Source: Kordiimonas sp. SCSIO 12610
Lineage (GTDB): Bacteria; Pseudomonadota; Alphaproteobacteria; Sphingomonadales; Kordiimonadaceae
Direction: 5' to 3'
DNA length: 64,000 nt
Assembly (NCBI RefSeq): GCF_024398015.1
Contig: NZ_CP073747.1
Location: 3,159,001 to 3,223,000, forward strand
A model generated the notes under the pieces. That model saw only the letters and a program-made list of their open reading frames with translations. It did no database searches and had not been told where the DNA came from. Below, piece by piece: positions 1 through 64,000 of this stretch. The position numbers and the translations under genes are program-made. How positions within the stretch are numbered: position 1 is the first letter of the stretch; each line of letters opens with the position of its first letter.

Positions 1-625
1 CACGCAGGATATGTGTTCTTTCACCGATATGGATACACATATAATCACCAGCGGCATCAATATAATCAACATCCGCTATGTCAACGATTGTTATATGGCC
101 TCTGTCTTTAATCCGTAATTGCGGATCGTAACGATCATCCTGTAATGGCTCATTCGGTGCCTCTAGTAAAGCAGACAGTGCCTCTTTCGGCGGATTTTCC
201 ATTCCTTCCAAAAGTTTTACAAGACGTGAATTTTGCTCTATCGCAGCACGTTGTGATACATGTTCACGTACCCTGTGCACTGCTTCCTGAAGGCGTTCTT
301 CCTCGACGGGTTTTAACAAATAATCCAATGCATGGGCCTCAAAAGCCTCTAATGCATATTGATCAAAGGCCGTCACAAACACGACCAATGGGATCATACT
401 TTCACCAACCAAAGCATTCAAAACAGAAAAACCATCAAACCCTGGCATCTGAATATCCAAAAACACCAAATCAGGCCGCTGCTCTTTGATCACTTTCACA
501 GCTTCGCGGCCATTGGCGCAGCTACCAATAATCTCAATATCTTCATATTTCTCAAGCCGTATAGCCAACCCTCTGACAGCAAGAGGTTCATCATCAACAA
601 GAAGGGTACGGATTTTTTTCATCAT
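1..625 (-). CDS. LytTR-family response regulator (C-terminus cut by window edge)
   Basis: Translating the minus strand from 625 gives a receiver domain starting MMKKIRTLLVDDEP, with the acidic pair at residues 11-12, the phosphorylatable Asp at about 57 (VFLDIQMP) and the conserved Lys in LDYLLKP. A linker follows, then the start of a LytTR DNA-binding domain (DYIDAAGDYMCIHIGERTH). The last residues lie beyond position 1. Two Met codons, 625 and 622, sit behind an AGGA ribosome site. The gene begins 27 bases after the LytS-type kinase stop, so the two form a LytS/LytR pair. Its place downstream of an RND efflux operon suggests that it controls that pump, which is inference. Confidence 0.93.
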   Translation of the reverse strand, partial: MMKKIRTLLVDDEPLAVRGLAIRLEKYEDIEIIGSCANGREAVKVIKEQRPDLVFLDIQMPGFDGFSVLNALVGESMIPLVVFVTAFDQYALEAFEAHALDYLLKPVEEERLQEAVHRVREHVSQRAAIEQNSRLVKLLEGMENPPKEALSALLEAPNEPLQDDRYDPQLRIKDRGHITIVDIADVDYIDAAGDYMCIHIGERTHILR

Positions 626-651
626 CTTTTCCTAGCGACAAACTTTAAGGG

Positions 652-1803
652 CTATAAACTATTTCGACTACTGTGTTCCAAAGGAATGGCAATCGTAATC
701 CCCAAACCTGAGGGCTCTAGATTTTTAAGTGTTAATTCATGGGTTTCGCCGTAAATCTGTGTCAACCGGTCTTTGGTATTAACAATTCCAACACCTGAAC
801 CAGATTGGCTTACTATATTATTCACATCAGGTATGCCGGGCCCCGTATCCTCAAGCATTAACATAAGCCTTCGGCCCATTACATGTGCACATATCCTGAT
901 TGTACCGCCGTCTATTTCTGGAGCAATGGCATATTTAATCGCATTCTCGACCAAGGGCTGTAGTATCAAGCTCGGCACAAGCGCCGATTTCGCTTTATCA
1001 TCAATATCTAAGACAATTTTAAGCCGTTCGCCAAACCTGACTGCCTCTATGTCCAGGTAAAGGCTAGTAGCTTGTAGTTCCTGCTCCAGGCTGGTTCGCT
1101 GTGTAGGTTGATTGACAAGCGTATACCGCAAAAAACTGGATAATTTCGTCAGCATCTTATTCGCGTCATCGCCAGCTTTTTCAAGAACGAGCGTTGAAAT
1201 TGCATTGAGTGTATTGAATAGAAAATGAGGATTCAACTGATAACGCAGCATTTTAAGCTGAGCCTGATGCGCCATCGCCGTTGCCTTTAAGGCACGTTCT
1301 TGTTGCTCAAGAAAACCTGTATAGTAATGATACCCAAAATAAATCGACGACCATGCAAACAAGACTGTTGATTGAAACATTGCGTTATTGAATTGCGCAA
1401 ACCCAGTTGCAAACCCAAAATCCGGAATCAAATAAGGCGCTATAAATGCTTCAATCGAAGACAATAAAAGCCCCAAAAGAGCACAGGATAAAATAGCAAT
1501 AACAAACGTTATGACAACGCTACTATCTCTAACTCTTCTGTAAACTATGCGTAGAATACAGGTTAAGAGTATTCCAATAATGGCAACAGGTAACACAATA
1601 GGAAAGTTGAAACCAAACTCATCAAAGCTACTGATAGCGGTTAAACTATGGAATACTCGAACGAGAATATATCCCAACCATCCTGAACACTGGAACAGCC
1701 AAAAAGCCTTGTTTCGATCAGCGAAAATCGTATCTAGCAAAGATATTCCTCCAGCTCTTACCTGAGCTTGTTCTCTGTCTGTATGAGGGGAGCTAATACT
1801 CAT
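652..1803 (-). CDS. LytS/YehU-type sensor histidine kinase
   Basis: A 383-residue membrane kinase of the His_kinase (PF06580) type. Four hydrophobic segments fill the first 165 residues. The phospho-acceptor region is YQLNPHFLFNTLN (His about 193), followed by an HATPase domain with NAIKYA and DTGPGIP. A longer reading frame opens at a TTG at 1809, but the ATG at 1803 has AGAGAG at good spacing and is preferred. It is probably the partner of the LytTR regulator just downstream (27 bases). It has no recognisable periplasmic sensor domain, so the signal may be sensed in the membrane. The 91-base gap from the adaptor gene upstream holds an inverted repeat. Confidence 0.93.
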   Translation of the reverse strand: MSISSPHTDREQAQVRAGGISLLDTIFADRNKAFWLFQCSGWLGYILVRVFHSLTAISSFDEFGFNFPIVLPVAIIGILLTCILRIVYRRVRDSSVVITFVIAILSCALLGLLLSSIEAFIAPYLIPDFGFATGFAQFNNAMFQSTVLFAWSSIYFGYHYYTGFLEQQERALKATAMAHQAQLKMLRYQLNPHFLFNTLNAISTLVLEKAGDDANKMLTKLSSFLRYTLVNQPTQRTSLEQELQATSLYLDIEAVRFGERLKIVLDIDDKAKSALVPSLILQPLVENAIKYAIAPEIDGGTIRICAHVMGRRLMLMLEDTGPGIPDVNNIVSQSGSGVGIVNTKDRLTQIYGETHELTLKNLEPSGLGITIAIPLEHSSRNSL

Positions 1804-1831
1804 TCCCAAACTCTCTGCTACATATTATGAG

Positions 1832-1862
1832 GCCACATGGCGCTGTCGCCAAGTGGCTTTTT
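1832..1862 (+). terminator. Strong hairpin with T-tract on the plus strand
   Basis: GCCAC-A-TGGCG and CGCCA-A-GTGGC form a ten-pair stem with one mismatch around a CTGT loop, followed on the plus strand by five T. The flanking genes are all on the minus strand. In their direction the hairpin is preceded by A and has no T-tract. It may therefore be a partial transcription or processing barrier between the adaptor and the kinase gene, or stop antisense transcription. The hairpin itself is clear; its role is not. Confidence 0.5.
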
Positions 1863-1894
1863 ATTATTTTCGACTAAAGGAGCCGTATTTTCCT

Positions 1895-3025
1895 TTATCT
1901 GCCAAGAACTGTTGCTTGAACTGGTTCTTTAATCGTTAGCGACTGACCGGGGCGTAAGCGCTCTCCGCCGCGGATAATTACAACATCACCATTTTCGATA
2001 TTGCCTGAAACAGCAACGCGAGTTCCGTTGGCGGTTCCGGTTCGAACTGCTAACCTCTCGGCAGTATTATCGTCGCTTACACGAAATACAAAAGTGCCTT
2101 CACGGCGCAGAACCAATGCGTCACGAGGCACAGATACAACCCGTACAGGCTCGCTCGATGGAACGCCAACCTGAAGTGCTGATCCCACCACATATCTTTT
2201 GTTTTCTGGGGCAGCAACACGAATTTCCATAGTACGACTAAGTTCATCGCCAACAGGAACAACTGCACGGATTACGCTATTCTCGATAGCATTTTCGGCT
2301 AATACAGTGTTTTGACCACTAGTCAGTTCACGTTGATCTGTAAGTGTAACGGCAAGACCGTCAGTCAGAACACTCGACAGTGTAACAGGTGCTTGTGCCC
2401 GGATTTCCAAATGCTCGGTATCCACTAACCGTGCAATTTCACGGCCCGGAACAGCATATTCCCCGATTTGGGCTAAGCGCGCTACGACCCGCCCAGGAAA
2501 AGGAGCTAGAACCTCTGTTCTGGCTAGGTCAATTCGCGATTGTTCGAGGTTAATTTTTGCCTGTGCAAGCTCCTGCTCAGTCATTAGCAAATTGCTTTCC
2601 GCTTCTTCTACTCTGCTAAGCGGCGTATGTTTACGAAGCGCTAATTCGCGCAAACGTTCCAAATCCGATTTCAAAAATTTAATACGTGCAGTTAAGCGCC
2701 TAATCTCAGTTTCATTGCGTTCAACTGTCAGATTAATGTTTCTTGCGTCAATTTTTGCTAAAACCTCCCCTCTGCGAAGCAATGTGCCCTCTGGGGCAAC
2801 CCATGTTACACGACCTGTTATTTCAGACGCAATTCGGCTATCATTCATACTGACTACCGTACCAGGCATGTAGATCTGGGGTGACATTAATTCATCACTC
2901 GCTTCAGCAACTTCAACCAGTGCCGGGGGTGGGCCTTGTTGTGCCATAAGTGGTGTTAAACCAGAAAAACTAGTCATTATTAACAGTGCGAACGGTTTTA
3001 TATTTTTCATACTGATTGCTATCAT
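1895..3025 (-). CDS. RND efflux periplasmic adaptor (membrane fusion protein)
   Basis: A 376-residue HlyD/AcrA-type adaptor. An N-terminal signal sequence ends near LMAQQ. A lipoyl half-domain (GTVVSMNDSRIAS...GRVTWV), a coiled-coil hairpin (about residues 95-165) and the returning half (VLAPFPGRVVARLAQIGEY) follow, then beta-barrel and membrane-proximal domains. The start at 3025 is chosen for GAGG eight bases upstream; the internal Met at 3010 has no ribosome site. It lies 29 bases after the permease gene and should link it to an outer-membrane channel. No TolC-type gene is present nearby. The substrate cannot be told. Confidence 0.93.
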   Translation of the reverse strand: MIAISMKNIKPFALLIMTSFSGLTPLMAQQGPPPALVEVAEASDELMSPQIYMPGTVVSMNDSRIASEITGRVTWVAPEGTLLRRGEVLAKIDARNINLTVERNETEIRRLTARIKFLKSDLERLRELALRKHTPLSRVEEAESNLLMTEQELAQAKINLEQSRIDLARTEVLAPFPGRVVARLAQIGEYAVPGREIARLVDTEHLEIRAQAPVTLSSVLTDGLAVTLTDQRELTSGQNTVLAENAIENSVIRAVVPVGDELSRTMEIRVAAPENKRYVVGSALQVGVPSSEPVRVVSVPRDALVLRREGTFVFRVSDDNTAERLAVRTGTANGTRVAVSGNIENGDVVIIRGGERLRPGQSLTIKEPVQATVLGR

Positions 3026-3054
3026 TACACTATCCTCGTTTTCTCTATTATATT

Positions 3055-6000
3055 TTATTCAGCCGGCTGAAGGTTGGTTTGGGGTTTGGTGAAAATACGC
3101 TTTATCTGCTCGAAAAATTCGACCCGTAACAAGCATGGTAACAGCAAAAGAGTAAACACTGTTGAAAGCGTCATTCCCCCGACAATAGTCGTCGCCATAC
3201 CACGATATATCGCACTACCGGCACCAGGGAATAGAACAAGCGGCAACATACCCATTATAGACGTTAGCGTGCTCATGAAAATTGGGCGCATTCTCAGGCC
3301 AAGCGCTCGCTCAACAGCATCTTCCCTGCTTAGTCCATCAGCCTCGCCCTGACGTGTTTGGGCAACTAGCAAGATTGCGTTGTTCACCACCAAACCAAGC
3401 AAAATGATAAATCCAATCATTGTTAAGAGATCGAGCGGAGCAAAACTAAAGATATTCAATATTTTTAAAGCAATCACACCGCCTACGGTCGCAAGTGGTA
3501 TCGTAATCACCACAAGCATGGCATCCTTAGGCGATTTAAAAAGCGCCGCCAAAATCAGGAATAACAATCCAAGCGCAAGTACGAAATTCAGGGACAGTGA
3601 GGCCACAGCACGGTCTAGCGCATCCGCGCTACCGCCATAAGAAATCGTGGCTCCAACAGGTAGCATTTCCTTTAACTTGGGTTCGACATCACGCTTTAAG
3701 ATTGCGATCATATCCTCCAGTGGCATTCCTTCAGGTTGAGTAATATTCAATGAAACATTACGCTTCCTATTCAACCTTTGAATAAAAGTAGGCCCCACAC
3801 CGCGCTCAATCGTCACCAGGTCACCAAGCGGAACCGTTCCACCAAGCGGTGTTGCCAAAGGAACGTTTCTTAAACTCTCAGGGTCTGACCAGTCCTGTGC
3901 CTTTAAAATCATATCGACGCGTTGTTCGCCATCAAAATGCTCACCTAACCAAAGGCCATCACCCAGTGCTCTGATAATTCTTGAAATATCGGCGCGCGTA
4001 TAGCCAACCTCGGCCAAACGACGATCATTTGGCGTAATTTGAAGTTCAGGTGCAATCACGTTAGGGTCTGGGTTTGGTCTAGCCTGCGCACCCGGTAACG
4101 CTTCTGATATTAAGCGCTGACCTTCAACCGTAACTTCACGAAGTTGCTCAAGGTCGCGCGCTTGAATGTTCAATTCAACCGAGCCGTTGCCGCCAAAGTT
4201 TCCAAACAGGTTTCCTTGTTGAGCGAAGGTAAAAACATCGGGGAAGCCAACCAAAATCTCTTCCCTAACCAGGCGTTCCAACTCTTTTACGTTACCCTGG
4301 TCTTTCGCCCTGACACCAAGGCTTCCGCCTTGCCCGCCTGGGAACGTAATAAAATAATAGTTTTTAAGAGCTGGTTCCTGGACGCCGTCCATATATGGCT
4401 GTAACCGATCCACAATAACCGAAACAACTTCTTCATCAATGGTTTCCATATTGGCCCCGGACGGGAACATCAGGAAGGCATCAACCGCATCTCTTTTGAC
4501 CGGTGGCAGGTAATTTAAGTTCGGAAGCAATAGCCAGCTTAAACTAATAGCGCCAGCCATAAGCCCTGTAATCATTACGCCGCGGCGCACAGGTGTTGAA
4601 GAAAAGATCATTAAGCGACTTGCAAAACGCTTGGCGCGTTCGCCCGCGGTTTCGCTAGGCGGTAATGCCTTCAGGAAATATTTGGCTGCAACAGGTAGAA
4701 CGGTAACCGCGACGATCAAAGATAGTGCCACCCCGATTGCAATCGTTAATGCCAAATCAGCAAACAATTGCCCCTCTACATCCTTCAAAAACAGAATTGG
4801 CACAAATATCGCGACAGTTGTCGCAGTAGACGCCAAGAGCGCACCCCATACCTGCCCTGCTCCCTTGAGTGAGGCTAAATTGGGCTTTTCGCCTTTTTCC
4901 CTTAATCGGACAATATTCTCCAGCACAACAATCGCTGCATCAAGAACCATCCCCGTTGCGAACGCAAGCCCCGCGAGTGATATGACATTCACTGTTCGGC
5001 CAAACAGGCCAAGCACCACGATAGTTGTCAGCAAACAAACAGGAATAGTTAGCGCAATTAAAAGTGTTGCTCTGACCTGACGAAGAAACCACCACAAGAC
5101 GCCGACCGATAAAAGAACACCAATTAACAAGTTACCTGACAGAAGGTTGATTGCACGATTAATGAAAACCGATGGATCAAATGATTTTTCGATAGCAATG
5201 CCCTGTTCCTTCAATACAGTTTCGTTTAATTCATCTACAACCGCGGTTAGGCGATCAATTGCCGCTAAAACATTGGCACCACTCTCTTTGATCACACGCA
5301 TACTGATTGCGGGGCTGCCGTTTTGATAAACAACCTGATTAGTCGCTGCTGGACCAACGGAAATGGTAGCAACATCACCGAGTGTAATCGGCCGACCATC
5401 CCTCCAGTCCAAAATCAAGGCTCTCAACTCGTCAGGTTCATACTTGCCTTGAAAATTCATCAGATACCGACGCCGTCCAACGTCCAGATATCCACCTGAA
5501 CTATCCGTTGTCCGGCCAACACGGCGCGTTATATTATTAAGGTCAATTCCTAATTCTGCTGCACGTACAGGGTCAAACTCGATCTGCAACTGATCCCCAA
5601 GGCCCGATCCAGCTTCCAGGTTAACTTGGGCTATGCCTTCAACGGCCTCCAGTCGCGGTCGCACATTATCTTCAATAAAAGAAATATAATCCTCGCGTGC
5701 GAGTGCGCTATCAGCTCGAAACTGGGTAAATAGGTAAATGAGCGTTTCACCAGACGGATCACCACCGTTCATGACAATTTGTGGTCTATCTGCGTCAGCA
5801 GGCAATGGCGGCAACCGATTAAGGCGACTAATGATTTCAATCAGCATCCGATCCATATCGGTTTCGAGACTAAATTCCATAGAGACAAAGCCATTAGAAG
5901 AATTGGAGAATGTTCTAAGTTCCTCTAGGCCAGGAATACCCTGCATTACCTCTTCAATAGGCTCAATAATCTCGGACTCAATTTCAGACGGGCTAGCTGA

Positions 6001-6156
6001 TCGCCAAAACGTCTGGATACCAATTTGCGGGCGTTCAATATTTGGGAACAATTGTACTGGTAACTTTGTCAGGGTAATAACACCTAACAACAGTGCTATC
6101 GCGACAAGCACCATCATTGCAGCCGGATTTTTCAGGCTTTTCTCTGTCAGCAACAT
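3055..6156 (-). CDS. RND-family efflux permease (AcrB/HAE type)
   Basis: A 1033-residue inner-membrane proton-driven exporter of normal length for the family. It starts MLLTEKSLKNPAAMMVLV. There are two repeats of a transmembrane block plus a large periplasmic loop. The first block carries the characteristic GMVLDAAIVVLENI stretch, whose acidic residue in TM4 belongs to the proton relay, and the second carries GLVVNNAILLV. An upstream-extended frame reaches 6243. The ATG at 6156 is preferred because GAGG lies eight bases upstream, exactly as for the adaptor gene. It is first in a leftward series with adaptor, LytS kinase and LytTR regulator. Confidence 0.95.
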   Translation of the reverse strand: MLLTEKSLKNPAAMMVLVAIALLLGVITLTKLPVQLFPNIERPQIGIQTFWRSASPSEIESEIIEPIEEVMQGIPGLEELRTFSNSSNGFVSMEFSLETDMDRMLIEIISRLNRLPPLPADADRPQIVMNGGDPSGETLIYLFTQFRADSALAREDYISFIEDNVRPRLEAVEGIAQVNLEAGSGLGDQLQIEFDPVRAAELGIDLNNITRRVGRTTDSSGGYLDVGRRRYLMNFQGKYEPDELRALILDWRDGRPITLGDVATISVGPAATNQVVYQNGSPAISMRVIKESGANVLAAIDRLTAVVDELNETVLKEQGIAIEKSFDPSVFINRAINLLSGNLLIGVLLSVGVLWWFLRQVRATLLIALTIPVCLLTTIVVLGLFGRTVNVISLAGLAFATGMVLDAAIVVLENIVRLREKGEKPNLASLKGAGQVWGALLASTATTVAIFVPILFLKDVEGQLFADLALTIAIGVALSLIVAVTVLPVAAKYFLKALPPSETAGERAKRFASRLMIFSSTPVRRGVMITGLMAGAISLSWLLLPNLNYLPPVKRDAVDAFLMFPSGANMETIDEEVVSVIVDRLQPYMDGVQEPALKNYYFITFPGGQGGSLGVRAKDQGNVKELERLVREEILVGFPDVFTFAQQGNLFGNFGGNGSVELNIQARDLEQLREVTVEGQRLISEALPGAQARPNPDPNVIAPELQITPNDRRLAEVGYTRADISRIIRALGDGLWLGEHFDGEQRVDMILKAQDWSDPESLRNVPLATPLGGTVPLGDLVTIERGVGPTFIQRLNRKRNVSLNITQPEGMPLEDMIAILKRDVEPKLKEMLPVGATISYGGSADALDRAVASLSLNFVLALGLLFLILAALFKSPKDAMLVVITIPLATVGGVIALKILNIFSFAPLDLLTMIGFIILLGLVVNNAILLVAQTRQGEADGLSREDAVERALGLRMRPIFMSTLTSIMGMLPLVLFPGAGSAIYRGMATTIVGGMTLSTVFTLLLLPCLLRVEFFEQIKRIFTKPQTNLQPAE

Positions 6157-6228
6157 CTCATTATCCTCGCATGGATTAATATTGCTGTTTTTATGCTTTA
6201 GAACAGATAGTGCGAAAAGGTGATTGCG

Positions 6229-6293
6229 CCTAAACGGACACAAGCCGCGACAGAGTGTTACATTCTAACATTTAAGTTTATCGTACCTAAACG
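6229..6293 (-). promoter_or_regulatory. Possible operator region upstream of the RND operon
   Basis: Read on the minus strand, CGTTTAGG occurs twice (6293-6286 and 6236-6229). Each copy extends to TACGTTTAG or TCCGTTTAG, matching the published LytTR half-site pattern (GTT core) at most positions. Between them, 6256-6270 is a perfect dyad, TGTTA-N5-TAACA. The region lies 75-140 bases upstream of the permease start. Binding by the LytTR regulator of this locus is inference. The spacing of the half-sites is not the classical 21-22 bases. Confidence 0.3.
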
Positions 6294-6343
6294 TAAGCTT
6301 AGACCATGGTGTTTAATGTGAGGGTTTTATGAAGGAAAAGAGA

Positions 6344-6775
6344 TCAGTCTTTGACGACATTTAATACCGAGTCTGATGTTGTCTTTTTGCTTAGCTCTTC
6401 AAATTCGCCAAGCCCACAACTTCCCCAAGGGCGTCCGAAATTATCAAGCACTGTCAAAATTTCACCGCGGCACAATTGATTGATCGTTGTGCTATAGGAA
6501 AAACGTTCTTCACGAGCGAGGCCGATACAGTTTCCATTTAGACGATTTAAATAACCGGTTTTACCGATACCACGAAAAAAAATCGTTTTATCGTCAATAA
6601 CCTTGCTTTCCCGTAATCGACGCAAGTTTACGCAGCGCTTGATTTTCCCATTTTTTTCGTACTTTTCCATTATCGACGCCAAACGTTTTTCACCGCGCGA
6701 TAGCTTTTCCTCATCAGCAAAAGCTGCCGGCGACAATGAAAATATCGCAAACAAAATAGCAATTTTAACAAACAT
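6344..6775 (-). CDS. Small exported protein, resembles DUF6491 family
   Basis: A 143-residue product with a clear signal peptide (MFVKIAILFAIFSLSPAAFA, cleavage likely before DEE). The mature part has several spaced cysteines (CVNLRR, NGNCIGL, INQLCRG, WGSCGLG). It follows the pattern of short alphaproteobacterial periplasmic or lipoprotein-like DUF6491 proteins, which carry a C-R-I start, a central D-x-x-T-I-x-F-R and a C-terminal C-x-L-G. I recognise this only by pattern. No function is known. It stands alone between the RND operon and the next small gene. Confidence 0.7.
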   Translation of the reverse strand: MFVKIAILFAIFSLSPAAFADEEKLSRGEKRLASIMEKYEKNGKIKRCVNLRRLRESKVIDDKTIFFRGIGKTGYLNRLNGNCIGLAREERFSYSTTINQLCRGEILTVLDNFGRPWGSCGLGEFEELSKKTTSDSVLNVVKD

Positions 6776-6853
6776 TAGGGGTCTTTCTTACAAACGTACT
6801 GTGTCTATAGTATCTATGGATTTCTGAATATAAGCTTAATGTCGGATAACAAA

Positions 6854-7363
6854 TCACACCAGTTCAAAAGTCTTGCGATACAGCTTCCGTAAATCTGCTT
6901 CCAAACGCTGTAACAACAATCGTTCATGCTGACCAATAGCAATCAAGGTATCATCAAATGCCACACCGTGAACGCAAGCAAGCTCAACAAGATAATTTAT
7001 AAATGCGTCGCTACGCGCATCCAAAATCCACTGGAATTGAGTTTTTTCAATTGTTTTAGCTTTTACCCATTCAGCATATGTCTCAACCAAATGGGGCAAC
7101 AATGCTTCTCCTATCTTATGTAAACCAAAACAAAACCCTTCAAACGGAGGTTTCTTTTCGTGTTCTGGTGTATCACTGTCTTCCTGCCTGCAGGATGCGA
7201 CTGCTTCAAGCTCACTGACAATTTCAGCAAGCTTCGCATCCATCAAAGTCGCTAAATCATCCGCAACCTTTTGCTGGTTGGGAGACAGCACGGTTTTATC
7301 TTGGCCTTGAATAGCTTTCAGGCTTTCGCTCAAGAAATCAACAATGGTTGGGTTACTGTCCAT
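6854..7363 (-). CDS. Hypothetical protein, mostly helical
   Basis: A 169-residue, probably cytoplasmic protein that I do not recognise. It has no signal peptide or membrane segment. The first 60 residues and the last 40 look helical and charged, with a hydrophilic stretch between (ASCRQEDSDTPEHEKKPP). The Trp-containing segment AEWVKAKTIEKTQFQWIL is the most distinctive part. The start at 7363 is the first Met and no closer alternative has a better ribosome site. It sits downstream of the transhydrogenase terminator with no obvious operon partner. Confidence 0.65.
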   Translation of the reverse strand: MDSNPTIVDFLSESLKAIQGQDKTVLSPNQQKVADDLATLMDAKLAEIVSELEAVASCRQEDSDTPEHEKKPPFEGFCFGLHKIGEALLPHLVETYAEWVKAKTIEKTQFQWILDARSDAFINYLVELACVHGVAFDDTLIAIGQHERLLLQRLEADLRKLYRKTFELV

Positions 7364-7419
7364 GCTTAGCTTTCATAATGCAATATAAGATCAGTATATT
7401 GTATTGGCCTTTATTTCAT

Positions 7420-7460
7420 CAATAAAAATAGCAAAGGGCATCCTAATCTATAGAATGCCC
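7420..7460 (-). terminator. Terminator after pntB
   Basis: On the minus strand GGGCAT (7460-7455) pairs with ATGCCC (7441-7436) around a 13-base loop. It is followed by TTTGCTATTTTTATT. It begins 24 bases after the pntB stop and closes the pnt operon. Confidence 0.75.
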
Positions 7461-7483
7461 CTTAGCCCATTAACTATTACGCC

Positions 7484-8899
7484 TTAAAGAGCTTTTACAA
7501 TCTCCTCAACCATTTTCTTGGCGTCGGAAAATAACATCATTGTGTTATCTCGGAAGAAGAGTTCATTCTCCACACCAGCGTAGCCGCTTCCCATTGAGCG
7601 TTTTATGAAGAGAACTGTATTGGCTTTCTCTACATCCAGGATCGGCATACCAAAAATTGGACTCTGCGGATCAGTTTTCGCTGCGGGATTCGTCACATCA
7701 TTTGCACCGATAACAAATGCCACATCAGCTTGGGCGAATTCGCTATTGATATCTTCCAGTTCAAAAACCTCGTCATAAGGAACATTCGCTTCTGCCAATA
7801 GGACATTCATATGTCCAGGCATCCGGCCAGCAACAGGGTGAATAGCGTATGAAACATCAACACCCTCGGCTTTCAGCATGTCACACATTTCCTTCAGAGC
7901 ATGCTGCGCCTGAGCGACTGCCATACCGTAACCAGGAACAATGATAACTTTGGCCGCATTCTTCATAATGAAGGCTGCGTCGTCAGCAGATCCTTGTTTA
8001 ACAGGTCTTGTTTCCACAACGCCGCCAGATGCCGCTGCGCTATCATCTGCACCAAAACCGCCGAGGATTACGGAAATAAAGCTACGGTTCATCCCCTTAC
8101 ACATAATATAGGAAAGGATTGCGCCGGAGGAACCAACAAGCGCACCTGTTACGATCAAGGCCGTATTTGCAAGAGTAAAACCAATCCCGGCTGCGGCCCA
8201 TCCCGAGTAACTATTTAGCATGGATACCACAACAGGCATATCAGCACCGCCGATCGGGATGATCAGCAAGAATCCAATGATAAAGCTGAGGCCAATAATC
8301 CACCACATGAGGTGCCCACCACCAGATGCAGCACCTTCAGAAGCTGCAAATGCGTAAATCAAGCCAACAATCGCCAGACCAAGAGCTGCATTTATGAAAT
8401 GGCGGGCCGGTAGCATGATGGGCGCACCAGACATATTCCCATTCAATTTTGCAAATGCGATCAAGGAACCAGAGAAGGTTATGGCACCAATTGCCGCTCC
8501 AAGTGCCATTTCAATACGGCTAGCAACAAAAATACCATCCTCACCCCAAATACCGAAGGATTGCGGATTTAGAAATGCGGCAGCCGCCACCATAACCGCG
8601 GCAAGCCCGACCAGACTATGGAATGCTGCAACCAATTGCGGCATAGCCGTCATCGCAATCTTTCGTGCAATGACATAGCCAATACCGCCACCAACAATTA
8701 ATGCACCTACGATCCATTCATAGGAAACAATCTCTGGGTTCAAAACTGTTGTAACGACCGCGATTGCCATACCTATCATGCCATAAAGGTTACCTTTTCG
8801 GCTGGTTTCAGGGCTGGATAAACCACGAAGAGAAAGAATAAAAAGCACTGCCGCGACGAGATAGGCGACAGCTGTTAAATCTGTTTGTAGCTGACTCAT
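7484..8899 (-). CDS. pntB: NAD(P) transhydrogenase subunit beta
   Basis: A 471-residue subunit carrying the proton-channel helices and the NADP(H)-binding domain III of the energy-coupled transhydrogenase. About eight hydrophobic helices occupy residues 1-280. The C-terminal domain has the NADP-binding VIIVPGYGMAVAQAQ and DVAFVIGANDVTNP. A GTG precedes the ATG at 8899, and AGGGG seven bases upstream favours the ATG. It is last of three genes and lies nine bases after pntAB. It helps supply NADPH from NADH using the proton motive force. Confidence 0.97.
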   Translation of the reverse strand: MSQLQTDLTAVAYLVAAVLFILSLRGLSSPETSRKGNLYGMIGMAIAVVTTVLNPEIVSYEWIVGALIVGGGIGYVIARKIAMTAMPQLVAAFHSLVGLAAVMVAAAAFLNPQSFGIWGEDGIFVASRIEMALGAAIGAITFSGSLIAFAKLNGNMSGAPIMLPARHFINAALGLAIVGLIYAFAASEGAASGGGHLMWWIIGLSFIIGFLLIIPIGGADMPVVVSMLNSYSGWAAAGIGFTLANTALIVTGALVGSSGAILSYIMCKGMNRSFISVILGGFGADDSAAASGGVVETRPVKQGSADDAAFIMKNAAKVIIVPGYGMAVAQAQHALKEMCDMLKAEGVDVSYAIHPVAGRMPGHMNVLLAEANVPYDEVFELEDINSEFAQADVAFVIGANDVTNPAAKTDPQSPIFGMPILDVEKANTVLFIKRSMGSGYAGVENELFFRDNTMMLFSDAKKMVEEIVKAL

Positions 8900-8908
8900 C
8901 ACAATCCC

Positions 8909-9205
8909 CTATTTCTTTTTCTTATACATGGCGAGCATGCGGGCGGTAACGGCAAAGCCACCAAAAATGTTAATAGCGGCAAGCGCAATCGCGATGGCAC
9001 CTAATACTTTAGCAATAGAAAAATCAGCTGGGCCCGTAGCGACCAAAGCACCAACAATAATCACGCTTGAAATTGCGTTTGTCACGCTCATTAGCGGTGT
9101 ATGAAGTGCTGGTGTCACGGACCAAACGACATAATATCCAACGAATATAGCCATTACGAAAACTGTGAATTGTTGGATAAAGGGATTTACAAGAATATCA
9201 TGCAT
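8909..9205 (-). CDS. pntAB: NAD(P) transhydrogenase subunit alpha part 2 (membrane)
   Basis: A 98-residue protein with three hydrophobic helices and a basic tail (MLAMYKKKK). It corresponds to the membrane segment that is fused to the C-terminus of PntA in enterobacteria and is separate in most alphaproteobacteria. Typical sequence includes TPALHTPLMSVTNAIS. It starts three bases after the pntAA stop, so translation is probably coupled. It forms part of domain II, the proton channel. Confidence 0.96.
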   Translation of the reverse strand: MHDILVNPFIQQFTVFVMAIFVGYYVVWSVTPALHTPLMSVTNAISSVIIVGALVATGPADFSIAKVLGAIAIALAAINIFGGFAVTARMLAMYKKKK

Positions 9206-9208
9206 GAT

Positions 9209-10336
9209 TTAGCCCTCCAATAAACGGCTGTGAACAACAGCGCCGTCTTTAGTTACAAGCGATTCTGAAATAATCTCATCCTCAAAATCGATCTCCAGCA
9301 CACCTTCTTTGACGTGCGGTGTAATAAAATTGAGGAGGTTTTTGGCGAATAACACAGACGCGTCAGCAGCCAAGCGTGAAGGCACGTTCCTGTACCCTAC
9401 AATCGTTACACCGTGGGCTTCTATAATTTCACCGGGTTTGGAGAGTTCACAGTTACCGCCCGCTTCCACTGCCAGATCAACAATCACACTTCCCGGCTTC
9501 ATTGATTTAACCATGTCTTCCGTAATTAAAGTCGGTGCCGGACGCCCTGGGATCAGTGCTGTTGTAATAGCAATGTCTTGCTTTGCCAGGGTTTCAGAGA
9601 TCAATGCGGCTTGTTTGGCTTTATACTCATCGCTCATTTCTTTAGCGTAGCCGCCGGATGTCTCTGCTGCTGCTGTTTCTTCGTCTTCTACCATAACGAA
9701 TTTACCGCCGAGGCTTTCAACTTGTTCTTTGGCGGCTGGGCGTACATCTGTCGCACTTACAATAGCGCCCAAACGCTTCGCAGTAGCGATCGCCTGCAGG
9801 CCTGCAACACCAGCCCCCATTACCATCACTTTTGCAGGAGCCACAGTGCCCGCTGCTGTCATCATCATTGGCATCCCACGGCCATAGTGGGCTGCGGCAT
9901 CAAGCACCGCTTTATAGCCCGCCAGATTAGATTGGGACGACAATATATCCATCGACTGCGCGCGAGTAATCCTGGGGACAAACTCCATCGCAAAAGCGAC
10001 CAAACCAGCGTCAGCATATGCATTCAGCCGGTCCTGCTCCACAAATGGGTTAAGCGCTGATAATTGAACGGCACCCTTTTTCACTGACGTTAACTGATCA
10101 GCCTCCAATCCTTGAACCGACAGAATAACATCAGCATCTTTAAGCGTATCTTCCAAGGTTGCTGAAATAGATGCGCCAGCTTCTGTGAAATCAGTATCCA
10201 GTATGGACGCTCCAGTTCCGGCTTCTTTTTCAACGGCAACTTCAAACCCTAATCCAATAAGTTTTTTTACCGTGTCGGGTGAAGCAGCGACGCGTTTCTC
10301 AGCATCACGGCGTTCCCGAACAACTGCGAGTTTCAT
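9209..10336 (-). CDS. pntAA: NAD(P) transhydrogenase subunit alpha part 1 (NAD-binding)
   Basis: A 375-residue cytoplasmic domain I, of the alanine dehydrogenase/transhydrogenase N- and C-terminal type. It starts MKLAVVRERRDAEKRVAA. The Rossmann motif is VMGAGVAGLQAIATAKRLG, and the mobile loop includes GRPAPTLIT. The frame can be extended to 10369, but the ATG at 10336 has GGAGA eight bases upstream and matches the family start. It is first gene of pntAA-AB-B and binds NAD(H). Confidence 0.97.
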   Translation of the reverse strand: MKLAVVRERRDAEKRVAASPDTVKKLIGLGFEVAVEKEAGTGASILDTDFTEAGASISATLEDTLKDADVILSVQGLEADQLTSVKKGAVQLSALNPFVEQDRLNAYADAGLVAFAMEFVPRITRAQSMDILSSQSNLAGYKAVLDAAAHYGRGMPMMMTAAGTVAPAKVMVMGAGVAGLQAIATAKRLGAIVSATDVRPAAKEQVESLGGKFVMVEDEETAAAETSGGYAKEMSDEYKAKQAALISETLAKQDIAITTALIPGRPAPTLITEDMVKSMKPGSVIVDLAVEAGGNCELSKPGEIIEAHGVTIVGYRNVPSRLAADASVLFAKNLLNFITPHVKEGVLEIDFEDEIISESLVTKDGAVVHSRLLEG

Positions 10337-10590
10337 GTATTCGTCTCCCTTAAAGATACGTTGCAGCAATACGTTAACAACAATTAGTATTACTCAGTCA
10401 AAGCAATCCCAAACCGCTTTCTTTACTTTCAGAAATCGTTTTTTCAGATCACCATCAACATAACAAGCAAATGATAGTTCACCAAATCCCAAAATGGTGC
10501 AAGAAAATTACAAATTAGCTAAAATTTTCTCATTCATTTTTTGTTAAGTGGTGTCCTGAAACGATACACTCAATGATAAGGAGTGATTCG

Positions 10591-12030
10591 ATGAGTGATC
10601 GTCGCGTATTGATAGTAGAAGATGAATTAACACAATTGGTTCTCTTGGAATCTGTAGTTTCCAAAGCTGGCTATATTGTTGAAAAGGCCATGACAGGGCG
10701 TGAAGCCGTTAATCGGTTGATAGACAGAAATTTACCAGAAGTCGATGTGGTTTTGCTTGACCTGGTTATGCCTGAACTAACAGGTATCGAGGTTTTAGAG
10801 CATATTAGACCAACGCTTCCTAATCTGCCTGTTGTCATGCTAACATCCAAATCCTCTATCAATACAGTTGTCAAAGCGATGCAAGCGGGCGCCAATGACT
10901 TTCTGGTCAAACCAGCAAGTGCTGAACGCATTCGAACAGCATTGGCTGCTGCAATGGAAACAAGCTCGTTTGTAGGCGAAATTGCGCCAATGCAAGAAAG
11001 CTTGAATGAAAATGGCTTCGATGGCTTGGTTGGCAATAGCACGGCGATGAATAATGCCTTGTCCCTTGCGAAAAAAGCTTCAAACGCCAGCATCCCTGTT
11101 CTTATTGAAGGCGAGTCTGGTGTTGGTAAGGAAGTGTTTGCAAACGCCATCCATGACGCAAGCTTACGCGCAGGGAAACCCTTTGTAGCTGTAAACTGCG
11201 GCGCAATCCCTGAAAATCTTGTAGAGAGTATTTTATTCGGGCATGAAAAAGGAGCTTTCACCGGTGCAACCGAAAAACGCATCGGTAAATTCCAAGAAGC
11301 CGACGGTGGAACCTTATTCCTTGACGAAGTAGGCGAGCTGCCGCTGGATGTTCAAGTGAAACTACTAAGAGCCTTGCAGGAAAAGGAAATTGATCCGGTT
11401 GGAAGCCGCCATAGTATCAAGGTGAATATCCGTGTAATTTCGGCTACCAACCGCAATTTAACCAGTCAGGTGCGAAATGGTGCCTTCCGCGAAGATTTAT
11501 TATATAGGCTAAATGTATTTCCAATTTCACTGCCCCCGCTTCGTGAACGCAGAAATGATGTGCCTGCACTAACGGAACATTTTCTTGAGCGTATCGCCAA
11601 TATGGAGGGCTTACCGCACAAAAATATTAGCGACACTGCAATGTCGTTATTATCGTCTTACCATTGGCCCGGCAACATAAGGCAGCTTCAAAATGCGTTA
11701 TTCAGAGCTGTCATCTTATCAGAAAGCGAAACACTAAACGCTGATGATTTCCCGCATCTTAGCGATATGAAATCGAGCAGCGTTGCCGAAGAGGCTTTCC
11801 CAAAGCGCTCCATCACTGATCCAAGTTTTGGAAATATTCGCTACCCGGAAGCCGCCTTAAATCTGGAAGATACCGAAGGGCAGTTCCGTCGTTTGAATGA
11901 ACTTGAAGCAGACATCATTTCAAAGGCGCTAAAGAAATATAATGGAAAAATGACCGAAGTTGCACGAAGGCTTGGCATTGGACGTTCAACATTGTATCGA
12001 AAGGTAGCAGAACACGGTTTAGAACAGTGA
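10591..12030 (+). CDS. Sigma-54-dependent response regulator (NtrC family), orphan
   Basis: A 479-residue activator with a receiver domain (acidic residues 10-11, phosphorylation site D57 in VVLLDLVMP), an AAA+ domain with Walker A GESGVGKE (174-181), the sigma-54-contacting GAFTGA loop (221-226), Walker B LFLDEVGEL and the R-finger region LLYRLNVFP, and a C-terminal Fis-type helix-turn-helix ending RLGIGRSTLYRKV. The ATG at 10591 has AAGGAG seven bases upstream, so the ATG at 10573 is rejected. No histidine kinase is adjacent. The next gene, murI, starts seven bases after the stop codon and is probably cotranscribed. The regulated process is unknown. Confidence 0.94.
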   Translation: MSDRRVLIVEDELTQLVLLESVVSKAGYIVEKAMTGREAVNRLIDRNLPEVDVVLLDLVMPELTGIEVLEHIRPTLPNLPVVMLTSKSSINTVVKAMQAGANDFLVKPASAERIRTALAAAMETSSFVGEIAPMQESLNENGFDGLVGNSTAMNNALSLAKKASNASIPVLIEGESGVGKEVFANAIHDASLRAGKPFVAVNCGAIPENLVESILFGHEKGAFTGATEKRIGKFQEADGGTLFLDEVGELPLDVQVKLLRALQEKEIDPVGSRHSIKVNIRVISATNRNLTSQVRNGAFREDLLYRLNVFPISLPPLRERRNDVPALTEHFLERIANMEGLPHKNISDTAMSLLSSYHWPGNIRQLQNALFRAVILSESETLNADDFPHLSDMKSSSVAEEAFPKRSITDPSFGNIRYPEAALNLEDTEGQFRRLNELEADIISKALKKYNGKMTEVARRLGIGRSTLYRKVAEHGLEQ

Positions 12031-12036
12031 GGTTAC

Positions 12037-12870
12037 ATGATTGGCGTTTTTGATTCAGGGTCTGGTGGTCTTACTGTTTTAGAGGCCCTTCAAAAACAAT
12101 TCCCCAATCAAGATTTCATTTATCTGGGCGATCACGCCAACGCCCCTTATGGCCATCGCAGCAACGAACAAATCGTAGAATTCACCAAAGCAGGCGTCGA
12201 TACATTAATGCAGAATGGATGTAAGCTCGTTATCCTGGCTTGCAATACTGCTGCAGCAGTCGCCCTTAGAACGCTCCAGCAAAACTGGTTGGAACACGCA
12301 CACCCCGGAAAACGCATTCTTGGCGTTTTGGTGCCAATGGTGGAAGCGATAACAGGAGTGCCTTGGTCAAAAACATCTGCACACCTTGAAAATCACCCTC
12401 CACACAAAAATATTGCTGTTTTTGCAACACGTAAAACGATTGAGAGCAAAGCCTATGATCAGGAGGTTAGAAAACGTGCGCCCGGCATCACCTTATTTTC
12501 TAAAGCGTGCCCCGGACTTGTCGATGCGATTGAAGGCGGCGCTGGCGACCTTCCCGTAAAGGGGCTGATCAGTGGCTATGTTCAGGAACTTTTAGCGAAA
12601 CACAATAATATAGATGCTGCTCTTCTAGGCTGCACGCACTTCCCGCTTGTGAAATCCTATTTTGAAGAGGCGTTGGGCAAGAATATTAAACTACTTTCAC
12701 AACCAACTGTTGTTGCTGAAGCCTTACAAAGTTATTTGCAGGCACATCCAGAATTCGCGGCATCAGGTGATGGAATTACCAAGATCATGACAACTGGCAA
12801 CGTAGCGAGCACAACAGCATTGGATGCATATTGTACTCGTCACTCCATCAAATTACTTACTGTAGACTAA
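12037..12870 (+). CDS. murI: Glutamate racemase
   Basis: A 277-residue cofactor-independent racemase that makes D-glutamate for peptidoglycan. The Asp/Ser motif FDSGSGGLTVL is at the N-terminus. The two catalytic cysteines lie in LACNTAAA (C69) and LGCTHFPL (C199). GAGG is five bases before the ATG. It sits six bases downstream of the NtrC-type regulator gene, an uncommon neighbour. It converges with gapR across a gap of nine bases without a visible terminator. Confidence 0.95.
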   Translation: MIGVFDSGSGGLTVLEALQKQFPNQDFIYLGDHANAPYGHRSNEQIVEFTKAGVDTLMQNGCKLVILACNTAAAVALRTLQQNWLEHAHPGKRILGVLVPMVEAITGVPWSKTSAHLENHPPHKNIAVFATRKTIESKAYDQEVRKRAPGITLFSKACPGLVDAIEGGAGDLPVKGLISGYVQELLAKHNNIDAALLGCTHFPLVKSYFEEALGKNIKLLSQPTVVAEALQSYLQAHPEFAASGDGITKIMTTGNVASTTALDAYCTRHSIKLLTVD

Positions 12871-12879
12871 TTACCTAGC

Positions 12880-13158
12880 TTACTCAGAGGCTTCATCGGC
12901 TTTTTCAGGCAATTGACCACCTTCAATAGCGTGAAGATATACATCCAATAGCGCTTCTTGTTCCTGACGATCAGCCTGATCCATCTTACGGATAGAGATA
13001 ACTTTGCGCATGACCTTTGTATCGAAACCAACAGCTTTTGCGCCGGCGTAAACTTCCTTAATATCCTCGGCGATTCCCTTCTTTTCCTCTTCCAAACGCT
13101 CAATGCGCTCAATAAAAGACCTGAGTTGTTCACCAGCTACGCCGCCCGCCTGTACCAT
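12880..13158 (-). CDS. GapR-family DNA-binding protein (DUF2312)
   Basis: A 92-residue helical protein matching the DUF2312/GapR family. The N-terminal coiled coil is [20 protein letters not shown], followed by [23 protein letters not shown]. In Caulobacter, GapR is an essential AT-rich and overtwisted-DNA-binding protein needed for replication and growth. That role is known for the family, not shown here. GGAG lies seven bases upstream of the ATG. Confidence 0.93.
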
Positions 13159-13297
13159 AAGTTGCTCCCGAAATATTCTGTCTGGAAATACTGTTTTTGA
13201 ATGTGAATTTAATCACAATATTTGCCGCACAATAACGACAGGACCCTAGCCGTTCAACGACAAAGTCAATTATTTTCACCACACTCGAACAATGTGG

Positions 13298-13600
13298 TTA
13301 ATCTTGGTTCTTTACTACACTGTCTTTCATACGCTGAAGTTGCTCTTCGGTCGCTTTTCCTTGATATTTTTCCTTGTATTCACCGTAGGGCATTCCATAA
13401 ATGCGTTCACGAGCCGCCTCTTTATCCATAGAAATTCCGACTTCATCAGCGGCTTCCTTATACCAGTCTGACAAGCAATTTCTGCAAAAGCCTGACCACC
13501 CCATAAGGTCGATGTTCTGCACATCTTTTCTATGATCTAAATGACTTAACAAGCGACGGAAAACAGCCGCTTCAATTTTCGTTTCCAGTTCTTCATTCAT
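13298..13600 (-). CDS. DUF1244 domain protein
   Basis: A 100-residue protein of the conserved alphaproteobacterial DUF1244 family. It shows the typical RRLLSHLDHRKDVQNIDLMG, GFCRNCLSDWY (CxxC) and YGMPYGEYKEKYQ. A TTG precedes the ATG at 13600. GAGG eight bases upstream supports the ATG. Function is unknown. The paired cysteines suggest a metal or redox site, which is inference. It lies 28 bases after the N-formylglutamate amidohydrolase-like gene and is probably cotranscribed with it. Confidence 0.9.
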   Translation of the reverse strand: MNEELETKIEAAVFRRLLSHLDHRKDVQNIDLMGWSGFCRNCLSDWYKEAADEVGISMDKEAARERIYGMPYGEYKEKYQGKATEEQLQRMKDSVVKNQD

Positions 13601-13628
13601 CAAAATGTCCTCGATTGTTAGTTTGGGC

Positions 13629-14411
13629 CTAATAATGTTTAATCGACTTGATATCCGGGCGGTTCATGCATTCATCAAGCGTATCCGCTAAAAGTGCCGC
13701 CCACTCCATAACCATCGATTGCTTCTTTAAGAGATCCTGTCGGATTTCAATCGTCGTTTGCGGCAATCCATGCGCCATTCCATGACGGTTCATCGTATAA
13801 TACAGGTCTTTGCCAGAATATGGCTCATTATTCCCGATCGTTAAATCAGTTTCCCGTTCCATTAAGCCCATCATAGCTTCTGCAAGGCGCGGGTCTTTGT
13901 TCCACAGGAAACCAATCTGCCACGGCCTCACAAACCCATTCATAATGTTGGTAAAACTGTGCATGCCAATCACCAACGGGGTCTCTCCAGCGCTCAATTG
14001 ATTTTCAATAATTGTATCGCATGCTTGATGAAAAGGCTCGTAGTAGGCTTGCCTGCGCGTTGCAATTGCCTCAGGCGTTAAACCCGTATTCCCTGGGATA
14101 AAGACCTTATCACTCGCTTCTGGCACCAAGGTTTCATGATTTGATTCACGGTTGCAATCAATCACCAATCGCGATACCCGTGCGATGATAGCTGTACCCC
14201 CCATCATATTGGCCATAGCCCTTGTTACGGCCTCTGCGCCGATATCTACCGCGATATGTTCGCCAAGATATTTTTCATCTAACCCTAAATTTTTAAGTAC
14301 TGGGGGAATATAATTACTTGCATGCTCACAAATGATAACCAAACCACCCGTAGCGTCAGCGTTAATAATTTCCGGCTCAATCGTCTCTAACAGCATCAAA
14401 TTACAATCCAT
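13629..14411 (-). CDS. N-formylglutamate amidohydrolase-family protein
   Basis: A 260-residue protein of the FGase fold (PF05013). Visible motifs are VIICEHASNYIP near the start, DIGAEAVTRAMA, RLVIDCNRE, VIGMHSFTN and the closing TTIEIRQDLL. Family enzymes hydrolyse N-formylglutamate in histidine breakdown or related amides. There are no hut genes here, so the true substrate is open. No good ribosome site precedes the Met at 14411. The Met at 14396 is an alternative. Confidence 0.85.
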   Translation of the reverse strand: MDCNLMLLETIEPEIINADATGGLVIICEHASNYIPPVLKNLGLDEKYLGEHIAVDIGAEAVTRAMANMMGGTAIIARVSRLVIDCNRESNHETLVPEASDKVFIPGNTGLTPEAIATRRQAYYEPFHQACDTIIENQLSAGETPLVIGMHSFTNIMNGFVRPWQIGFLWNKDPRLAEAMMGLMERETDLTIGNNEPYSGKDLYYTMNRHGMAHGLPQTTIEIRQDLLKKQSMVMEWAALLADTLDECMNRPDIKSIKHY

Positions 14412-14548
14412 AAAAAATTCATAGTATAAATGGCGCGAAAAAGCTGGACCTGCAAGCCTCTTTGCAGCACTAATGCAATCACAATAATTTTTACGGGTTA
14501 GGCAAATCGCCGTAGCGTTAAGATCAGGTAAGTTTCAACGGAGTGACC

Positions 14549-16018
14549 ATGACTGAAATGTCGCCATGCATCAGAAGAAATAGAAAAACACGCATTGTCG
14601 CAACCTTGGGACCTGCAAGTAGCAGTAAAGAGCGTATCAAAGAACTTTTCTTGGCAGGCGTAGATGTTTTCCGCTTGAACATGAGCCACGGTGAACACGA
14701 AGAAAAAGAGGCACTTGTTCATACCATTCGTGCCGTCGAGCGGGAGGTGGAGCGCCCAATCGCTATTCTTGCAGACCTACAGGGTCCTAAACTTCGGATC
14801 GGCAAATTTGCCAATGGCCCCGTGAACCTGAAAACCGGTGGTATGTTTACACTTGATTTAACCGACATTCCTGGCAACGAACTAAGAGCTCCGCTTCCAC
14901 ACAAAGAAATTTTTGACGCACTGGAAATTGGCACCGAATTATTGCTCGATGACGGCAAAATACGTTTAAAAGTAGAAGAAATTGACGGTGAAAGCGCGAA
15001 GTGCCGCATCCTGGTTGGTGGCCCGCTATCAGACAAGAAGGGTGTCAATGTTCCAAACGCGGTATTACCACTCGCAGCACTTACTGACAAAGACCGCAAA
15101 GACCTAACATTTGCTCTTAAATGCGGCGCCGATTGGATTGCTTTATCGTTTGTCCAGCGTGCCGCCGATGTTGCAGAAGCGAAGAAGCTAGTTGGCGGTA
15201 AGGCGGCCGTTATGGCAAAAATTGAGAAACCTGCCGCGGTCAATAGCCTGAATGAGATCCTTGAACTAGCAGACGGCGTGATGGTAGCGCGCGGTGACTT
15301 AGGCGTTGAAGAACCTCTTGAAAATGTCCCTGGCATTCAAAAACAACTCATTCAAGCGGCGAGACGCGAAGGAAAACCCGTTGTCGTAGCAACCCAGATG
15401 CTAGAAAGTATGATCAAAGCACCTGTGCCCACGCGTGCAGAAGTTTCTGATGTTGCAACCGCGGTCATGGACGGCGCTGATGCGGTAATGTTATCAGCTG
15501 AGTCTGCCGTTGGTGACTACCCCATAGAAGCGGTTGAAGTTATGAACCGGGTCGCCATGCGGATTGAAGGGGAAGCAAACTACCACACCCACCGCCGAGA
15601 TGACCGTGCAAGCCCAAATGCAACAACAGAAGATGCGATTTCTGCGGCTGCACGTCAGGTTTCGGATACGGTTGACGCCAAAGCAATCGTAACCTTTACC
15701 ACCTCTGGTGCTACTGCCCTCAGGGCTGCGCGAGAGCGCCCAAATGCCCCCATCCTTACCCTGACACCTCGTATCAGTATTGCCCGAAGGCTTGCAATTG
15801 TTTGGGGGCTACACACCGTTAAAACAAAAGATGTGACTGCATTTGAAGAAATGATCGGCAAATCCAAGCGTATGGCGCTGAGGCAGGAACTGGCTCAAAG
15901 GGGAGACCGCATTGTCGTGACCGCTGGCGTACCTTTTGGCACACCGGGCGCCACCAATGTACTGCATATTGCTTGGGTGCAAGGTGATGAACTTAAAGGC
16001 TTTGAACAGGAAAGCTAA
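14549..16018 (+). CDS. pyk: Pyruvate kinase
   Basis: A 489-residue glycolytic enzyme making pyruvate and ATP from phosphoenolpyruvate and ADP. It shows RKTRIVATLGPASSS, the substrate-site segment RLNMSHGEHEE, the metal-binding KIEKPAAVNSLNEI, MVARGDLGVE and the signature ATQMLESM. A small C-terminal alpha/beta domain follows. The ATG at 14549 has GGAG five bases upstream, while a GTG at 14543 overlaps that site. It is transcribed divergently from the N-formylglutamate amidohydrolase gene. Confidence 0.97.
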   Translation: MTEMSPCIRRNRKTRIVATLGPASSSKERIKELFLAGVDVFRLNMSHGEHEEKEALVHTIRAVEREVERPIAILADLQGPKLRIGKFANGPVNLKTGGMFTLDLTDIPGNELRAPLPHKEIFDALEIGTELLLDDGKIRLKVEEIDGESAKCRILVGGPLSDKKGVNVPNAVLPLAALTDKDRKDLTFALKCGADWIALSFVQRAADVAEAKKLVGGKAAVMAKIEKPAAVNSLNEILELADGVMVARGDLGVEEPLENVPGIQKQLIQAARREGKPVVVATQMLESMIKAPVPTRAEVSDVATAVMDGADAVMLSAESAVGDYPIEAVEVMNRVAMRIEGEANYHTHRRDDRASPNATTEDAISAAARQVSDTVDAKAIVTFTTSGATALRAARERPNAPILTLTPRISIARRLAIVWGLHTVKTKDVTAFEEMIGKSKRMALRQELAQRGDRIVVTAGVPFGTPGATNVLHIAWVQGDELKGFEQES

Positions 16019-16038
16019 GAAGCTATTCAGCACCATTC

Positions 16039-16662
16039 TTAAAGAACACCAACGTCCTTCAAGTGCGCTTCAAGTTTCACGGGGCCATCATCCGGCCCTG
16101 TAAACAAATGCCCTATCATTCCTGATACTTCCCCCGCCTTTACGTTTTCAGCTCTGTCATCAACAAATAAAGTCCTTGATGGGTCGAGATTAAACCGCTC
16201 GATAATCAAATTGAATATCCGAGGATCAGGCTTAACCATACGCTCCTCGCCTGACACCACAACGCCCTTGAAATGGCGCGTAAACTCATATTGCTCAGCA
16301 AAGGCCGGCCACTTCTCCTGTGAGAAATTCGTGAGCGCATATAGTTCAATATCGGTTGCTGCTAACCGGTCAAGTATTCGCACGGTTCCGTCAATCTTAG
16401 CTTTGATGGTATCATCCCATCGGTAATCGAAAGCAGAGATCAATTCCGCATACTCTGGAAACTGTTCAGATAATATGCGGACACCTTCAGCAAATGGACG
16501 TCCCTTGTCGTGTTCTGTATGCCATTCAAGGGTAACAATGTTTTTGAGGAAATATTCCAATTCCGCCGAATCAGAAATTAACTGCTCGTATAAGTGACGC
16601 GGGCTCCAATCAACAAATACATTGCCAATGTCAAAAATGATCGAGTCAATATTTCTCACCAC
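16039..16662 (-). CDS. HAD-superfamily hydrolase
   Basis: A 207-residue haloacid dehalogenase-fold hydrolase, close to the YihX/2-haloacid dehalogenase branch. Motif I is FDIGNVFVDW with the nucleophilic Asp (residue 11), motif II is ALTNFS, motif III lysine is in RMVKPDPRIF, and motif IV is TLFVDDRAENV. It starts at one of two consecutive GTG codons (16662 or 16659) behind GGGGAGAG. It is probably a small-metabolite phosphatase. It converges with pyruvate kinase across 20 bases. Confidence 0.88.
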   Translation of the reverse strand: MVRNIDSIIFDIGNVFVDWSPRHLYEQLISDSAELEYFLKNIVTLEWHTEHDKGRPFAEGVRILSEQFPEYAELISAFDYRWDDTIKAKIDGTVRILDRLAATDIELYALTNFSQEKWPAFAEQYEFTRHFKGVVVSGEERMVKPDPRIFNLIIERFNLDPSRTLFVDDRAENVKAGEVSGMIGHLFTGPDDGPVKLEAHLKDVGVL

Positions 16663-16757
16663 AAGCTCTCCCCAAACAAGTTAGCCGCGCAACTCATAGG
16701 AGTGCACGGCTACCAAAATCATACTCTAGGGCTATTGATTAAGCCCAAAGGCTTTTA

Positions 16758-16883
16758 TTAGCCCTGACGTGCTTTAAAGCGACGCTGAGTTTTATTGATA
16801 ACGTATGTCCGGCCTTTACGGCGGATAACCCGGCAATCGCGGTGACGGGATTTCAATGATTTAAGACTGTTACGTACTTTCAT
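16758..16883 (-). CDS. rpmJ: 50S ribosomal protein L36 (short gene)
   Basis: A 41-residue reading frame starting [20 protein letters not shown], then [17 protein letters not shown] and ending ARQG. This is the L36 form typical of proteobacteria with a lengthened C-terminus and a reduced set of the zinc-binding cysteines (only one Cys is present, so this is a zinc-independent type). The ATG at 16883 follows GAGAGACGAG. It is monocistronic, with AAGCC/GGCTT pairing just after the stop codon. Confidence 0.93.
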
Positions 16884-17359
16884 GGCTCGTCTCTCTAAGC
16901 AAACCTGTTAAAATTGTTATCTGACATCAGGATTACCTTCAGGCAATCTCTTCATCAGACTGAAACGACGCGAACGCCATTTCTCGAATCCATTGGCGGC
17001 GGACACTACTCAGTAGTCATATAACTGTCAAGGGGAAGGCGTGTAAAAGTTTTGGGGCTTTTCAGGTTTCAGTCATAATAAGCCGATGCCTATTCGCCTG
17101 TAAAAGCATAAGAGGCACTTATCACAAGGAATTAAGCGCCTCTCCAATCCCGTTAGATAGCGGGAGTCATATGCTCACGTCGATACGTCAGTGAAATATT
17201 AGTACCACAACGAGACCAATTTGTCACGTAAATAGCATGGCAACAATGCTGTCTCATATGACGATTCTCTGATTCTAACCGGATATAAATATATCGGGTA
17301 AATTGACGCCGAACGACGGACGCGATACACCACATACAGAATCAATTCGGAGGCATATC
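16884..17359. other. 476-base gene-free stretch with several hairpins
   Basis: No credible reading frame is visible. The right half holds inverted repeats. AGAGGC-A-CTTA/TAAG-C-GCCTCT is at 17111-17143, TCCCG/CGGGA at 17148-17165, and GTCATATG (17166-17173) pairs with CATATGAC (17255-17262), enclosing AGCAT/ATGCT (17234-17250). No T-tract follows any of them, so they do not look like ordinary terminators. A near-palindrome, CCGGATATAAATATATCGG, at about 17279-17297 lies in the probable promoter zone of the M14 peptidase gene. A small RNA is possible but unproven. Confidence 0.35.
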
Positions 17360-18484
17360 ATGCATATCTCAAGCGCATTCGACAGCGGCAATATTACAGT
17401 CCTGAACGCATCAGACCCTACAAGCATCCAGCTTGCTATTAACAAAGATCATATGTCTGATTTTTATCAATGGTTTCATTTCCGCCTCTCCGGTGTTGCA
17501 GATACACTTTGCACACTGAGCATCATGAATGCAGGCGAAGCCGCATATGCAGACGGATGGCCGGGTTACAATGTATGTGCATCATACGACCGCGAAACAT
17601 GGTTTCGGGTTGAAACCGAATATAACGACGGCATTCTGACGTGGTCGATTGAACCTGAGCAGGATAGTTTGTATTTTGCGTATTTTGCCCCCTATTCTAT
17701 GGAGCGTCATGCAGACCTGATTGCTGAAGTGTCTGCGAGCCCGATCGTCCGCACGAGCGTTCTTGGCCATACACTGGATGGTCAGGATATGGATTTAGTG
17801 GAAGTCGGATATGGGCCAGAAGGTCGCAAAAAGATATGGTTGGGCGCTCGTCAGCACCCGGGTGAAACTATGGCCGAATGGTGGATGGAAGGCGCCTTTG
17901 ATTACCTTCTCGACCCGGATAATCCTGCGGCACGCAGACTTCTAGAAAAAGCGCATTTTTATATCGTTCCGAATATGAACCCTGATGGCTCAAAGCGCGG
18001 CCATTTACGTACAAATGCTGTTGGCGTAAATTTAAATCGCATCTGGGATACAGCAAACATGGAGACCAGCCCTGAAGTATATCTAGTTCGGGAAAAAATG
18101 CACGAAACGGGCGTTGATTTCCATCTTGATGTCCACGGTGATGAAGCCCTTCCTTACAACTTTATCGCTGGATTTGAAGGCATTCCGTCCCTGACTGACA
18201 AACAAACAGATCTTTATAATCGTTACCAAGATACACTTTGCGCGCTGTCCCCGGATTTTCAAAAAGAAAAAGGATATGATACCGACGAACTTGGAGCCGC
18301 GAACTTGGGAATGTGTACAAACTATATGGCAGAAACATTTGGCTGCCTAGCCATGACCCTTGAGATGCCATTTAAGGACAATGCTAACCTACCTGATGCA
18401 GAGTTTGGCTGGTCACCAGAGCGCAGCAAACACCTAGCGAAGGCATGCTTGGACACAATCGCTCAATTAATCGATGATCTATAA
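17360..18484 (+). CDS. M14-family zinc carboxypeptidase (cytosolic carboxypeptidase-like)
   Basis: A 374-residue protein with an N-terminal beta domain (about 1-120) and an M14 peptidase domain, the arrangement of the AGBL/Nna1-like bacterial group. Zinc ligands are visible as HPGE (H166, E169) and HLDVHGDE (H259). The likely catalytic Glu is in LEMPF (E335). There is no signal peptide, so it is cytoplasmic. An open frame reaches 17303, but the ATG at 17360 has GGAGG seven bases upstream. Its natural substrate is unknown. Confidence 0.9.
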   Translation: MHISSAFDSGNITVLNASDPTSIQLAINKDHMSDFYQWFHFRLSGVADTLCTLSIMNAGEAAYADGWPGYNVCASYDRETWFRVETEYNDGILTWSIEPEQDSLYFAYFAPYSMERHADLIAEVSASPIVRTSVLGHTLDGQDMDLVEVGYGPEGRKKIWLGARQHPGETMAEWWMEGAFDYLLDPDNPAARRLLEKAHFYIVPNMNPDGSKRGHLRTNAVGVNLNRIWDTANMETSPEVYLVREKMHETGVDFHLDVHGDEALPYNFIAGFEGIPSLTDKQTDLYNRYQDTLCALSPDFQKEKGYDTDELGAANLGMCTNYMAETFGCLAMTLEMPFKDNANLPDAEFGWSPERSKHLAKACLDTIAQLIDDL

Positions 18485-18492
18485 ACGCTGAT

Positions 18493-19194
18493 TTATACGA
18501 TGTTTTCAGGTGCCTCAGCCATTGGGGCACCTGCTTCATCGGTACCATCTTCTTCTAACAGTATTTTAAAGACACCAAACGCAATCAAAGCACCAAGAAG
18601 CTGCGCGATAATAAATAATGGCACGTCTTCACGCATAATACCTGAGAATGTATCGGTGAAAGACCGCGCAAATGTTACCGCAGGATTCGCAAAACTGGTC
18701 GATGCTGTGAACCAATATCCTGCGGTTATATATAACCCAACTGCATAAGGCACGACATCAGTGCGAAACTTTACGCACCCCAGTATTGTTGCAAGCAAAC
18801 CGAAAGTTGCCACAGCCTCGCTAACCCACTGCCCCATTCCCGTGCGTGCATTGGTAGATGCCTGAATAACCGAGATATCAAACATCAGATGCGCCAAAAA
18901 TACACCAGCAATAGCACCGAAAAACTGAACTGCCATATATGATGGAAATTCTTGTCGAGTTAATTCCCCTTTAAGGAAGAAAACAAGCGAAACAGCAGGG
19001 TTAAAATGCGCCCCCGATATCGGCCCGAATATTAGAATGAGCACTACGAGGATAGCACCAGTTGCAATCGTATTCCCCAAGAGGGCAATAGCAGAATTTC
19101 CGCCTGCCAAAGTTTCACCCATTATGCCTGAACCAACAACCGTGGCCAGCAACAACATGGTTCCGATAAATTCAGCCAATAACTGACGCTTCAT
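18493..19194 (-). CDS. aqpS: Aquaglyceroporin-type channel, AqpS-like (arsenite exit)
   Basis: A 233-residue MIP-family channel with six membrane helices and the two pore motifs SGAHFNPAVSL and SFANPAVTFARS. It is the third gene after arsC and arsR. In Sinorhizobium meliloti an ars-linked AqpS lets arsenite, made by ArsC from arsenate, leave the cell down its gradient in place of an ArsB or Acr3 pump. The same layout without a pump suggests that role here. GAGGAAGAG precedes the ATG, and the gene follows arsR by 23 bases. Confidence 0.88.
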   Translation of the reverse strand: MKRQLLAEFIGTMLLLATVVGSGIMGETLAGGNSAIALLGNTIATGAILVVLILIFGPISGAHFNPAVSLVFFLKGELTRQEFPSYMAVQFFGAIAGVFLAHLMFDISVIQASTNARTGMGQWVSEAVATFGLLATILGCVKFRTDVVPYAVGLYITAGYWFTASTSFANPAVTFARSFTDTFSGIMREDVPLFIIAQLLGALIAFGVFKILLEEDGTDEAGAPMAEAPENIV

Positions 19195-19217
19195 TGCTCT
19201 TCCTCTTCAAGGCTCAT

Positions 19218-19547
19218 CTAGATACAAATGACTTCGTCCAAAAATGGTGCACAATCTGCGGGATTGCCCCCACAACAATCTTCCATCAAAAAGCCCAACA
19301 GGTCCCTCATCGCGTCAAGGTTAGCAAAATAACGTATGGATCTACCTTCCCGTTTACTGGTCACTAATCCAGCATTTGAAAGAATAGACAAGTTTGATGA
19401 GACCGTATTCTGAACCTTATCAAGAGTTTCTGATATTTTCCCCGCAGGCATTCCAGAATGGCCGGATCGCACCAACAACTTAAAAATATCCAATCGGCTT
19501 TCCTGCGATAAAGCAGTGAGCATTTTTAGTGTATCTCTTTTATCCAT
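19218..19547 (-). CDS. arsR: ArsR/SmtB-family arsenic repressor
   Basis: A 109-residue winged-helix repressor (ALSQESRLDIFKLLV, NTVSSNLSILSNAGLV, SKREGRSIRYF). There is no CVC motif in the recognition helix. Instead the C-terminus has C91, C92 and C99 in EDCCGGNPADCAPF, plus C108. A Cys95-Cys96-Cys102 triad in this place binds arsenite in the Acidithiobacillus ferrooxidans ArsR, so the sensor is of that type. No Shine-Dalgarno sequence precedes the ATG, which lies inside a palindromic operator candidate. The gene may be read from the arsC transcript or as a leaderless message. Confidence 0.93.
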   Translation of the reverse strand: MDKRDTLKMLTALSQESRLDIFKLLVRSGHSGMPAGKISETLDKVQNTVSSNLSILSNAGLVTSKREGRSIRYFANLDAMRDLLGFLMEDCCGGNPADCAPFLDEVICI

Positions 19548-19569
19548 ATATCGAGATTATTCGATATAT
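19546..19569. promoter_or_regulatory. ArsR-type operator candidate
   Basis: A perfect nine-base inverted repeat, ATATATCGA (19546-19554) and TCGATATAT (19561-19569), with six bases between. It lies between arsC and arsR and its inner edge covers the first bases of the arsR start codon (19545-19547). The symmetry and position fit an ArsR-family binding site. Binding has not been shown. Confidence 0.65.
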
Positions 19570-19599
19570 TAATTAATATCAATTCAAAATGAGACTCAT

Positions 19600-20133
19600 T
19601 TACCGATCATGCATCTGGCTTTGGTCTGCAATCGTGGTGATCCGTTGTTGCAATTCTTCTTGAGAGAGAGTGCCAAACGGTATTTCTACGAGCGCCTTGG
19701 AGAAAGCTTCAACTGCCTCATAAATAGTCTCGGTTTTAGCCATGATTTCATCATCGCTGCCCGTTTGCGTAGCAGGGTCTGCAAAGCCACAGTGTGCTCT
19801 TATTGGCGAACCGGGCCAATACGGACATGTCTCCCCTACCGCATTGTCACAAACAGTTACAACAATATCCATTTTCGGCACATCATCGCCCGCAAACTCA
19901 TCCCAGCTTTTTGATCTATAGAGCGCAGTATCATACCCTTTCTGATCCAGTAAGCGCTTCACATGTGTATTGATCATGCCAGAAGGTTTACTGCCTGCGC
20001 TAAATGCTTTTATTTTTCCTGCACCAAATTTATTGAGCGTTGCCTCCCCCATAACTGAGCGCGCTGAATTACCCGTACATAAGACCAGAACATTAATAAT
20101 GGGATTATTATCGTTAGTGATCGCATTAGACAT
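19600..20133 (-). CDS. arsC: Arsenate reductase, thioredoxin-type (LMW phosphatase fold)
   Basis: A 177-residue enzyme that reduces arsenate to arsenite. It has the phosphatase-like anion loop LCTGNSARS (C19 to R25) near the N-terminus and the resolving cysteine pair in VTVCDNAVGETCPYWPG (C95, C103), as in ArsC enzymes of the alphaproteobacterial thioredoxin/glutathione-coupled group. AAGGAG precedes the ATG by 11 bases. It is the first gene of arsC-arsR-aqpS, with the operator candidate after it, so it may have its own promoter in the 131-base gap shared with the DedA-type gene. Confidence 0.93.
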   Translation of the reverse strand: MSNAITNDNNPIINVLVLCTGNSARSVMGEATLNKFGAGKIKAFSAGSKPSGMINTHVKRLLDQKGYDTALYRSKSWDEFAGDDVPKMDIVVTVCDNAVGETCPYWPGSPIRAHCGFADPATQTGSDDEIMAKTETIYEAVEAFSKALVEIPFGTLSQEELQQRITTIADQSQMHDR

Positions 20134-20264
20134 TTTGATTTGTACTCCTTGTTCAAATCAGGCCACACATTTACTCACATTTGTGTTTGTGACCTTTCAT
20201 TGTCTTTTTAAACCTCTATATATGCCTCTATATGCAAAACATGACAGTTTAGTTTCAGTACTGT

Positions 20265-20981
20265 ATGAAGTGTATGGAAAGAGTAAATTACGACCATGAT
20301 GGGGATTGGCATATTTCTGTAGATTCAACAATTAACTGGTTATTGTCACTCGCCCATGATCCATGGAGCCTAGCAATAGCGCTTGCCATAGCAACACTGG
20401 TATCAGAAGATGCTGCCTTGATCACAGGGAGCCTCCTTGTCGGTAACGAAATGACCAGCCCCGGGCTTGCAATTTTTGCACTCGCTTTTGGTATTGCTGC
20501 TGGTGATGTTGGATTATATGGATTGGGGGCTCTCGCCAAAAAAAGCCGTTTTCTGAGGCGGCGATTGCCAGTTAGGAAAACTCGCTCGCTCAAACGTTGG
20601 TTAGAAAAGCGGCAAACCGCTGTATTATTTTCTTCGCGGTTTTTACCAGGGACGAGGCTACCTACCTACTTAACATTTGGATTCTTCGGGCTTTCCCTCA
20701 CACGGTTTACCATTGTAATGACTATCGCTGCTACAGTTTGGGTTAGTGCGATGGTCTTGTTTGTTAGTCAAATTCAACAGCTTTTATCTGAATTTGGCAG
20801 CACAGCTGGAATAATCGGCGGTATTGTCTTTGCCTTTGCTTTCGTCGTTGTAATACCGTTTTTAATACGGAAATCCGACCGCACTGAAGAACTACCCCTG
20901 TCTGAAAATATCCAAAACCCGTCCTCAGACGTTAACAATGCTGCTACCGCAACAGTTACAGGTACCAATAATGCAGAATGA
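20265..20981 (+). CDS. DedA-family (SNARE-associated/VTT domain) membrane protein
   Basis: A 238-residue integral membrane protein with the DedA/VTT pattern. An acidic re-entrant segment (ATLVSEDAALITGSLLV) is followed by GDVGLYGLG and the basic FSSRFLPGTRLPTYLTFGF, then two C-terminal helices and a polar tail. DedA proteins act in membrane homeostasis and lipid-carrier movement. The start is uncertain because no ribosome site is clear before the ATG at 20265 or 20274. Its last codons overlap the ATP-grasp gene by 11 bases, so the two are probably translationally coupled. Confidence 0.85.
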   Translation: MKCMERVNYDHDGDWHISVDSTINWLLSLAHDPWSLAIALAIATLVSEDAALITGSLLVGNEMTSPGLAIFALAFGIAAGDVGLYGLGALAKKSRFLRRRLPVRKTRSLKRWLEKRQTAVLFSSRFLPGTRLPTYLTFGFFGLSLTRFTIVMTIAATVWVSAMVLFVSQIQQLLSEFGSTAGIIGGIVFAFAFVVVIPFLIRKSDRTEELPLSENIQNPSSDVNNAATATVTGTNNAE

Positions 20982-22104
20982 TATTTGGGCAATGCCGCGA
21001 AGCAATGAACAGCACGCTGGTATGCCAATTCTTGATGAAACTGCGCATGATGTTTCATGGTTTGAATTTGCACCCATGAAACTCTTTTACACACCTGTTG
21101 CATTATATTGTGCTTGGTTATCCATGCGCCACATGGGCATTACTTTACCTACCAATTCAAATCCGGGCCTACCCTATTCCGGGCTTGTTGGTGAAAGTAA
21201 AAACGCGGTTCTTAACCAGGTTACTGGTGTCAGCAGGGATTGGATATCCCCGTATATTTTGTGCCTGAGATGGTCTGGAAATGGAGGCGCAGATAAGACA
21301 TTAAAAGAGGCTTTACACAGCATGAAAGAACACTCGCTGGCGTTTCCTTTGGTTGCAAAGCCAGATCTTGGAATGCGCGGCGCTGGTGTTCAGGTCGTCA
21401 AAAGTGAGGAAGACCTTCTGCGCTATATCAAAGCCTTTCCGCAAGGTGCCAATTTCATGCTTCAAGCCTTGATAAATGAAGAGGGTGAAGCGGGCATATA
21501 CTATGTCCGACATCCTGATCAGGAAAAAGGGGAAATTATCAGCCTAACCCTGAAGTATTTTCCGCGTGTATATGGTGACGGAAAAACAACCCTGAAGCAG
21601 CTGATCAAAGACGACCCAAGAGCAGGTAAACTGGCGCATTTATATTTTGAACGCTTCCGCGGTCGTCTTAATGAGGTTATAGCTGAAGGCGATTCTGTTC
21701 GTCTCGCGTTTGCAGGAAATCATTCAGCCGGCACCATTTTTCGAAACGGTGAAAACGACATTACAAACGCAATGCGTGACACCTTTGATGAAATTGCCAA
21801 ATCTATGGGCGAGTTTTACGTAGGGCGTTTTGACATAAGGTTTGGTGACTTTAATGCGCTAAAACAAGGATATGGCTTTCGTATTATTGAAGTAAACGGT
21901 GCGGGCGGCGAACCAACACATATATGGGACTCCAGAACAACAATTCGGAGTGCATATTCAACCCTGTTTTCTCAGTATAAGCACCTTTATGCTATTGGCG
22001 CGAAAAACCGAGCACGCGGATTTAAACCAAATACCCCAAAAGAACTGATCAATGCGTGGTGGCATGAGAAGCAACTCACCACCCATTACCCAAATACACA
22101 CTAG
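20971..22104 (+). CDS. ATP-grasp-fold ligase-like protein
   Basis: A 377-residue cytoplasmic protein. The middle and C-terminal parts read as an ATP-grasp enzyme, with the nucleotide-binding FPLVAKPDLGMRGAGVQVV, then VYGDGKTTLKQLI, and the metal-binding end RFDIRFGDF...RIIEVNGAGGEP (E-x-N). The first 110 residues (KLFYTPVALYCAWLSMRHMG) are not recognised. The family includes D-Ala-D-Ala ligase-like carboxylate-amine ligases, but the substrates here are unknown. The ATG at 20971 overlaps the end of the DedA-type gene, and the earlier ATG at 20938 lacks a ribosome site. Confidence 0.8.
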   Translation: MQNDIWAMPRSNEQHAGMPILDETAHDVSWFEFAPMKLFYTPVALYCAWLSMRHMGITLPTNSNPGLPYSGLVGESKNAVLNQVTGVSRDWISPYILCLRWSGNGGADKTLKEALHSMKEHSLAFPLVAKPDLGMRGAGVQVVKSEEDLLRYIKAFPQGANFMLQALINEEGEAGIYYVRHPDQEKGEIISLTLKYFPRVYGDGKTTLKQLIKDDPRAGKLAHLYFERFRGRLNEVIAEGDSVRLAFAGNHSAGTIFRNGENDITNAMRDTFDEIAKSMGEFYVGRFDIRFGDFNALKQGYGFRIIEVNGAGGEPTHIWDSRTTIRSAYSTLFSQYKHLYAIGAKNRARGFKPNTPKELINAWWHEKQLTTHYPNTH

Positions 22105-22187
22105 GACACCTGTCCCAGCAGGATGAATATATTTGAGTTTCGTTTTTCCAATGAAATACATATAATACAGCCACAAGGGGACATATA

Positions 22188-22634
22188 ATGGATTTCATAA
22201 AAAAACATATTGAATGGGCACCGGTTATTTTTATGGTGATCATTCTATCAGGAAGCTTACCATTTAAATTCACGGGGCATCCGCAACCAACGCACATATT
22301 TAACACTGTTGGAGAATGGTTAGGACTTGAATTGTTCAAAACCTACGGCGCTATTTTCATTGGGGTTGTTGAACTTGTCGCAAGTATCTTGCTTCTAATT
22401 CCCAAAACACGGGTTTACGGCGCAGTTGTTGCCCTTGGAACAATGGCTGGGGCCATTTTCTTCCATCTCTTCACTCCGCTTGGAGTAACGGTAGTGTGGA
22501 TGGAAAACGGCGTTCCACAAGAAGATGGCGTTTTGTTCTATACTGCTGTTTTGGTATTTATCTGCGCGATATGGCTCATATTACGACGTCGCCATGAATT
22601 ACCAATCATTGGACAAACGACCTCGGTCCAATAA
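22188..22634 (+). CDS. DoxX-like small membrane protein
   Basis: A 148-residue protein with four hydrophobic helices and the DoxX-type arrangement (SGSLPFKFTGHP, FIGVVELVASILLLIPKTR, GAIFFHLFTPLG). AAGGGG lies before the ATG. DoxX proteins are linked to thiol and redox stress or quinone-dependent enzymes in some bacteria; no such partner is seen here. It may be cotranscribed with the ATP-grasp gene, 83 bases upstream. Confidence 0.75.
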   Translation: MDFIKKHIEWAPVIFMVIILSGSLPFKFTGHPQPTHIFNTVGEWLGLELFKTYGAIFIGVVELVASILLLIPKTRVYGAVVALGTMAGAIFFHLFTPLGVTVVWMENGVPQEDGVLFYTAVLVFICAIWLILRRRHELPIIGQTTSVQ

Positions 22635-22650
22635 ACAAATGTTTGATACA

Positions 22651-23622
22651 TTATGCCGCTAATGGCTTTTGCGCGGCATAATGTTTCTTGGCAATTTGTA
22701 GATACCTGGGTGCCAGGGTTTTCTCAACATCTGCCATTGTCATAAGTTTCACAAATGACTTATTATTGGATAGAGACATCATATCCTGTACCTGCCCAAT
22801 GGGCAGGCCAGCCATCAAGGCCAAAGAGCTTTCCAGAAATGGCAAACAATCACTCTCTGCCATCTCCAGAACCAAAGTATGGGTTAAATTACGCTGGCTA
22901 CGAATATCAGCCACACACGCATGAACCTGTGCGGGGCTTGCACCTTTGACCCTTGCCAATAAATTCTGAAATTCAGAACTAGGCTGATCGGTTTCTACAG
23001 GTGTAATTTCAACACCATACTGAACATAAAAGTTCCGCTTACACTTTTTAGAAACTTTATCTGAAATTAATGACACTATGTCCTTGGTCAGGTCGGTTCG
23101 CAAACCCATATGATCCATTACGTTAACGCTAGTTCCAAATCGTTCAACCACAGTTGAATAAATTGTATTAGAAAAGCGGAGCTTGGTATTATCCATCAAG
23201 CTGGAAACACTCAATTCACCCCCAACATCCACGATAGTTTTTTGACTAAGCTCACCCAAATCATTTCTGCATGCAATATGAGCGCGCACGGGATCTTCCA
23301 GCGTGCTGATTAGTTCAGACAATCCTTCATCGTCAAAATGGCTTGTCTCTCTCAGGAATGGTCCAGCAACACCAGCAACATCCAAAACGATCCGTTCAAC
23401 AATATCCTCAGGAACAGAAGTGCAAGAGCCAAGCTCATGGGCCAGCACTTCCCTGACAGCCGTATTTGAGTCCTTGGAGAGAATACGTGCCACATTTTCC
23501 ACGGCAATCCGCTCGTGTTCTTTGGTTGTGTTACCAAGAAACAGTCCAACCTTTTTGGCCAAGAGAATCTTCTCCAGTTTTATGATGTCTGCATCACCGA
23601 AACCTCTTGGAACATATCCCAT
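22651..23622 (-). CDS. DUF2336 domain protein
   Basis: A 323-residue, alpha-helical protein of the alphaproteobacterial DUF2336 family. Tandem helix pairs of the HEAT-like kind are visible, for example RIAVENVARILSKDSNTAVREVLAHE (23 bases per helix pair not measured) and PVRAHIACRNDLGELSQKTI. The open frame extends to 23682. The ATG at 23622 has GGAG nine bases upstream and is the likeliest start. There is no membrane segment. Function is unknown. A long inverted repeat lies upstream at 23715-23747. Confidence 0.8.
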   Translation of the reverse strand: MGYVPRGFGDADIIKLEKILLAKKVGLFLGNTTKEHERIAVENVARILSKDSNTAVREVLAHELGSCTSVPEDIVERIVLDVAGVAGPFLRETSHFDDEGLSELISTLEDPVRAHIACRNDLGELSQKTIVDVGGELSVSSLMDNTKLRFSNTIYSTVVERFGTSVNVMDHMGLRTDLTKDIVSLISDKVSKKCKRNFYVQYGVEITPVETDQPSSEFQNLLARVKGASPAQVHACVADIRSQRNLTHTLVLEMAESDCLPFLESSLALMAGLPIGQVQDMMSLSNNKSFVKLMTMADVEKTLAPRYLQIAKKHYAAQKPLAA

Positions 23623-23714
23623 TGCCAAACACTCCATACGGAACCCAAATACGGTCAAATTAACTAACTTGGTTACACGCATCCAGTGTATTGCACTCTC
23701 AAGAAACTACAATC

Positions 23715-23747
23715 TATGGGTAAAATATCATTAAAGTTTTACCCATA
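23715..23747. repeat. Perfect 11-base inverted repeat between the ABC and DUF2336 genes
   Basis: TATGGGTAAAA (23715-23725) pairs with TTTTACCCATA (23737-23747) around an 11-base AT-rich loop. It lies 22 bases after the last ABC permease stop (minus strand) and about 95 bases before the DUF2336 start. No T-tract follows in the minus direction apart from the T run inside the stem. It could be the terminator of the exporter operon or an operator for the DUF2336 gene. Confidence 0.55.
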
Positions 23748-23768
23748 ATGTGTCATTTTGAGACTTAA

Positions 23769-26303
23769 CTATTCGTACCTTAACGCTTTGATCGGGTTGG
23801 ATTGAGCAACACGGAAGGCACGGCTTGCGACCGTTGTCCAGGCAATTGTCAAAGCCGCCAAGCCTGCGATAAGAGCAAATGCAACAATAAAACTATCATC
23901 CAATCTGTACTTAAAGGTCTCGAGCCAACCTGACATCATATACCAGGCAAGTGGCCAAGCGATGATATTTGCAATCAATACAGGCCTTGAAAACTGCCAA
24001 ACCAATAGCCGGATAATATCAAGTGTCGTAGCACCAAGAACCTTCCTAATACCAATTTCCTTGGTTCTACGCTCTGCGGTAAACGCGGCGAGCCCGTATA
24101 AACCAAGGCAAGCAATCAAGACAGCAAGCACAGAGAATGCAGCAAATAATTGCGCTTGCCCCTCTTCAGTTTGGTATTGTGCAGCCATCATCACATCGAG
24201 ATATTCATGATATAAAGGCTCTAAAGGAAACATTGTGCGCCAAATCGTTTCCATTTCAGATATCAGCTGTTTGGTGTCTGTCCCGCTATAGGTAATTGTT
24301 GCATTACGGGCCCAAGAATCGCGAACCCAATATACGCTTGGGCGAACACCAAACTTTAATGATCTGAAATATAGATCAGGAACAACACCAACAATCTTAA
24401 GGTCATGCAATCCCGCCTGAAAGATATTTGATCTCAGTGTTTCACCAATTGCCTCATCCGCGCTCGCAAAGCCTAGGCTTTTAACGGCTGATTGGTTGAT
24501 AACGACGCTTGCATTAGCAATCTCGTCGCCCCTCTCATCAAGTTCAATAATTTCTTCGGAACCATAATTTTTATCAAAAACACGCCCTGATACAGGTTTA
24601 ATATCGTAGGCTTCAAAAAACCCGTATCCAACAGAGTGATAATTTAACACTGTTTGCAATGACGTTTCGTCACCCGAGTTTAAGCGAGTGAAACCAGTGT
24701 TATTATTACGATCCTGACTTGGGACTTCAGATGATATCACCACGCTCTCTACGCCCTGAACTTTTTCTAATTCCTGACGAAGTGCGTTCGCTTGTTCAAC
24801 AATCGAGGAACGGCCAAGCCCGCGAACAATCAACTTATTCTCGGAATCATAGCCCGTATCAAATGACTTCGCATAATAGGTTTGGGCATAAATAACGCCT
24901 GTACAAACGATCAGGCCAATCGAAATCGAGAACTGCAAAACAACCAATATCGACCTAAAATTATTAGATCCGCTATTATCTGACGACTGATTGGATTTAA
25001 GGGTTTTCGCGGGCATAAAGCGTGACAGATAAGTCGCTGGATACATCCCAGAGATTACCCCCACCAGAACTGTTGCGGTTGACAGAGCCAGCATCAATGG
25101 CAAATCGTCCAATAAATCGATATCCAAATTTTTACCGATAACTTCATTATAACTCGGGAGCGCAAGTTCAACGCCGACAAAAGCAAGCAAGAGGGCCATC
25201 ATTGTGATTGCGACAGCCTCACCCAAAAACTGAACGGCCACTTGTAATCTCGACGCACCCATTGTTTTCCTGAGCGCCACCTCACGCGCGCGGTGCGCCG
25301 CCCTGGCTGTTGCCAGATTCATGAAGTTAATACTAGCGATCACTAAAATCAAAAGAGCAATCGCAGAGAATGTATAGACCGTTTTGATATCACCCATAAC
25401 TGTCATATCGCCACTATTCCCGGCGTCATCCCTCGCATAGAGATGCAGATCAGGAACGGCCATGATTTTCGGCTGAACGACATCGGTAACCTTAGCGGCG
25501 TCCCCTTCAATTTGACCGTTCGCGGTAGCATCGGCGAACATTTGAATTAGAGGACTGTCTGTGTCTAACCATGTCCAAATCCGTTCTTGCAAACTGTTGG
25601 CCGTTGCGCCGTCTTTAAGCTTGAAATAGGTATATGTGTTTACACTGGTCCAGGTTTTGAGGAGGTTTGGTGCAAAATCAAACATATCCTCATCCATCAG
25701 AACAATCATATCACCGCTCAAATGACTGTTTAAGGGGATATCCTTGATCACACCCGTAACAGCAACCTCAAGCTTCTGATTTTGCAAGCAACAGAAAGTC
25801 AAAGTTTCACCGACAACATCAGTTCGCCCGAAGTATTTAAGTGCGCTTTCTTCCGAGATGACCAAGTCCAATGGTCGGTTAAATGATGTCTCACCGCTTC
25901 CCTCCACAAAGGGGAGTTTAAATATCTGGAAGAATGCTGGATCAGAAAATAATAAGCTCTCGGTAAAGGCTTCACCATTCTGAATAACTGTTGTGTCATT
26001 AGCTAACAAACGCACAGAGACCTCAACCTGATCTGGTGCATAGTTACTTATTGCCTCGGCCCAAAAACCGGGCGCTCTTACGGTTTTAAATTCTGGCTGG
26101 CCACGTGGAACGAATGCGGAATGTAACCTTACGATACGGTCCGACTCTGAAAGCCAATGATCATATGATAGCTCATCGCGCACAAACAAAATAATCAAGA
26201 TGCAACTCATCAATCCGATCGAAAGCCCAAACACGTTGATTAGGGAAAACAGTCGATTTTTTAGTATATGCCGCCAAGCTGTTAGAATGTAATTTTGAAA
26301 CAT
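23769..26303 (-). CDS. ABC exporter permease, FtsX/MacB type (second permease)
   Basis: An 844-residue membrane protein built as two MacB_PCD-FtsX units. TM1 (about 20-42) is followed by a periplasmic domain, three helices around 320-440, a further TM and periplasmic domain, and three C-terminal helices. The conserved cytoplasmic coupling segments RAREVALRKTMGASR and RTKEIGIRKVLGATT are both present, and the protein ends SNPIKALRYE. GAGG lies eight bases before the ATG. It is a paralogue of the gene just upstream (26351-28810), with the same design, and probably pairs with it. MacB-like exporters move peptides, lipids or antibiotics out of the periplasm. The substrate is unknown. Confidence 0.9.
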   Translation of the reverse strand: MFQNYILTAWRHILKNRLFSLINVFGLSIGLMSCILIILFVRDELSYDHWLSESDRIVRLHSAFVPRGQPEFKTVRAPGFWAEAISNYAPDQVEVSVRLLANDTTVIQNGEAFTESLLFSDPAFFQIFKLPFVEGSGETSFNRPLDLVISEESALKYFGRTDVVGETLTFCCLQNQKLEVAVTGVIKDIPLNSHLSGDMIVLMDEDMFDFAPNLLKTWTSVNTYTYFKLKDGATANSLQERIWTWLDTDSPLIQMFADATANGQIEGDAAKVTDVVQPKIMAVPDLHLYARDDAGNSGDMTVMGDIKTVYTFSAIALLILVIASINFMNLATARAAHRAREVALRKTMGASRLQVAVQFLGEAVAITMMALLLAFVGVELALPSYNEVIGKNLDIDLLDDLPLMLALSTATVLVGVISGMYPATYLSRFMPAKTLKSNQSSDNSGSNNFRSILVVLQFSISIGLIVCTGVIYAQTYYAKSFDTGYDSENKLIVRGLGRSSIVEQANALRQELEKVQGVESVVISSEVPSQDRNNNTGFTRLNSGDETSLQTVLNYHSVGYGFFEAYDIKPVSGRVFDKNYGSEEIIELDERGDEIANASVVINQSAVKSLGFASADEAIGETLRSNIFQAGLHDLKIVGVVPDLYFRSLKFGVRPSVYWVRDSWARNATITYSGTDTKQLISEMETIWRTMFPLEPLYHEYLDVMMAAQYQTEEGQAQLFAAFSVLAVLIACLGLYGLAAFTAERRTKEIGIRKVLGATTLDIIRLLVWQFSRPVLIANIIAWPLAWYMMSGWLETFKYRLDDSFIVAFALIAGLAALTIAWTTVASRAFRVAQSNPIKALRYE

Positions 26304-26350
26304 TTTTATTTCCTCGCTTTATTATCTTTTTTTATCAATGAGGCTTAGCG

Positions 26351-28810
26351 CTATTCATATTTCAACGCATTGACCGGATTTGACCTTGCGACATTCATTG
26401 CCTGGCCACCCACCGTTAAAATAGCGACAATAAGCGCTGCTAAACCCGTTATCAGGAAGGGTACAAGCGTCAGATCAATCCGATATGCAAACCCGGCAAG
26501 CCATTGATGGATGGCAAACCATGTGATTGGCCAAGCGATTAAATTTGCAAACAGTACCGGTTGGGAAAATTGCCACGCTACCAGTCGAACAATATCGCCC
26601 GTTTCGGCACCCAAAACTTTACGAATACCAATTTCTTTGATCCGGCGTTCCAGGTTGAACGCTGCCAGTCCATATAAACCAAGTCCTGCAATCAAAATTG
26701 CAATAGCAGCAAGCACAGCCACCACAATCAACAAACGCTCGTCCTCAACATATTGGGCTATAATTGCCTGATCTAAATATCCATACCCCATTGATTGGTA
26801 TGACAAAACTTGGTTCCAACCATTCTGAATGCTTTCAATCGCTGTGTCACGCTGGTTTGGGTCGATCCGTACAGACATGGTCGCAAACCTGCTTGGGTCA
26901 GGATAGAAAACCATTGGTTCAATTTCATTGCGAATAGATCGGAAATGAAAATCATCGACTACGCCCACAATTCTGGCTTCGCGCAGGGCACCGGACCATA
27001 ATTCGATCGTGATCGTTTGATCAACAGCTTCAATTTCACTGTTAAATCCAAGAGTTCGAACACCCTTTTTATTTATGATCAAAGGAAGTTCAACAGTTTC
27101 GCGTTTTTCCAAATCCCATTGTAGGGTATCTGAGGCAAATTCTTGTGAGAACGCTCTGCCCGAAACCAAATCAACCTTATAAGTCTCAAAATAGTCCAAA
27201 TCGACCGCAAGCTGATTGAAGCTGAGGTAATCCTCTTTCGCCATTCCAACGGTGCCAAGCCGTGCTTCGCTTTGGTGGTCCCACGATGGCTGCGCTTCAG
27301 AGCCGCTTACGCTTATGATGCCAGGTTTTCCGGCTATGGCATTATCGAGTGCCGTAGATAAACGAATACTTTCTGCTGGCCCACGACCGATACCATATAA
27401 AGCAATCATATCCTCTTTATCGAAGCCCAATTCTACATTTCTGGCGTAATTCGTCTGTATATAGATGACACTGGCAGCTATGATCAAACCAACAGATGCC
27501 GCAAATTGAAGTACCACGAGAACCGTTCTCAGGCTGATTTTGCGGTGAGCATGAGCGGTCTGCTCTTTTAGAATCTGAATGGGGTTAAAACGTGACAGGT
27601 AAAATGCTGGATACAAACCCGAGGCAATAATAACCACCCCCAAGATCGCAACCTGCCACATCACAACACCAGGGTTCCAAATTATACTGCTGGTCAGGTT
27701 TCTTGACATAAAGTCATTCACAATAGGCAACAAGGCATCAAGAATCACAAGCGCAAGAAACCATGACAAAAGAACATAAAACATCGTCTCGCCGAGGAAT
27801 TGAACAACTAAGTTTTTTTGCCCCGCACCAACAACTTTGCGCATGGCCACTTCGCGCGCACGCGTCATCGCCCTAGCTGTGGAAATATTGACGTAATTGA
27901 AGCAGGCAACTGCCAAAACAAGAATACCAATAACAGATATGATCCTAAGTTGTTCAGGATTCCCGGCAGGTTTATTGCGTGAGCGATAAGGACCACCAAA
28001 CAAATGGATATCCTTAATCGGCTCCACAATAAGTTCCGCATTACTTCCCGTTGTCGAGGCGCCATCGGATGCAGCTGTGTCCTCAACTAATTTATTGATG
28101 TCTGCTGCAAACTGAACCGGATCAACCTCATATTTTGTCAAAACATAGGTTTGAACTGAAATATGCCTCCAGGACGTCTCAACACGTTCCGCCGGGATAT
28201 ATTGCTGCGGCGAATTCAAGGGAATTAACATATCAACAGTAAGGTGAGTATTTTCAGGTAAATCCTTAAATACCCCAACAATATTTAATGGTCTTCCATC
28301 GGTTACCTGAATAACTTTGCCGACAACGTCCGTTGAACCGAAAAGTAACTCAGCTCTGCTTTCGCTGATGATAATGGATGTTTGATTTTGCAGTCCTTCT
28401 TTGCCGCCCGCGATAAAATCAAGGAAGAATATTTCCAGAAACCCCTGGTCTGCCAAATATGTTGGGGCATTGAAAACTTCACCGTCTTCAATTTGATAAC
28501 TATGCCATTCTATTCTGCTCCGACCAGCCTGTTCTACATAATCGAGGCGGTCGAGCAATAGCCCGGCAGTTGGCCCCATGCTCATATTATAATGCATCGT
28601 TTCACGACCCGGGGCAGTAACCAGTGCCTCCACCCGATATGTACGATTGGAATTTTCGAAATTCACTTCATAATGTGTTTCAAACCAAACAAACATCATG
28701 ATTAAAAAACTTATTGTTAAACCGAGGGTGAGACCGAAAATTGTAATTGAGCTATGAAGGCGGGAGCGCAGCGCCACCCTAAGCAACATTTTGATATAGT
28801 TCGCAAACAT
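26351..28810 (-). CDS. ABC exporter permease, FtsX/MacB type (first permease)
   Basis: An 819-residue double FtsX-type permease. It starts with a TM helix (about 17-40). Coupling motifs are RAREVAMRKVVGAGQ and RIKEIGIRKVLGAET, and it ends SNPVNALKYE. Large periplasmic domains lie between the helix groups. The start at 28810 follows GAGGA nine bases upstream. The parallel layout with the next gene (47-base gap) suggests tandem duplication followed by divergence into a heterodimer, which is inference. The ATPase and adaptor genes precede it in the same direction. Confidence 0.9.
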   Translation of the reverse strand: MFANYIKMLLRVALRSRLHSSITIFGLTLGLTISFLIMMFVWFETHYEVNFENSNRTYRVEALVTAPGRETMHYNMSMGPTAGLLLDRLDYVEQAGRSRIEWHSYQIEDGEVFNAPTYLADQGFLEIFFLDFIAGGKEGLQNQTSIIISESRAELLFGSTDVVGKVIQVTDGRPLNIVGVFKDLPENTHLTVDMLIPLNSPQQYIPAERVETSWRHISVQTYVLTKYEVDPVQFAADINKLVEDTAASDGASTTGSNAELIVEPIKDIHLFGGPYRSRNKPAGNPEQLRIISVIGILVLAVACFNYVNISTARAMTRAREVAMRKVVGAGQKNLVVQFLGETMFYVLLSWFLALVILDALLPIVNDFMSRNLTSSIIWNPGVVMWQVAILGVVIIASGLYPAFYLSRFNPIQILKEQTAHAHRKISLRTVLVVLQFAASVGLIIAASVIYIQTNYARNVELGFDKEDMIALYGIGRGPAESIRLSTALDNAIAGKPGIISVSGSEAQPSWDHQSEARLGTVGMAKEDYLSFNQLAVDLDYFETYKVDLVSGRAFSQEFASDTLQWDLEKRETVELPLIINKKGVRTLGFNSEIEAVDQTITIELWSGALREARIVGVVDDFHFRSIRNEIEPMVFYPDPSRFATMSVRIDPNQRDTAIESIQNGWNQVLSYQSMGYGYLDQAIIAQYVEDERLLIVVAVLAAIAILIAGLGLYGLAAFNLERRIKEIGIRKVLGAETGDIVRLVAWQFSQPVLFANLIAWPITWFAIHQWLAGFAYRIDLTLVPFLITGLAALIVAILTVGGQAMNVARSNPVNALKYE

Positions 28811-28912
28811 CCTTCACTATCCTCTTCTATCCCGTGTCATTTTTGTTTTTTATTTATTCATCTCTCAAAACTTCAATTGTCGTGCTGTTTGGGGGTGTTT
28901 AGATCCCCTTCA

Positions 28913-29596
28913 TTAGATCGCTGCCCTGACATTCTCAGTAACAACATGGCCATCAAACAGGTTAATTGTTCTTCGTGCATAATCAGCGTGGGCTGGGCTA
29001 TGGGTAACCATCACGATGGTCGTTCCTTCTTCATTCAAGGACTGAAGCATCTCCATCACTTCCTGCCCGTGCGCACTATCGAGGTTACCTGTAGGCTCAT
29101 CCGCCAAAATCATAGCCTGATCACCAACAACGGCACGTGCCACCGCAACCCGCTGTTGTTGCCCGCCAGAAAGCTGACTAGGCATATGCTTGGCCCGATG
29201 AGCAATGCCAACTTTGTCCATAACAGCGGCTACACGGTCCCGGCGCTCGCTTGAAGGAATATTGTGATACAGAAGTGCTAGCTCGATATTTTCTGCAACG
29301 GTGAGTTCATCGATCAAGTTAAACGACTGAAATATGAACCCAATATTATGTTTGCGGATATTTCCAAGTTTGGATTCGGAATACCGCGCGATATTTTCTT
29401 CCATGAAGAAATAATCACCTTCGGTCGGCGTATCCAGCATACCGATAATATTCAGAAGTGTCGATTTTCCACAGCCGGATGGCCCCATAATGGCGACGAA
29501 TTCACCTGCTGCAATCTCGATATTCACATTATTCAATGCAACCGTCTCCACTTCATCCGTTCGGTATGCCTTGGATAAATTATGAAGTTTCAACAT
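28913..29596 (-). CDS. ABC exporter ATP-binding protein (LolD/MacB type)
   Basis: A 227-residue ATPase. Walker A is GPSGCGKST (38-46), the Q-loop is at Q90 (FIFQSFNLI), the signature is LSGGQ (142-146), Walker B is ILADEP (163-168), the D-loop is GNLD and the H-loop is VTHS (H199). It belongs to the MJ0796/LolD/MacB class that drives FtsX-fold permeases without itself carrying a membrane domain. It lies between the HlyD gene (49 bases) and the first permease (102 bases). Confidence 0.95.
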   Translation of the reverse strand: MLKLHNLSKAYRTDEVETVALNNVNIEIAAGEFVAIMGPSGCGKSTLLNIIGMLDTPTEGDYFFMEENIARYSESKLGNIRKHNIGFIFQSFNLIDELTVAENIELALLYHNIPSSERRDRVAAVMDKVGIAHRAKHMPSQLSGGQQQRVAVARAVVGDQAMILADEPTGNLDSAHGQEVMEMLQSLNEEGTTIVMVTHSPAHADYARRTINLFDGHVVTENVRAAI

Positions 29597-29645
29597 TGGA
29601 GTTTCCTTTCTGTCTTGTTTTTTGCTGGGTTTGTCTTCACCAACT

Positions 29646-31034
29646 TTAATTTAATTTCAGGCGGTCCATGTCCACATAGCTTGAGTAAGGCGATGTCACG
29701 ACCTTTTCACCCGCTTCTAATCCTTCGAGGACTTCGATATATCTGGAATTTCTACGGCCAAGCCTGACGTTTCGTCTGATAGCCTGTGAACCGTCCGGAG
29801 CAACAACAAAGATCCAGTTACCACCAGTATCCTGGAAGAACGCACCATTCGGTATCAAAAGTGCTTTGGTTTCATCACCAAGCGTCAATTTTGTTTGAAT
29901 TGTTTGGCCCCGCCTGATGCCATCAGCCTGCTCGCTAGTAAAAACCATATCCACTTCGAACTGGCCGTTATTGACTTGAGGGTATATTTTTGAAATCCGC
30001 ATTTGATAGGTACTGCCACCGCGCTCAAAACTGGCAGTTTGGTCTATATCAACACGCCCTAGGTAAAATTCATCAATATTTGCTGTTAATTTAAATTGTT
30101 CAGGATCATCAACTTGGCCCAAGCGTCCACCGCGGGTAATACTTTGACCAATTTCTATATCAAAACCCGATAGTTTACCTGATACAGGTGCTCGAACATT
30201 TAGGGCGTCTAAATTCTGACGAGCAAAATCCAGATTTTTCTCTAATTGAACCGCCCGTTCCTTTAGATAAGCAAGCTGCTGTTCTTGCATGCGTGCATCT
30301 GTTGCCTGACTTTCTAATGTTAGCTCCCTGCGTGTTACGTTGTAAGCGAGCTCATCCTCTGTCTCATCCAAAACCTGCTGAGATACAGTACCGTTAGTGA
30401 TCAACTGTCGCTGGCGCTCCGCCTGACGTGTTAGGCGCTTAATTTGATATTCAAAATCAGCAAGATTACGCTTATGTGACAGGCGGTTTTGTTCTAGTTG
30501 AAGCTCTATTGTTCTAAGGTTATTCAGCTGCTCTGTTACCAAAGCTTCGTTCCGTGTGACCTCTAGCTGGAGGCTAGTGTTTGACAATTCAACAATCAAA
30601 TCACCTTCTTGAACGGTCGCGCCGTCTTCTACTAGCACGCGCTCAACACGACCACCCTCAATCGCGTCGAGGAAAACAGTCCTAAGCGGCGTAACCCTCG
30701 ACCTAACTGGAATAAAATCTTCAAAAACACCTTCAGAGACAGTGGAAACAACAATTCTATTTTCATCAACTCTAAAGGTACGGCCACCCCCAACATCCTG
30801 AAATGCAAACCATATCAAAGCCGCAACACCCACAATCGCGGTACAGATGATGACATACTTAAGTGGGTTGCGCTTTTTTTCGACTACACGATCCATCCCT
30901 GAACCGGAGATTGATGGCTTGGAACTCATACCTTTAGGCATTTTAGGAGCTTTTCTGGGCTTATTATTTTCTTGGTTTTCCTCGCTGTCGGGACCATTAG
31001 TCATATTTGTTACCGTACCCATTTTTCTATCCAT
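29646..31034 (-). CDS. HlyD-family periplasmic adaptor of the ABC exporter
   Basis: A 462-residue adaptor. A polar N-terminal stretch of about 55 residues is followed by one TM helix (YVIICTAIVGVAALIWFAF), lipoyl halves (VRSRVTPLRTVFLDAIEGG and NVRAPVSGKLSGFDIE), a long coiled coil (about 165-270) and beta-barrel regions. The cytoplasmic tail before the TM is longer than usual. It is first gene of the HlyD-ATPase-permease-permease series. The ATG at 31034 has no strong ribosome site, and downstream Met codons at residues 5 and 11 are possible starts. A sigma-54 promoter candidate lies about 45 bases upstream. Confidence 0.9.
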   Translation of the reverse strand: MDRKMGTVTNMTNGPDSEENQENNKPRKAPKMPKGMSSKPSISGSGMDRVVEKKRNPLKYVIICTAIVGVAALIWFAFQDVGGGRTFRVDENRIVVSTVSEGVFEDFIPVRSRVTPLRTVFLDAIEGGRVERVLVEDGATVQEGDLIVELSNTSLQLEVTRNEALVTEQLNNLRTIELQLEQNRLSHKRNLADFEYQIKRLTRQAERQRQLITNGTVSQQVLDETEDELAYNVTRRELTLESQATDARMQEQQLAYLKERAVQLEKNLDFARQNLDALNVRAPVSGKLSGFDIEIGQSITRGGRLGQVDDPEQFKLTANIDEFYLGRVDIDQTASFERGGSTYQMRISKIYPQVNNGQFEVDMVFTSEQADGIRRGQTIQTKLTLGDETKALLIPNGAFFQDTGGNWIFVVAPDGSQAIRRNVRLGRRNSRYIEVLEGLEAGEKVVTSPYSSYVDMDRLKLN

Positions 31035-31076
31035 TATTTGTCATATTCTTTGTAACCGCTAAGTTACACGACTACT

Positions 31077-31093
31077 AAGCAATACCCATACCA
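31077..31093 (-). promoter_or_regulatory. Sigma-54 (-24/-12) promoter for the ABC exporter operon
   Basis: Read on the minus strand, TGGTATGGGTATTGCTT matches the RpoN consensus TGGCACG-N4-TTGCW in most positions and has the required GG-N10-GC spacing (GG at 31092-31091, GC at 31080-31079). Transcription would start near 31067, giving a leader of about 33 bases before the HlyD start codon. A sigma-54 activator gene lies directly on the other side, which strongly supports this reading. Confidence 0.72.
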
Positions 31094-31153
31094 TATGCTA
31101 AGATATTGATATTTATGTATTTTTAAAAAAATAGTTTTCTAAAGCACATAAAT

Positions 31154-31195
31154 ATGTACGAAAATGGACACTTGATGTACGCTTATGAACACTTC
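31154..31195. promoter_or_regulatory. Tandem activator sites (UAS), 21-base period
   Basis: Two imperfect direct repeats start at 31154 and 31175. Each begins ATGTACG and shares ATG-x-ACACTT. Each holds the dyad TGTNC-N6-GNACA (TGTAC/GGACA and TGTAC/GAACA). The 21-base period puts both on the same DNA face. They lie about 60-100 bases upstream of the sigma-54 promoter and just before the response-regulator gene at 31216, so the regulator may activate the exporter and control itself. Confidence 0.6.
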
Positions 31196-31215
31196 ACGAA
31201 ACAAGGGATGGCATA

Positions 31216-32613
31216 GTGACGAAAAAAGACGGTAAAATCTTAATTGTCGATGATGATGAAGATATATTGATCGCAGGAAAACTTCTTTTAAAACGGCATT
31301 ATGCAAAAGTTATCAGCTCTAATCAGCCACATCATATCCCTATGCTTATGGGCGAGCATGATTTCGATGCTATTCTTCTTGATATGAATTTCAGCCCCGG
31401 CGCTTCGAGCGGGGATCAGGGCTTCCTTTGGTTAGAGAAAATTCTGGAAATTGATCCTGACGCTGTTGTTGTTTTAATCACAGCACACGGCGGCGTCGAT
31501 ATGGCGGTTGAGGCAATGAAACGCGGGGCAACAGATTTTATTGCTAAGCCTTGGCAAAATGAAAAAGTCATTGCCACTTTATCGTCGGCTGTAAAATTAC
31601 GTCGGAGCCGTAGTGAAGCGGACAGTTTGAAAAAAACCAACAAAGTACTGAAACAAGCTAGCGGCAAAGTTGAACAACCAATCATTGGTTCAAGCCCAGC
31701 AACTTCGACAATGCTCTCACTGATTAAGAAATCAGCCCCGACCGACGCAAATGTCCTGATATTAGGTGAAAACGGAACAGGAAAAGAACTCGCTGCACGG
31801 AAAATTCATGAACACTCACTTCGGCAACATGAAGTGTTCATGTCAGTAGATATGGGAACTATTACCGAAAGCCTGTTTGAGTCTGAGCTTTTCGGGCACA
31901 AAAAAGGAGCCTTTACTGGGGCCAATGAGAACAAAGTTGGGCTTTTTCAAGCAGCAAACGGCGGCACGTTATTCTTGGATGAAATTGGTAACCTTCCACT
32001 ACATTTGCAATCAAAACTCTTAACAGTGTTGGAACAGCGCAAAATTACCCCAGTCGGTGATACTAAAGCCCATAATATTGATGTTCGAATAATAGCCGCG
32101 ACAAATGTCTCGAAAGAAAAGCTACTTGATGAGACGGTTTTTAGACCAGACCTGCTTTTCAGACTTAACACGGTGGAAATAACAGTGCCTCCCCTACGCG
32201 ACCGAGTAGAGGATATTGAGACGATAGCAACATATTATGCCGAGTTTTATGCGCGAAAATATGGTTTTGATGCAAAAAAGTTCTCCGATCAGGCTCTTAC
32301 TGCAATTAAGCACTATAAATGGCCCGGCAACATACGCGCTCTACGGCACGCAATTGAGCGGGCAGTCATTTTATCTGAAAGTGATGAGTTTTTACCTGCG
32401 GACTTTTCTCTGCCCGATCAACTTTCGTCATCGCAGCCGCCCATTGAAGAAACAACAGAGCAACCCAACACCGATCTGAACCTTGAAAGAATAGAAAAAC
32501 AGACGATACAACAGGCTTTAAAGAAACATCGATACAATATCAGCCACGCAGCCAAGGAACTTGGGCTAACCCGTGCTGCCCTCTATCGCAGGATGGAAAA
32601 ACATGAGCTTTAA
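31216..32613 (+). CDS. Sigma-54-dependent response regulator of the ABC exporter
   Basis: A 465-residue NtrC-family activator. The receiver has D12-D14 and the phosphorylation site D56 (AILLDMNFS). The AAA+ domain has Walker A GENGTGKE (184-191), GAFTGA (231-236), LFLDEIGNL and LLFRLNTVE. A Fis-type helix-turn-helix at the end reads LGLTRAALYRRM. It starts at GTG 31216 with AGGG upstream. The kinase gene overlaps its end by 11 bases. It is divergent from the HlyD/ABC operon, whose promoter region carries sigma-54 and dyad elements. Confidence 0.94.
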   Translation: MTKKDGKILIVDDDEDILIAGKLLLKRHYAKVISSNQPHHIPMLMGEHDFDAILLDMNFSPGASSGDQGFLWLEKILEIDPDAVVVLITAHGGVDMAVEAMKRGATDFIAKPWQNEKVIATLSSAVKLRRSRSEADSLKKTNKVLKQASGKVEQPIIGSSPATSTMLSLIKKSAPTDANVLILGENGTGKELAARKIHEHSLRQHEVFMSVDMGTITESLFESELFGHKKGAFTGANENKVGLFQAANGGTLFLDEIGNLPLHLQSKLLTVLEQRKITPVGDTKAHNIDVRIIAATNVSKEKLLDETVFRPDLLFRLNTVEITVPPLRDRVEDIETIATYYAEFYARKYGFDAKKFSDQALTAIKHYKWPGNIRALRHAIERAVILSESDEFLPADFSLPDQLSSSQPPIEETTEQPNTDLNLERIEKQTIQQALKKHRYNISHAAKELGLTRAALYRRMEKHEL

Positions 32614-33955
32614 AAGATTTAGCTTCCTATTGGCGGTGCGATTAATCGCCATTATGTTTTCCCTAATGGGGTTAGTATTTCTGTTTACGACGCCTGGGTA
32701 TCACGCGGCTACATTACTCATGTTATGCGTAACGGCAATGCTCACATATAATGTATTGCACTTCATTTCGCGAACAAACGCTGAAATTTCGCGGTTTTTG
32801 GATGCGGCCCGGTATGCCGATTTTGGACAACGATTTAATTTCAAAAATTTGGGTGCAGGCTTCGAAGAACTAGGGGATACTTTCACTGACATCCTCGAAC
32901 GGTTCAGGGAAGTCCGAGCTGGTCAGGAGGAAGAGCTTAGGCACCTAAAGGCGCTTGTCGAGCATGTACCTGTTCCACTTATATCGCTACATCAGGATGG
33001 TAGCATCACACAGTGGAACAATGCAGCAAGACGCCTCTTTGGCAGTGCTCATGTAACAAAAACAAGCGATCTGGAGCAGTTTGGCCAGCGTTTCCATGAC
33101 GAAATTCTATCAATAAAGACTGGCGAAAGAAAATTAGCGATCTTCGTTGTTGATGATGTTGAACAACGCCTGACCGTCGCTGCAACACAAATTATACTGG
33201 CCGGAGAGGTCGAGCGTTTAATAAGCTTGCAGGACATTCAAAGTGAACTTGATATAGCGCAATTGGAAGCATGGCAGGACTTGGTGCGGGTATTGACCCA
33301 CGAAATTATGAATTCAATCACTCCAGTCGCGTCGCTCGCGAAAACAGCGGAAGACCTCATTGATGATGTCCGTGACAGAGTCACTGATCAACCCGATTTG
33401 GTGGAAGAACTAAGTGATGTAAAGGATGCCGTTAAAACTGTTGCCAGAAGATCCGACGGACTGATGCAATTCGTTACCAGCTACAGACGCCTAACACGAT
33501 TACCACCGCCAGAGAAAACTCGTATCCTAATTCATGAATTATTTACGAGCGTGAAGTTACTCGGAACCCACGATTGGGCCGACAATCAGATTAAATTGCA
33601 TACTAATATTTCCCCAAGTGAACTTGATTTGAATGCTGACCCTAAAATGATCGAGCAAATCCTGATTAACATGCTGCAAAATGCTGGACATGCCCTTAAT
33701 GGGGTTGATGACGCTAATGTTTGGCTAAATGCGCGATTAAGCAGTCGGGGGCGGACAATCATTGAGATTGAAGACAATGGGTGTGGTATTGACCCAGAGA
33801 CAGCCCAAAAAATATTTGTTCCCTTTTTCACTACCAAACGCGAAGGAAGCGGTGTGGGCCTCGCGTTAACCAGGCAAGTTATGATCGCACACGGTGGTGC
33901 TATAACCTATAAACAACGCAAGGACGGGGGAAGCATATTCACCCTCACATTCTAA
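32603..33955 (+). CDS. Sensor histidine kinase, NtrY-like, partner of the sigma-54 regulator
   Basis: A 450-residue kinase with two N-terminal TM helices (about 8-28 and 36-55) and almost no periplasmic loop. A HAMP-like or linker segment, a PAS domain (about 112-215, LISLHQDGSITQWNNAARRLFG), the H-box VLTHEIMNSITP (H233) and an HATPase domain (NMLQNAGHAL, IEDNGCGI, GSGVGLALTRQVM) follow. The ATG at 32603 lies inside the end of the regulator gene with AGGA upstream, so translation is coupled. The upstream-extended frame to 32573 is not needed. The signal is probably sensed in or at the membrane. Confidence 0.93.
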   Translation: MSFKRFSFLLAVRLIAIMFSLMGLVFLFTTPGYHAATLLMLCVTAMLTYNVLHFISRTNAEISRFLDAARYADFGQRFNFKNLGAGFEELGDTFTDILERFREVRAGQEEELRHLKALVEHVPVPLISLHQDGSITQWNNAARRLFGSAHVTKTSDLEQFGQRFHDEILSIKTGERKLAIFVVDDVEQRLTVAATQIILAGEVERLISLQDIQSELDIAQLEAWQDLVRVLTHEIMNSITPVASLAKTAEDLIDDVRDRVTDQPDLVEELSDVKDAVKTVARRSDGLMQFVTSYRRLTRLPPPEKTRILIHELFTSVKLLGTHDWADNQIKLHTNISPSELDLNADPKMIEQILINMLQNAGHALNGVDDANVWLNARLSSRGRTIIEIEDNGCGIDPETAQKIFVPFFTTKREGSGVGLALTRQVMIAHGGAITYKQRKDGGSIFTLTF

Positions 33956-33958
33956 TTT

Positions 33959-34834
33959 TTACGATGATACCCTTATTGGCATATCAATAAGTTCAAGATG
34001 CGCTTGAACTTGTCCTTGTGCTGCCTCTATTAAACGCGGCGTCAATCCTTCATATATTTTATCGACTATGTCAGCTGGCGAGGTAATACCTAGCTTTAGG
34101 CAATCCTGAATTTGCTGATGCCGTATATAACGATGATCGCGAATATCCTGTATCCGCCCTTTTGGATCATCAATTACCAGGCCATGGCTTGGTAGCATAA
34201 TTTGGCTATTGTCGGCTTCCAGTTTATCAAGACTTTCTAGATATTCGCCTAGATGCCCAAGTGGCGGCACAACGGCAGTTGTCGACCAGCCCATCACATG
34301 ATCACCTGAAAACATCACCTTCTTGTTTGGCAAAAAATAACACATATGGTTTGGAAAATGTCCCGGTGTATGCCGCGCGATAATCTGCCATTCACCGTCG
34401 CCTACAATCGCACCATCCGCCAATTCAACATCTGTAACAAAGTCAGGATCAACATCCTCATCTGTCAGTGCCATAATCTCTGAGGACAATTTACCAAAAC
34501 TATAAACAGAAGCATCAAAGCGCGCCTTTAATGGTTTGGCCGCCGGGCTGTGGTCCAAATGTGTATGGGTTATGAAAATTCCCTTAACAGTTCTTGCGCC
34601 AACAAAGTTAACGATCGCATCAATATGCTCTTGATCATCAGGACCTGGGTCAATAATCCAAAGATCTTCATCACCTACAAAATAAGTATTTGTTCCGGGT
34701 CCGGTATAATCCTTAGCGTTATCAGCAAGAATTCGAACAACACCGGGGATAATCTCTTCCGGGGTTCCATAGTTTACATCTGTTTTTAAGGATGCTGAGA
34801 CAAGTGGACTTGGTTTAAACTTTGTTTTTTGCAT
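33959..34834 (-). CDS. Metallo-beta-lactamase-fold hydrolase (LACTB2-like)
   Basis: A 291-residue hydrolase with the zinc motif THTHLDHSP, then HTPGHFPNHMCY, FSGDHVMGW and LPSHG. A C-terminal winged helix-like segment (RHQQIQDCLKLG...ADIVDKIYEG) is typical of the LACTB2/glyoxalase II-like group. The open frame extends to 34903. The Met at 34834, with AGGT nearby, fits the family start better. It converges with the sensor kinase gene (three-base gap). The substrate is not known. Confidence 0.88.
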   Translation of the reverse strand: MQKTKFKPSPLVSASLKTDVNYGTPEEIIPGVVRILADNAKDYTGPGTNTYFVGDEDLWIIDPGPDDQEHIDAIVNFVGARTVKGIFITHTHLDHSPAAKPLKARFDASVYSFGKLSSEIMALTDEDVDPDFVTDVELADGAIVGDGEWQIIARHTPGHFPNHMCYFLPNKKVMFSGDHVMGWSTTAVVPPLGHLGEYLESLDKLEADNSQIMLPSHGLVIDDPKGRIQDIRDHRYIRHQQIQDCLKLGITSPADIVDKIYEGLTPRLIEAAQGQVQAHLELIDMPIRVSS

Positions 34835-34958
34835 ACACCTAACTAAACAAAATATTCCGTATTTAAAAGGTCTTAATTCATGACCGCCTGTCATTTTGGA
34901 CAATCATACATATAATTATGGTGAATATATTCATCCCAACGGAAATGCGTAATCACCT

Positions 34959-34976
34959 TCACTCACGCCTGAGTGA
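34959..34976. promoter_or_regulatory. Inverted repeat upstream of the ThDP enzyme gene
   Basis: TCACTCA and TGAGTGA with four bases between (34959-34976). It lies in the 295-base region between two divergent genes, about 155 bases before the ThDP enzyme start. A second pair, TGACCAT (35010-35016) and ATGGTCA (35061-35067), flanks 44 bases nearby. They could be operator half-sites. No further support is visible. Confidence 0.3.
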
Positions 34977-35129
34977 TCACGTATTAGTACACATGCCAAT
35001 AAACTATCATGACCATTATCAAATTTGTGTAATCTACTGACGCCTTATCATTGAAAAAGGATGGTCAACGCCATAAACATTGGCCTATATAAACCCATTC
35101 CAATAATATCAAACACATAAGAGGGAAAT

Positions 35130-36794
35130 ATGGCAGATAATCACATGATCACCGGTGGGAAGGCCTTGATTGATGCTTTGCTGGCCAATGGTGCAAAGAA
35201 AGCCTTCGGTGTCCCTGGAGAAAGTTATCTTGCTGCCCTCGACGCATTACACGACGTCCAAGGTGAACTGGATTTTGTCATCTGCCGGCATGAAGCAAGC
35301 GCCGCCAATATGGCCGAGGCATACGGCAAGCTGACCGGAGAGCCCGGCATTTGTTTCGTCACCCGCGGCCCAGGAACCACACATGCAACAATTGGGCTTC
35401 ATACTGCTTTTCAAGACAGCACCCCGATGATTATGTTAATTGGTCAAGTTGCAGCAGATCAGGTAGAGCGCGAGGCCTTTCAGGAAATCGATTATCGTCG
35501 CTTTCTCTCCGAAGTGACAAAATGGACTGCTGAAATTAACGATGCCTCACGGATTGCAGAATATATTGGTCGCGCCTTTCGCGTTGCAACATCAGGGCGC
35601 CCTGGCCCTGTTGCCCTTGCATTGCCCGAAGATATGCTTCGCGATCTATGCGCGCCACAAAACTCTATCCCTTATACGCCTTCACTATCTCATCCAGGCC
35701 AAGCGGACCTCGACCAATTGAAATCCTTGATGGATAAAGCCGAACGTCCCCTTCTAATGCTCGGTGGTAGCGGCTGGGACAAAGCATCTGTCGCAAGCAT
35801 TCAATCTTTCGCAGAAAACAACAATTTGCCTGTATGCGTGTCGTTCCGGTGCCAAGATCGTTTTGACAATAATCATCCAAATTACGCAGGTGATATGGGT
35901 ATTGGTGCCAATCCAAAACTGATTAAACGCATGCAGGAAGCCGATGTTCTTCTTGTTCTTGGGCCGAGATTAGGTGAAATGACAACTGGGGGCTATGAAC
36001 GCTTGAACGTACCCGTACCCGATCAAACCTTGATCCATATACATCAGGGAGCTGAAGAACTGGGCCGTGTGTACCAGCCAGACCTTGCGATCAATGCCAG
36101 CCCGAAAACATTCGCCCCCGTATTAGCAACAATATCATTTGAGAATAAATCGAACTGGGCTGGCCGTGTCAAAGAAGCGCGTACAGAATTTGAAGCCTGG
36201 ACAGCTTCAACCGACAACCCTGGTGATGTGAAGGTTGCAGCACTTTATGAATACATGCGCAGTGCCCTGCCAGAGGATGCTATCCTTTGTAACGGTGCTG
36301 GCAACTATGCCGCATGGCTGCATCGCTTTCACCGCTATCAGACGTTTCCAAGCCAGCTTGCACCAACGTCTGGTGCGATGGGATACGGTGTTCCCGCCGC
36401 AATTGCCGCCAAGATCACTCATCCCGACCGTACAGTCATCGCCTGCGCGGGTGATGGATGCTTTATGATGAGTGCTATGGAGCTAGCAACTGCTGCTCAG
36501 TATAATGCCAATGTAATCTTTCTTGTATTTAACAACAGCATGTTTGGGACTATCCGCATGCATCAGGAACGGGATTACCCTGCCCGTGTTTCCGGCACCG
36601 AATTGGAAAACCCTGACTTTGTAAAGCTTGCTGAGAGCTTCGGTATGTTCGCAGACCGCGTTGAAAAAACCGATCAATTTGCACCAGCGCTTGAGGCTGC
36701 AATGAAAGCGAACAGACCTGCATTAATTGAAATTATCATAGACCCTGATGCAATCGCACCAACAGCGACCATCTCTGGCTTGCGCTCTCAGTAA
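35130..36794 (+). CDS. Thiamine diphosphate-dependent enzyme, acetolactate synthase-like
   Basis: A 554-residue three-domain ThDP enzyme. The N-terminal pyrimidine domain carries the catalytic Glu in FVICRHEASAANMAEAYG. The central Rossmann-like domain follows, and the C-terminal domain has the ThDP motif from GDGCFMMSAMELATA to FNNSMFGTI. It resembles the IlvB group, but no IlvH regulatory subunit lies beside it. It may be an orphan acetolactate synthase homologue or a 2-oxoacid decarboxylase with another substrate. AGAGGG precedes the ATG. Confidence 0.85.
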   Translation: MADNHMITGGKALIDALLANGAKKAFGVPGESYLAALDALHDVQGELDFVICRHEASAANMAEAYGKLTGEPGICFVTRGPGTTHATIGLHTAFQDSTPMIMLIGQVAADQVEREAFQEIDYRRFLSEVTKWTAEINDASRIAEYIGRAFRVATSGRPGPVALALPEDMLRDLCAPQNSIPYTPSLSHPGQADLDQLKSLMDKAERPLLMLGGSGWDKASVASIQSFAENNNLPVCVSFRCQDRFDNNHPNYAGDMGIGANPKLIKRMQEADVLLVLGPRLGEMTTGGYERLNVPVPDQTLIHIHQGAEELGRVYQPDLAINASPKTFAPVLATISFENKSNWAGRVKEARTEFEAWTASTDNPGDVKVAALYEYMRSALPEDAILCNGAGNYAAWLHRFHRYQTFPSQLAPTSGAMGYGVPAAIAAKITHPDRTVIACAGDGCFMMSAMELATAAQYNANVIFLVFNNSMFGTIRMHQERDYPARVSGTELENPDFVKLAESFGMFADRVEKTDQFAPALEAAMKANRPALIEIIIDPDAIAPTATISGLRSQ

Positions 36795-36841
36795 AAAGCT
36801 AGAAAACAGATATAGTTATTTCTTTGCTATACCCTTAAAGT

Positions 36842-36876
36842 AAAAACCCCTCGAGTGATGCACTCGAAGGGTTTTA
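36842..36876. terminator. Bidirectional terminator between the ThDP enzyme and rpsU
   Basis: ACCCcTCGAGTG and CACTCGAaGGGT form a long stem with one internal mismatch around an ATG loop. It is flanked by A on the left and T on the right, so it can stop transcription of both converging genes. Confidence 0.85.
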
Positions 36877-36901
36877 AATGCTTTAACCAGAAACGGATAA
36901 A

Positions 36902-37120
36902 TTAGCGATTTCTAATCACTAGTCCATCACGCTCAAGGCGTTTACGCTCTAGCTTGCGTGCACGACGAACAGCTGCTGCTTGTTCACGAGCCTTCTTTTC
37001 AGATGGCTTTTCGTAAAAACGACGCATTTTCATTTCACGATAAACACCCTCGCGCTGAAGTTTTTTCTTCAATGCACGAAGTGCCTGGTCAACATTATTA
37101 TCCCGAACGGAAACCTCCAT
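36902..37120 (-). CDS. rpsU: 30S ribosomal protein S21
   Basis: A 72-residue basic protein starting [20 protein letters not shown], then [19 protein letters not shown], with an Arg/Lys-rich C-terminus. The open frame continues to 37315. The ATG at 37120 is fixed by homology and by AAGGAG ten bases upstream. The gene is divergent from coq9, an arrangement so common in alphaproteobacteria that the COQ9 family was once named after it. Confidence 0.97.
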
Positions 37121-37437
37121 GGGTTTCTCACTCCTTTCATAGCCAAAATTCGTAGACGGCAAGCCGGGCGCACATCTACAGGGCATAGGCCCTATAGCAA
37201 ACACATAGCTTGCACACAAGTTTTTTAAACAAATGTCCCGTCCCGCCGGATAGAGCTCCAGAAGGCAAGTCCTTATTATGGGTGATATCCTACCAGAAAA
37301 GTCGCTATTTGGCAAAGCCCTGCATCAAACAGCGATTGTTAACACAGGATTCGTTCTAGAATGCGGCATTAAGCCACTCGCTAACACCAATCTTTCATGA
37401 TAATTATAGTATCTATTTAAAATGAGACGAGTCGGTT
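37121..37437. promoter_or_regulatory. rpsU-coq9 divergent region with a structured rpsU leader
   Basis: This 317-base gap has no gene. A nested structure lies at 37159-37213. GCAAGC (37159-37164) pairs with GCTTGC (37208-37213). Inside it, CTA-C-AGGGC (37176-37184) pairs with GCCCT-A-TAG (37189-37197). On the minus strand this would lie in the rpsU leader, about 40-95 bases before its start codon. A translational control element is possible. Promoters for both genes must lie to its right. Confidence 0.4.
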
Positions 37438-38109
37438 ATGGCATTAAAGAAATTATCAATCAGCGATATGACACCTGAAGAACTCCGAGTTCCTCTGATG
37501 GAAGCAATGATGGACCATATTGCTTTTGATGGCTGGTCGGTTGCTGCCTTAAATAACGCCGCTAGTGATCTGGGCATAAGTTCTGAAATGGCGGAACTTG
37601 CATTCCCGCGCGGTGCCATCGAGGTTCTGGAATTACATCTTGAGTGTGCTGATACCCGCCTGATGCAGACACTAACTGATATGAATCTACCAAGTATGCG
37701 CATCCGCGATCGCATCACTGTCGCCGTTAAAACGCGACTTGAGCAAAATACAGAATACCGGGAAGCGATCGCACGCGCCCTTGCGCTTCTTGCTATGCCA
37801 CAGCATGTAGCCTTGGGGCCAAAAGCATTATGGCGCACCGCTGACACCATGTGGCGTGCAGCTGGTGATACATCAACCGACCATAACTGGTACACAAAGC
37901 GCATGACCCTATCCGGGGTCTACAGTGCTGTGTTACTATATTGGCTCAATGACGAAAGCGATCAGTTTGAAGACACTTGGGAATTTCTTGATCGCCGAAT
38001 TGAAGATGTGATGAAAATCGAAAAGACAAAGTTTGAGATGCGTAAGGCAACAGCTAATATGCCATCGCTATCACGGTTTTTAGGGCGCTTACGATTCCCA
38101 AGCATTTAA
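37438..38109 (+). CDS. coq9: COQ9 family protein (ubiquinone biosynthesis)
   Basis: A 223-residue protein of the COQ9 family, a TetR-fold lipid-binding protein that supports hydroxylation steps of ubiquinone synthesis. Recognisable parts are LMEAMMDHIAFDGWSVAALN, a central RDRITVAVKTRLEQ and the C-terminal TDHNWYTKRMTLSGVYSAVLLYWL. The divergent position to rpsU supports the call. The xerC gene follows 23 bases downstream. Confidence 0.9.
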   Translation: MALKKLSISDMTPEELRVPLMEAMMDHIAFDGWSVAALNNAASDLGISSEMAELAFPRGAIEVLELHLECADTRLMQTLTDMNLPSMRIRDRITVAVKTRLEQNTEYREAIARALALLAMPQHVALGPKALWRTADTMWRAAGDTSTDHNWYTKRMTLSGVYSAVLLYWLNDESDQFEDTWEFLDRRIEDVMKIEKTKFEMRKATANMPSLSRFLGRLRFPSI

Positions 38110-38132
38110 GGACACATCAGGTAAAAGCTTAT

Positions 38133-39104
38133 ATGCCAAATTCAAATGCCGATGACATTTCTGAATTTATAGATAGCCCTACCATCCTGCCGCTTATTCA
38201 TTCAGAGACTGCTTCTTTAATTCAAGATTGGCGCCGATACTTATCTAGTGAAAAGAGATACTCTGGGCATACACTAACCGCATATGGGCACGACCTATCA
38301 ATATTTCTTCAGTTCATATCCAATCATTCAGGTGAATTAATAACCTCGAAGTTGCTGGGACAACTTAACATTCGTGATTTCAGGTCATTTCTTGCAAGTA
38401 GAAAGAATACGGGCCTATCTGCTAATTCACTCAACAGAACTCTTTCCTCGATCCGTAACTTTTACCGATACCTCAGCCGGCACCACAATATTGAAAACGA
38501 TGCCATTCACGCACTACAGGGGCCTAAAACACCGCACAAAGTCCCCCGCCCCCTAAGCATAGAAGGCGCAAAAACAATGGTGGAGACAATCGGTAGTTTC
38601 ACAGAGGACAATTGGATTTCCCTGCGCGATACCGCCGTAATTTCGCTACTTTACGGTTGCGGCCTTCGAATCAACGAAGCCCTGTCGATGAACGCGGAGG
38701 ATATACCCAAGGATGATACGATGCGAATCATCGGCAAACGCGGTAAGGAACGTATCATCCCCATACTGCCCGTTGTTCGTGAAACCATTAATGCCTATGT
38801 TAAAGCGTGTCCCTATACCCTTGAAAAAGGGCAGGCACTTTTCCGCGGCGTGCGGGGCGGACGGTTGAACGCACGAATGATCCAGCTTGCGATGCAAAAG
38901 GTACGTACAGCGTTTGGATTGCCTGATAATGCGACCCCTCACGCGCTCAGGCATAGCTTCGCGACACACTTACTCTCCAACGGCGGGGACCTTCGCACCA
39001 TTCAGGAGCTTCTGGGGCACGCTGATCTATCGAGCACACAAATTTATACAGAAGTTGATAGCGCACGCCTAATGGATGTGTATGATAAAGCTTTCAAACG
39101 CTAA
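38133..39104 (+). CDS. xerC: Tyrosine recombinase XerC
   Basis: A 323-residue recombinase with an N-terminal SAM-like core-binding domain and a catalytic domain. The catalytic residues are R179 (GCGLRINEA), K202, H270 and R273 (HALRHSFATH), H296 (LGHADL) and the nucleophile Y305 (QIYTEV). XerC with XerD resolves chromosome dimers at dif. The sequence and the housekeeping neighbours point to the chromosomal XerC rather than to a phage or integron integrase. Confidence 0.92.
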   Translation: MPNSNADDISEFIDSPTILPLIHSETASLIQDWRRYLSSEKRYSGHTLTAYGHDLSIFLQFISNHSGELITSKLLGQLNIRDFRSFLASRKNTGLSANSLNRTLSSIRNFYRYLSRHHNIENDAIHALQGPKTPHKVPRPLSIEGAKTMVETIGSFTEDNWISLRDTAVISLLYGCGLRINEALSMNAEDIPKDDTMRIIGKRGKERIIPILPVVRETINAYVKACPYTLEKGQALFRGVRGGRLNARMIQLAMQKVRTAFGLPDNATPHALRHSFATHLLSNGGDLRTIQELLGHADLSSTQIYTEVDSARLMDVYDKAFKR

Positions 39105-39121
39105 TAGCCTGAGTATTGTGC

Positions 39122-39463
39122 ATGTCTGCTTCATCAAAAAAACACCAACTCCTTGAGAAGATCAGGCACTGGGGCTTGATGGCACTATATAGCTCACTAA
39201 GTTTATTTGCCGGGCTTTTGCTGTTCGCTGCCTTTCGCTTTTTACCAACATTTGAAGGCGACTATTTGAACTTAAAACTCATCGGATTAAACGTGTTTGG
39301 TTTCATAACCATGATCACAAGCTCACTCGCAGCGCGTAAAATTGTGCTCTCATTGAACGATAGCAATGCCCGACCTTCGCTAGACCTGATACCTTTTGTT
39401 GCTTTCTTAGCGACGATAGCAATTATGGGGTCGCTTTTCACAGCCAATACACCGACATCATAA
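39122..39463 (+). CDS. Small membrane protein of unknown function
   Basis: A 113-residue protein with three hydrophobic segments (SLFAGLLLFAAFRFL, LIGLNVFGFITMITSSLA, LIPFVAFLATIAIMGSLF). No family is recognised. A TTG start at 39116 is possible, but the ATG at 39122, with GAG eight bases upstream, is preferred. It lies 17 bases after xerC and could be cotranscribed. Confidence 0.65.
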   Translation: MSASSKKHQLLEKIRHWGLMALYSSLSLFAGLLLFAAFRFLPTFEGDYLNLKLIGLNVFGFITMITSSLAARKIVLSLNDSNARPSLDLIPFVAFLATIAIMGSLFTANTPTS

Positions 39464-39521
39464 AATAAATACATGTCCGAAAACGGCGAGTATATTCTTA
39501 TAATTCTGTTACATTCATCGC

Positions 39522-40115
39522 ATGATGATTGAGACTAAGCCAAAACATATATTGTATGAAGCGCTACGAGACCGCGATAGTCGGTACGATGGACACCTCT
39601 TTTTTGCTGTAACATCTACTGGCATCTATTGCAGACCAATTTGCCCCGCCCCCAAGCCTAAACCAGAAAATGTCCTTTATTTTGCGACAAGTGACCTTGC
39701 GCAAAAAGCTGGGTTTCGTGCGTGCAAAAGATGCAGACCAGAAACCCGTCCGGGAAGCCCGGCATGGGATGGCACAGAAGCGACAGTAAAGCGAGCCTTG
39801 AGGTTACTCGCCCAACCAAATGGCCCAAGCTCACTGGAAAACCTTTCGGAAAGTTTAGGGCTAAGCTCGAGGCATGTCAGGCGGCTATTTGTCGAACATG
39901 TTGGTAAACCGCCACAGGACATCAGAACTGAAAATCGAATAGAGCTTGCAAAATCGATGTTACAGCAAAGTGCTGCTTCAATTTCCGATATTGCCTATGC
40001 GGCCGGTTTTCAAAGCTTACGGCGTTTTAACGATGCCTTTAAATGCAAAGTTCAACAAAGCCCCACAGAATGGCGACAAGCGCACCAAGAGGTTTCTCAT
40101 GACACAAATACATGA
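39522..40115 (+). CDS. Ada N-terminal regulator (methyl-phosphotriester sensor with AraC domain)
   Basis: A 197-residue protein equal to the first half of Ada. The zinc/methyl-acceptor domain has C37 and C41 (IYCRPICPAP) and C68 and C71 (FRACKRCRPE); C37 matches the Ada residue methylated by DNA phosphotriesters. An AraC-type helix-turn-helix follows (SLGLSSRHVRRLFVEH, DIAYAAGFQSLRRFNDAF). The methyltransferase half is missing and is instead encoded by the next gene, which overlaps by 17 bases in another frame. It likely activates the alkylation-damage response. Confidence 0.92.
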   Translation: MMIETKPKHILYEALRDRDSRYDGHLFFAVTSTGIYCRPICPAPKPKPENVLYFATSDLAQKAGFRACKRCRPETRPGSPAWDGTEATVKRALRLLAQPNGPSSLENLSESLGLSSRHVRRLFVEHVGKPPQDIRTENRIELAKSMLQQSAASISDIAYAAGFQSLRRFNDAFKCKVQQSPTEWRQAHQEVSHDTNT

Positions 40116-40623
40116 AACACTTTTCCAGTCTATTTACCAATCAACTGCTGGGGACCTAACAATTGTCTATCGAGGTAAAACAATATTGATTTGTGAGTTC
40201 AGCGATAGAAACGAGCGTATTGAACGACAGATCAACCGATTTTACCCTAATCATGCTCTGCAAGACATTCCTTTGGACCCGTCACTCACAATAGTCTTTG
40301 ATAGATATTTCGATGGCGAAACAAGTATATTGAATACTATCAGTACGGCACCAGAAGGGACCCCATTCGAAAAGAAAGTATGGGGCGAACTTCAACAGTT
40401 AGATGCCGGAACAACCTGTTCATACGGGGAACTTGCTAATAAACTTGGGTCAGCACCAAGAGCTGTTGGGCGCGCGAACGGCAGAAACCCCATATGTCTT
40501 ATTCATCCTTGTCACCGGGTTATTGGTGCAGATGGGTCCCTGACAGGGTATGCTGGTGGTTTAGAGCGTAAAAAATGGCTATTGGATCATGAGGGGGCAG
40601 AATATAACGACCCTACAATTTAA
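40099..40623 (+). CDS. ogt: Methylated-DNA-protein cysteine methyltransferase
   Basis: A 174-residue suicide repair enzyme. The acceptor cysteine is C138 in IHPCHRVIG, the arginine-finger segment is APRAVGRANGRNP, and it starts MTQIHETLFQ. The open frame continues upstream inside the Ada-type gene. The ATG at 40099 has GAGG seven bases before it. It removes methyl groups from O6-methylguanine. With the overlapping Ada-AraC gene it makes up the complete Ada function in two pieces. Confidence 0.93.
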   Translation: MTQIHETLFQSIYQSTAGDLTIVYRGKTILICEFSDRNERIERQINRFYPNHALQDIPLDPSLTIVFDRYFDGETSILNTISTAPEGTPFEKKVWGELQQLDAGTTCSYGELANKLGSAPRAVGRANGRNPICLIHPCHRVIGADGSLTGYAGGLERKKWLLDHEGAEYNDPTI

Positions 40624-40722
40624 TAGATTAACGCGGCAATAGCCGTCGCTATGACTCAAACATTTTGACTTTAATGGAAGTAATAAAGCATCATTGGGTC
40701 TTCTTAACCACAAGGTTTGTCC

Positions 40723-41619
40723 ATGTCGCGCAACCATATTAAGTTTCTAATTGTTTTGGTATTTGGTTTTCTAACCGCCTGTCAAAGTGCCAAATATATC
40801 GAATATCCTTCAGCGAATTATAATACACGGGCGCGAATGATAATCATTCATCACACAACAATTGATTTTCAGGAGTCGCTTGAAGTCCTGACCCAACCAT
40901 CCGCAAATCCCGTGAGCGCACATTATTTAATCCCGGCCCCTGACGATCCAACATATCCGCATAGGTCACTAAAAGCATATGCATTGGTGCCGGAGAGCAA
41001 GAGGGCTTGGCATGCTGGTCAAAGCGATTGGCAAGGGAAAGCCGGTTTAAATGATCAGTCAATCGGCATTGAACTTGTGTATGTGCCCACATGCACCGAA
41101 AATACATCGCCTGAATTTTCTGCTATTGAAATTAATTTGAACGATATCTGTAGCTTCTATTCTTATCCCAACCAGCAGATCAGCCTGCTTATTGACTTAT
41201 TATCTGATATTCAGAAACGCCATCCTGATATTTCGCCAACCAATATCGTAGGTCATTCAGATATAGCGCCAGACCGGAAGGTTGACCCTGGCCCTCTATT
41301 CCCTTGGAAGCAGCTTTATGAACAAGGTTTTGGTGCGTGGTATGACGAAGAAGCTTTCAATAGGTATAGAGATACACATATCAAGGCCCCCCGCAGTATC
41401 CATACAGTACAGAAAGCACTCAGTAGCTATGGATATAAGATTGAAGAAACAGGATCGTTTGACAAGCAAACCCGTAAGGTCGTGAGAGCATTTCAGCTGC
41501 ATTTTCAACCAGAGGATATCTCAGGTATTCCAACACCGACTACATCAGCAATTCTGTTTGCACTCCTAGAGAAATATCATCCTGATAAATTACTGAAACT
41601 GATAATGCTGGATCGATAA
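40723..41619 (+). CDS. N-acetylmuramoyl-L-alanine amidase, AmiD-like lipoprotein
   Basis: A 298-residue protein. A lipoprotein signal ends FGFLTAC (lipid-bearing C20). An amidase_2 domain has the zinc ligands in MIIIHHTT and VGHSDIAPDRKVDPG, followed by a C-terminal peptidoglycan-binding segment (VQKALSSYGYKIEETGSFDKQT is its start). E. coli AmiD has this layout and cleaves anhydro- and normal muropeptides at the outer membrane. The ATG at 40723, with AAGG eight bases upstream, is preferred over a TTG at 40717. Confidence 0.9.
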   Translation: MSRNHIKFLIVLVFGFLTACQSAKYIEYPSANYNTRARMIIIHHTTIDFQESLEVLTQPSANPVSAHYLIPAPDDPTYPHRSLKAYALVPESKRAWHAGQSDWQGKAGLNDQSIGIELVYVPTCTENTSPEFSAIEINLNDICSFYSYPNQQISLLIDLLSDIQKRHPDISPTNIVGHSDIAPDRKVDPGPLFPWKQLYEQGFGAWYDEEAFNRYRDTHIKAPRSIHTVQKALSSYGYKIEETGSFDKQTRKVVRAFQLHFQPEDISGIPTPTTSAILFALLEKYHPDKLLKLIMLDR

Positions 41620-41620
41620 A

Positions 41621-41654
41621 AATAAGCCTGCACCAGATCGGTACAGGCTTATTT
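41621..41654. terminator. Bidirectional terminator between the amidase and lpd
   Basis: AATAAGCCTG (41621-41630) pairs with CAGGCTTATT (41644-41653). ACC and GGT extend the stem around a short loop. AT-rich flanks on both sides fit termination of both converging genes. Confidence 0.85.
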
Positions 41655-41699
41655 GCTTTCGTTCTAAATGTCCGACTATCCCAAGGAACAGTAAACAGA

Positions 41700-43118
<1,419 letters not shown>

Positions 43119-43225
43119 TCACCTTTTAAGGTATTTTATAAGAGCTTTCGTACAAATGGGCAGGAAACCTCCCGCCCATTCAATTCAGTATTCAATATCT
43201 CAGGCAGGCTAAAAGCCAGCTAATT

Positions 43226-44470
43226 TTACATATCCAACAATAAACGAGTTGGGTCCTCGAGCGCCTCTTTCACGCGTACGAGGAACGTTACAGCCTCGCG
43301 GCCGTCAATAATGCGGTGATCATAGGAAAGTGCCAAATACATCATCGGACGGATCACAACCTGACCGCCGATCGCCATCGGGCGTTCCTGAATTTTATGC
43401 ATACCCAGAATAGCAGATTGCGGTGCGTTCAAAATCGGGCTCGACATTAGGGAACCAAAAATACCGCCGTTAGAGATAGTAAAGGTACCGCCCTGCATGT
43501 CTTCCATCGTCATTTTACCATCACGAGCTTTACGGCCGTAATTCGCAATACCGAGTTCAGTGTCCGCAAAGGACATATCCTGAGCGTCTTTCAACACAGG
43601 AACAACAAGGCCGTTTGGTGATGACACAGCAACACCGATATTAGCGTAATTATGATAAACGATTTCATCGCCTTCGATGAAGGCATTAACCGCAGGCACT
43701 TCCTTCAGCGCCAAGCAACATGCTTTCGTGAAAAAGCTCATGAATCCGAGCTTGATGTTATGCTTCTTCGCAAACAAATCCTTGTATTTGTTCCGTGCTT
43801 CCATAACCGCAGTCATGTCAACTTCATTATATGTCGTCAACATTGCTGCTGTATTCTGGGCATCTTTAAGGCGAGACGCAATTGTTTTGCGAAGGCGCGT
43901 CATTTTCACACGCTCTTCACGTGGTCCACTTGTCGCAGCAACAGTTTGCACCGGAGCACTCATAGTACGCGCTGATCCAGCCTCAATTGCCTTTAGCACA
44001 TCACCTTTCGTAAGGCGGCCATCCTTACCTGTGCCCGTGACGGAAGCAGGGTCAAGATTATAATCTTCTACGATACGTCTTACCGCAGGTGACATCGGCA
44101 TCAAATCCGCACTTGATGAACTCGCTGCTGCCGGAGCTGCTGTTGCAGGAGCGGGTGTCAGTGATGGCGAGGAAGCTTGCGGTGCTGCAGCCGCTGGCTT
44201 TGCAGCAGGTGCCGGGGCAGCGCCTTTTCCTTCGGTATCCACCTTTGCGATTAAAGCACCAATTTCAACAGTGTCACCTTCCGCTGCCACTTGTTCAACC
44301 AAAACACCTGCAACAGGGCTTGGTACTTCCATTGCAACTTTATCAGTTTCAACTTCTACAATTGGCTCATCAGCTGCGACAGCGTCACCAACTTGTTTTA
44401 ACCAGGTACCGATTGTACCTTCTGCGACAGATTCCCCAAGTTGTGGGATTACAATATCTTCGATAGCCAC
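43226..44470 (-). CDS. sucB: 2-Oxoglutarate dehydrogenase E2 (dihydrolipoyl succinyltransferase)
   Basis: A 414-residue E2 subunit. A single lipoyl domain carries the modified lysine in [10 protein letters not shown]. An Ala/Pro-rich linker (about 80-125), a peripheral subunit-binding domain ([15 protein letters not shown]) and the catalytic domain, with active-site [13 protein letters not shown] near the end, follow. The start is GTG (44470) with GGAG nine bases upstream. It lies 42 bases after sucA. Confidence 0.97.
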
Positions 44471-44512
44471 TATGTGTGCTCCTGCCTTGTAAAATCGTTT
44501 GATCCAAAACCC

Positions 44513-47419
44513 TTACGCTGTAAGGGCTTGGTCCACTAATGCTTCTTGTTCTGCAACATGCCTTGACGCCAGACCTGTTGCTGTTGATGCGCTTGCTGTA
44601 CGGCCAGCATAGACGGCACGTTTTGGTTTCAAATCCAAATCGGCTAACACACCTTCAATTGGTTCATTGATATACGCCCAAGACCCCATATTCTTTGGCT
44701 CTTCCTGACACCAAACAACTGTCTCAAGATTCTTGAAACGAGCAAGTTCCTTAGCAACGGCTGCCTGTGGGAATGGATAGAGCTGTTCAACGCGCAACAA
44801 ATATGTATCATCTTGACCGCGCTTGTCACGCTCATCAAGGAGGTCAAAATAGACCTTACCCGAACACATAACCACGCGCTTGATCTTATCATCCGATTTA
44901 AGCTTAATCGATGATCCGCCGCCATATTCAGCATCATCCCAAAGAACTCGGTGGAATTGTGACCCAGGGCCAAATTCTTCAAGCTTAGAGACAGCTTTTT
45001 TATGACGCAGCAAAGATTTTGGTGTCATCATAATCAACGGCTTACGGAACTTGCGGTGCATCTGACGGCGCAAAATATGGAAATAGTTTGCTGGCGTCGT
45101 GCAATTTGCTACCTGCCAGTTATCTTCAGCACTTAACTGAAGGTAACGTTCAAGCCGCGCGGATGAATGCTCAGGGCCTTGGCCCTCATAGCCATGTGGC
45201 AACAACATCACCAGACCAGAAAGCCTTAGCCATTTTGCTTCCGCCGAACAGATGAACTGGTCAATGATAATTTGTGCACCATTGGCAAAATCACCAAACT
45301 GAGCTTCCCAAAGCGTTAGTGTATTAGGCTCTGTTGTGGAATATCCATATTCAAAACCAAGAACGCCGTATTCTGATAGCGGGCTATCCAACACTTCAAA
45401 GTGACGATCTTCTTCTACATGCTGTAAGGGCACATAGCGTTCTTCGGTTTTCTGATCAACGAACACAGCGTGACGTTGACTGAACGTGCCGCGGCCACAA
45501 TCCTGACCTGAAAGGCGAACATCATAGCCTTCTTTCAAAAGCGTGCCAAACGCCAACGCTTCTGCGGTTGCCCAATCAAACCCTGCACCTGTTTCAAACA
45601 TTTTATCCTTGTTATCAAGGACACGTTTGAGCGTGCGATGACTGTTGAAGGTCTCTGGAACATGCGTCAGAACTTCACCAACTTCACGGAGCATTGTTTC
45701 AGCTACACCAGTTTGAGCGCGGCGTTTCTCATGATCCTCGTCAGCAAGGCCAAGACCTTCCCATTTCCCTTCAAACCAATCAGCTTTGTTAACACGGTAA
45801 TCACGGCCAGCTTCAAACTCGTCTTCCAGATAGCTGACAAATTCGTTTTGCATCTGTGCGAATGTTTCGTCTGTGATCAATCCTTCAGCAATCAAACGTT
45901 CGCCGTATAATTTCACGACGCTAGGATGCTTTTTGATAGCAGCATACATCAATGGCTGAGTGAATGCAGGCTCGTCTGATTCGTTATGGCCGAAGCGGCG
46001 GTAACAAATCATATCAATCACAACATCACGCTTGAACGTTTGACGGAATTCTGTCGCGACTTTAGTGGCAAAAACAACTGATTCAGGGTCATCACCATTC
46101 ACATGGAAAATCGGCGCCTGAACCATTTTTGCTACATCCGACGGATATGGGCTAGACCGTGCGAATTGAGGGCTGGTTGTGAAACCAATCTGGTTATTCA
46201 CGATAAAATGGATCGTACCACCGGAATTATATCCACGTACACCCGACATCGCGAAACACTCTGCAACAATGCCTTGACCAGCGAAGGCCGCATCACCGTG
46301 AAGCAAAATAGGCAGTACTTTTGCGTGTTCAGCGTCCTTTTTCTGGAACTGCTTCGCATGCACCTTACCAATAACCACAGGGTTTACAGCTTCGAGGTGG
46401 GATGGGTTGGCATTCAATGACAGGTGAATTTTGTTACCATCAAATTCACGGTCAGCACTTGTCCCCAAGTGATATTTTACGTCGCCAGAGCCTTGAACAT
46501 CATCAGGCTTGAAGGAACCACCGTGAAATTCATTGAAAATCGCGCGATAAGGTTTCTGCATCACGTTGGCAAGTACATTCAAGCGCCCACGGTGCGGCAT
46601 ACCAAGGACAATTTCCTCAAGGCCAAACTGACCACCCGTTTTCATCACACCTTCAAGGGCAGGAACCATGGATTCACCGCCATCAAGGCCAAATCGCTTA
46701 GTTCCAGTGTATTTGCGGCCGAGAAACTTTTCGAAATGCTCAGCTTCAATCAGCTTATTCAAAATCGCAATCTTACCTTTGTCGGTAAACTGGATTTCTT
46801 TGTCGCGACCCTCAATCTTGCGCTGAAGCCACGCTTTTTCTTCAGGGTCATTAATATGCATAAATTCCACACCGAGGTTGGAACAATAAGTGCGGCGTAG
46901 AATTTCAATAATTTCGTTAATTGTTGCGGTCTTTAACCCAAGCACCCCGTCCATAAAAATCGGACGATTGCGGTCGTCTGGTCCGAAACCATAGGTATCT
47001 GGTTCCAGTTCCGCATGGGTCGGGCGATCTTCAAGACCAAGGGGATCAAGGTTTGCCATCAAATGACCACGCACACGGTACGTGCGCACCATCATGAGGG
47101 CGCGGATGCTATCAATCGTTGCAGCACGGATATCTTCTTCGGAAAGGCCAGCGCCCCCTTTAGAAACAGGTTTATCATTCTCGATAAACATATCAGAGCC
47201 ATCGAGGCCTGTTGTTAAATCATCATTAGGACGAAGTGGCCAATCGGAACGTGCCCAGCTTGGGCCCGCTGCTTCAATGCTGGTTTCAAGCGCATTAAAA
47301 TAATCACGCCAACCTGCATCAATGCTATCAGGGTTTGATTGATATTGACTATATAAGGATTCTACAAACGCTGGGCTAACCCCTTCAAGCGCTGCAATTC
47401 GGTCCATGTCTGCACCCAT
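44513..47419 (-). CDS. sucA: 2-Oxoglutarate dehydrogenase E1
   Basis: A 968-residue ThDP-dependent E1 component that decarboxylates 2-oxoglutarate. Motifs include VLGMPHRGRLNVLANV, GDAAFAGQGIVAEC, the NNQIGFTT segment, RRFGHNESDEPAFTQPLMY and HGYEGQGPEHSSARLERYLQ. A Met at 47407 is an alternative start because no clear ribosome site precedes 47419. The gene lies 45 bases after sucD in the TCA cluster. Confidence 0.97.
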   Translation of the reverse strand: MGADMDRIAALEGVSPAFVESLYSQYQSNPDSIDAGWRDYFNALETSIEAAGPSWARSDWPLRPNDDLTTGLDGSDMFIENDKPVSKGGAGLSEEDIRAATIDSIRALMMVRTYRVRGHLMANLDPLGLEDRPTHAELEPDTYGFGPDDRNRPIFMDGVLGLKTATINEIIEILRRTYCSNLGVEFMHINDPEEKAWLQRKIEGRDKEIQFTDKGKIAILNKLIEAEHFEKFLGRKYTGTKRFGLDGGESMVPALEGVMKTGGQFGLEEIVLGMPHRGRLNVLANVMQKPYRAIFNEFHGGSFKPDDVQGSGDVKYHLGTSADREFDGNKIHLSLNANPSHLEAVNPVVIGKVHAKQFQKKDAEHAKVLPILLHGDAAFAGQGIVAECFAMSGVRGYNSGGTIHFIVNNQIGFTTSPQFARSSPYPSDVAKMVQAPIFHVNGDDPESVVFATKVATEFRQTFKRDVVIDMICYRRFGHNESDEPAFTQPLMYAAIKKHPSVVKLYGERLIAEGLITDETFAQMQNEFVSYLEDEFEAGRDYRVNKADWFEGKWEGLGLADEDHEKRRAQTGVAETMLREVGEVLTHVPETFNSHRTLKRVLDNKDKMFETGAGFDWATAEALAFGTLLKEGYDVRLSGQDCGRGTFSQRHAVFVDQKTEERYVPLQHVEEDRHFEVLDSPLSEYGVLGFEYGYSTTEPNTLTLWEAQFGDFANGAQIIIDQFICSAEAKWLRLSGLVMLLPHGYEGQGPEHSSARLERYLQLSAEDNWQVANCTTPANYFHILRRQMHRKFRKPLIMMTPKSLLRHKKAVSKLEEFGPGSQFHRVLWDDAEYGGGSSIKLKSDDKIKRVVMCSGKVYFDLLDERDKRGQDDTYLLRVEQLYPFPQAAVAKELARFKNLETVVWCQEEPKNMGSWAYINEPIEGVLADLDLKPKRAVYAGRTASASTATGLASRHVAEQEALVDQALTA

Positions 47420-47464
47420 ATGTTACGGCGCGGCTTTCATCACCGCGCCCCTCTTTTGCCTGTT

Positions 47465-48340
47465 TTAACCTTTAATTGCTTCAAGAAGCGTTGTGCCGAG
47501 CGCCGCAGGGCTATCAGACACTACGATCCCCGCAGAGCGCATTGCTTCGATTTTGTCTTCTGCACCGCCCTTGCCGCCAGATACGATTGCACCCGCGTGG
47601 CCCATTGTGCGGCCTGGAGGCGCTGTACGGCCAGCGATAAAGCCAGCGACAGGTTTCTTCACTTTGCTTGCTTTGAGGAATTCCGCAGCTTCTTCCTCTG
47701 CGGAACCACCGATTTCACCAATCATGATAATGCTTTCGGTTTCATCGTCACCGAGGAACATGTCCAAGCAATCAATAAAGTTAGTACCGTTAACAGGGTC
47801 ACCGCCAATACCGATACATGTACTTTGACCAAGGCCAGCAGCAGTAGTTTGAGCAACCGCTTCGTATGTCAGTGTACCGGAGCGCGATACGATACCAACG
47901 TTACCACGGCGATGAATATGACCAGGCATAATACCGATCTTACATTCACCCGGTGTAATAACACCAGGGCAGTTTGGCCCAACAAGACGCGTACCAGAGT
48001 TACGAAGTGCGCGTTTCACCTTCACCATATCCAGAACCGGAATGCCTTCTGTGATACAAACAACAAGCTCTAGTTCAGCATCGATCGCTTCTAGGATTGC
48101 GTCTGCGGCGAATGGAGGCGGAACGTAAATTACAGATGCGTTCGCATCTGTTGCTTCGCGTGCGTCAGCAACTGTATCAAATACTGGAAGGTCCAGATGC
48201 TTTGAACCGCCTTTACCTGGCGTTACACCACCAACCATATTTGTACCATATGCAATCGCTTGCTCAGAATGGAATGTACCCTGTGCGCCAGTGAAGCCCT
48301 GACAGATAACTTTAGTTTCTTTACCTACGAGAACAGACAT
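47465..48340 (-). CDS. sucD: Succinyl-CoA synthetase alpha subunit
   Basis: A 291-residue subunit with the CoA-binding N-terminal part ([19 protein letters not shown]) and the phosphohistidine loop [17 protein letters not shown]. Its ATG shares one base with the sucC stop codon (TAATG), so the two subunits are translationally coupled. It makes ATP or GTP from succinyl-CoA with SucC. Confidence 0.98.
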
Positions 48341-49509
48341 TACGCGGCCTCCTTCACGGCCTTAACCACTTTCTCAGCGGCATCATTAAGATCATCAGCG
48401 GCAATAATCGGAAGGCCACTATCAGCCATGATCTTTTTGCCAAGCTCAACATTTGTACCTTCTAATCGCACCACAAGCGGAACAGAAAGCGCAACCTCGC
48501 GCGCTGCTGCCACAACACCCTCAGCGATCACATCACAGCGCATGATACCACCAAAGATATTGACCAGGATGCCTTCAACATTATCGTCAGAAAGGATAAT
48601 TTTAAACGCTTCGGTTACACGCTCTTTTGTTGCGCCACCACCAACATCAAGGAAGTTTGCAGGTGAACCGCCTTTAAGTTTGATGATATCCATCGTTGCC
48701 ATAGCAAGTCCGGCACCGTTCACCATACAGCCGATACTACCATCCAGGCTGATGTAGTTAAGGTCATATTTGGATGCTTCGATCTCTTTCGGGTCTTCTT
48801 CGCTTTCGTCACGAAGCTCGCGAACATCAGCGTGACGGAAAAGTGCATTACCATCAAAAGACATCTTACTATCGAGGACGACCATTTCATCATCTTCTGT
48901 AAGAACAAGCGGGTTGATCTCTAACATGGATGCATCAAGATCGGTGAAAGCTTTGTAGAGCGACGCTACAAGCTTCTGACATGCTTTCGCAGCTGCACCA
49001 GAAAGGCCGAAACCGAAAGCAACCTGACGACAATGGAATGGCTGCAAGCCAGCAGCAGGGTCGATTGTGATTGTAACGATCTTTTCAGGAGTTGCTTCCG
49101 CAACTTCCTCAATATCCATCCCGCCTTCTGTCGAAGCGACAATCGCAACCTGACTTGTTTCACGATCAACAAGCATTGAAAGATAAAATTCGCTTTTGAT
49201 CGCACAGCCATCTTCAACATAGACGCGCTTGATCTCTTTACCTTCTGGACCCGTCTGGTGTGTAACAAGCGTTTTACCAATAAGGTCTTTTGCAACTGCT
49301 TCCACATCATCTAGTGATTTAACAACTTTCACACCGCCCGCTTTACCGCGACCACCAGCATGAATTTGCGCCTTAACAACCCATACAGGACCGCCAAGCT
49401 TTTTTGCTTCATCAACAGCTTCCGCTGCAGTATAGGCAACACCGCCACCAAGAACAGGTGCACCGTATTTTTTCAATAGGCCTTTAGCCTGATATTCATG
49501 AATATTCAT
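48340..49509 (-). CDS. sucC: Succinyl-CoA synthetase beta subunit
   Basis: A 389-residue ATP-grasp subunit. It starts [19 protein letters not shown]. It has the nucleotide-binding [18 protein letters not shown], the metal-binding [12 protein letters not shown] and the C-terminal [18 protein letters not shown] is close to the ATG. It is the first of sucCD and lies 42 bases after mdh. Confidence 0.98.
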
Positions 49510-49551
49510 TTGTCCTATAACCCCTTATGAGTAACCTGTGGACAGTTGCAA

Positions 49552-50753
<1,202 letters not shown>

Positions 50754-51959
50754 TTATTCAAGGCCATGCCCTCTGGCTATATATTCATCAGACTGCATTT
50801 CCATGAGTCGTGAGACCGTGCGTTCAAATTCAAACGCCCCGTCACCAGAAGGATATAATTCAGAAGCTTCAACTTCGGCCGAACAAAGCAACTTGACGCC
50901 GTGTTCGTAGAGCGCATCGATAAACGTCACAAAACGTTTGGCTTCATTACGCTTTTCTTTGTTCATTTTCGGAATAGCAACCATAATGACCGTATGGTAC
51001 CGACGAGCAATAGCAAGATAATCGGCCGCTCCCAATGGGTTGGCACAAAGACGCTTGAAGGAAAACACCGCAACGCCGCGTGCAGCCTTTGGTACGAAAA
51101 GCTCGCGCCCCTGCACCATAAGAGTATCACTGGGCACCTTATCCCTGTCTTCAACATCCCGGTCAGTCAGCCTGAAAAAGGCATCAGATAACTGTTGAGT
51201 CGTTTTGTCATTGATAGGTGTATAGTATGTTGGCACACCTTTAAAACGGTTCAGACGATAATCGGTCGGCCCATCAAGAGCCACGACATCAAACTCTTTG
51301 TTGATCATATCAATGAAGGGCATAAAAAGCTGTCTATTAAGCCCGTCCTTATATAGATCATCAGGTACTCGGTTTGATGTTGCAACGATCACAACACCAA
51401 GCTCCATCAATTCCCGAAACAAACGGCCCAGGATCATTGCATCGGCGATATCTGTAACCTGCATTTCATCAAAACAAAGCAGCGTTGCCTCAAGTGCAAT
51501 TTGGCGTGCAACGGGAGGAATTGGGTCATCCTCTGCTGGTTTGCCGCCGTGCGCTATGCGCTCTTTCCCGGAAAAGCCGCGCCATTCCTTCATCCGCACG
51601 TGAACATCCAGCATGAATTCATGGAAGTGGACACGCTTTTTTGCCTTCAAAGGCGCTAAATCATGAAACAAATCCATCAACATAGATTTGCCGCGACCAA
51701 TCCCGCCGTAAAGATAAAGCCCCCTTGGGGGTTTTCTATCGTCTCCAGACCATCTGAAAAAATTAGCAAACCGCCAACTCTTGATTGACAGCGAAGATCG
51801 TTTTTGGGTGAGTTCAGGATATCCTGATAAGTCGGTATAAAGACGCTCAAAATGTGAAACAGCATTTGCCTGATGTTCATCAGGCTTAATTTCACCTATG
51901 ACCTTTAAGTCTTCATAAGCCATTTGTGGGCTTTTTGTTTTGTTTGTCGTCACGTGCAT
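50754..51959 (-). CDS. zapE: ZapE/AFG1-family ATPase
   Basis: An AAA+-type ATPase of about 401 residues. Walker A is LYGGIGRGKSMLMDLF, Walker B is LLCFDEMQVTDIADAM and the sensor is IVATSNRVPDDLYKDG. The family ends with the pattern around RFVTFIDALYEHGVKLLCSAE. E. coli ZapE acts on FtsZ during division, and the mitochondrial AFG1 aids quality control. A gene of this family beside mdh-suc is common in alphaproteobacteria. The Met at 51959 and the one at 51923 are both possible starts, and none has a good ribosome site. Confidence 0.9.
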   Translation of the reverse strand: MHVTTNKTKSPQMAYEDLKVIGEIKPDEHQANAVSHFERLYTDLSGYPELTQKRSSLSIKSWRFANFFRWSGDDRKPPRGLYLYGGIGRGKSMLMDLFHDLAPLKAKKRVHFHEFMLDVHVRMKEWRGFSGKERIAHGGKPAEDDPIPPVARQIALEATLLCFDEMQVTDIADAMILGRLFRELMELGVVIVATSNRVPDDLYKDGLNRQLFMPFIDMINKEFDVVALDGPTDYRLNRFKGVPTYYTPINDKTTQQLSDAFFRLTDRDVEDRDKVPSDTLMVQGRELFVPKAARGVAVFSFKRLCANPLGAADYLAIARRYHTVIMVAIPKMNKEKRNEAKRFVTFIDALYEHGVKLLCSAEVEASELYPSGDGAFEFERTVSRLMEMQSDEYIARGHGLE

Positions 51960-52113
51960 CTCAACAAAAACCAAACATAGTCATTTCATGTCTGGTATCA
52001 TGCAAGCACGAACCACACAATTCTATTTCAGACTTGGTACTATATTTCTTGAAGTCAATCTGTTTTAATTATACTCATTATTTTCTTACGTATACAGCCT
52101 CAAGAGATACAAC

Positions 52114-52908
52114 ATGCAGCATGACCGCCTGATAGCTATTAATGGCATCAAAAACCTTCGCGATATGGGAGGTTATAAATCACTGAATGGCGGTCATATT
52201 AAATGGAAGAAACTCTATCGTTCTGGTCGCCCGAGCGAACTAGACAGCGAGCAGCACAAAGACATGGCAGCACTCAACATTGATACAGTTGTGGATTTTC
52301 GCTCGGCACGTGAAAAAGAAAACAGCCCAATCACCTGGAACAATCACTGGCAACCAGATTACAGAGAGGTACCAATAGGAGGGAACGCTGCCGCATGGGT
52401 AAAGGAGCTTTTTGAGAAGCTCTCCACATCGCCCTTCCCCGCAAAAGAGTTAAATGACCAGTTTATTCTAGCGTTTCAAACCATTCCGATTGAAAATGTT
52501 GACGGCCTCAGAAAATTATTCGATGTCTTGGTTGATCATTCCAGTGACAACACGGCTGCCCTGTTTCACTGCACTGCGGGCAAAGACCGAACGGGGATCG
52601 CAGGCGCTCTGATTATGAGAGCCCTCAACATACACAGCGATGATATCATGGCTGATTTCCTTATGACCAATGATGCGGTTGATCTGAAAGCGAGCTCAAA
52701 GGAACTCGCGGAATGGGCTTCAGAGAAGGCGGGCCGAGCGATTGACGCGGATGCAGTTTTACCTCTTGTTGGCGTAAAAGAAGATTTTTTACATGCTGCC
52801 TATAAAACCATAGATGAAAAATTTGGCTCTATGGACCAGTATCTGGAAAAGGGAATGGGATTAACCCCCAAACGCCTTGAAACTTTCAGACACAATTTAC
52901 TATCCTGA
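52114..52908 (+). CDS. Tyrosine/dual-specificity phosphatase family protein (Y_phosphatase3 type)
   Basis: A 264-residue protein with the cysteine phosphatase loop HCTAGKDRTG (C-X5-R) and the N-terminal NGIKNLRDMGGYKS and KLYRSGRPSEL that mark the PF13350 group. Some relatives are protein tyrosine phosphatases such as mycobacterial PtpB, others act on phosphoinositides or nucleotides. There is no signal peptide. AGAGA lies seven bases upstream of the ATG. The stop codon overlaps the next start (TGATG), so the two genes are coupled. Confidence 0.88.
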   Translation: MQHDRLIAINGIKNLRDMGGYKSLNGGHIKWKKLYRSGRPSELDSEQHKDMAALNIDTVVDFRSAREKENSPITWNNHWQPDYREVPIGGNAAAWVKELFEKLSTSPFPAKELNDQFILAFQTIPIENVDGLRKLFDVLVDHSSDNTAALFHCTAGKDRTGIAGALIMRALNIHSDDIMADFLMTNDAVDLKASSKELAEWASEKAGRAIDADAVLPLVGVKEDFLHAAYKTIDEKFGSMDQYLEKGMGLTPKRLETFRHNLLS

Positions 52909-53678
52909 TGAGGAGCGTACATACATATGAAAATAATGGCTATATTGTAATACGGGGCCTATTTTCGCCTGACGAGCTTAACCCTATCCACGATATTCTA
53001 TTAAGTTTTCATGAAAACTGGCTTTTGGAAAACACCGAGTTTTATCAGAGCCATGCAATAAACAGCGCTTATATCACCCAAAAAGGAATACTGCCCTCGA
53101 AAGATAGAATTAAGCTTTTTAACTTTATCAGCGATGAGAAAATCCATAAGGCCTTGTCTGAGAATGTATCTGACAACCTTGCATTTATGGGAACCCAGAT
53201 ATTTTTTGACCCACTGAATAAAAAGCAAAAAAACTACTGGCACCGAGATATTCAATATAACACGCTTACACTTGATGAGCAGAAAGCCATATTTGACAAA
53301 CAAAATGCTTTGCATGTCCGTATCCCATTGAAGGACGAAAATGGGATAGAGATCGTCCCCGGCACCCATAAAAGGTGGGATACTGAAGAAGAGTTCGACA
53401 CTCGCATGGAACAGAATGGCAAACTAAAGCACCATGACCTGATGGGTGGTAAAACCCTCAGACTTCAAAAAGGTGACATGCTAATTTTCTCAGCCAATAT
53501 GATCCACCGCGGTTTATACGGCAAAGACAGGTTTGCCTTTGACCTTCTATTTAGCGATCCTATACCCGAAATTCTCAAATTTCTGCCCGATGATTGCGTG
53601 CCGGATGAAGCCGATTTGGATAAACTTCAAAATAACGCAGTGTTCAAAAGGTCCATGGCGGTAAAACAAACACAGTGA
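52908..53678 (+). CDS. Phytanoyl-CoA dioxygenase (PhyH) family protein
   Basis: A 256-residue non-haem iron(II)/2-oxoglutarate oxygenase-like protein. The N-terminal NGYIVIRGLFSPDEL is typical. The facial triad can be placed as H-x-D in YWHRDIQYN and the distal His in MIHRGLYG, with the oxoglutarate-binding Arg probably in DRFAFDL. IVPGTHKRWDTEEE is also characteristic. The start overlaps the phosphatase stop. The substrate is unknown. Confidence 0.85.
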   Translation: MRSVHTYENNGYIVIRGLFSPDELNPIHDILLSFHENWLLENTEFYQSHAINSAYITQKGILPSKDRIKLFNFISDEKIHKALSENVSDNLAFMGTQIFFDPLNKKQKNYWHRDIQYNTLTLDEQKAIFDKQNALHVRIPLKDENGIEIVPGTHKRWDTEEEFDTRMEQNGKLKHHDLMGGKTLRLQKGDMLIFSANMIHRGLYGKDRFAFDLLFSDPIPEILKFLPDDCVPDEADLDKLQNNAVFKRSMAVKQTQ

Positions 53679-53686
53679 ACCGCGAC

Positions 53687-54130
53687 TTACGCTTCAGGCG
53701 CATAAAGGGCGAGCACTTCGGCCTCGGTCATATCATTCGTCTTGTTCACAAAATCATAGTAAGCAGGCTTATGATCAATATAGATTTGATGATCTAAAGT
53801 CAGAACACTTTCATCATCCAATAAGCCTGCCGAGATAATATGCTGGTTCGTATCCAACATGCGCCAAAACAGATTTGACCCGCAAATTTTACAGAAGGCC
53901 CGCTCCGCCCATTCAGAAGATTTGAAGCGACCAATATTTTCTTCCCCTTCAAAGGAAACATTGTCACCACAATCAACAGTCATGTTTGGCCCACCGGACC
54001 AACGCCTGCACATCTTGCAGTGGCACGCGCCTGCCTTTATGGGCATTGCATGTATGTTCAGCTTAACAGCCCCACACATACAGGCACCTTTTGTCTCGAT
54101 GTTTATTTCTTCTGAAGAAAGCTCAGACAT
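53687..54130 (-). CDS. GFA-family (glutathione-dependent formaldehyde-activating-like) zinc protein
   Basis: A 147-residue protein with the seven conserved cysteines of the GFA fold: GACMCGAVKL, ACHCKMCRRWSGG and FCKICGSNLFW, which bind structural and catalytic zinc. Most family members, other than true Gfa, have no known reaction. It converges with the PhyH gene (eight-base gap) and lies upstream of the sdhB terminator. Confidence 0.88.
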   Translation of the reverse strand: MSELSSEEINIETKGACMCGAVKLNIHAMPIKAGACHCKMCRRWSGGPNMTVDCGDNVSFEGEENIGRFKSSEWAERAFCKICGSNLFWRMLDTNQHIISAGLLDDESVLTLDHQIYIDHKPAYYDFVNKTNDMTEAEVLALYAPEA

Positions 54131-54188
54131 CTTTCACCCCCTTTTGAACGCGCTTAATCACGCTATCATAGAATCCAGTACGTGCAAT

Positions 54189-54218
54189 AAAAAAGCCGGC
54201 GAAAAAGCCGGCTTTTTT
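54189..54218. terminator. Terminator after sdhB (bidirectional)
   Basis: GCCGGC (54195-54200) pairs with GCCGGC (54207-54212) around GAAAAA, with six A before and six T after. It closes sdhCDAB on the minus strand and lies 20 bases beyond the sdhB stop. Confidence 0.9.
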
Positions 54219-54238
54219 CATCTCAATTGCGCAGGTAT

Positions 54239-55015
54239 TTACCCTTTACGCTCGACCATCATTTTCTTGATCTCTGCGATAGCTTTCGCCGGGTTCAAGC
54301 CCTTCGGACATGCGTTCGCACAGTTCATGATTGTATGGCAACGATACAGACGGAATGGGTCCTCAAGGTTATCAAGGCGCTCGCCGGTCGCTTCATCGCG
54401 GCTATCGATCAACCAACGATAGGCTTGCAGAAGAACCGCAGGGCCTAAATATTTGTCACCATTCCACCAGTAACTTGGGCATGATGTCGAACAACATGCA
54501 CAAAGAATACATTCGTAAAGGCCGTCCAGTTTCTGGCGGTCTTCCTTGCTTTGACGGCGCTCTTTCTCCGGCGTCGTACTTTGCGTCTGCATCCAGGGTT
54601 TAATTGATGCATACTGCGCATAAAAGTTTGAAAGATCTGGTACCAAATCCTTCACAACTTCCATATGCGGGAGCGGTGTGATCGCGACATCACCCTTCAC
54701 GTCTTCAATTGCCTTCGTACAGGCGAGCGTGTTGGTGCCATCGATATTCATCGCGCACGACCCGCACACACCTTCACGGCACGAACGACGGAAGGTTACA
54801 GTACTATCCATTTCGTTCTTGATCTTGATAAGGGCATCAAGAACCATTGGACCACAGCTATCCATGTCAACTTCATAGGTATCCATGCGTGGGTTTTCAC
54901 CATCATCGGGGTTCCAGCGATAGATACTGAAGTTTTTGGTGTTTTTCGCGCCTTCAGCTTTTACAGTTTTACCCTTGCCGATTTTTGAATTGGCGGGTAG
55001 CGAAAATTCAGCCAT
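54239..55015 (-). CDS. sdhB: Succinate dehydrogenase iron-sulfur subunit
   Basis: A 258-residue subunit with the [2Fe-2S] cysteines in [15 protein letters not shown], and the [4Fe-4S] and [3Fe-4S] sets in [16 protein letters not shown] and [17 protein letters not shown]. It is last of sdhCDAB and is followed by the terminator. It passes electrons from the FAD subunit to ubiquinone in complex II. Confidence 0.98.
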
Positions 55016-55043
55016 TTTCTATTCCTTTCCTACCAATCAGGCC

Positions 55044-56831
55044 TTAGTAAACCCGAGCCTTCGGTTTAATATATTCAACTTCTTCCGTAAGCGTATAGTC
55101 ATGAACTGTACGTTCACCAAGTGTTACTTTCTTACCGTCGAACCATGAAACTGTATGTTTCATCCAGTTTTCATCGTCACGATCCGGGTAATCTTCGTGC
55201 ATGTGTGCACCGCGCGATTCCTTACGGGCATTCGCACCGTGCATCGTGAGAACTGCCTGACCAATAAGGTTATCAAGCTCAAGCGTTTCGATAAGATCAC
55301 TATTCCAAACAAGTGAACGGTCTGTTGTTTTCAGGTCATCCATATTGGCCGCGATTGCATCAATCTTCTCAACACCCTCAGAGAGGATTTCCTCGGTTCT
55401 GAAGACCGCGCAATTATTCTGCATCACTTTCTGCATGGAAAGTCGCGCTTCCGCAGTACTTGTTGAGCCATCTGCGTAACGCGCCTTATCAAGACGGCCA
55501 AGCGCCATCTCTTCATATCCGGCAGGCAGAGGTTTCTGTGTTGCGCCAGCTTTCACGATTTCTGGTACACGCTTACCAACCGCACGGCCAAACACCACAA
55601 GGTCGATCAGCGAATTAGAACCAAGACGGTTAGCACCGTGCACAGATACACATGCCGCTTCACCAACTGCAAACAAACCATTGACCACATTGTCCTGATT
55701 TTCAGGGGTTGGGTTGATCACTTCACCATGATAGTTGGTTGGGATACCGCCCATATTATAGTGAACTGTTGGCAAGATCGGGATCGGCTCTTTGGTCACA
55801 TCCACACCAGCGAAAATTTTCGCTGATTCAGAAATACCCGGTAAGCGCTCCGCGAGGATCGCCGGATCCAGGTGATCCAGATGCAGATACATATGATCTT
55901 TTTCCGGTCCTACACCGCGGCCCTCACGAATCTCATTAGAGATTGAGCGTGATACCACATCACGAGACGCAAGGTCCTTCGCTGATGGCGCATAACGCTC
56001 CATAAAGCGCTCGCCTTCAGAGTTGATAAGGATACCACCTTCACCGCGAGCACCCTCGGTAATGAGAACGCCAGCACCGTAAATACCTGTCGGGTGGAAC
56101 TGTACGAACTCAAGGTCTTGAAGCGACAATCCAGCGCGCAGCACCATACCGCCACCATCACCTGTACAGGTGTGTGCTGATGTTGCAGAGAAATAAGCAC
56201 GGCCATACCCGCCTGTTGCAAGCACGGTTGCCTGCGCACGGAAAGCATGGATTGAACCATCTTCCATATTCATCGCAATCACGCCGCGGCATTCACCGTT
56301 TTCCATGATCAGATCAATCGCGAAATATTCGATGTAAAAGTCACTATCATACTTTAGCGACTGTTGGTAAAGCGCATGGAGCATTGCGTGACCAGTTCTG
56401 TCAGCCGCCGCACACGTACGCTGCGCTGCTGGTCCTTCACCGAATTCTGTCGTCATACCGCCAAATGCACGCTGGTAAATTTTACCTTCTTCAGTACGGG
56501 AGAACGGAACGCCATAATGCTCAAGTTCGTAAACAGCAGCAGGTGCCTCACGAACCATATATTCGATCGCATCCTGATCACCGAGCCAGTCAGACCCTTT
56601 AACAGTGTCATACATATGCCACTGCCAAGTATCTTTGCCCATATTACCGAGCGAAGCAGCGATACCACCCTGCGCCGCCACCGTGTGTGAGCGTGTAGGG
56701 AAAACCTTTGTGATACAAGCGGTCTTAAGGCCAGATTCAGCAAGCCCCATTGTAGCGCGAAGGCCAGAACCACCGGCGCCGATAACAACCGCATCATATG
56801 TGTGATGAGTAATCGGGTAACTTTTTGTCAT
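55044..56831 (-). CDS. sdhA: Succinate dehydrogenase flavoprotein subunit
   Basis: A 595-residue flavoprotein. The FAD motif is [20 protein letters not shown], the histidine that carries covalent FAD is in [10 protein letters not shown], and the active-site region includes [11 protein letters not shown] and [23 protein letters not shown] precedes the ATG. It lies three bases after sdhD. Confidence 0.98.
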
Positions 56832-56834
56832 GTA

Positions 56835-57218
56835 TTATCCCCCGAACGCTATGCGAAGAATTGAAAAGACGCTGAGCGCTGCTATGAGCACACAAGCAAA
56901 TGTAATAAGTATCAGACTGCCAACCTTCAGACCGTGTGAATGAACATAATCCTCAATCACAACCTGAAGCCCTAAACGCATGTGATATGTGATGTTCAGG
57001 ACAAAAAGAATAGTCAACACGGCGACGACAGGCTGCTGCAGCCATGCCACCCACTCAGCATGTCCTTTGCCCGCATTACCAACAAATGAGATAACCATGA
57101 ATAAAACGAGCGGTAAATTGGCAATCGCTGTAACGCGCTGAACCCACCAATGGTGCGTTCCATCCTTTGCAGATCCCAGGCCACGTACCTTCGACAATGG
57201 GGTATTAAAATCAGTCAT
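56835..57218 (-). CDS. sdhD: Succinate dehydrogenase membrane anchor subunit
   Basis: A 127-residue protein with three hydrophobic helices and the typical start of the alphaproteobacterial anchor (SKVRGLGSAKDGTHHWWVQRVTAI). The heme/quinone side shows THHWWVQR and YHMRLGLQVVIEDYVH. The ATG directly follows the sdhC stop (TAGATG), and its ribosome site GGAGG lies inside the end of sdhC. Confidence 0.96.
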   Translation of the reverse strand: MTDFNTPLSKVRGLGSAKDGTHHWWVQRVTAIANLPLVLFMVISFVGNAGKGHAEWVAWLQQPVVAVLTILFVLNITYHMRLGLQVVIEDYVHSHGLKVGSLILITFACVLIAALSVFSILRIAFGG

Positions 57219-57614
57219 CTAAAGCCTCCCCATCACTTTGTAGGCTGCAATCCAAATTGCGAGCGTTGCTACAATCGCAAAGACAAAAGTCAGCTTGGCA
57301 CTGAGAGTATTGGACTTGAGGTCATACATTTTGCCCGCGTCCATAAACAAGTGGCGAATACCACCTGCAAAATGCTGCATGAGAGCATAAGTTATACCAA
57401 ATAATACCAGTCGTCCAAAAGCGCTATCTGCATAGCCTTGAATGGTATTAAAATACTCATAGCCAGTTGCAATCGCCACTAACCACCAAGTCAACAAGAT
57501 AGTACCCACGCTAAGCGCAACACCTGTCATCCTGTTGATGATAGACGCAGCCATATGAGCACCCCAGCGATAGACCTGCAGGTGTGGAGATAGTGGGCGT
57601 TTTACCTGTGCCAT
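57219..57614 (-). CDS. sdhC: Succinate dehydrogenase cytochrome b556 subunit
   Basis: A 131-residue membrane subunit with the signature RPLSPHLQVYRWGAHMAAS followed by SIINRMTGVALSVG, and the heme-ligand helix ALMQHFAGGIRHLFMDAG. The open frame reaches 57641. The ATG at 57614 has AGGAG seven bases upstream and fits the family. It is first gene of sdhCDAB, with a Fur-like palindrome 79-101 bases upstream. Confidence 0.96.
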   Translation of the reverse strand: MAQVKRPLSPHLQVYRWGAHMAASIINRMTGVALSVGTILLTWWLVAIATGYEYFNTIQGYADSAFGRLVLFGITYALMQHFAGGIRHLFMDAGKMYDLKSNTLSAKLTFVFAIVATLAIWIAAYKVMGRL

Positions 57615-57692
57615 TTTGATCTCCTGACAAAAATTCTTCACCGTTTCACCAGTTGATACGGAAAAGTTGTTAACCTCATAAAGACAAATGAT

Positions 57693-57715
57693 TAATTGCG
57701 AACGATTCTCAATTA
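57693..57715. promoter_or_regulatory. Fur-like palindrome upstream of sdhC
   Basis: A 23-base near-perfect dyad. Half-sites TAATTG-C-GAA (57693-57702) and TTC-T-CAATTA (57706-57715) lie around CGA, with one mismatched pair. The ATTCTCA core resembles Fur boxes of alphaproteobacteria. Iron control of sdh, an iron-sulfur and heme enzyme, is known in several bacteria. The exact regulator (Fur, Irr or another) cannot be told from the sequence. Confidence 0.55.
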
Positions 57716-57743
57716 TTCTTTGTGCAAAATACAGTATCTTTTA

Positions 57744-57813
57744 GCCTTTCTTACGAAGAAACCGCAAGATGCGATTATGCCTTTCTTGCGAAAAAATGCC
57801 GCATTTGAGAAAT
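57744..57813. repeat. Two 35-base imperfect tandem repeats in the sdhC-peptidase gap
   Basis: GCCTTTCTTACGAAGAAA (57744) and GCCTTTCTTGCGAAAAAA (57779) begin two copies with a period of 35 bases, each continuing to a CCGCA. The first contains the perfect dyad TTTCTT-ACG-AAGAAA and the second a weaker version. They may be regulatory sites for either divergent gene. Confidence 0.5.
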
Positions 57814-57844
57814 TTCTTGCTCACGGTTTCGTGACAAACTAAAG

Positions 57845-57882
57845 TTTACACAGTGTAAATTACAATTTTCACTGTGTAGAAA
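57845..57882. promoter_or_regulatory. Twin palindromes upstream of the S9 peptidase gene
   Basis: TTTACACAGTGTAAA (57845-57859) is a perfect dyad around a central A. A related but weaker copy, TTTTCACTGTGTAGAAA, begins at 57866. A possible promoter, GTGACA-N17-TGTAAA, overlaps the first copy. Position and repetition suggest binding sites for a dimeric repressor. No regulator gene is adjacent. Confidence 0.5.
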
Positions 57883-57902
57883 GAGCTTATCGGGGGTGAT
57901 TT

Positions 57903-59879
57903 ATGAGTCCGCATCATTTTGTTACAAAGACACTATCAAGTATCATATACCTTACAATTATATCCTGCATATTTACAAACATCTGCATTGCGCAAGACAA
58001 TACGAAAGCGCCGCCGATTTTGCCGGTAGAAGCATTTGCAAGTCTACCAGACCTATCGCAAATGAAATTATCACCTGATGGAAAGATGGTCGGATATGTT
58101 ATTGAATATGAGGGCAGAAAAGCAGTTGTTGCACAAACAGTCGAAGGTGAGAACAAGCAACTCATACCAGCGCCAGATGGCGGTGATTTTGACACTTTCT
58201 ATTGGATTAATGACAAGATAATTTTACTACAACTAAGCGGAACAATATACCGCGAGGAGTTTGGTCGCGAAGTAGCTCAGAGTCGTCTCTTTTCTTTCAA
58301 CCTTAAAAATCGCAAATTTAAATGGCTTGGAAAACCTAAGCGGTCAGTCGCCAGCGCTTCTGCCAATAAAGTCGAGTCGTTTGCATCACAAATCGAAAAC
58401 ATTGTCGACCTACTTCCAAAGGACCCCAAACATATTCTTGTTGCTATGGACTTCGATCTGGATGCAGAAACATCAGTTTATCGAGTTAATGTCGAAAATG
58501 GTAAGCGTAAAGAAATACAAAAAAACTTACGCGGTTACCAAAACTGGTACACAAACCAAAACTCCGAAATTGTTTATGGAACGGGTTACGACGGTTCAAC
58601 GTACAAAGTAAAATTCAAACAGCCAAATGGTAAATGGATCAATCTCAAGAAAACAGAATGGTATAAACGCTTTAAGTTTGAAGATTTTACAAATGACCCA
58701 AACATTATTTACGTAAGTGGCCGCAACGCCTACGGAACCGATAGTATTTTCACACTTGATCTAAGATCAGGTGAACCTGTGGAGGAAATCTTCAAACGTG
58801 CCACAGTTGATATTGGCGGGATGGTTTATCATCCTATAACGGGCAAAGTTGCAGGTGTTTATTATACTGACGATTTTACTCGCGTGAAATACTTTGACAA
58901 AGATCTATCGATTGTTCAGCGAAGTATGCAAAAGGCACTTAAAGGTATGATCGTTTCAATAACGAGCATGTCGAAAGATGAAACAAAATATCTCATATAT
59001 GCCGAGAATGATCGTGATCCGGGTACCTACTATTTATATGACAGAAAAAACAAACAGTTAAACTACATCTCGCCTGCACGCGAGCCAATCTACGCGGAGC
59101 AAATGGCAACTGCAAAGATGCTAAAAATTCCCGTCCGTGATGGCAGCACAATTTCAGCAGTGATAACCATGCCTGCGGGCCGAAAAGCGCAAAATATGCC
59201 AAGTGTAATATTGCCTCATGGAGGCCCACATGTTGCCGGGGATTCCGCGCATTGGGATTTTTGGGCACAATTTTACGCCAACCGAGGCTACATCGTTCTT
59301 CAGCCGAATTTTAGAGGAACGAGTGGGTACGGTACACAATACCTGACCAAAGGAATTCTGCAGTGGGGTGGCCTAATGCAGGATGATGTGACCGACGCCA
59401 CCAAATGGTTAATTACGGAAGGCTATGCTGATCCAGAACGCATTTGCATTGCAGGCGCTTCATATGGTGGATACGCAGCCCTTATGGGAGCTATCAAGGA
59501 ACCTGGACTTTATAAATGCGCCATCTCAGTAAATGGTGTTACTGATTTACCCAGACTTAAATCTACCGACAAAAACCAGTCTGTTGGGGGCAGCGCATGG
59601 ATAAAACGTATGGGTCTCAGAGGGGCAGACGATAAAACTGTTTCGCCCCATGACCGTGCTGATGAAATCAACATACCAGTACTTTTAATGTCATCTGTTG
59701 ATGATACCAGGATCGATTATCGCATGTCGCGCTCTACACACACTAAACTGACTGATTTAGGTAAAGACAGTACATATATCAAGATCAATGACGGAACGCA
59801 CAATATGGTAACCAAAGCGTCACGTATGACTTTACTAAAAGAAACTGAGAAGTTCTTAGCGAAGCATATTGGCGACTAG
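57903..59879 (+). CDS. Exported prolyl oligopeptidase-family (S9) peptidase
   Basis: A 658-residue serine peptidase with an N-terminal signal (LSSIIYLTIISCIFTNICIAQ), a beta-propeller of about 370 residues and an alpha/beta hydrolase domain. The catalytic Ser520 is in GASYGGYAA, the Asp in SSVDDTRIDYR (600 or 601) and His633 in DGTHNM. The oxyanion region is PHGGPHVAGD. This S9C/acylaminoacyl-peptidase-like type degrades oligopeptides outside the cytoplasm. GGGGGTG precedes the ATG. Confidence 0.92.
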   Translation: MSPHHFVTKTLSSIIYLTIISCIFTNICIAQDNTKAPPILPVEAFASLPDLSQMKLSPDGKMVGYVIEYEGRKAVVAQTVEGENKQLIPAPDGGDFDTFYWINDKIILLQLSGTIYREEFGREVAQSRLFSFNLKNRKFKWLGKPKRSVASASANKVESFASQIENIVDLLPKDPKHILVAMDFDLDAETSVYRVNVENGKRKEIQKNLRGYQNWYTNQNSEIVYGTGYDGSTYKVKFKQPNGKWINLKKTEWYKRFKFEDFTNDPNIIYVSGRNAYGTDSIFTLDLRSGEPVEEIFKRATVDIGGMVYHPITGKVAGVYYTDDFTRVKYFDKDLSIVQRSMQKALKGMIVSITSMSKDETKYLIYAENDRDPGTYYLYDRKNKQLNYISPAREPIYAEQMATAKMLKIPVRDGSTISAVITMPAGRKAQNMPSVILPHGGPHVAGDSAHWDFWAQFYANRGYIVLQPNFRGTSGYGTQYLTKGILQWGGLMQDDVTDATKWLITEGYADPERICIAGASYGGYAALMGAIKEPGLYKCAISVNGVTDLPRLKSTDKNQSVGGSAWIKRMGLRGADDKTVSPHDRADEINIPVLLMSSVDDTRIDYRMSRSTHTKLTDLGKDSTYIKINDGTHNMVTKASRMTLLKETEKFLAKHIGD

Positions 59880-59883
59880 CGCC

Positions 59884-60741
59884 TTAACCAATTCCGAGCG
59901 TGTTCGCGACATCCAGAATACGCTCGGCCTCTACCACATGTAATTCTTCGATCATTTTACCTTTAAAGGTAGCAACACCCTTGTTTAGCACCTTAGCTTC
60001 TTTGTAGGCTGTAATCAAAGCCTTCGCGTCTGCAATTTCATCATGGCTCGGCGAAAAAACTTCATTTGTGATGGCAACCTGACTCGGATGAATAAGGCTT
60101 TTCCCATCATACCCCATGTCCCTAGCTTGTAAGGCATGTAACCTTAAACCCTCATCATCCATAAAATCATTATAGACACCGTCAATCACAAGAAGACCAT
60201 ATGCACGCGCTGCCAATACAGCCGTGCCCAGGGCCGTTATCACACTCTCACGGTTTGGGACATGTCTTGCGCGAAGGTCTTTCACAAGGTCGTTGGTACC
60301 AACAACAAGTGCCTGCAATCGATCACTTGACCCAGCAATCTGACCAGCATTCAAAAATGCGATTGGCGTTTCGAGCATAGCCCAGAGATTTGTGTCGTTT
60401 GCTCCTGCCTTGTTCATCGCATCCATTATAATGCTCACATCATTCGCATCATTGATTTTAGGAACAATGATTGCTTCGGGATTTAAAGCCCCTATAGCCG
60501 CAATATCATCTTGCCACCACCTGGTGGCCAGCCCGTTAATCCTGACAACCAGTTTACTATTTCCAAATGCGCCGTCCTTTAAAGCTTCTGAAACAAGCCC
60601 TCGAGCCGTTTCCTTAGCTTCTGGTGCCGTCGCGTCTTCAAGGTCAAAAACAATCACATCAACATCAAGAGTGCGCGCTTTTTCGATCACTCGAGGGTTC
60701 GACCCAGGCATAAAAAGGACACTGCGATAAAGCTCACTCAT
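59884..60741 (-). CDS. CitE/HpcH-type CoA-ester lyase
   Basis: A 285-residue TIM-barrel lyase of the HpcH/HpaI aldolase family. It shows RSVLFMPGSNPRVIEKA, VIVFDLEDAT (metal ligand region), KLVVRINGL, MLETPIAFLNA and KSLIHPSQV. Relatives cleave citryl-, citramalyl- or malyl-CoA, or are malyl-CoA thioesterases. No other citrate-lyase subunits are present, so it is not a citrate lyase complex. The ATG at 60741 is preferred over a TTG at 60747. It converges with the S9 peptidase gene. Confidence 0.88.
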   Translation of the reverse strand: MSELYRSVLFMPGSNPRVIEKARTLDVDVIVFDLEDATAPEAKETARGLVSEALKDGAFGNSKLVVRINGLATRWWQDDIAAIGALNPEAIIVPKINDANDVSIIMDAMNKAGANDTNLWAMLETPIAFLNAGQIAGSSDRLQALVVGTNDLVKDLRARHVPNRESVITALGTAVLAARAYGLLVIDGVYNDFMDDEGLRLHALQARDMGYDGKSLIHPSQVAITNEVFSPSHDEIADAKALITAYKEAKVLNKGVATFKGKMIEELHVVEAERILDVANTLGIG

Positions 60742-60820
60742 AACCAAAATCCATTTCTAAATGACGAGGCGTTTAAACTGATAACTCACATGCAATGAGG
60801 TGAATCATAATAAGTGGCTT

Positions 60821-60860
60821 CACAAAAAGAAAGCGGCGAGAAAAATTTTCTCACCGCTCC
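60821..60860 (-). terminator. Terminator after asd
   Basis: On the minus strand AGCGG-T-GAGAAAA pairs with TTTTCTC-G-CCGCT (60857-60832), followed by TTCTTTTTG. It lies 26 bases after the asd stop. Confidence 0.85.
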
Positions 60861-60882
60861 ATTCATCATTTATACTTTATTT

Positions 60883-61905
60883 CTAGTCTGCAGTTACCAG
60901 TTTCTGGTTAATCATCGATTCTGCAATTTGAACAGCATTCAATGCTGCACCCTTCCTCAGATTATCAGATACAACCCAGATATTCAGACCATTCTCTACA
61001 GTGATATCTTCACGGATACGCGAAATATAGGTTGCAAAATCGCCAACACATTCAACAGGTGTGATGTAGCCTTCGTCCTCACGGCGATCAACAACCAGAC
61101 AACCCGGCGCTTCACGAAGGATATTACGCGCTTCATCAGCAGAAATTTCTTTTTCAAATTCTATATTGAGCGATTCTGAATGCCCCACAAACACAGGCAC
61201 GCGCACACATGTTGCCGTAAGCTTGATTTTCGGATCGAGCATTTTCTTGGTTTCGGCAACCATTTTCCACTCTTCTTTGGTGTATCCATCATCGAGGAAC
61301 ACATCGATATGCGGGATCACATTGAAAGCAATCTGTTTCGTGAATTGCTCTTTCTCGATATCATCGTTCACAAAAATAGCACGCGTTTGGCGGAACAATT
61401 CGTCCATCGCGGCATTACCAGCACCAGAAACTGACTGGTATGTTGATACAACAACCCGTTTGATCACCGCAGCATCATGCAAGGGCTTCAAAGCCACAAG
61501 CATTTGCGCTGTCGAACAGTTTGGGTTTGCAACAATATTCTTTTTTGCAAAATCCTTAAGGTCATGCGCGTTCACTTCTGGCACCACAAGCGGCACATCC
61601 GGATCCATCCGGTAAAGGGATGAATTGTCAATCACAACCGCACCCGCTTTGGCAGCTCGTGGTGCATGTTCTTTCGAAACACCCGAACCCGCAGCAAAGA
61701 ACGCAAAAGCAGTGCCTGCAAAATCGAAATCATCCAGTGCCTGTACCTTAAGTTCCTTATCGCCGTACATAGCGATCTGACCAATCGACTTTCGGGATGC
61801 GAGCGCAACAATATCCTTCGCCGGGAAATCACGCTCAGCAAGGATGTTTAACATTTCACGACCGACATTACCGGTCGCACCTACAACAGCGACACGAAAG
61901 CCCAT
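60883..61905 (-). CDS. asd: Aspartate-semialdehyde dehydrogenase
   Basis: A 340-residue enzyme that makes aspartate semialdehyde for lysine, diaminopimelate, threonine and methionine. It shows VAVVGATGNVGREMLNIL, the catalytic Cys in VANPNCSTAQM and the substrate-binding QSVSGAGNAAMDEL. The conserved His lies in RVPVFVGHSESLNIE. GGAG precedes the ATG. It ends the leuC-leuD-leuB-asd series. Confidence 0.97.
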   Translation of the reverse strand: MGFRVAVVGATGNVGREMLNILAERDFPAKDIVALASRKSIGQIAMYGDKELKVQALDDFDFAGTAFAFFAAGSGVSKEHAPRAAKAGAVVIDNSSLYRMDPDVPLVVPEVNAHDLKDFAKKNIVANPNCSTAQMLVALKPLHDAAVIKRVVVSTYQSVSGAGNAAMDELFRQTRAIFVNDDIEKEQFTKQIAFNVIPHIDVFLDDGYTKEEWKMVAETKKMLDPKIKLTATCVRVPVFVGHSESLNIEFEKEISADEARNILREAPGCLVVDRREDEGYITPVECVGDFATYISRIREDITVENGLNIWVVSDNLRKGAALNAVQIAESMINQKLVTAD

Positions 61906-61960
61906 TTATGGTCTCCTTATGGACAATGGAATTAAAAAGAATGCTCTATCTATAGAGCCA

Positions 61961-63052
61961 TTAGTTATCGTCAAGTTTTTTAAGTATAGCGTCACCCATT
62001 TGTGACGTTGTGACCCGCATTGTACCCTCCGCCCAAATATCGCTCGTGCGAACATTATCCGCGAGAACACGATCAACCGCAGCCTCAACTGCGGTCGCAG
62101 CCCCACCCATATTCAAGGAATAACGAAGCGCCATCGCAAAGCTAAGGATCGCCGCGATCGGATTGGCGATACCTTCACCTGCAATATCAGGGGCGGATCC
62201 GTGCACAGGCTCATAAAGCCCAGGCATTTCGCCATTTCCTAACGATGCAGAAGGTAACATACCCAATGATCCCGTGAGCATTGCAGCCTCGTCGGAGAGT
62301 AAATCGCCAAACAAATTATCCGTTAAAATCACATCAAATTGCTTCGGATTCTTCACAAGCTGCATCGCGCAATTATCCGCAAGGATATGTGTTAGCTCCA
62401 CATCACTATAATGGTCTTGATGGACTTCTGTCACCACCTCGCGCCACAAAAGGCCTGCCTCCATCACATTGGATTTCTCAGCACTCGCAACACGGCCTCC
62501 GCGTTTTTGTGCCATTTGAAATCCAACATGGGCGATTCGCTCAATCTCGGCCTCGGTGTAACGCTGGGTATTGATACCGACCCTGCTACCATCATCCAGC
62601 GTTTCAATGCCCCGTGGTTCGCCAAAATAAACACCACTAGAGAGTTCACGCACAAACAAAAGATCAAGACCAGCCACAAATTCCCGTTTCAGGCTTGATG
62701 CGTCTGCAAGCGCGTCAAAACAGATCGCAGGTCTTAAGTTTGCAAAAGCATCTAACTCCTTGCGAAGGCGCAAAAGTCCGGCTTCAGGTCGTTTATCATA
62801 ATCCACACCATCCCATTTGGGGCCACCAACGGCTCCCATAATAATGGCATCACACGCTTTGGCCGCGGCAAGTGTTTCATCGCTTAAGGGAACACCCTCA
62901 GCATCATAAGCGCAGCCACCAACAAGCCCACTTGATACATCGAACGTTACATCAAAGGCACGCTCGGTCCACGCGATAACCTTAGTAACCTCAGCCATAA
63001 TTTCAGGGCCAATTCCATCACCCGGCAAAAGCATTAATTTATGTGTTGTCAT
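61961..63052 (-). CDS. leuB: 3-Isopropylmalate dehydrogenase
   Basis: A 363-residue NAD-dependent decarboxylating dehydrogenase of leucine synthesis. It shows [47 protein letters not shown], the metal site around [15 protein letters not shown] and the adenine-binding [22 protein letters not shown] is seven bases before the ATG. It lies 31 bases after leuD and 55 before asd. Confidence 0.98.
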
Positions 63053-63083
63053 TTTAATTTCCTGCTTATTTAATTAGGGCCAA

Positions 63084-63689
63084 TTATCCCTTGAACAACC
63101 AAGGTGTCATCAATTTCTGCTCGTTCTCGTATGACCGGATAGCTTGAGTCGATTGCAGTGTTGTGTCGATTTCATCAAAACCATTCATCAGCATTGCTTT
63201 GTGGGCAGGATTATAATCGAAATCATAGTGTGCATTCTGGCATTTAACCGTTTGCTCCGAAAGGTCCACATGAATGTCATGCCCGGCCTCGGCAGCAAGC
63301 ACAAGCGCATCAACATCAGGCTGCGGTAAGGCAATTGTCAAAATACCGTTTTTGACACAGTTGCCTGCAAAGATATCAGCAAAACTTGGTGCAATAATGC
63401 AGCGAAATCCCAGTTCGGCGATTGCCCATGGTGCGTGCTCGCGGCTCGATCCACAGCCAAAATTATCACCTGCGATCAGAATTTTCGCATCTTTGTATTT
63501 ATCGCCGTCAAAAACATTATTTTCGATACGGTTGCCATCGCCGTCAAAGCGTATGGTTTCAAAAGCAAACTCTCCAAAGCCGGTTCGTTTAATTGATTTC
63601 AGATGCTTAGCCGGAATAATGATATCTGTATCAACGTTTACTTGCGGGAATGGTGTTGCAATTGATGTGATTTGTGTGAATTTTTGCAT
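63084..63689 (-). CDS. leuD: 3-Isopropylmalate dehydratase small subunit
   Basis: A 201-residue swivelling-domain subunit of isopropylmalate isomerase. Motifs are VDTDIIIPAKHLKSIKRTGFG and NFGCGSSREHAPWAI. The open frame extends to 63728, but the ATG at 63689 (MQKFTQITS) is the family start, with AGGGCGAGG close by. It lies 14 bases after leuC. Confidence 0.97.
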   Translation of the reverse strand: MQKFTQITSIATPFPQVNVDTDIIIPAKHLKSIKRTGFGEFAFETIRFDGDGNRIENNVFDGDKYKDAKILIAGDNFGCGSSREHAPWAIAELGFRCIIAPSFADIFAGNCVKNGILTIALPQPDVDALVLAAEAGHDIHVDLSEQTVKCQNAHYDFDYNPAHKAMLMNGFDEIDTTLQSTQAIRSYENEQKLMTPWLFKG

Positions 63690-63705
63690 CAGCCTCGCCC
63701 TTTCC

Positions 63706-64000
63706 TTAAAAGTCGCGCACATCGACAAAATGGCCGGCGATCGCAGCCGCTGCCGCCATTGCAGGGCTTACCAAATGTGTACGAGCACCTGGCCCCTGTC
63801 GCCCGACAAAGTTCCTGTTGCTCGTGGATGCCACATGCTCACCCACACCTGCACGGTCCGGATTCATCGCGAGACACATAGAGCATCCTGGGTCTCGCCA
63901 CTCAAACCCCGCTTCCAACAAAATTTCGTCAAGTCCTTCGGATTCTGCCTGTTCTTTCACAAGGCCAGATCCCGGCACCACAAGCGCCTCGATGATGCGT
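63706..64000 (-). CDS. leuC: 3-Isopropylmalate dehydratase large subunit (N-terminus outside the window)
   Basis: The last 97 or so residues of the aconitase-type subunit. The frame runs to the window edge as [18 protein letters not shown]. It contains [17 protein letters not shown], whose cysteines belong to the [4Fe-4S] ligands, and [22 protein letters not shown]. The stop is at 63706. Confidence 0.96.

What the first reader, a model, noticed from the sequence alone, without database searches (positions are those of the whole stretch)
57693..57715. Fur/Irr-like palindrome in front of succinate dehydrogenase
A 23-base dyad with one mismatched pair, ATTCTCA core, lies 79-101 bases before sdhC. 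That distance, upstream of where a promoter would be, fits activation more than repression. Control of sdh by iron would be sensible because the complex carries three iron-sulfur clusters and heme.
Basis: partly seen in the sequence, partly recalled or inferred. Interest (0 to 1): 0.5.

Follow-up and report, generated by a model that had tools for sequence, protein, structure and literature searches.

The report
Fur box in the sdhC leader
A marine bacterium carries what looks like a binding site for the iron regulator Fur in front of its succinate dehydrogenase genes, but just after the predicted promoter rather than before it, so Fur more likely restrains than boosts these genes.

Summary
The dyad is real and very probably a Fur box. 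A model built from nine other sites scores it like those sites (20.8), and the only held congener has a better one at the same place although its divergent neighbour differs. The motif also lies before TonB receptors, fdxA and nuoA in this genus, and before TonB receptors, feoA, DUF4198 and hemA genes in two other genera, besides many sites without iron link. The genome encodes two Fur-type proteins; none passes an Irr model. The positional inference is wrong: a promoter element shared by 22 of 28 relatives lies upstream of the box, which falls at about +20 to +40, where repression is expected; the nuoA box is upstream of its promoters. Among 30 family and order regions only this genus has the sdhC box. 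In Caulobacteraceae one genus has the box 15-16 bp upstream of the -35, which fits published direct activation in Caulobacter, and another has it after the promoter. Fur control of sdh is known; the leader position is a variant. Binding and sign are untested.

The parts
57693..57715 (.). Fur-type dyad; 15-base 7-1-7 core at 57697-57711 (TGCGAACGATTCTCA), 21-base model match at 57694-57714
   Evidence: congener site TGCGAATCATTCTCA at the same place
57740..57768 (-). Predicted sigma-70-type promoter of sdhCDAB: -35 CTTGCG (57763-57768), -10 GCTAAA (57740-57745); start near 57733 inferred (7 bases after the -10)
   Evidence: pattern found in 24 of 30 sdhC upstream regions, 22 of 28 without this genus, simple-shuffle rate 2.2%; model from 18 relatives without this genus scores 22.4 here, next best 0.8
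57614..57733 (-). Predicted 5' leader of the sdh mRNA, about 120 nt, which contains the Fur box at about +20 to +40
   Evidence: inferred from the promoter position; no transcript data
57219..57614 (-). sdhC, cytochrome b556 subunit
   Evidence: TIGR02970 119 bits, cut-off 52
56835..57218 (-). sdhD, membrane anchor
   Evidence: TIGR02968 101 bits, cut-off 42
55044..56831 (-). sdhA, flavoprotein
   Evidence: TIGR01816 958 bits, cut-off 727
54239..55015 (-). sdhB, iron-sulfur subunit
   Evidence: PRK05950 391 bits, cut-off 228
57903..59879 (+). Divergent gene that reads as an S9-type peptidase (my reading; not scanned); not the likely target of the box
   Evidence: not next to the conserved box in the congener

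Best explanation
The dyad is a Fur-binding site that belongs to the sdhCDAB operon. It was probably gained in this genus of Kordiimonadaceae, which also has a second Fur. It sits inside the predicted mRNA leader, about 20-40 bases after the start set by a conserved promoter. Metal-loaded Fur bound there most likely obstructs RNA polymerase at or just after initiation and so lowers sdh transcription; both Fur paralogues have nearly the same recognition helix and either could bind. Shown: motif, its gene context, conservation, position of the promoter element, two Fur-type proteins. Inferred: Fur binding, the transcription start, the sign of the effect, and which paralogue acts. My odds: Fur site of sdh 0.87; box downstream of the promoter in use 0.8; net effect negative 0.55.
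For: A model of nine non-sdh sites scores the site 20.8 and its congener 21.5, against 18-27 for its own sites. In the congener it is the only perfect match among 46 candidate sites, and the divergent gene of the window is not there. Same motif before a TonB receptor, fdxA and nuoA in both genomes and two further TonB receptors in the congener, and before three TonB genes, DUF4198 and hemA in genus g9 and feoA in g5. Two Fur-type proteins; the four best PDB matches of the first (L001) are Fur proteins. Promoter element upstream of the box. feoA (G005) and the orthologous TonB genes L037 and L086, expected to be Fur-repressed, have a candidate promoter followed by the box, 9 and 16-17 bases after the -10 (25 at sdhC), whereas the nuoA box is upstream of two conserved promoter-like elements. 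A review holds that box position relative to the RNA polymerase site decides the sign, activated genes having boxes about 90-200 bp upstream of the start (PMC3788343, passages).
Against: Repression of sdh by iron-loaded Fur runs against the usual logic: sdh falls when iron is short in E. coli (RyhB; PMC3788343 passage) and C. crescentus (PMC3751524 and PMC6120978 passages), and Neisseria NrrF represses sdh under Fur control (PMC5586341, abstract in the listing). The geometry argument rests on few genes: with the same loose promoter pattern the box overlaps a candidate in TonB gene L085, lies upstream of one in hemA (G009), and no candidate was found for G000 fdxA, TonB L211 or DUF4198. The motif model is partly circular, as its sites were found with a pattern drawn from sdh. 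The site excess over control is modest (52 against 30 in G000; 46 against 41 in G001), 8 of 13 intergenic sites inspected in G000 have no evident iron or respiratory link, and none of the five sites of G003 has a shown iron link. No start-site, binding or expression data. One congener only.
Confidence: 0.5

Rival explanations
1. Fur activates sdh here, as the first reader proposed and as published for Caulobacter, through a second promoter downstream of the box or by lifting another repressor.
For: Direct Fur activation of sdh and nuo is reported for C. crescentus (PMC6120978 passages; the operon is also among the Fur-activated genes of PMC3751524); Fur boxes 15-16 bp upstream of the -35 in 11 of 13 usable genomes of one Caulobacteraceae genus; the nuoA box of this genome is in an upstream position.
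Against: The only strong match to a relatives-trained promoter model is upstream of the box, 22.4 against 0.8 for the next. A sigma-70 consensus scan found no promoter at all in the region, so it neither supports nor excludes a second one.
Confidence: 0.2
2. Fur or the second Fur binds in its metal-free form when iron is short and represses sdh from the leader: iron sparing without a small RNA.
For: A leader position suits a block; iron-sparing logic is satisfied; this genus has a second, faster-evolving Fur.
Against: No test of metal dependence; both paralogues keep the HHDH region and the helix, and the same motif marks ordinary iron-uptake genes. Apo-Fur regulation is known from few species (mentioned in passing in PMC3751524).
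Confidence: 0.15
3. The dyad is not a protein site but an RNA hairpin of the leader, or a chance palindrome.
For: It can fold (-3.3 and -4.2 kcal/mol in the two species, z -1.5 and -3.4); bare dyads of this class are common (7 in the window).
Confidence: 0.05
4. The box controls the divergent peptidase gene and not sdh.
For: Its end lies 188 bases before that gene (57715 to 57903).
Against: In the congener the box and sdhC are kept while the next sizeable ORF on that side is a different gene on the same strand as sdh.
Confidence: 0.02

Closest known systems
Direct Fur activation of the sdh operon in Caulobacter crescentus (da Silva Neto et al. 2009; paper not held; known from passages of PMC6120978 and PMC3751524)
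   Same: Fur acts at sdh and at nuo in an alphaproteobacterium
   Different: In the Caulobacteraceae genus examined (g326, unnamed, Caulobacter is my guess) the box is upstream, centred at about -55; here it is in the predicted leader at about +30
Predicted fur-binding sites upstream of sdh, nuo and acnA in Gluconacetobacter diazotrophicus (PMC9368920, passage)
   Same: Fur sites predicted at sdh and nuo in another alphaproteobacterium
   Different: Prediction only; position relative to the sdh promoter not given in the passages seen
Leader box at sdhC in a second Caulobacteraceae genus (g95, unnamed; found here)
   Same: Box downstream of the promoter, centred at about +41 to +43 in the four of nine where the pattern measured it
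   Different: There it abuts the apparent start codon and matches the consensus without mismatch; different order
Ordinary Fur-repressed iron uptake genes (feoA, TonB receptors)
   Same: Same motif; box after the -10 in feoA (G005) and the TonB pair L037/L086
   Different: Target is an iron-using respiratory enzyme, not iron uptake
RyhB/NrrF/FsrA-type indirect control by Fur
   Same: Links iron supply to iron-using enzymes, succinate dehydrogenase among them for RyhB and NrrF
   Different: Those act through a small RNA; here the Fur box is at sdhC itself. No small RNA was looked for

Membership tests
Fur regulon (Fur box) | Inverted repeat of the 7-1-7 Fur type | tested here: met
   1 mismatch to TGMGAATNATTCKCA; 20.8 in a model built from nine non-sdh sites, themselves found with that pattern
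Fur regulon (Fur box) | The same motif marks iron-related genes in the genome | tested here: met
   G000: TonB receptor, sdhC, fdxA, nuoA among 13 intergenic of 49 inspected sites (52 in all); G001: 6 of 6 intergenic among the 15 best of 46; four other genomes: 6 iron-linked plus one ferredoxin reductase-like (below cut-off) among 14, none of them in G003
Fur regulon (Fur box) | A Fur protein in the genome | tested here: met
   two Fur-type proteins, 136 and 135 bits to PF01475; PDB matches of L001 to Fur proteins at about 1e-59; the NCBIfam Fur model is the best match but below its cut-off, 104 and 107 against 146 bits
Fur regulon (Fur box) | Fur binds the site in a metal-dependent way | not testable with these tools
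   needs EMSA, footprint or ChIP
Fur regulon (Fur box) | Conserved at the orthologous position in close relatives | tested here: met
   in the one congener held; absent from 28 more distant upstream regions, best score 6.8
Fur-activated promoter (Caulobacter sdh, Neisseria nuoA type) | Box upstream of the promoter | tested here: not met
   box begins 25 bases after the -10 of the conserved promoter element; the start itself was not mapped
Irr regulon | An Irr protein in the genome | tested here: not met
   four PF01475 proteins; Irr models at 42-51 bits for two and unmatched for two, cut-offs 150 and 170
RirA regulon | RirA protein and IRO box | not tested
   no search made

The most novel reading that the evidence does not exclude
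Fur control of succinate dehydrogenase has arisen more than once in Alphaproteobacteria in two opposite geometries. An upstream box, as in one Caulobacteraceae genus, makes Fur an activator; a leader box, in this genus and in a second Caulobacteraceae genus, makes Fur a brake on sdh. The sign of iron control of a central respiratory complex would thus be set by box position alone, while nuo keeps the upstream box. In this genus the gain goes with a second fur, which has a Fur box in its intergenic region and may be devoted to respiratory targets.
Probability: 0.3. Interest if true: 0.55.

Novelty: new variant of a known kind. Interest (0 to 1): 0.36.

Why it matters
In the papers seen here, Fur and iron raise sdh. 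Two box positions at one operon in different lineages make a clean test of whether location alone sets the sign of Fur action, and sister genera whose sdh promoters lack the box serve as controls.

Tried and rejected
Irr as regulator: rejected, no protein passes an Irr model. Activation from an upstream position: rejected on promoter placement. Box for the divergent gene: rejected by the congener. RNA hairpin: considered, weak. A second promoter after the box (weak -35-like and GTTAAC-like letters kept in both species) was considered by eye and not adopted, because the same stretch aligns with a leader element of relatives; it is not excluded. A sigma-70 consensus scan of the region found nothing, I think because this promoter type departs from the E. 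coli consensus. L219 (G003), which I first read as a TonB gene, has no Pfam match and is counted as a miss. My statements on the literature rest on the listings and on passages; no paper was read whole and the key 2009 paper is not held.

Rows dropped before counts: one search lost 3 of 110 loci (L245, L246, L261, no SdhC start found; many of the 80 named contigs repeat genomes already seen); one search used 71 of the 109 Caulobacteraceae genomes with a match and lost 8 of the 71, 2 of them in genus g326; one search built the tree from 19 of 22 fur loci (L224, L241, L242 missed by my pattern; L224 was read afterwards and resembles L002); one search lost 8 of 30 nuoA loci. In one search I inspected 49 of the 52 sites of G000, the 15 best of the 46 of G001. 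Promoters of five of the nine leader boxes in genus g95 were seen by eye only; the pattern matched in four. Gene calls around sites were a crude longest-ORF method.

Full report
WHERE IT IS. The window is G000:C1:3159001-3223000 of a 3.50 Mb single-contig genome. sdhC, sdhD, sdhA and sdhB lie on the minus strand from 57614 down to 54239 and each passes the cut-off of at least one NCBIfam model. A divergent gene that reads as an S9-type peptidase starts at 57903.

THE OBSERVATION. The dyad is as described. Palindromes of this quality are common: seven in the window. What sets this one apart is its letters: one match to TGMGAATNATTCKCA with at most one mismatch in 64 kb, 0.08 expected. In the whole genome that pattern with up to 2 mismatches has 52 sites against 30 for the reversed control, and the sdh site is one of four with 0 or 1 mismatch.

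IT IS VERY PROBABLY A FUR BOX. I built a 21-base model from nine sites that exclude sdh (four TonB sites, two fdxA, two nuoA, one Coq4-like) and scored sdh with it: 20.8 here and 21.5 in the congener, within the range of the model's own sites (18-27). In a background pool of 152,779 positions the top three scores equal those of known sites in the pool; then come 18.1 and 16.1. One of 5000 dinucleotide shuffles of the intergenic region reached 20.8. This is partly circular, since the nine sites were found with a pattern drawn from the two sdh sites and recalled Fur boxes; the independent evidence is which genes carry the motif. In G000, of 49 sites inspected (52 in all), 13 are intergenic by my crude gene calls; four are iron-linked (TonB receptor, sdhC, fdxA, nuoA), one precedes a Coq4-like gene, eight have no evident link (the NuoA models are matched below cut-off). 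In G001, of the 15 best of 46 (control 41), six are intergenic and all six are iron-linked: sdhC, three TonB receptors, fdxA, nuoA (Pfam scanned two of the TonB genes, the rest read as orthologues). In four other genomes of the family (14 sites with at most 1 mismatch, control 5), six are before TonB receptors (3), feoA, hemA and DUF4198, a family with Fur-regulated members in Caulobacter (PMC3751524 passage); one is before a ferredoxin reductase-like gene scored below its model's cut-off; seven, among them all five of G003, have no shown iron link. I take the motif to be that of Fur.

THE REGULATOR. The genome has four PF01475 proteins. Two are Fur-type; the first is most like 5fd6, 5fd5 and 4ray among solved structures. 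That these come from alphaproteobacteria, and that the first two are the manganese regulator Mur of Rhizobium, is recalled; sequence alone cannot say whether iron or manganese is sensed. The other two match Zur best, below its cut-off. No Irr. Both genomes of this genus have two proteins above 130 bits; each of the other 20 family genomes in the search has one. G002 has a second at 107.6, and G030, of another family, has three at 141.8, 110.8 and 109.4, so extra Fur copies are not unique to this genus. In the tree the second Fur of G000 groups with the first Fur of this genus (98/98) on a long branch; the order within that group is not to be trusted (19 of 22 loci). The second fur is divergent from a ferredoxin reductase-like gene, with a Fur box of 20.7 or 21.7 between them.

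THE PROMOTER IS ON THE OTHER SIDE. Alignment of 14 sdhC upstream regions shows one conserved element, CTTGC-N-CTAA, of the Caulobacter type TTGAC-16-G/CCTANA quoted in PMC3751524 (figure legend). The pattern is present in 24 of 30 regions, 22 of 28 without this genus, simple-shuffle rate 2.2%. A model of it from 18 relatives, without this genus, scores 22.4 in both species of this genus; nothing else in the region exceeds 0.8. In the window it is 57740-57768; the start is then near 57733 and the Fur box at about +20 to +40. By contrast the nuoA box (-174 to -154 from the ATG) lies upstream of two conserved promoter-like elements in both species and recurs before nuoA in other genera (G005 18.5, G007 15.1, G003 and G010 10.7, G002 10.4; the other 15 of 22 usable regions, apart from this genus, at most 8.4). 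For iron-uptake genes the picture is mixed: the feoA box of G005 and the TonB boxes of L037 and L086 follow a candidate promoter as at sdhC; the box of TonB gene L085 overlaps one; that of hemA (G009) is upstream of one; none was found for G000 fdxA, TonB L211 or DUF4198.

DISTRIBUTION. The sdhC box is in both genomes of this genus and in none of 28 other upstream regions (27 of the family, one of the order; best score 6.8). In a wider set of 107 usable sdhC regions (80 named contigs, many of them the same family again, and 30 class members, 3 dropped), besides the congener, two strong matches appeared: a Caulobacteraceae genome (L244, 20.6) and, at -335, Pacificispira (L121, 19.6). I then surveyed 63 usable Caulobacteraceae regions of 71 taken (family f70, which holds the genome of L167, titled Caulobacteraceae). 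Genus g326: 11 of 13 have a box with 1 or 2 mismatches, all 15-16 bp upstream of TTGAC-N-GCTTAAA, centred at about -55. Genus g95: 9 of 11 have a box without mismatch after the promoter, next to the apparent start codon; one more has a 2-mismatch site upstream of a TTGACA, one has none. The other genera: 5 of 39 with 2 mismatches at scattered places. Shuffles: 0 of 6300 with at most 1 mismatch, 0.4% with 2. No tool names g326 and g95; Caulobacter and Brevundimonas are my guesses from genome size and kinship.

MECHANISM. Published work reports that Fur binds and activates sdh and nuo directly in C. crescentus (PMC6120978 introduction and discussion passages; tables and text passages of PMC3751524, which also hold that most positive regulation by Fur is indirect). 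The upstream geometry of g326 fits that. A review holds that box location decides between activation and repression (PMC3788343, passages). Applied here, a box at +20 to +40 predicts hindrance of polymerase, so that Fur would lower sdh. This is inference; sdh repressed by iron would be unusual, and activation through an unseen second promoter, anti-repression, or metal-free Fur remain possible.

VERDICT. A very probable Fur site on a known kind of target, with a position that contradicts the proposed sign. It is of moderate interest because the same operon carries Fur-type boxes in two opposite geometries in different lineages, which makes the question of sign testable.

Noticed in passing
sdhC and nuoA leaders of Kordiimonadaceae (among L005-L031 and L179-L200); window 57666-57677: A short element like GGGCCAAYAA lies between the -10 and the ribosome-binding site of sdhC and nuoA in many of the family members shown (GAGGTTAACAAC and CGTGCCAACAAC in this genome). 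Possibly a shared post-transcriptional signal of respiratory operons; seen by eye, not counted.
   Followed up: partly
L002 (G000:C1:2374035-2377394) and L224 (G001): Second Fur gene in both genomes of this genus, divergent from a ferredoxin reductase-like gene with a Fur box between them.
   Followed up: partly
L035 (G000:C1:740730-740744): The only perfect motif match of the genome lies between a Coq4-like gene and a divergent gene that reads like a siroheme synthase; Fur control of a quinone-related gene would be new to me.
   Followed up: no
L319, L323, L324, L330, L333, L334, L335, L342, L248 (Caulobacteraceae genus g95): A Fur-type box without mismatch runs into the apparent sdhC start codon and may double as the ribosome-binding region.
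   Followed up: partly
window 57845-57874: Overlapping inverted repeats (TTTACACAGTGTAAA, CAGTGTAAATTACAATTTTCACTG) just before the divergent peptidase gene; look like an operator of that gene.
   Followed up: no
window 60833-60857: Inverted repeat GCGGCGAGAAAAATTTTCTCACCGC between two minus-strand genes, terminator-like.
   Followed up: no
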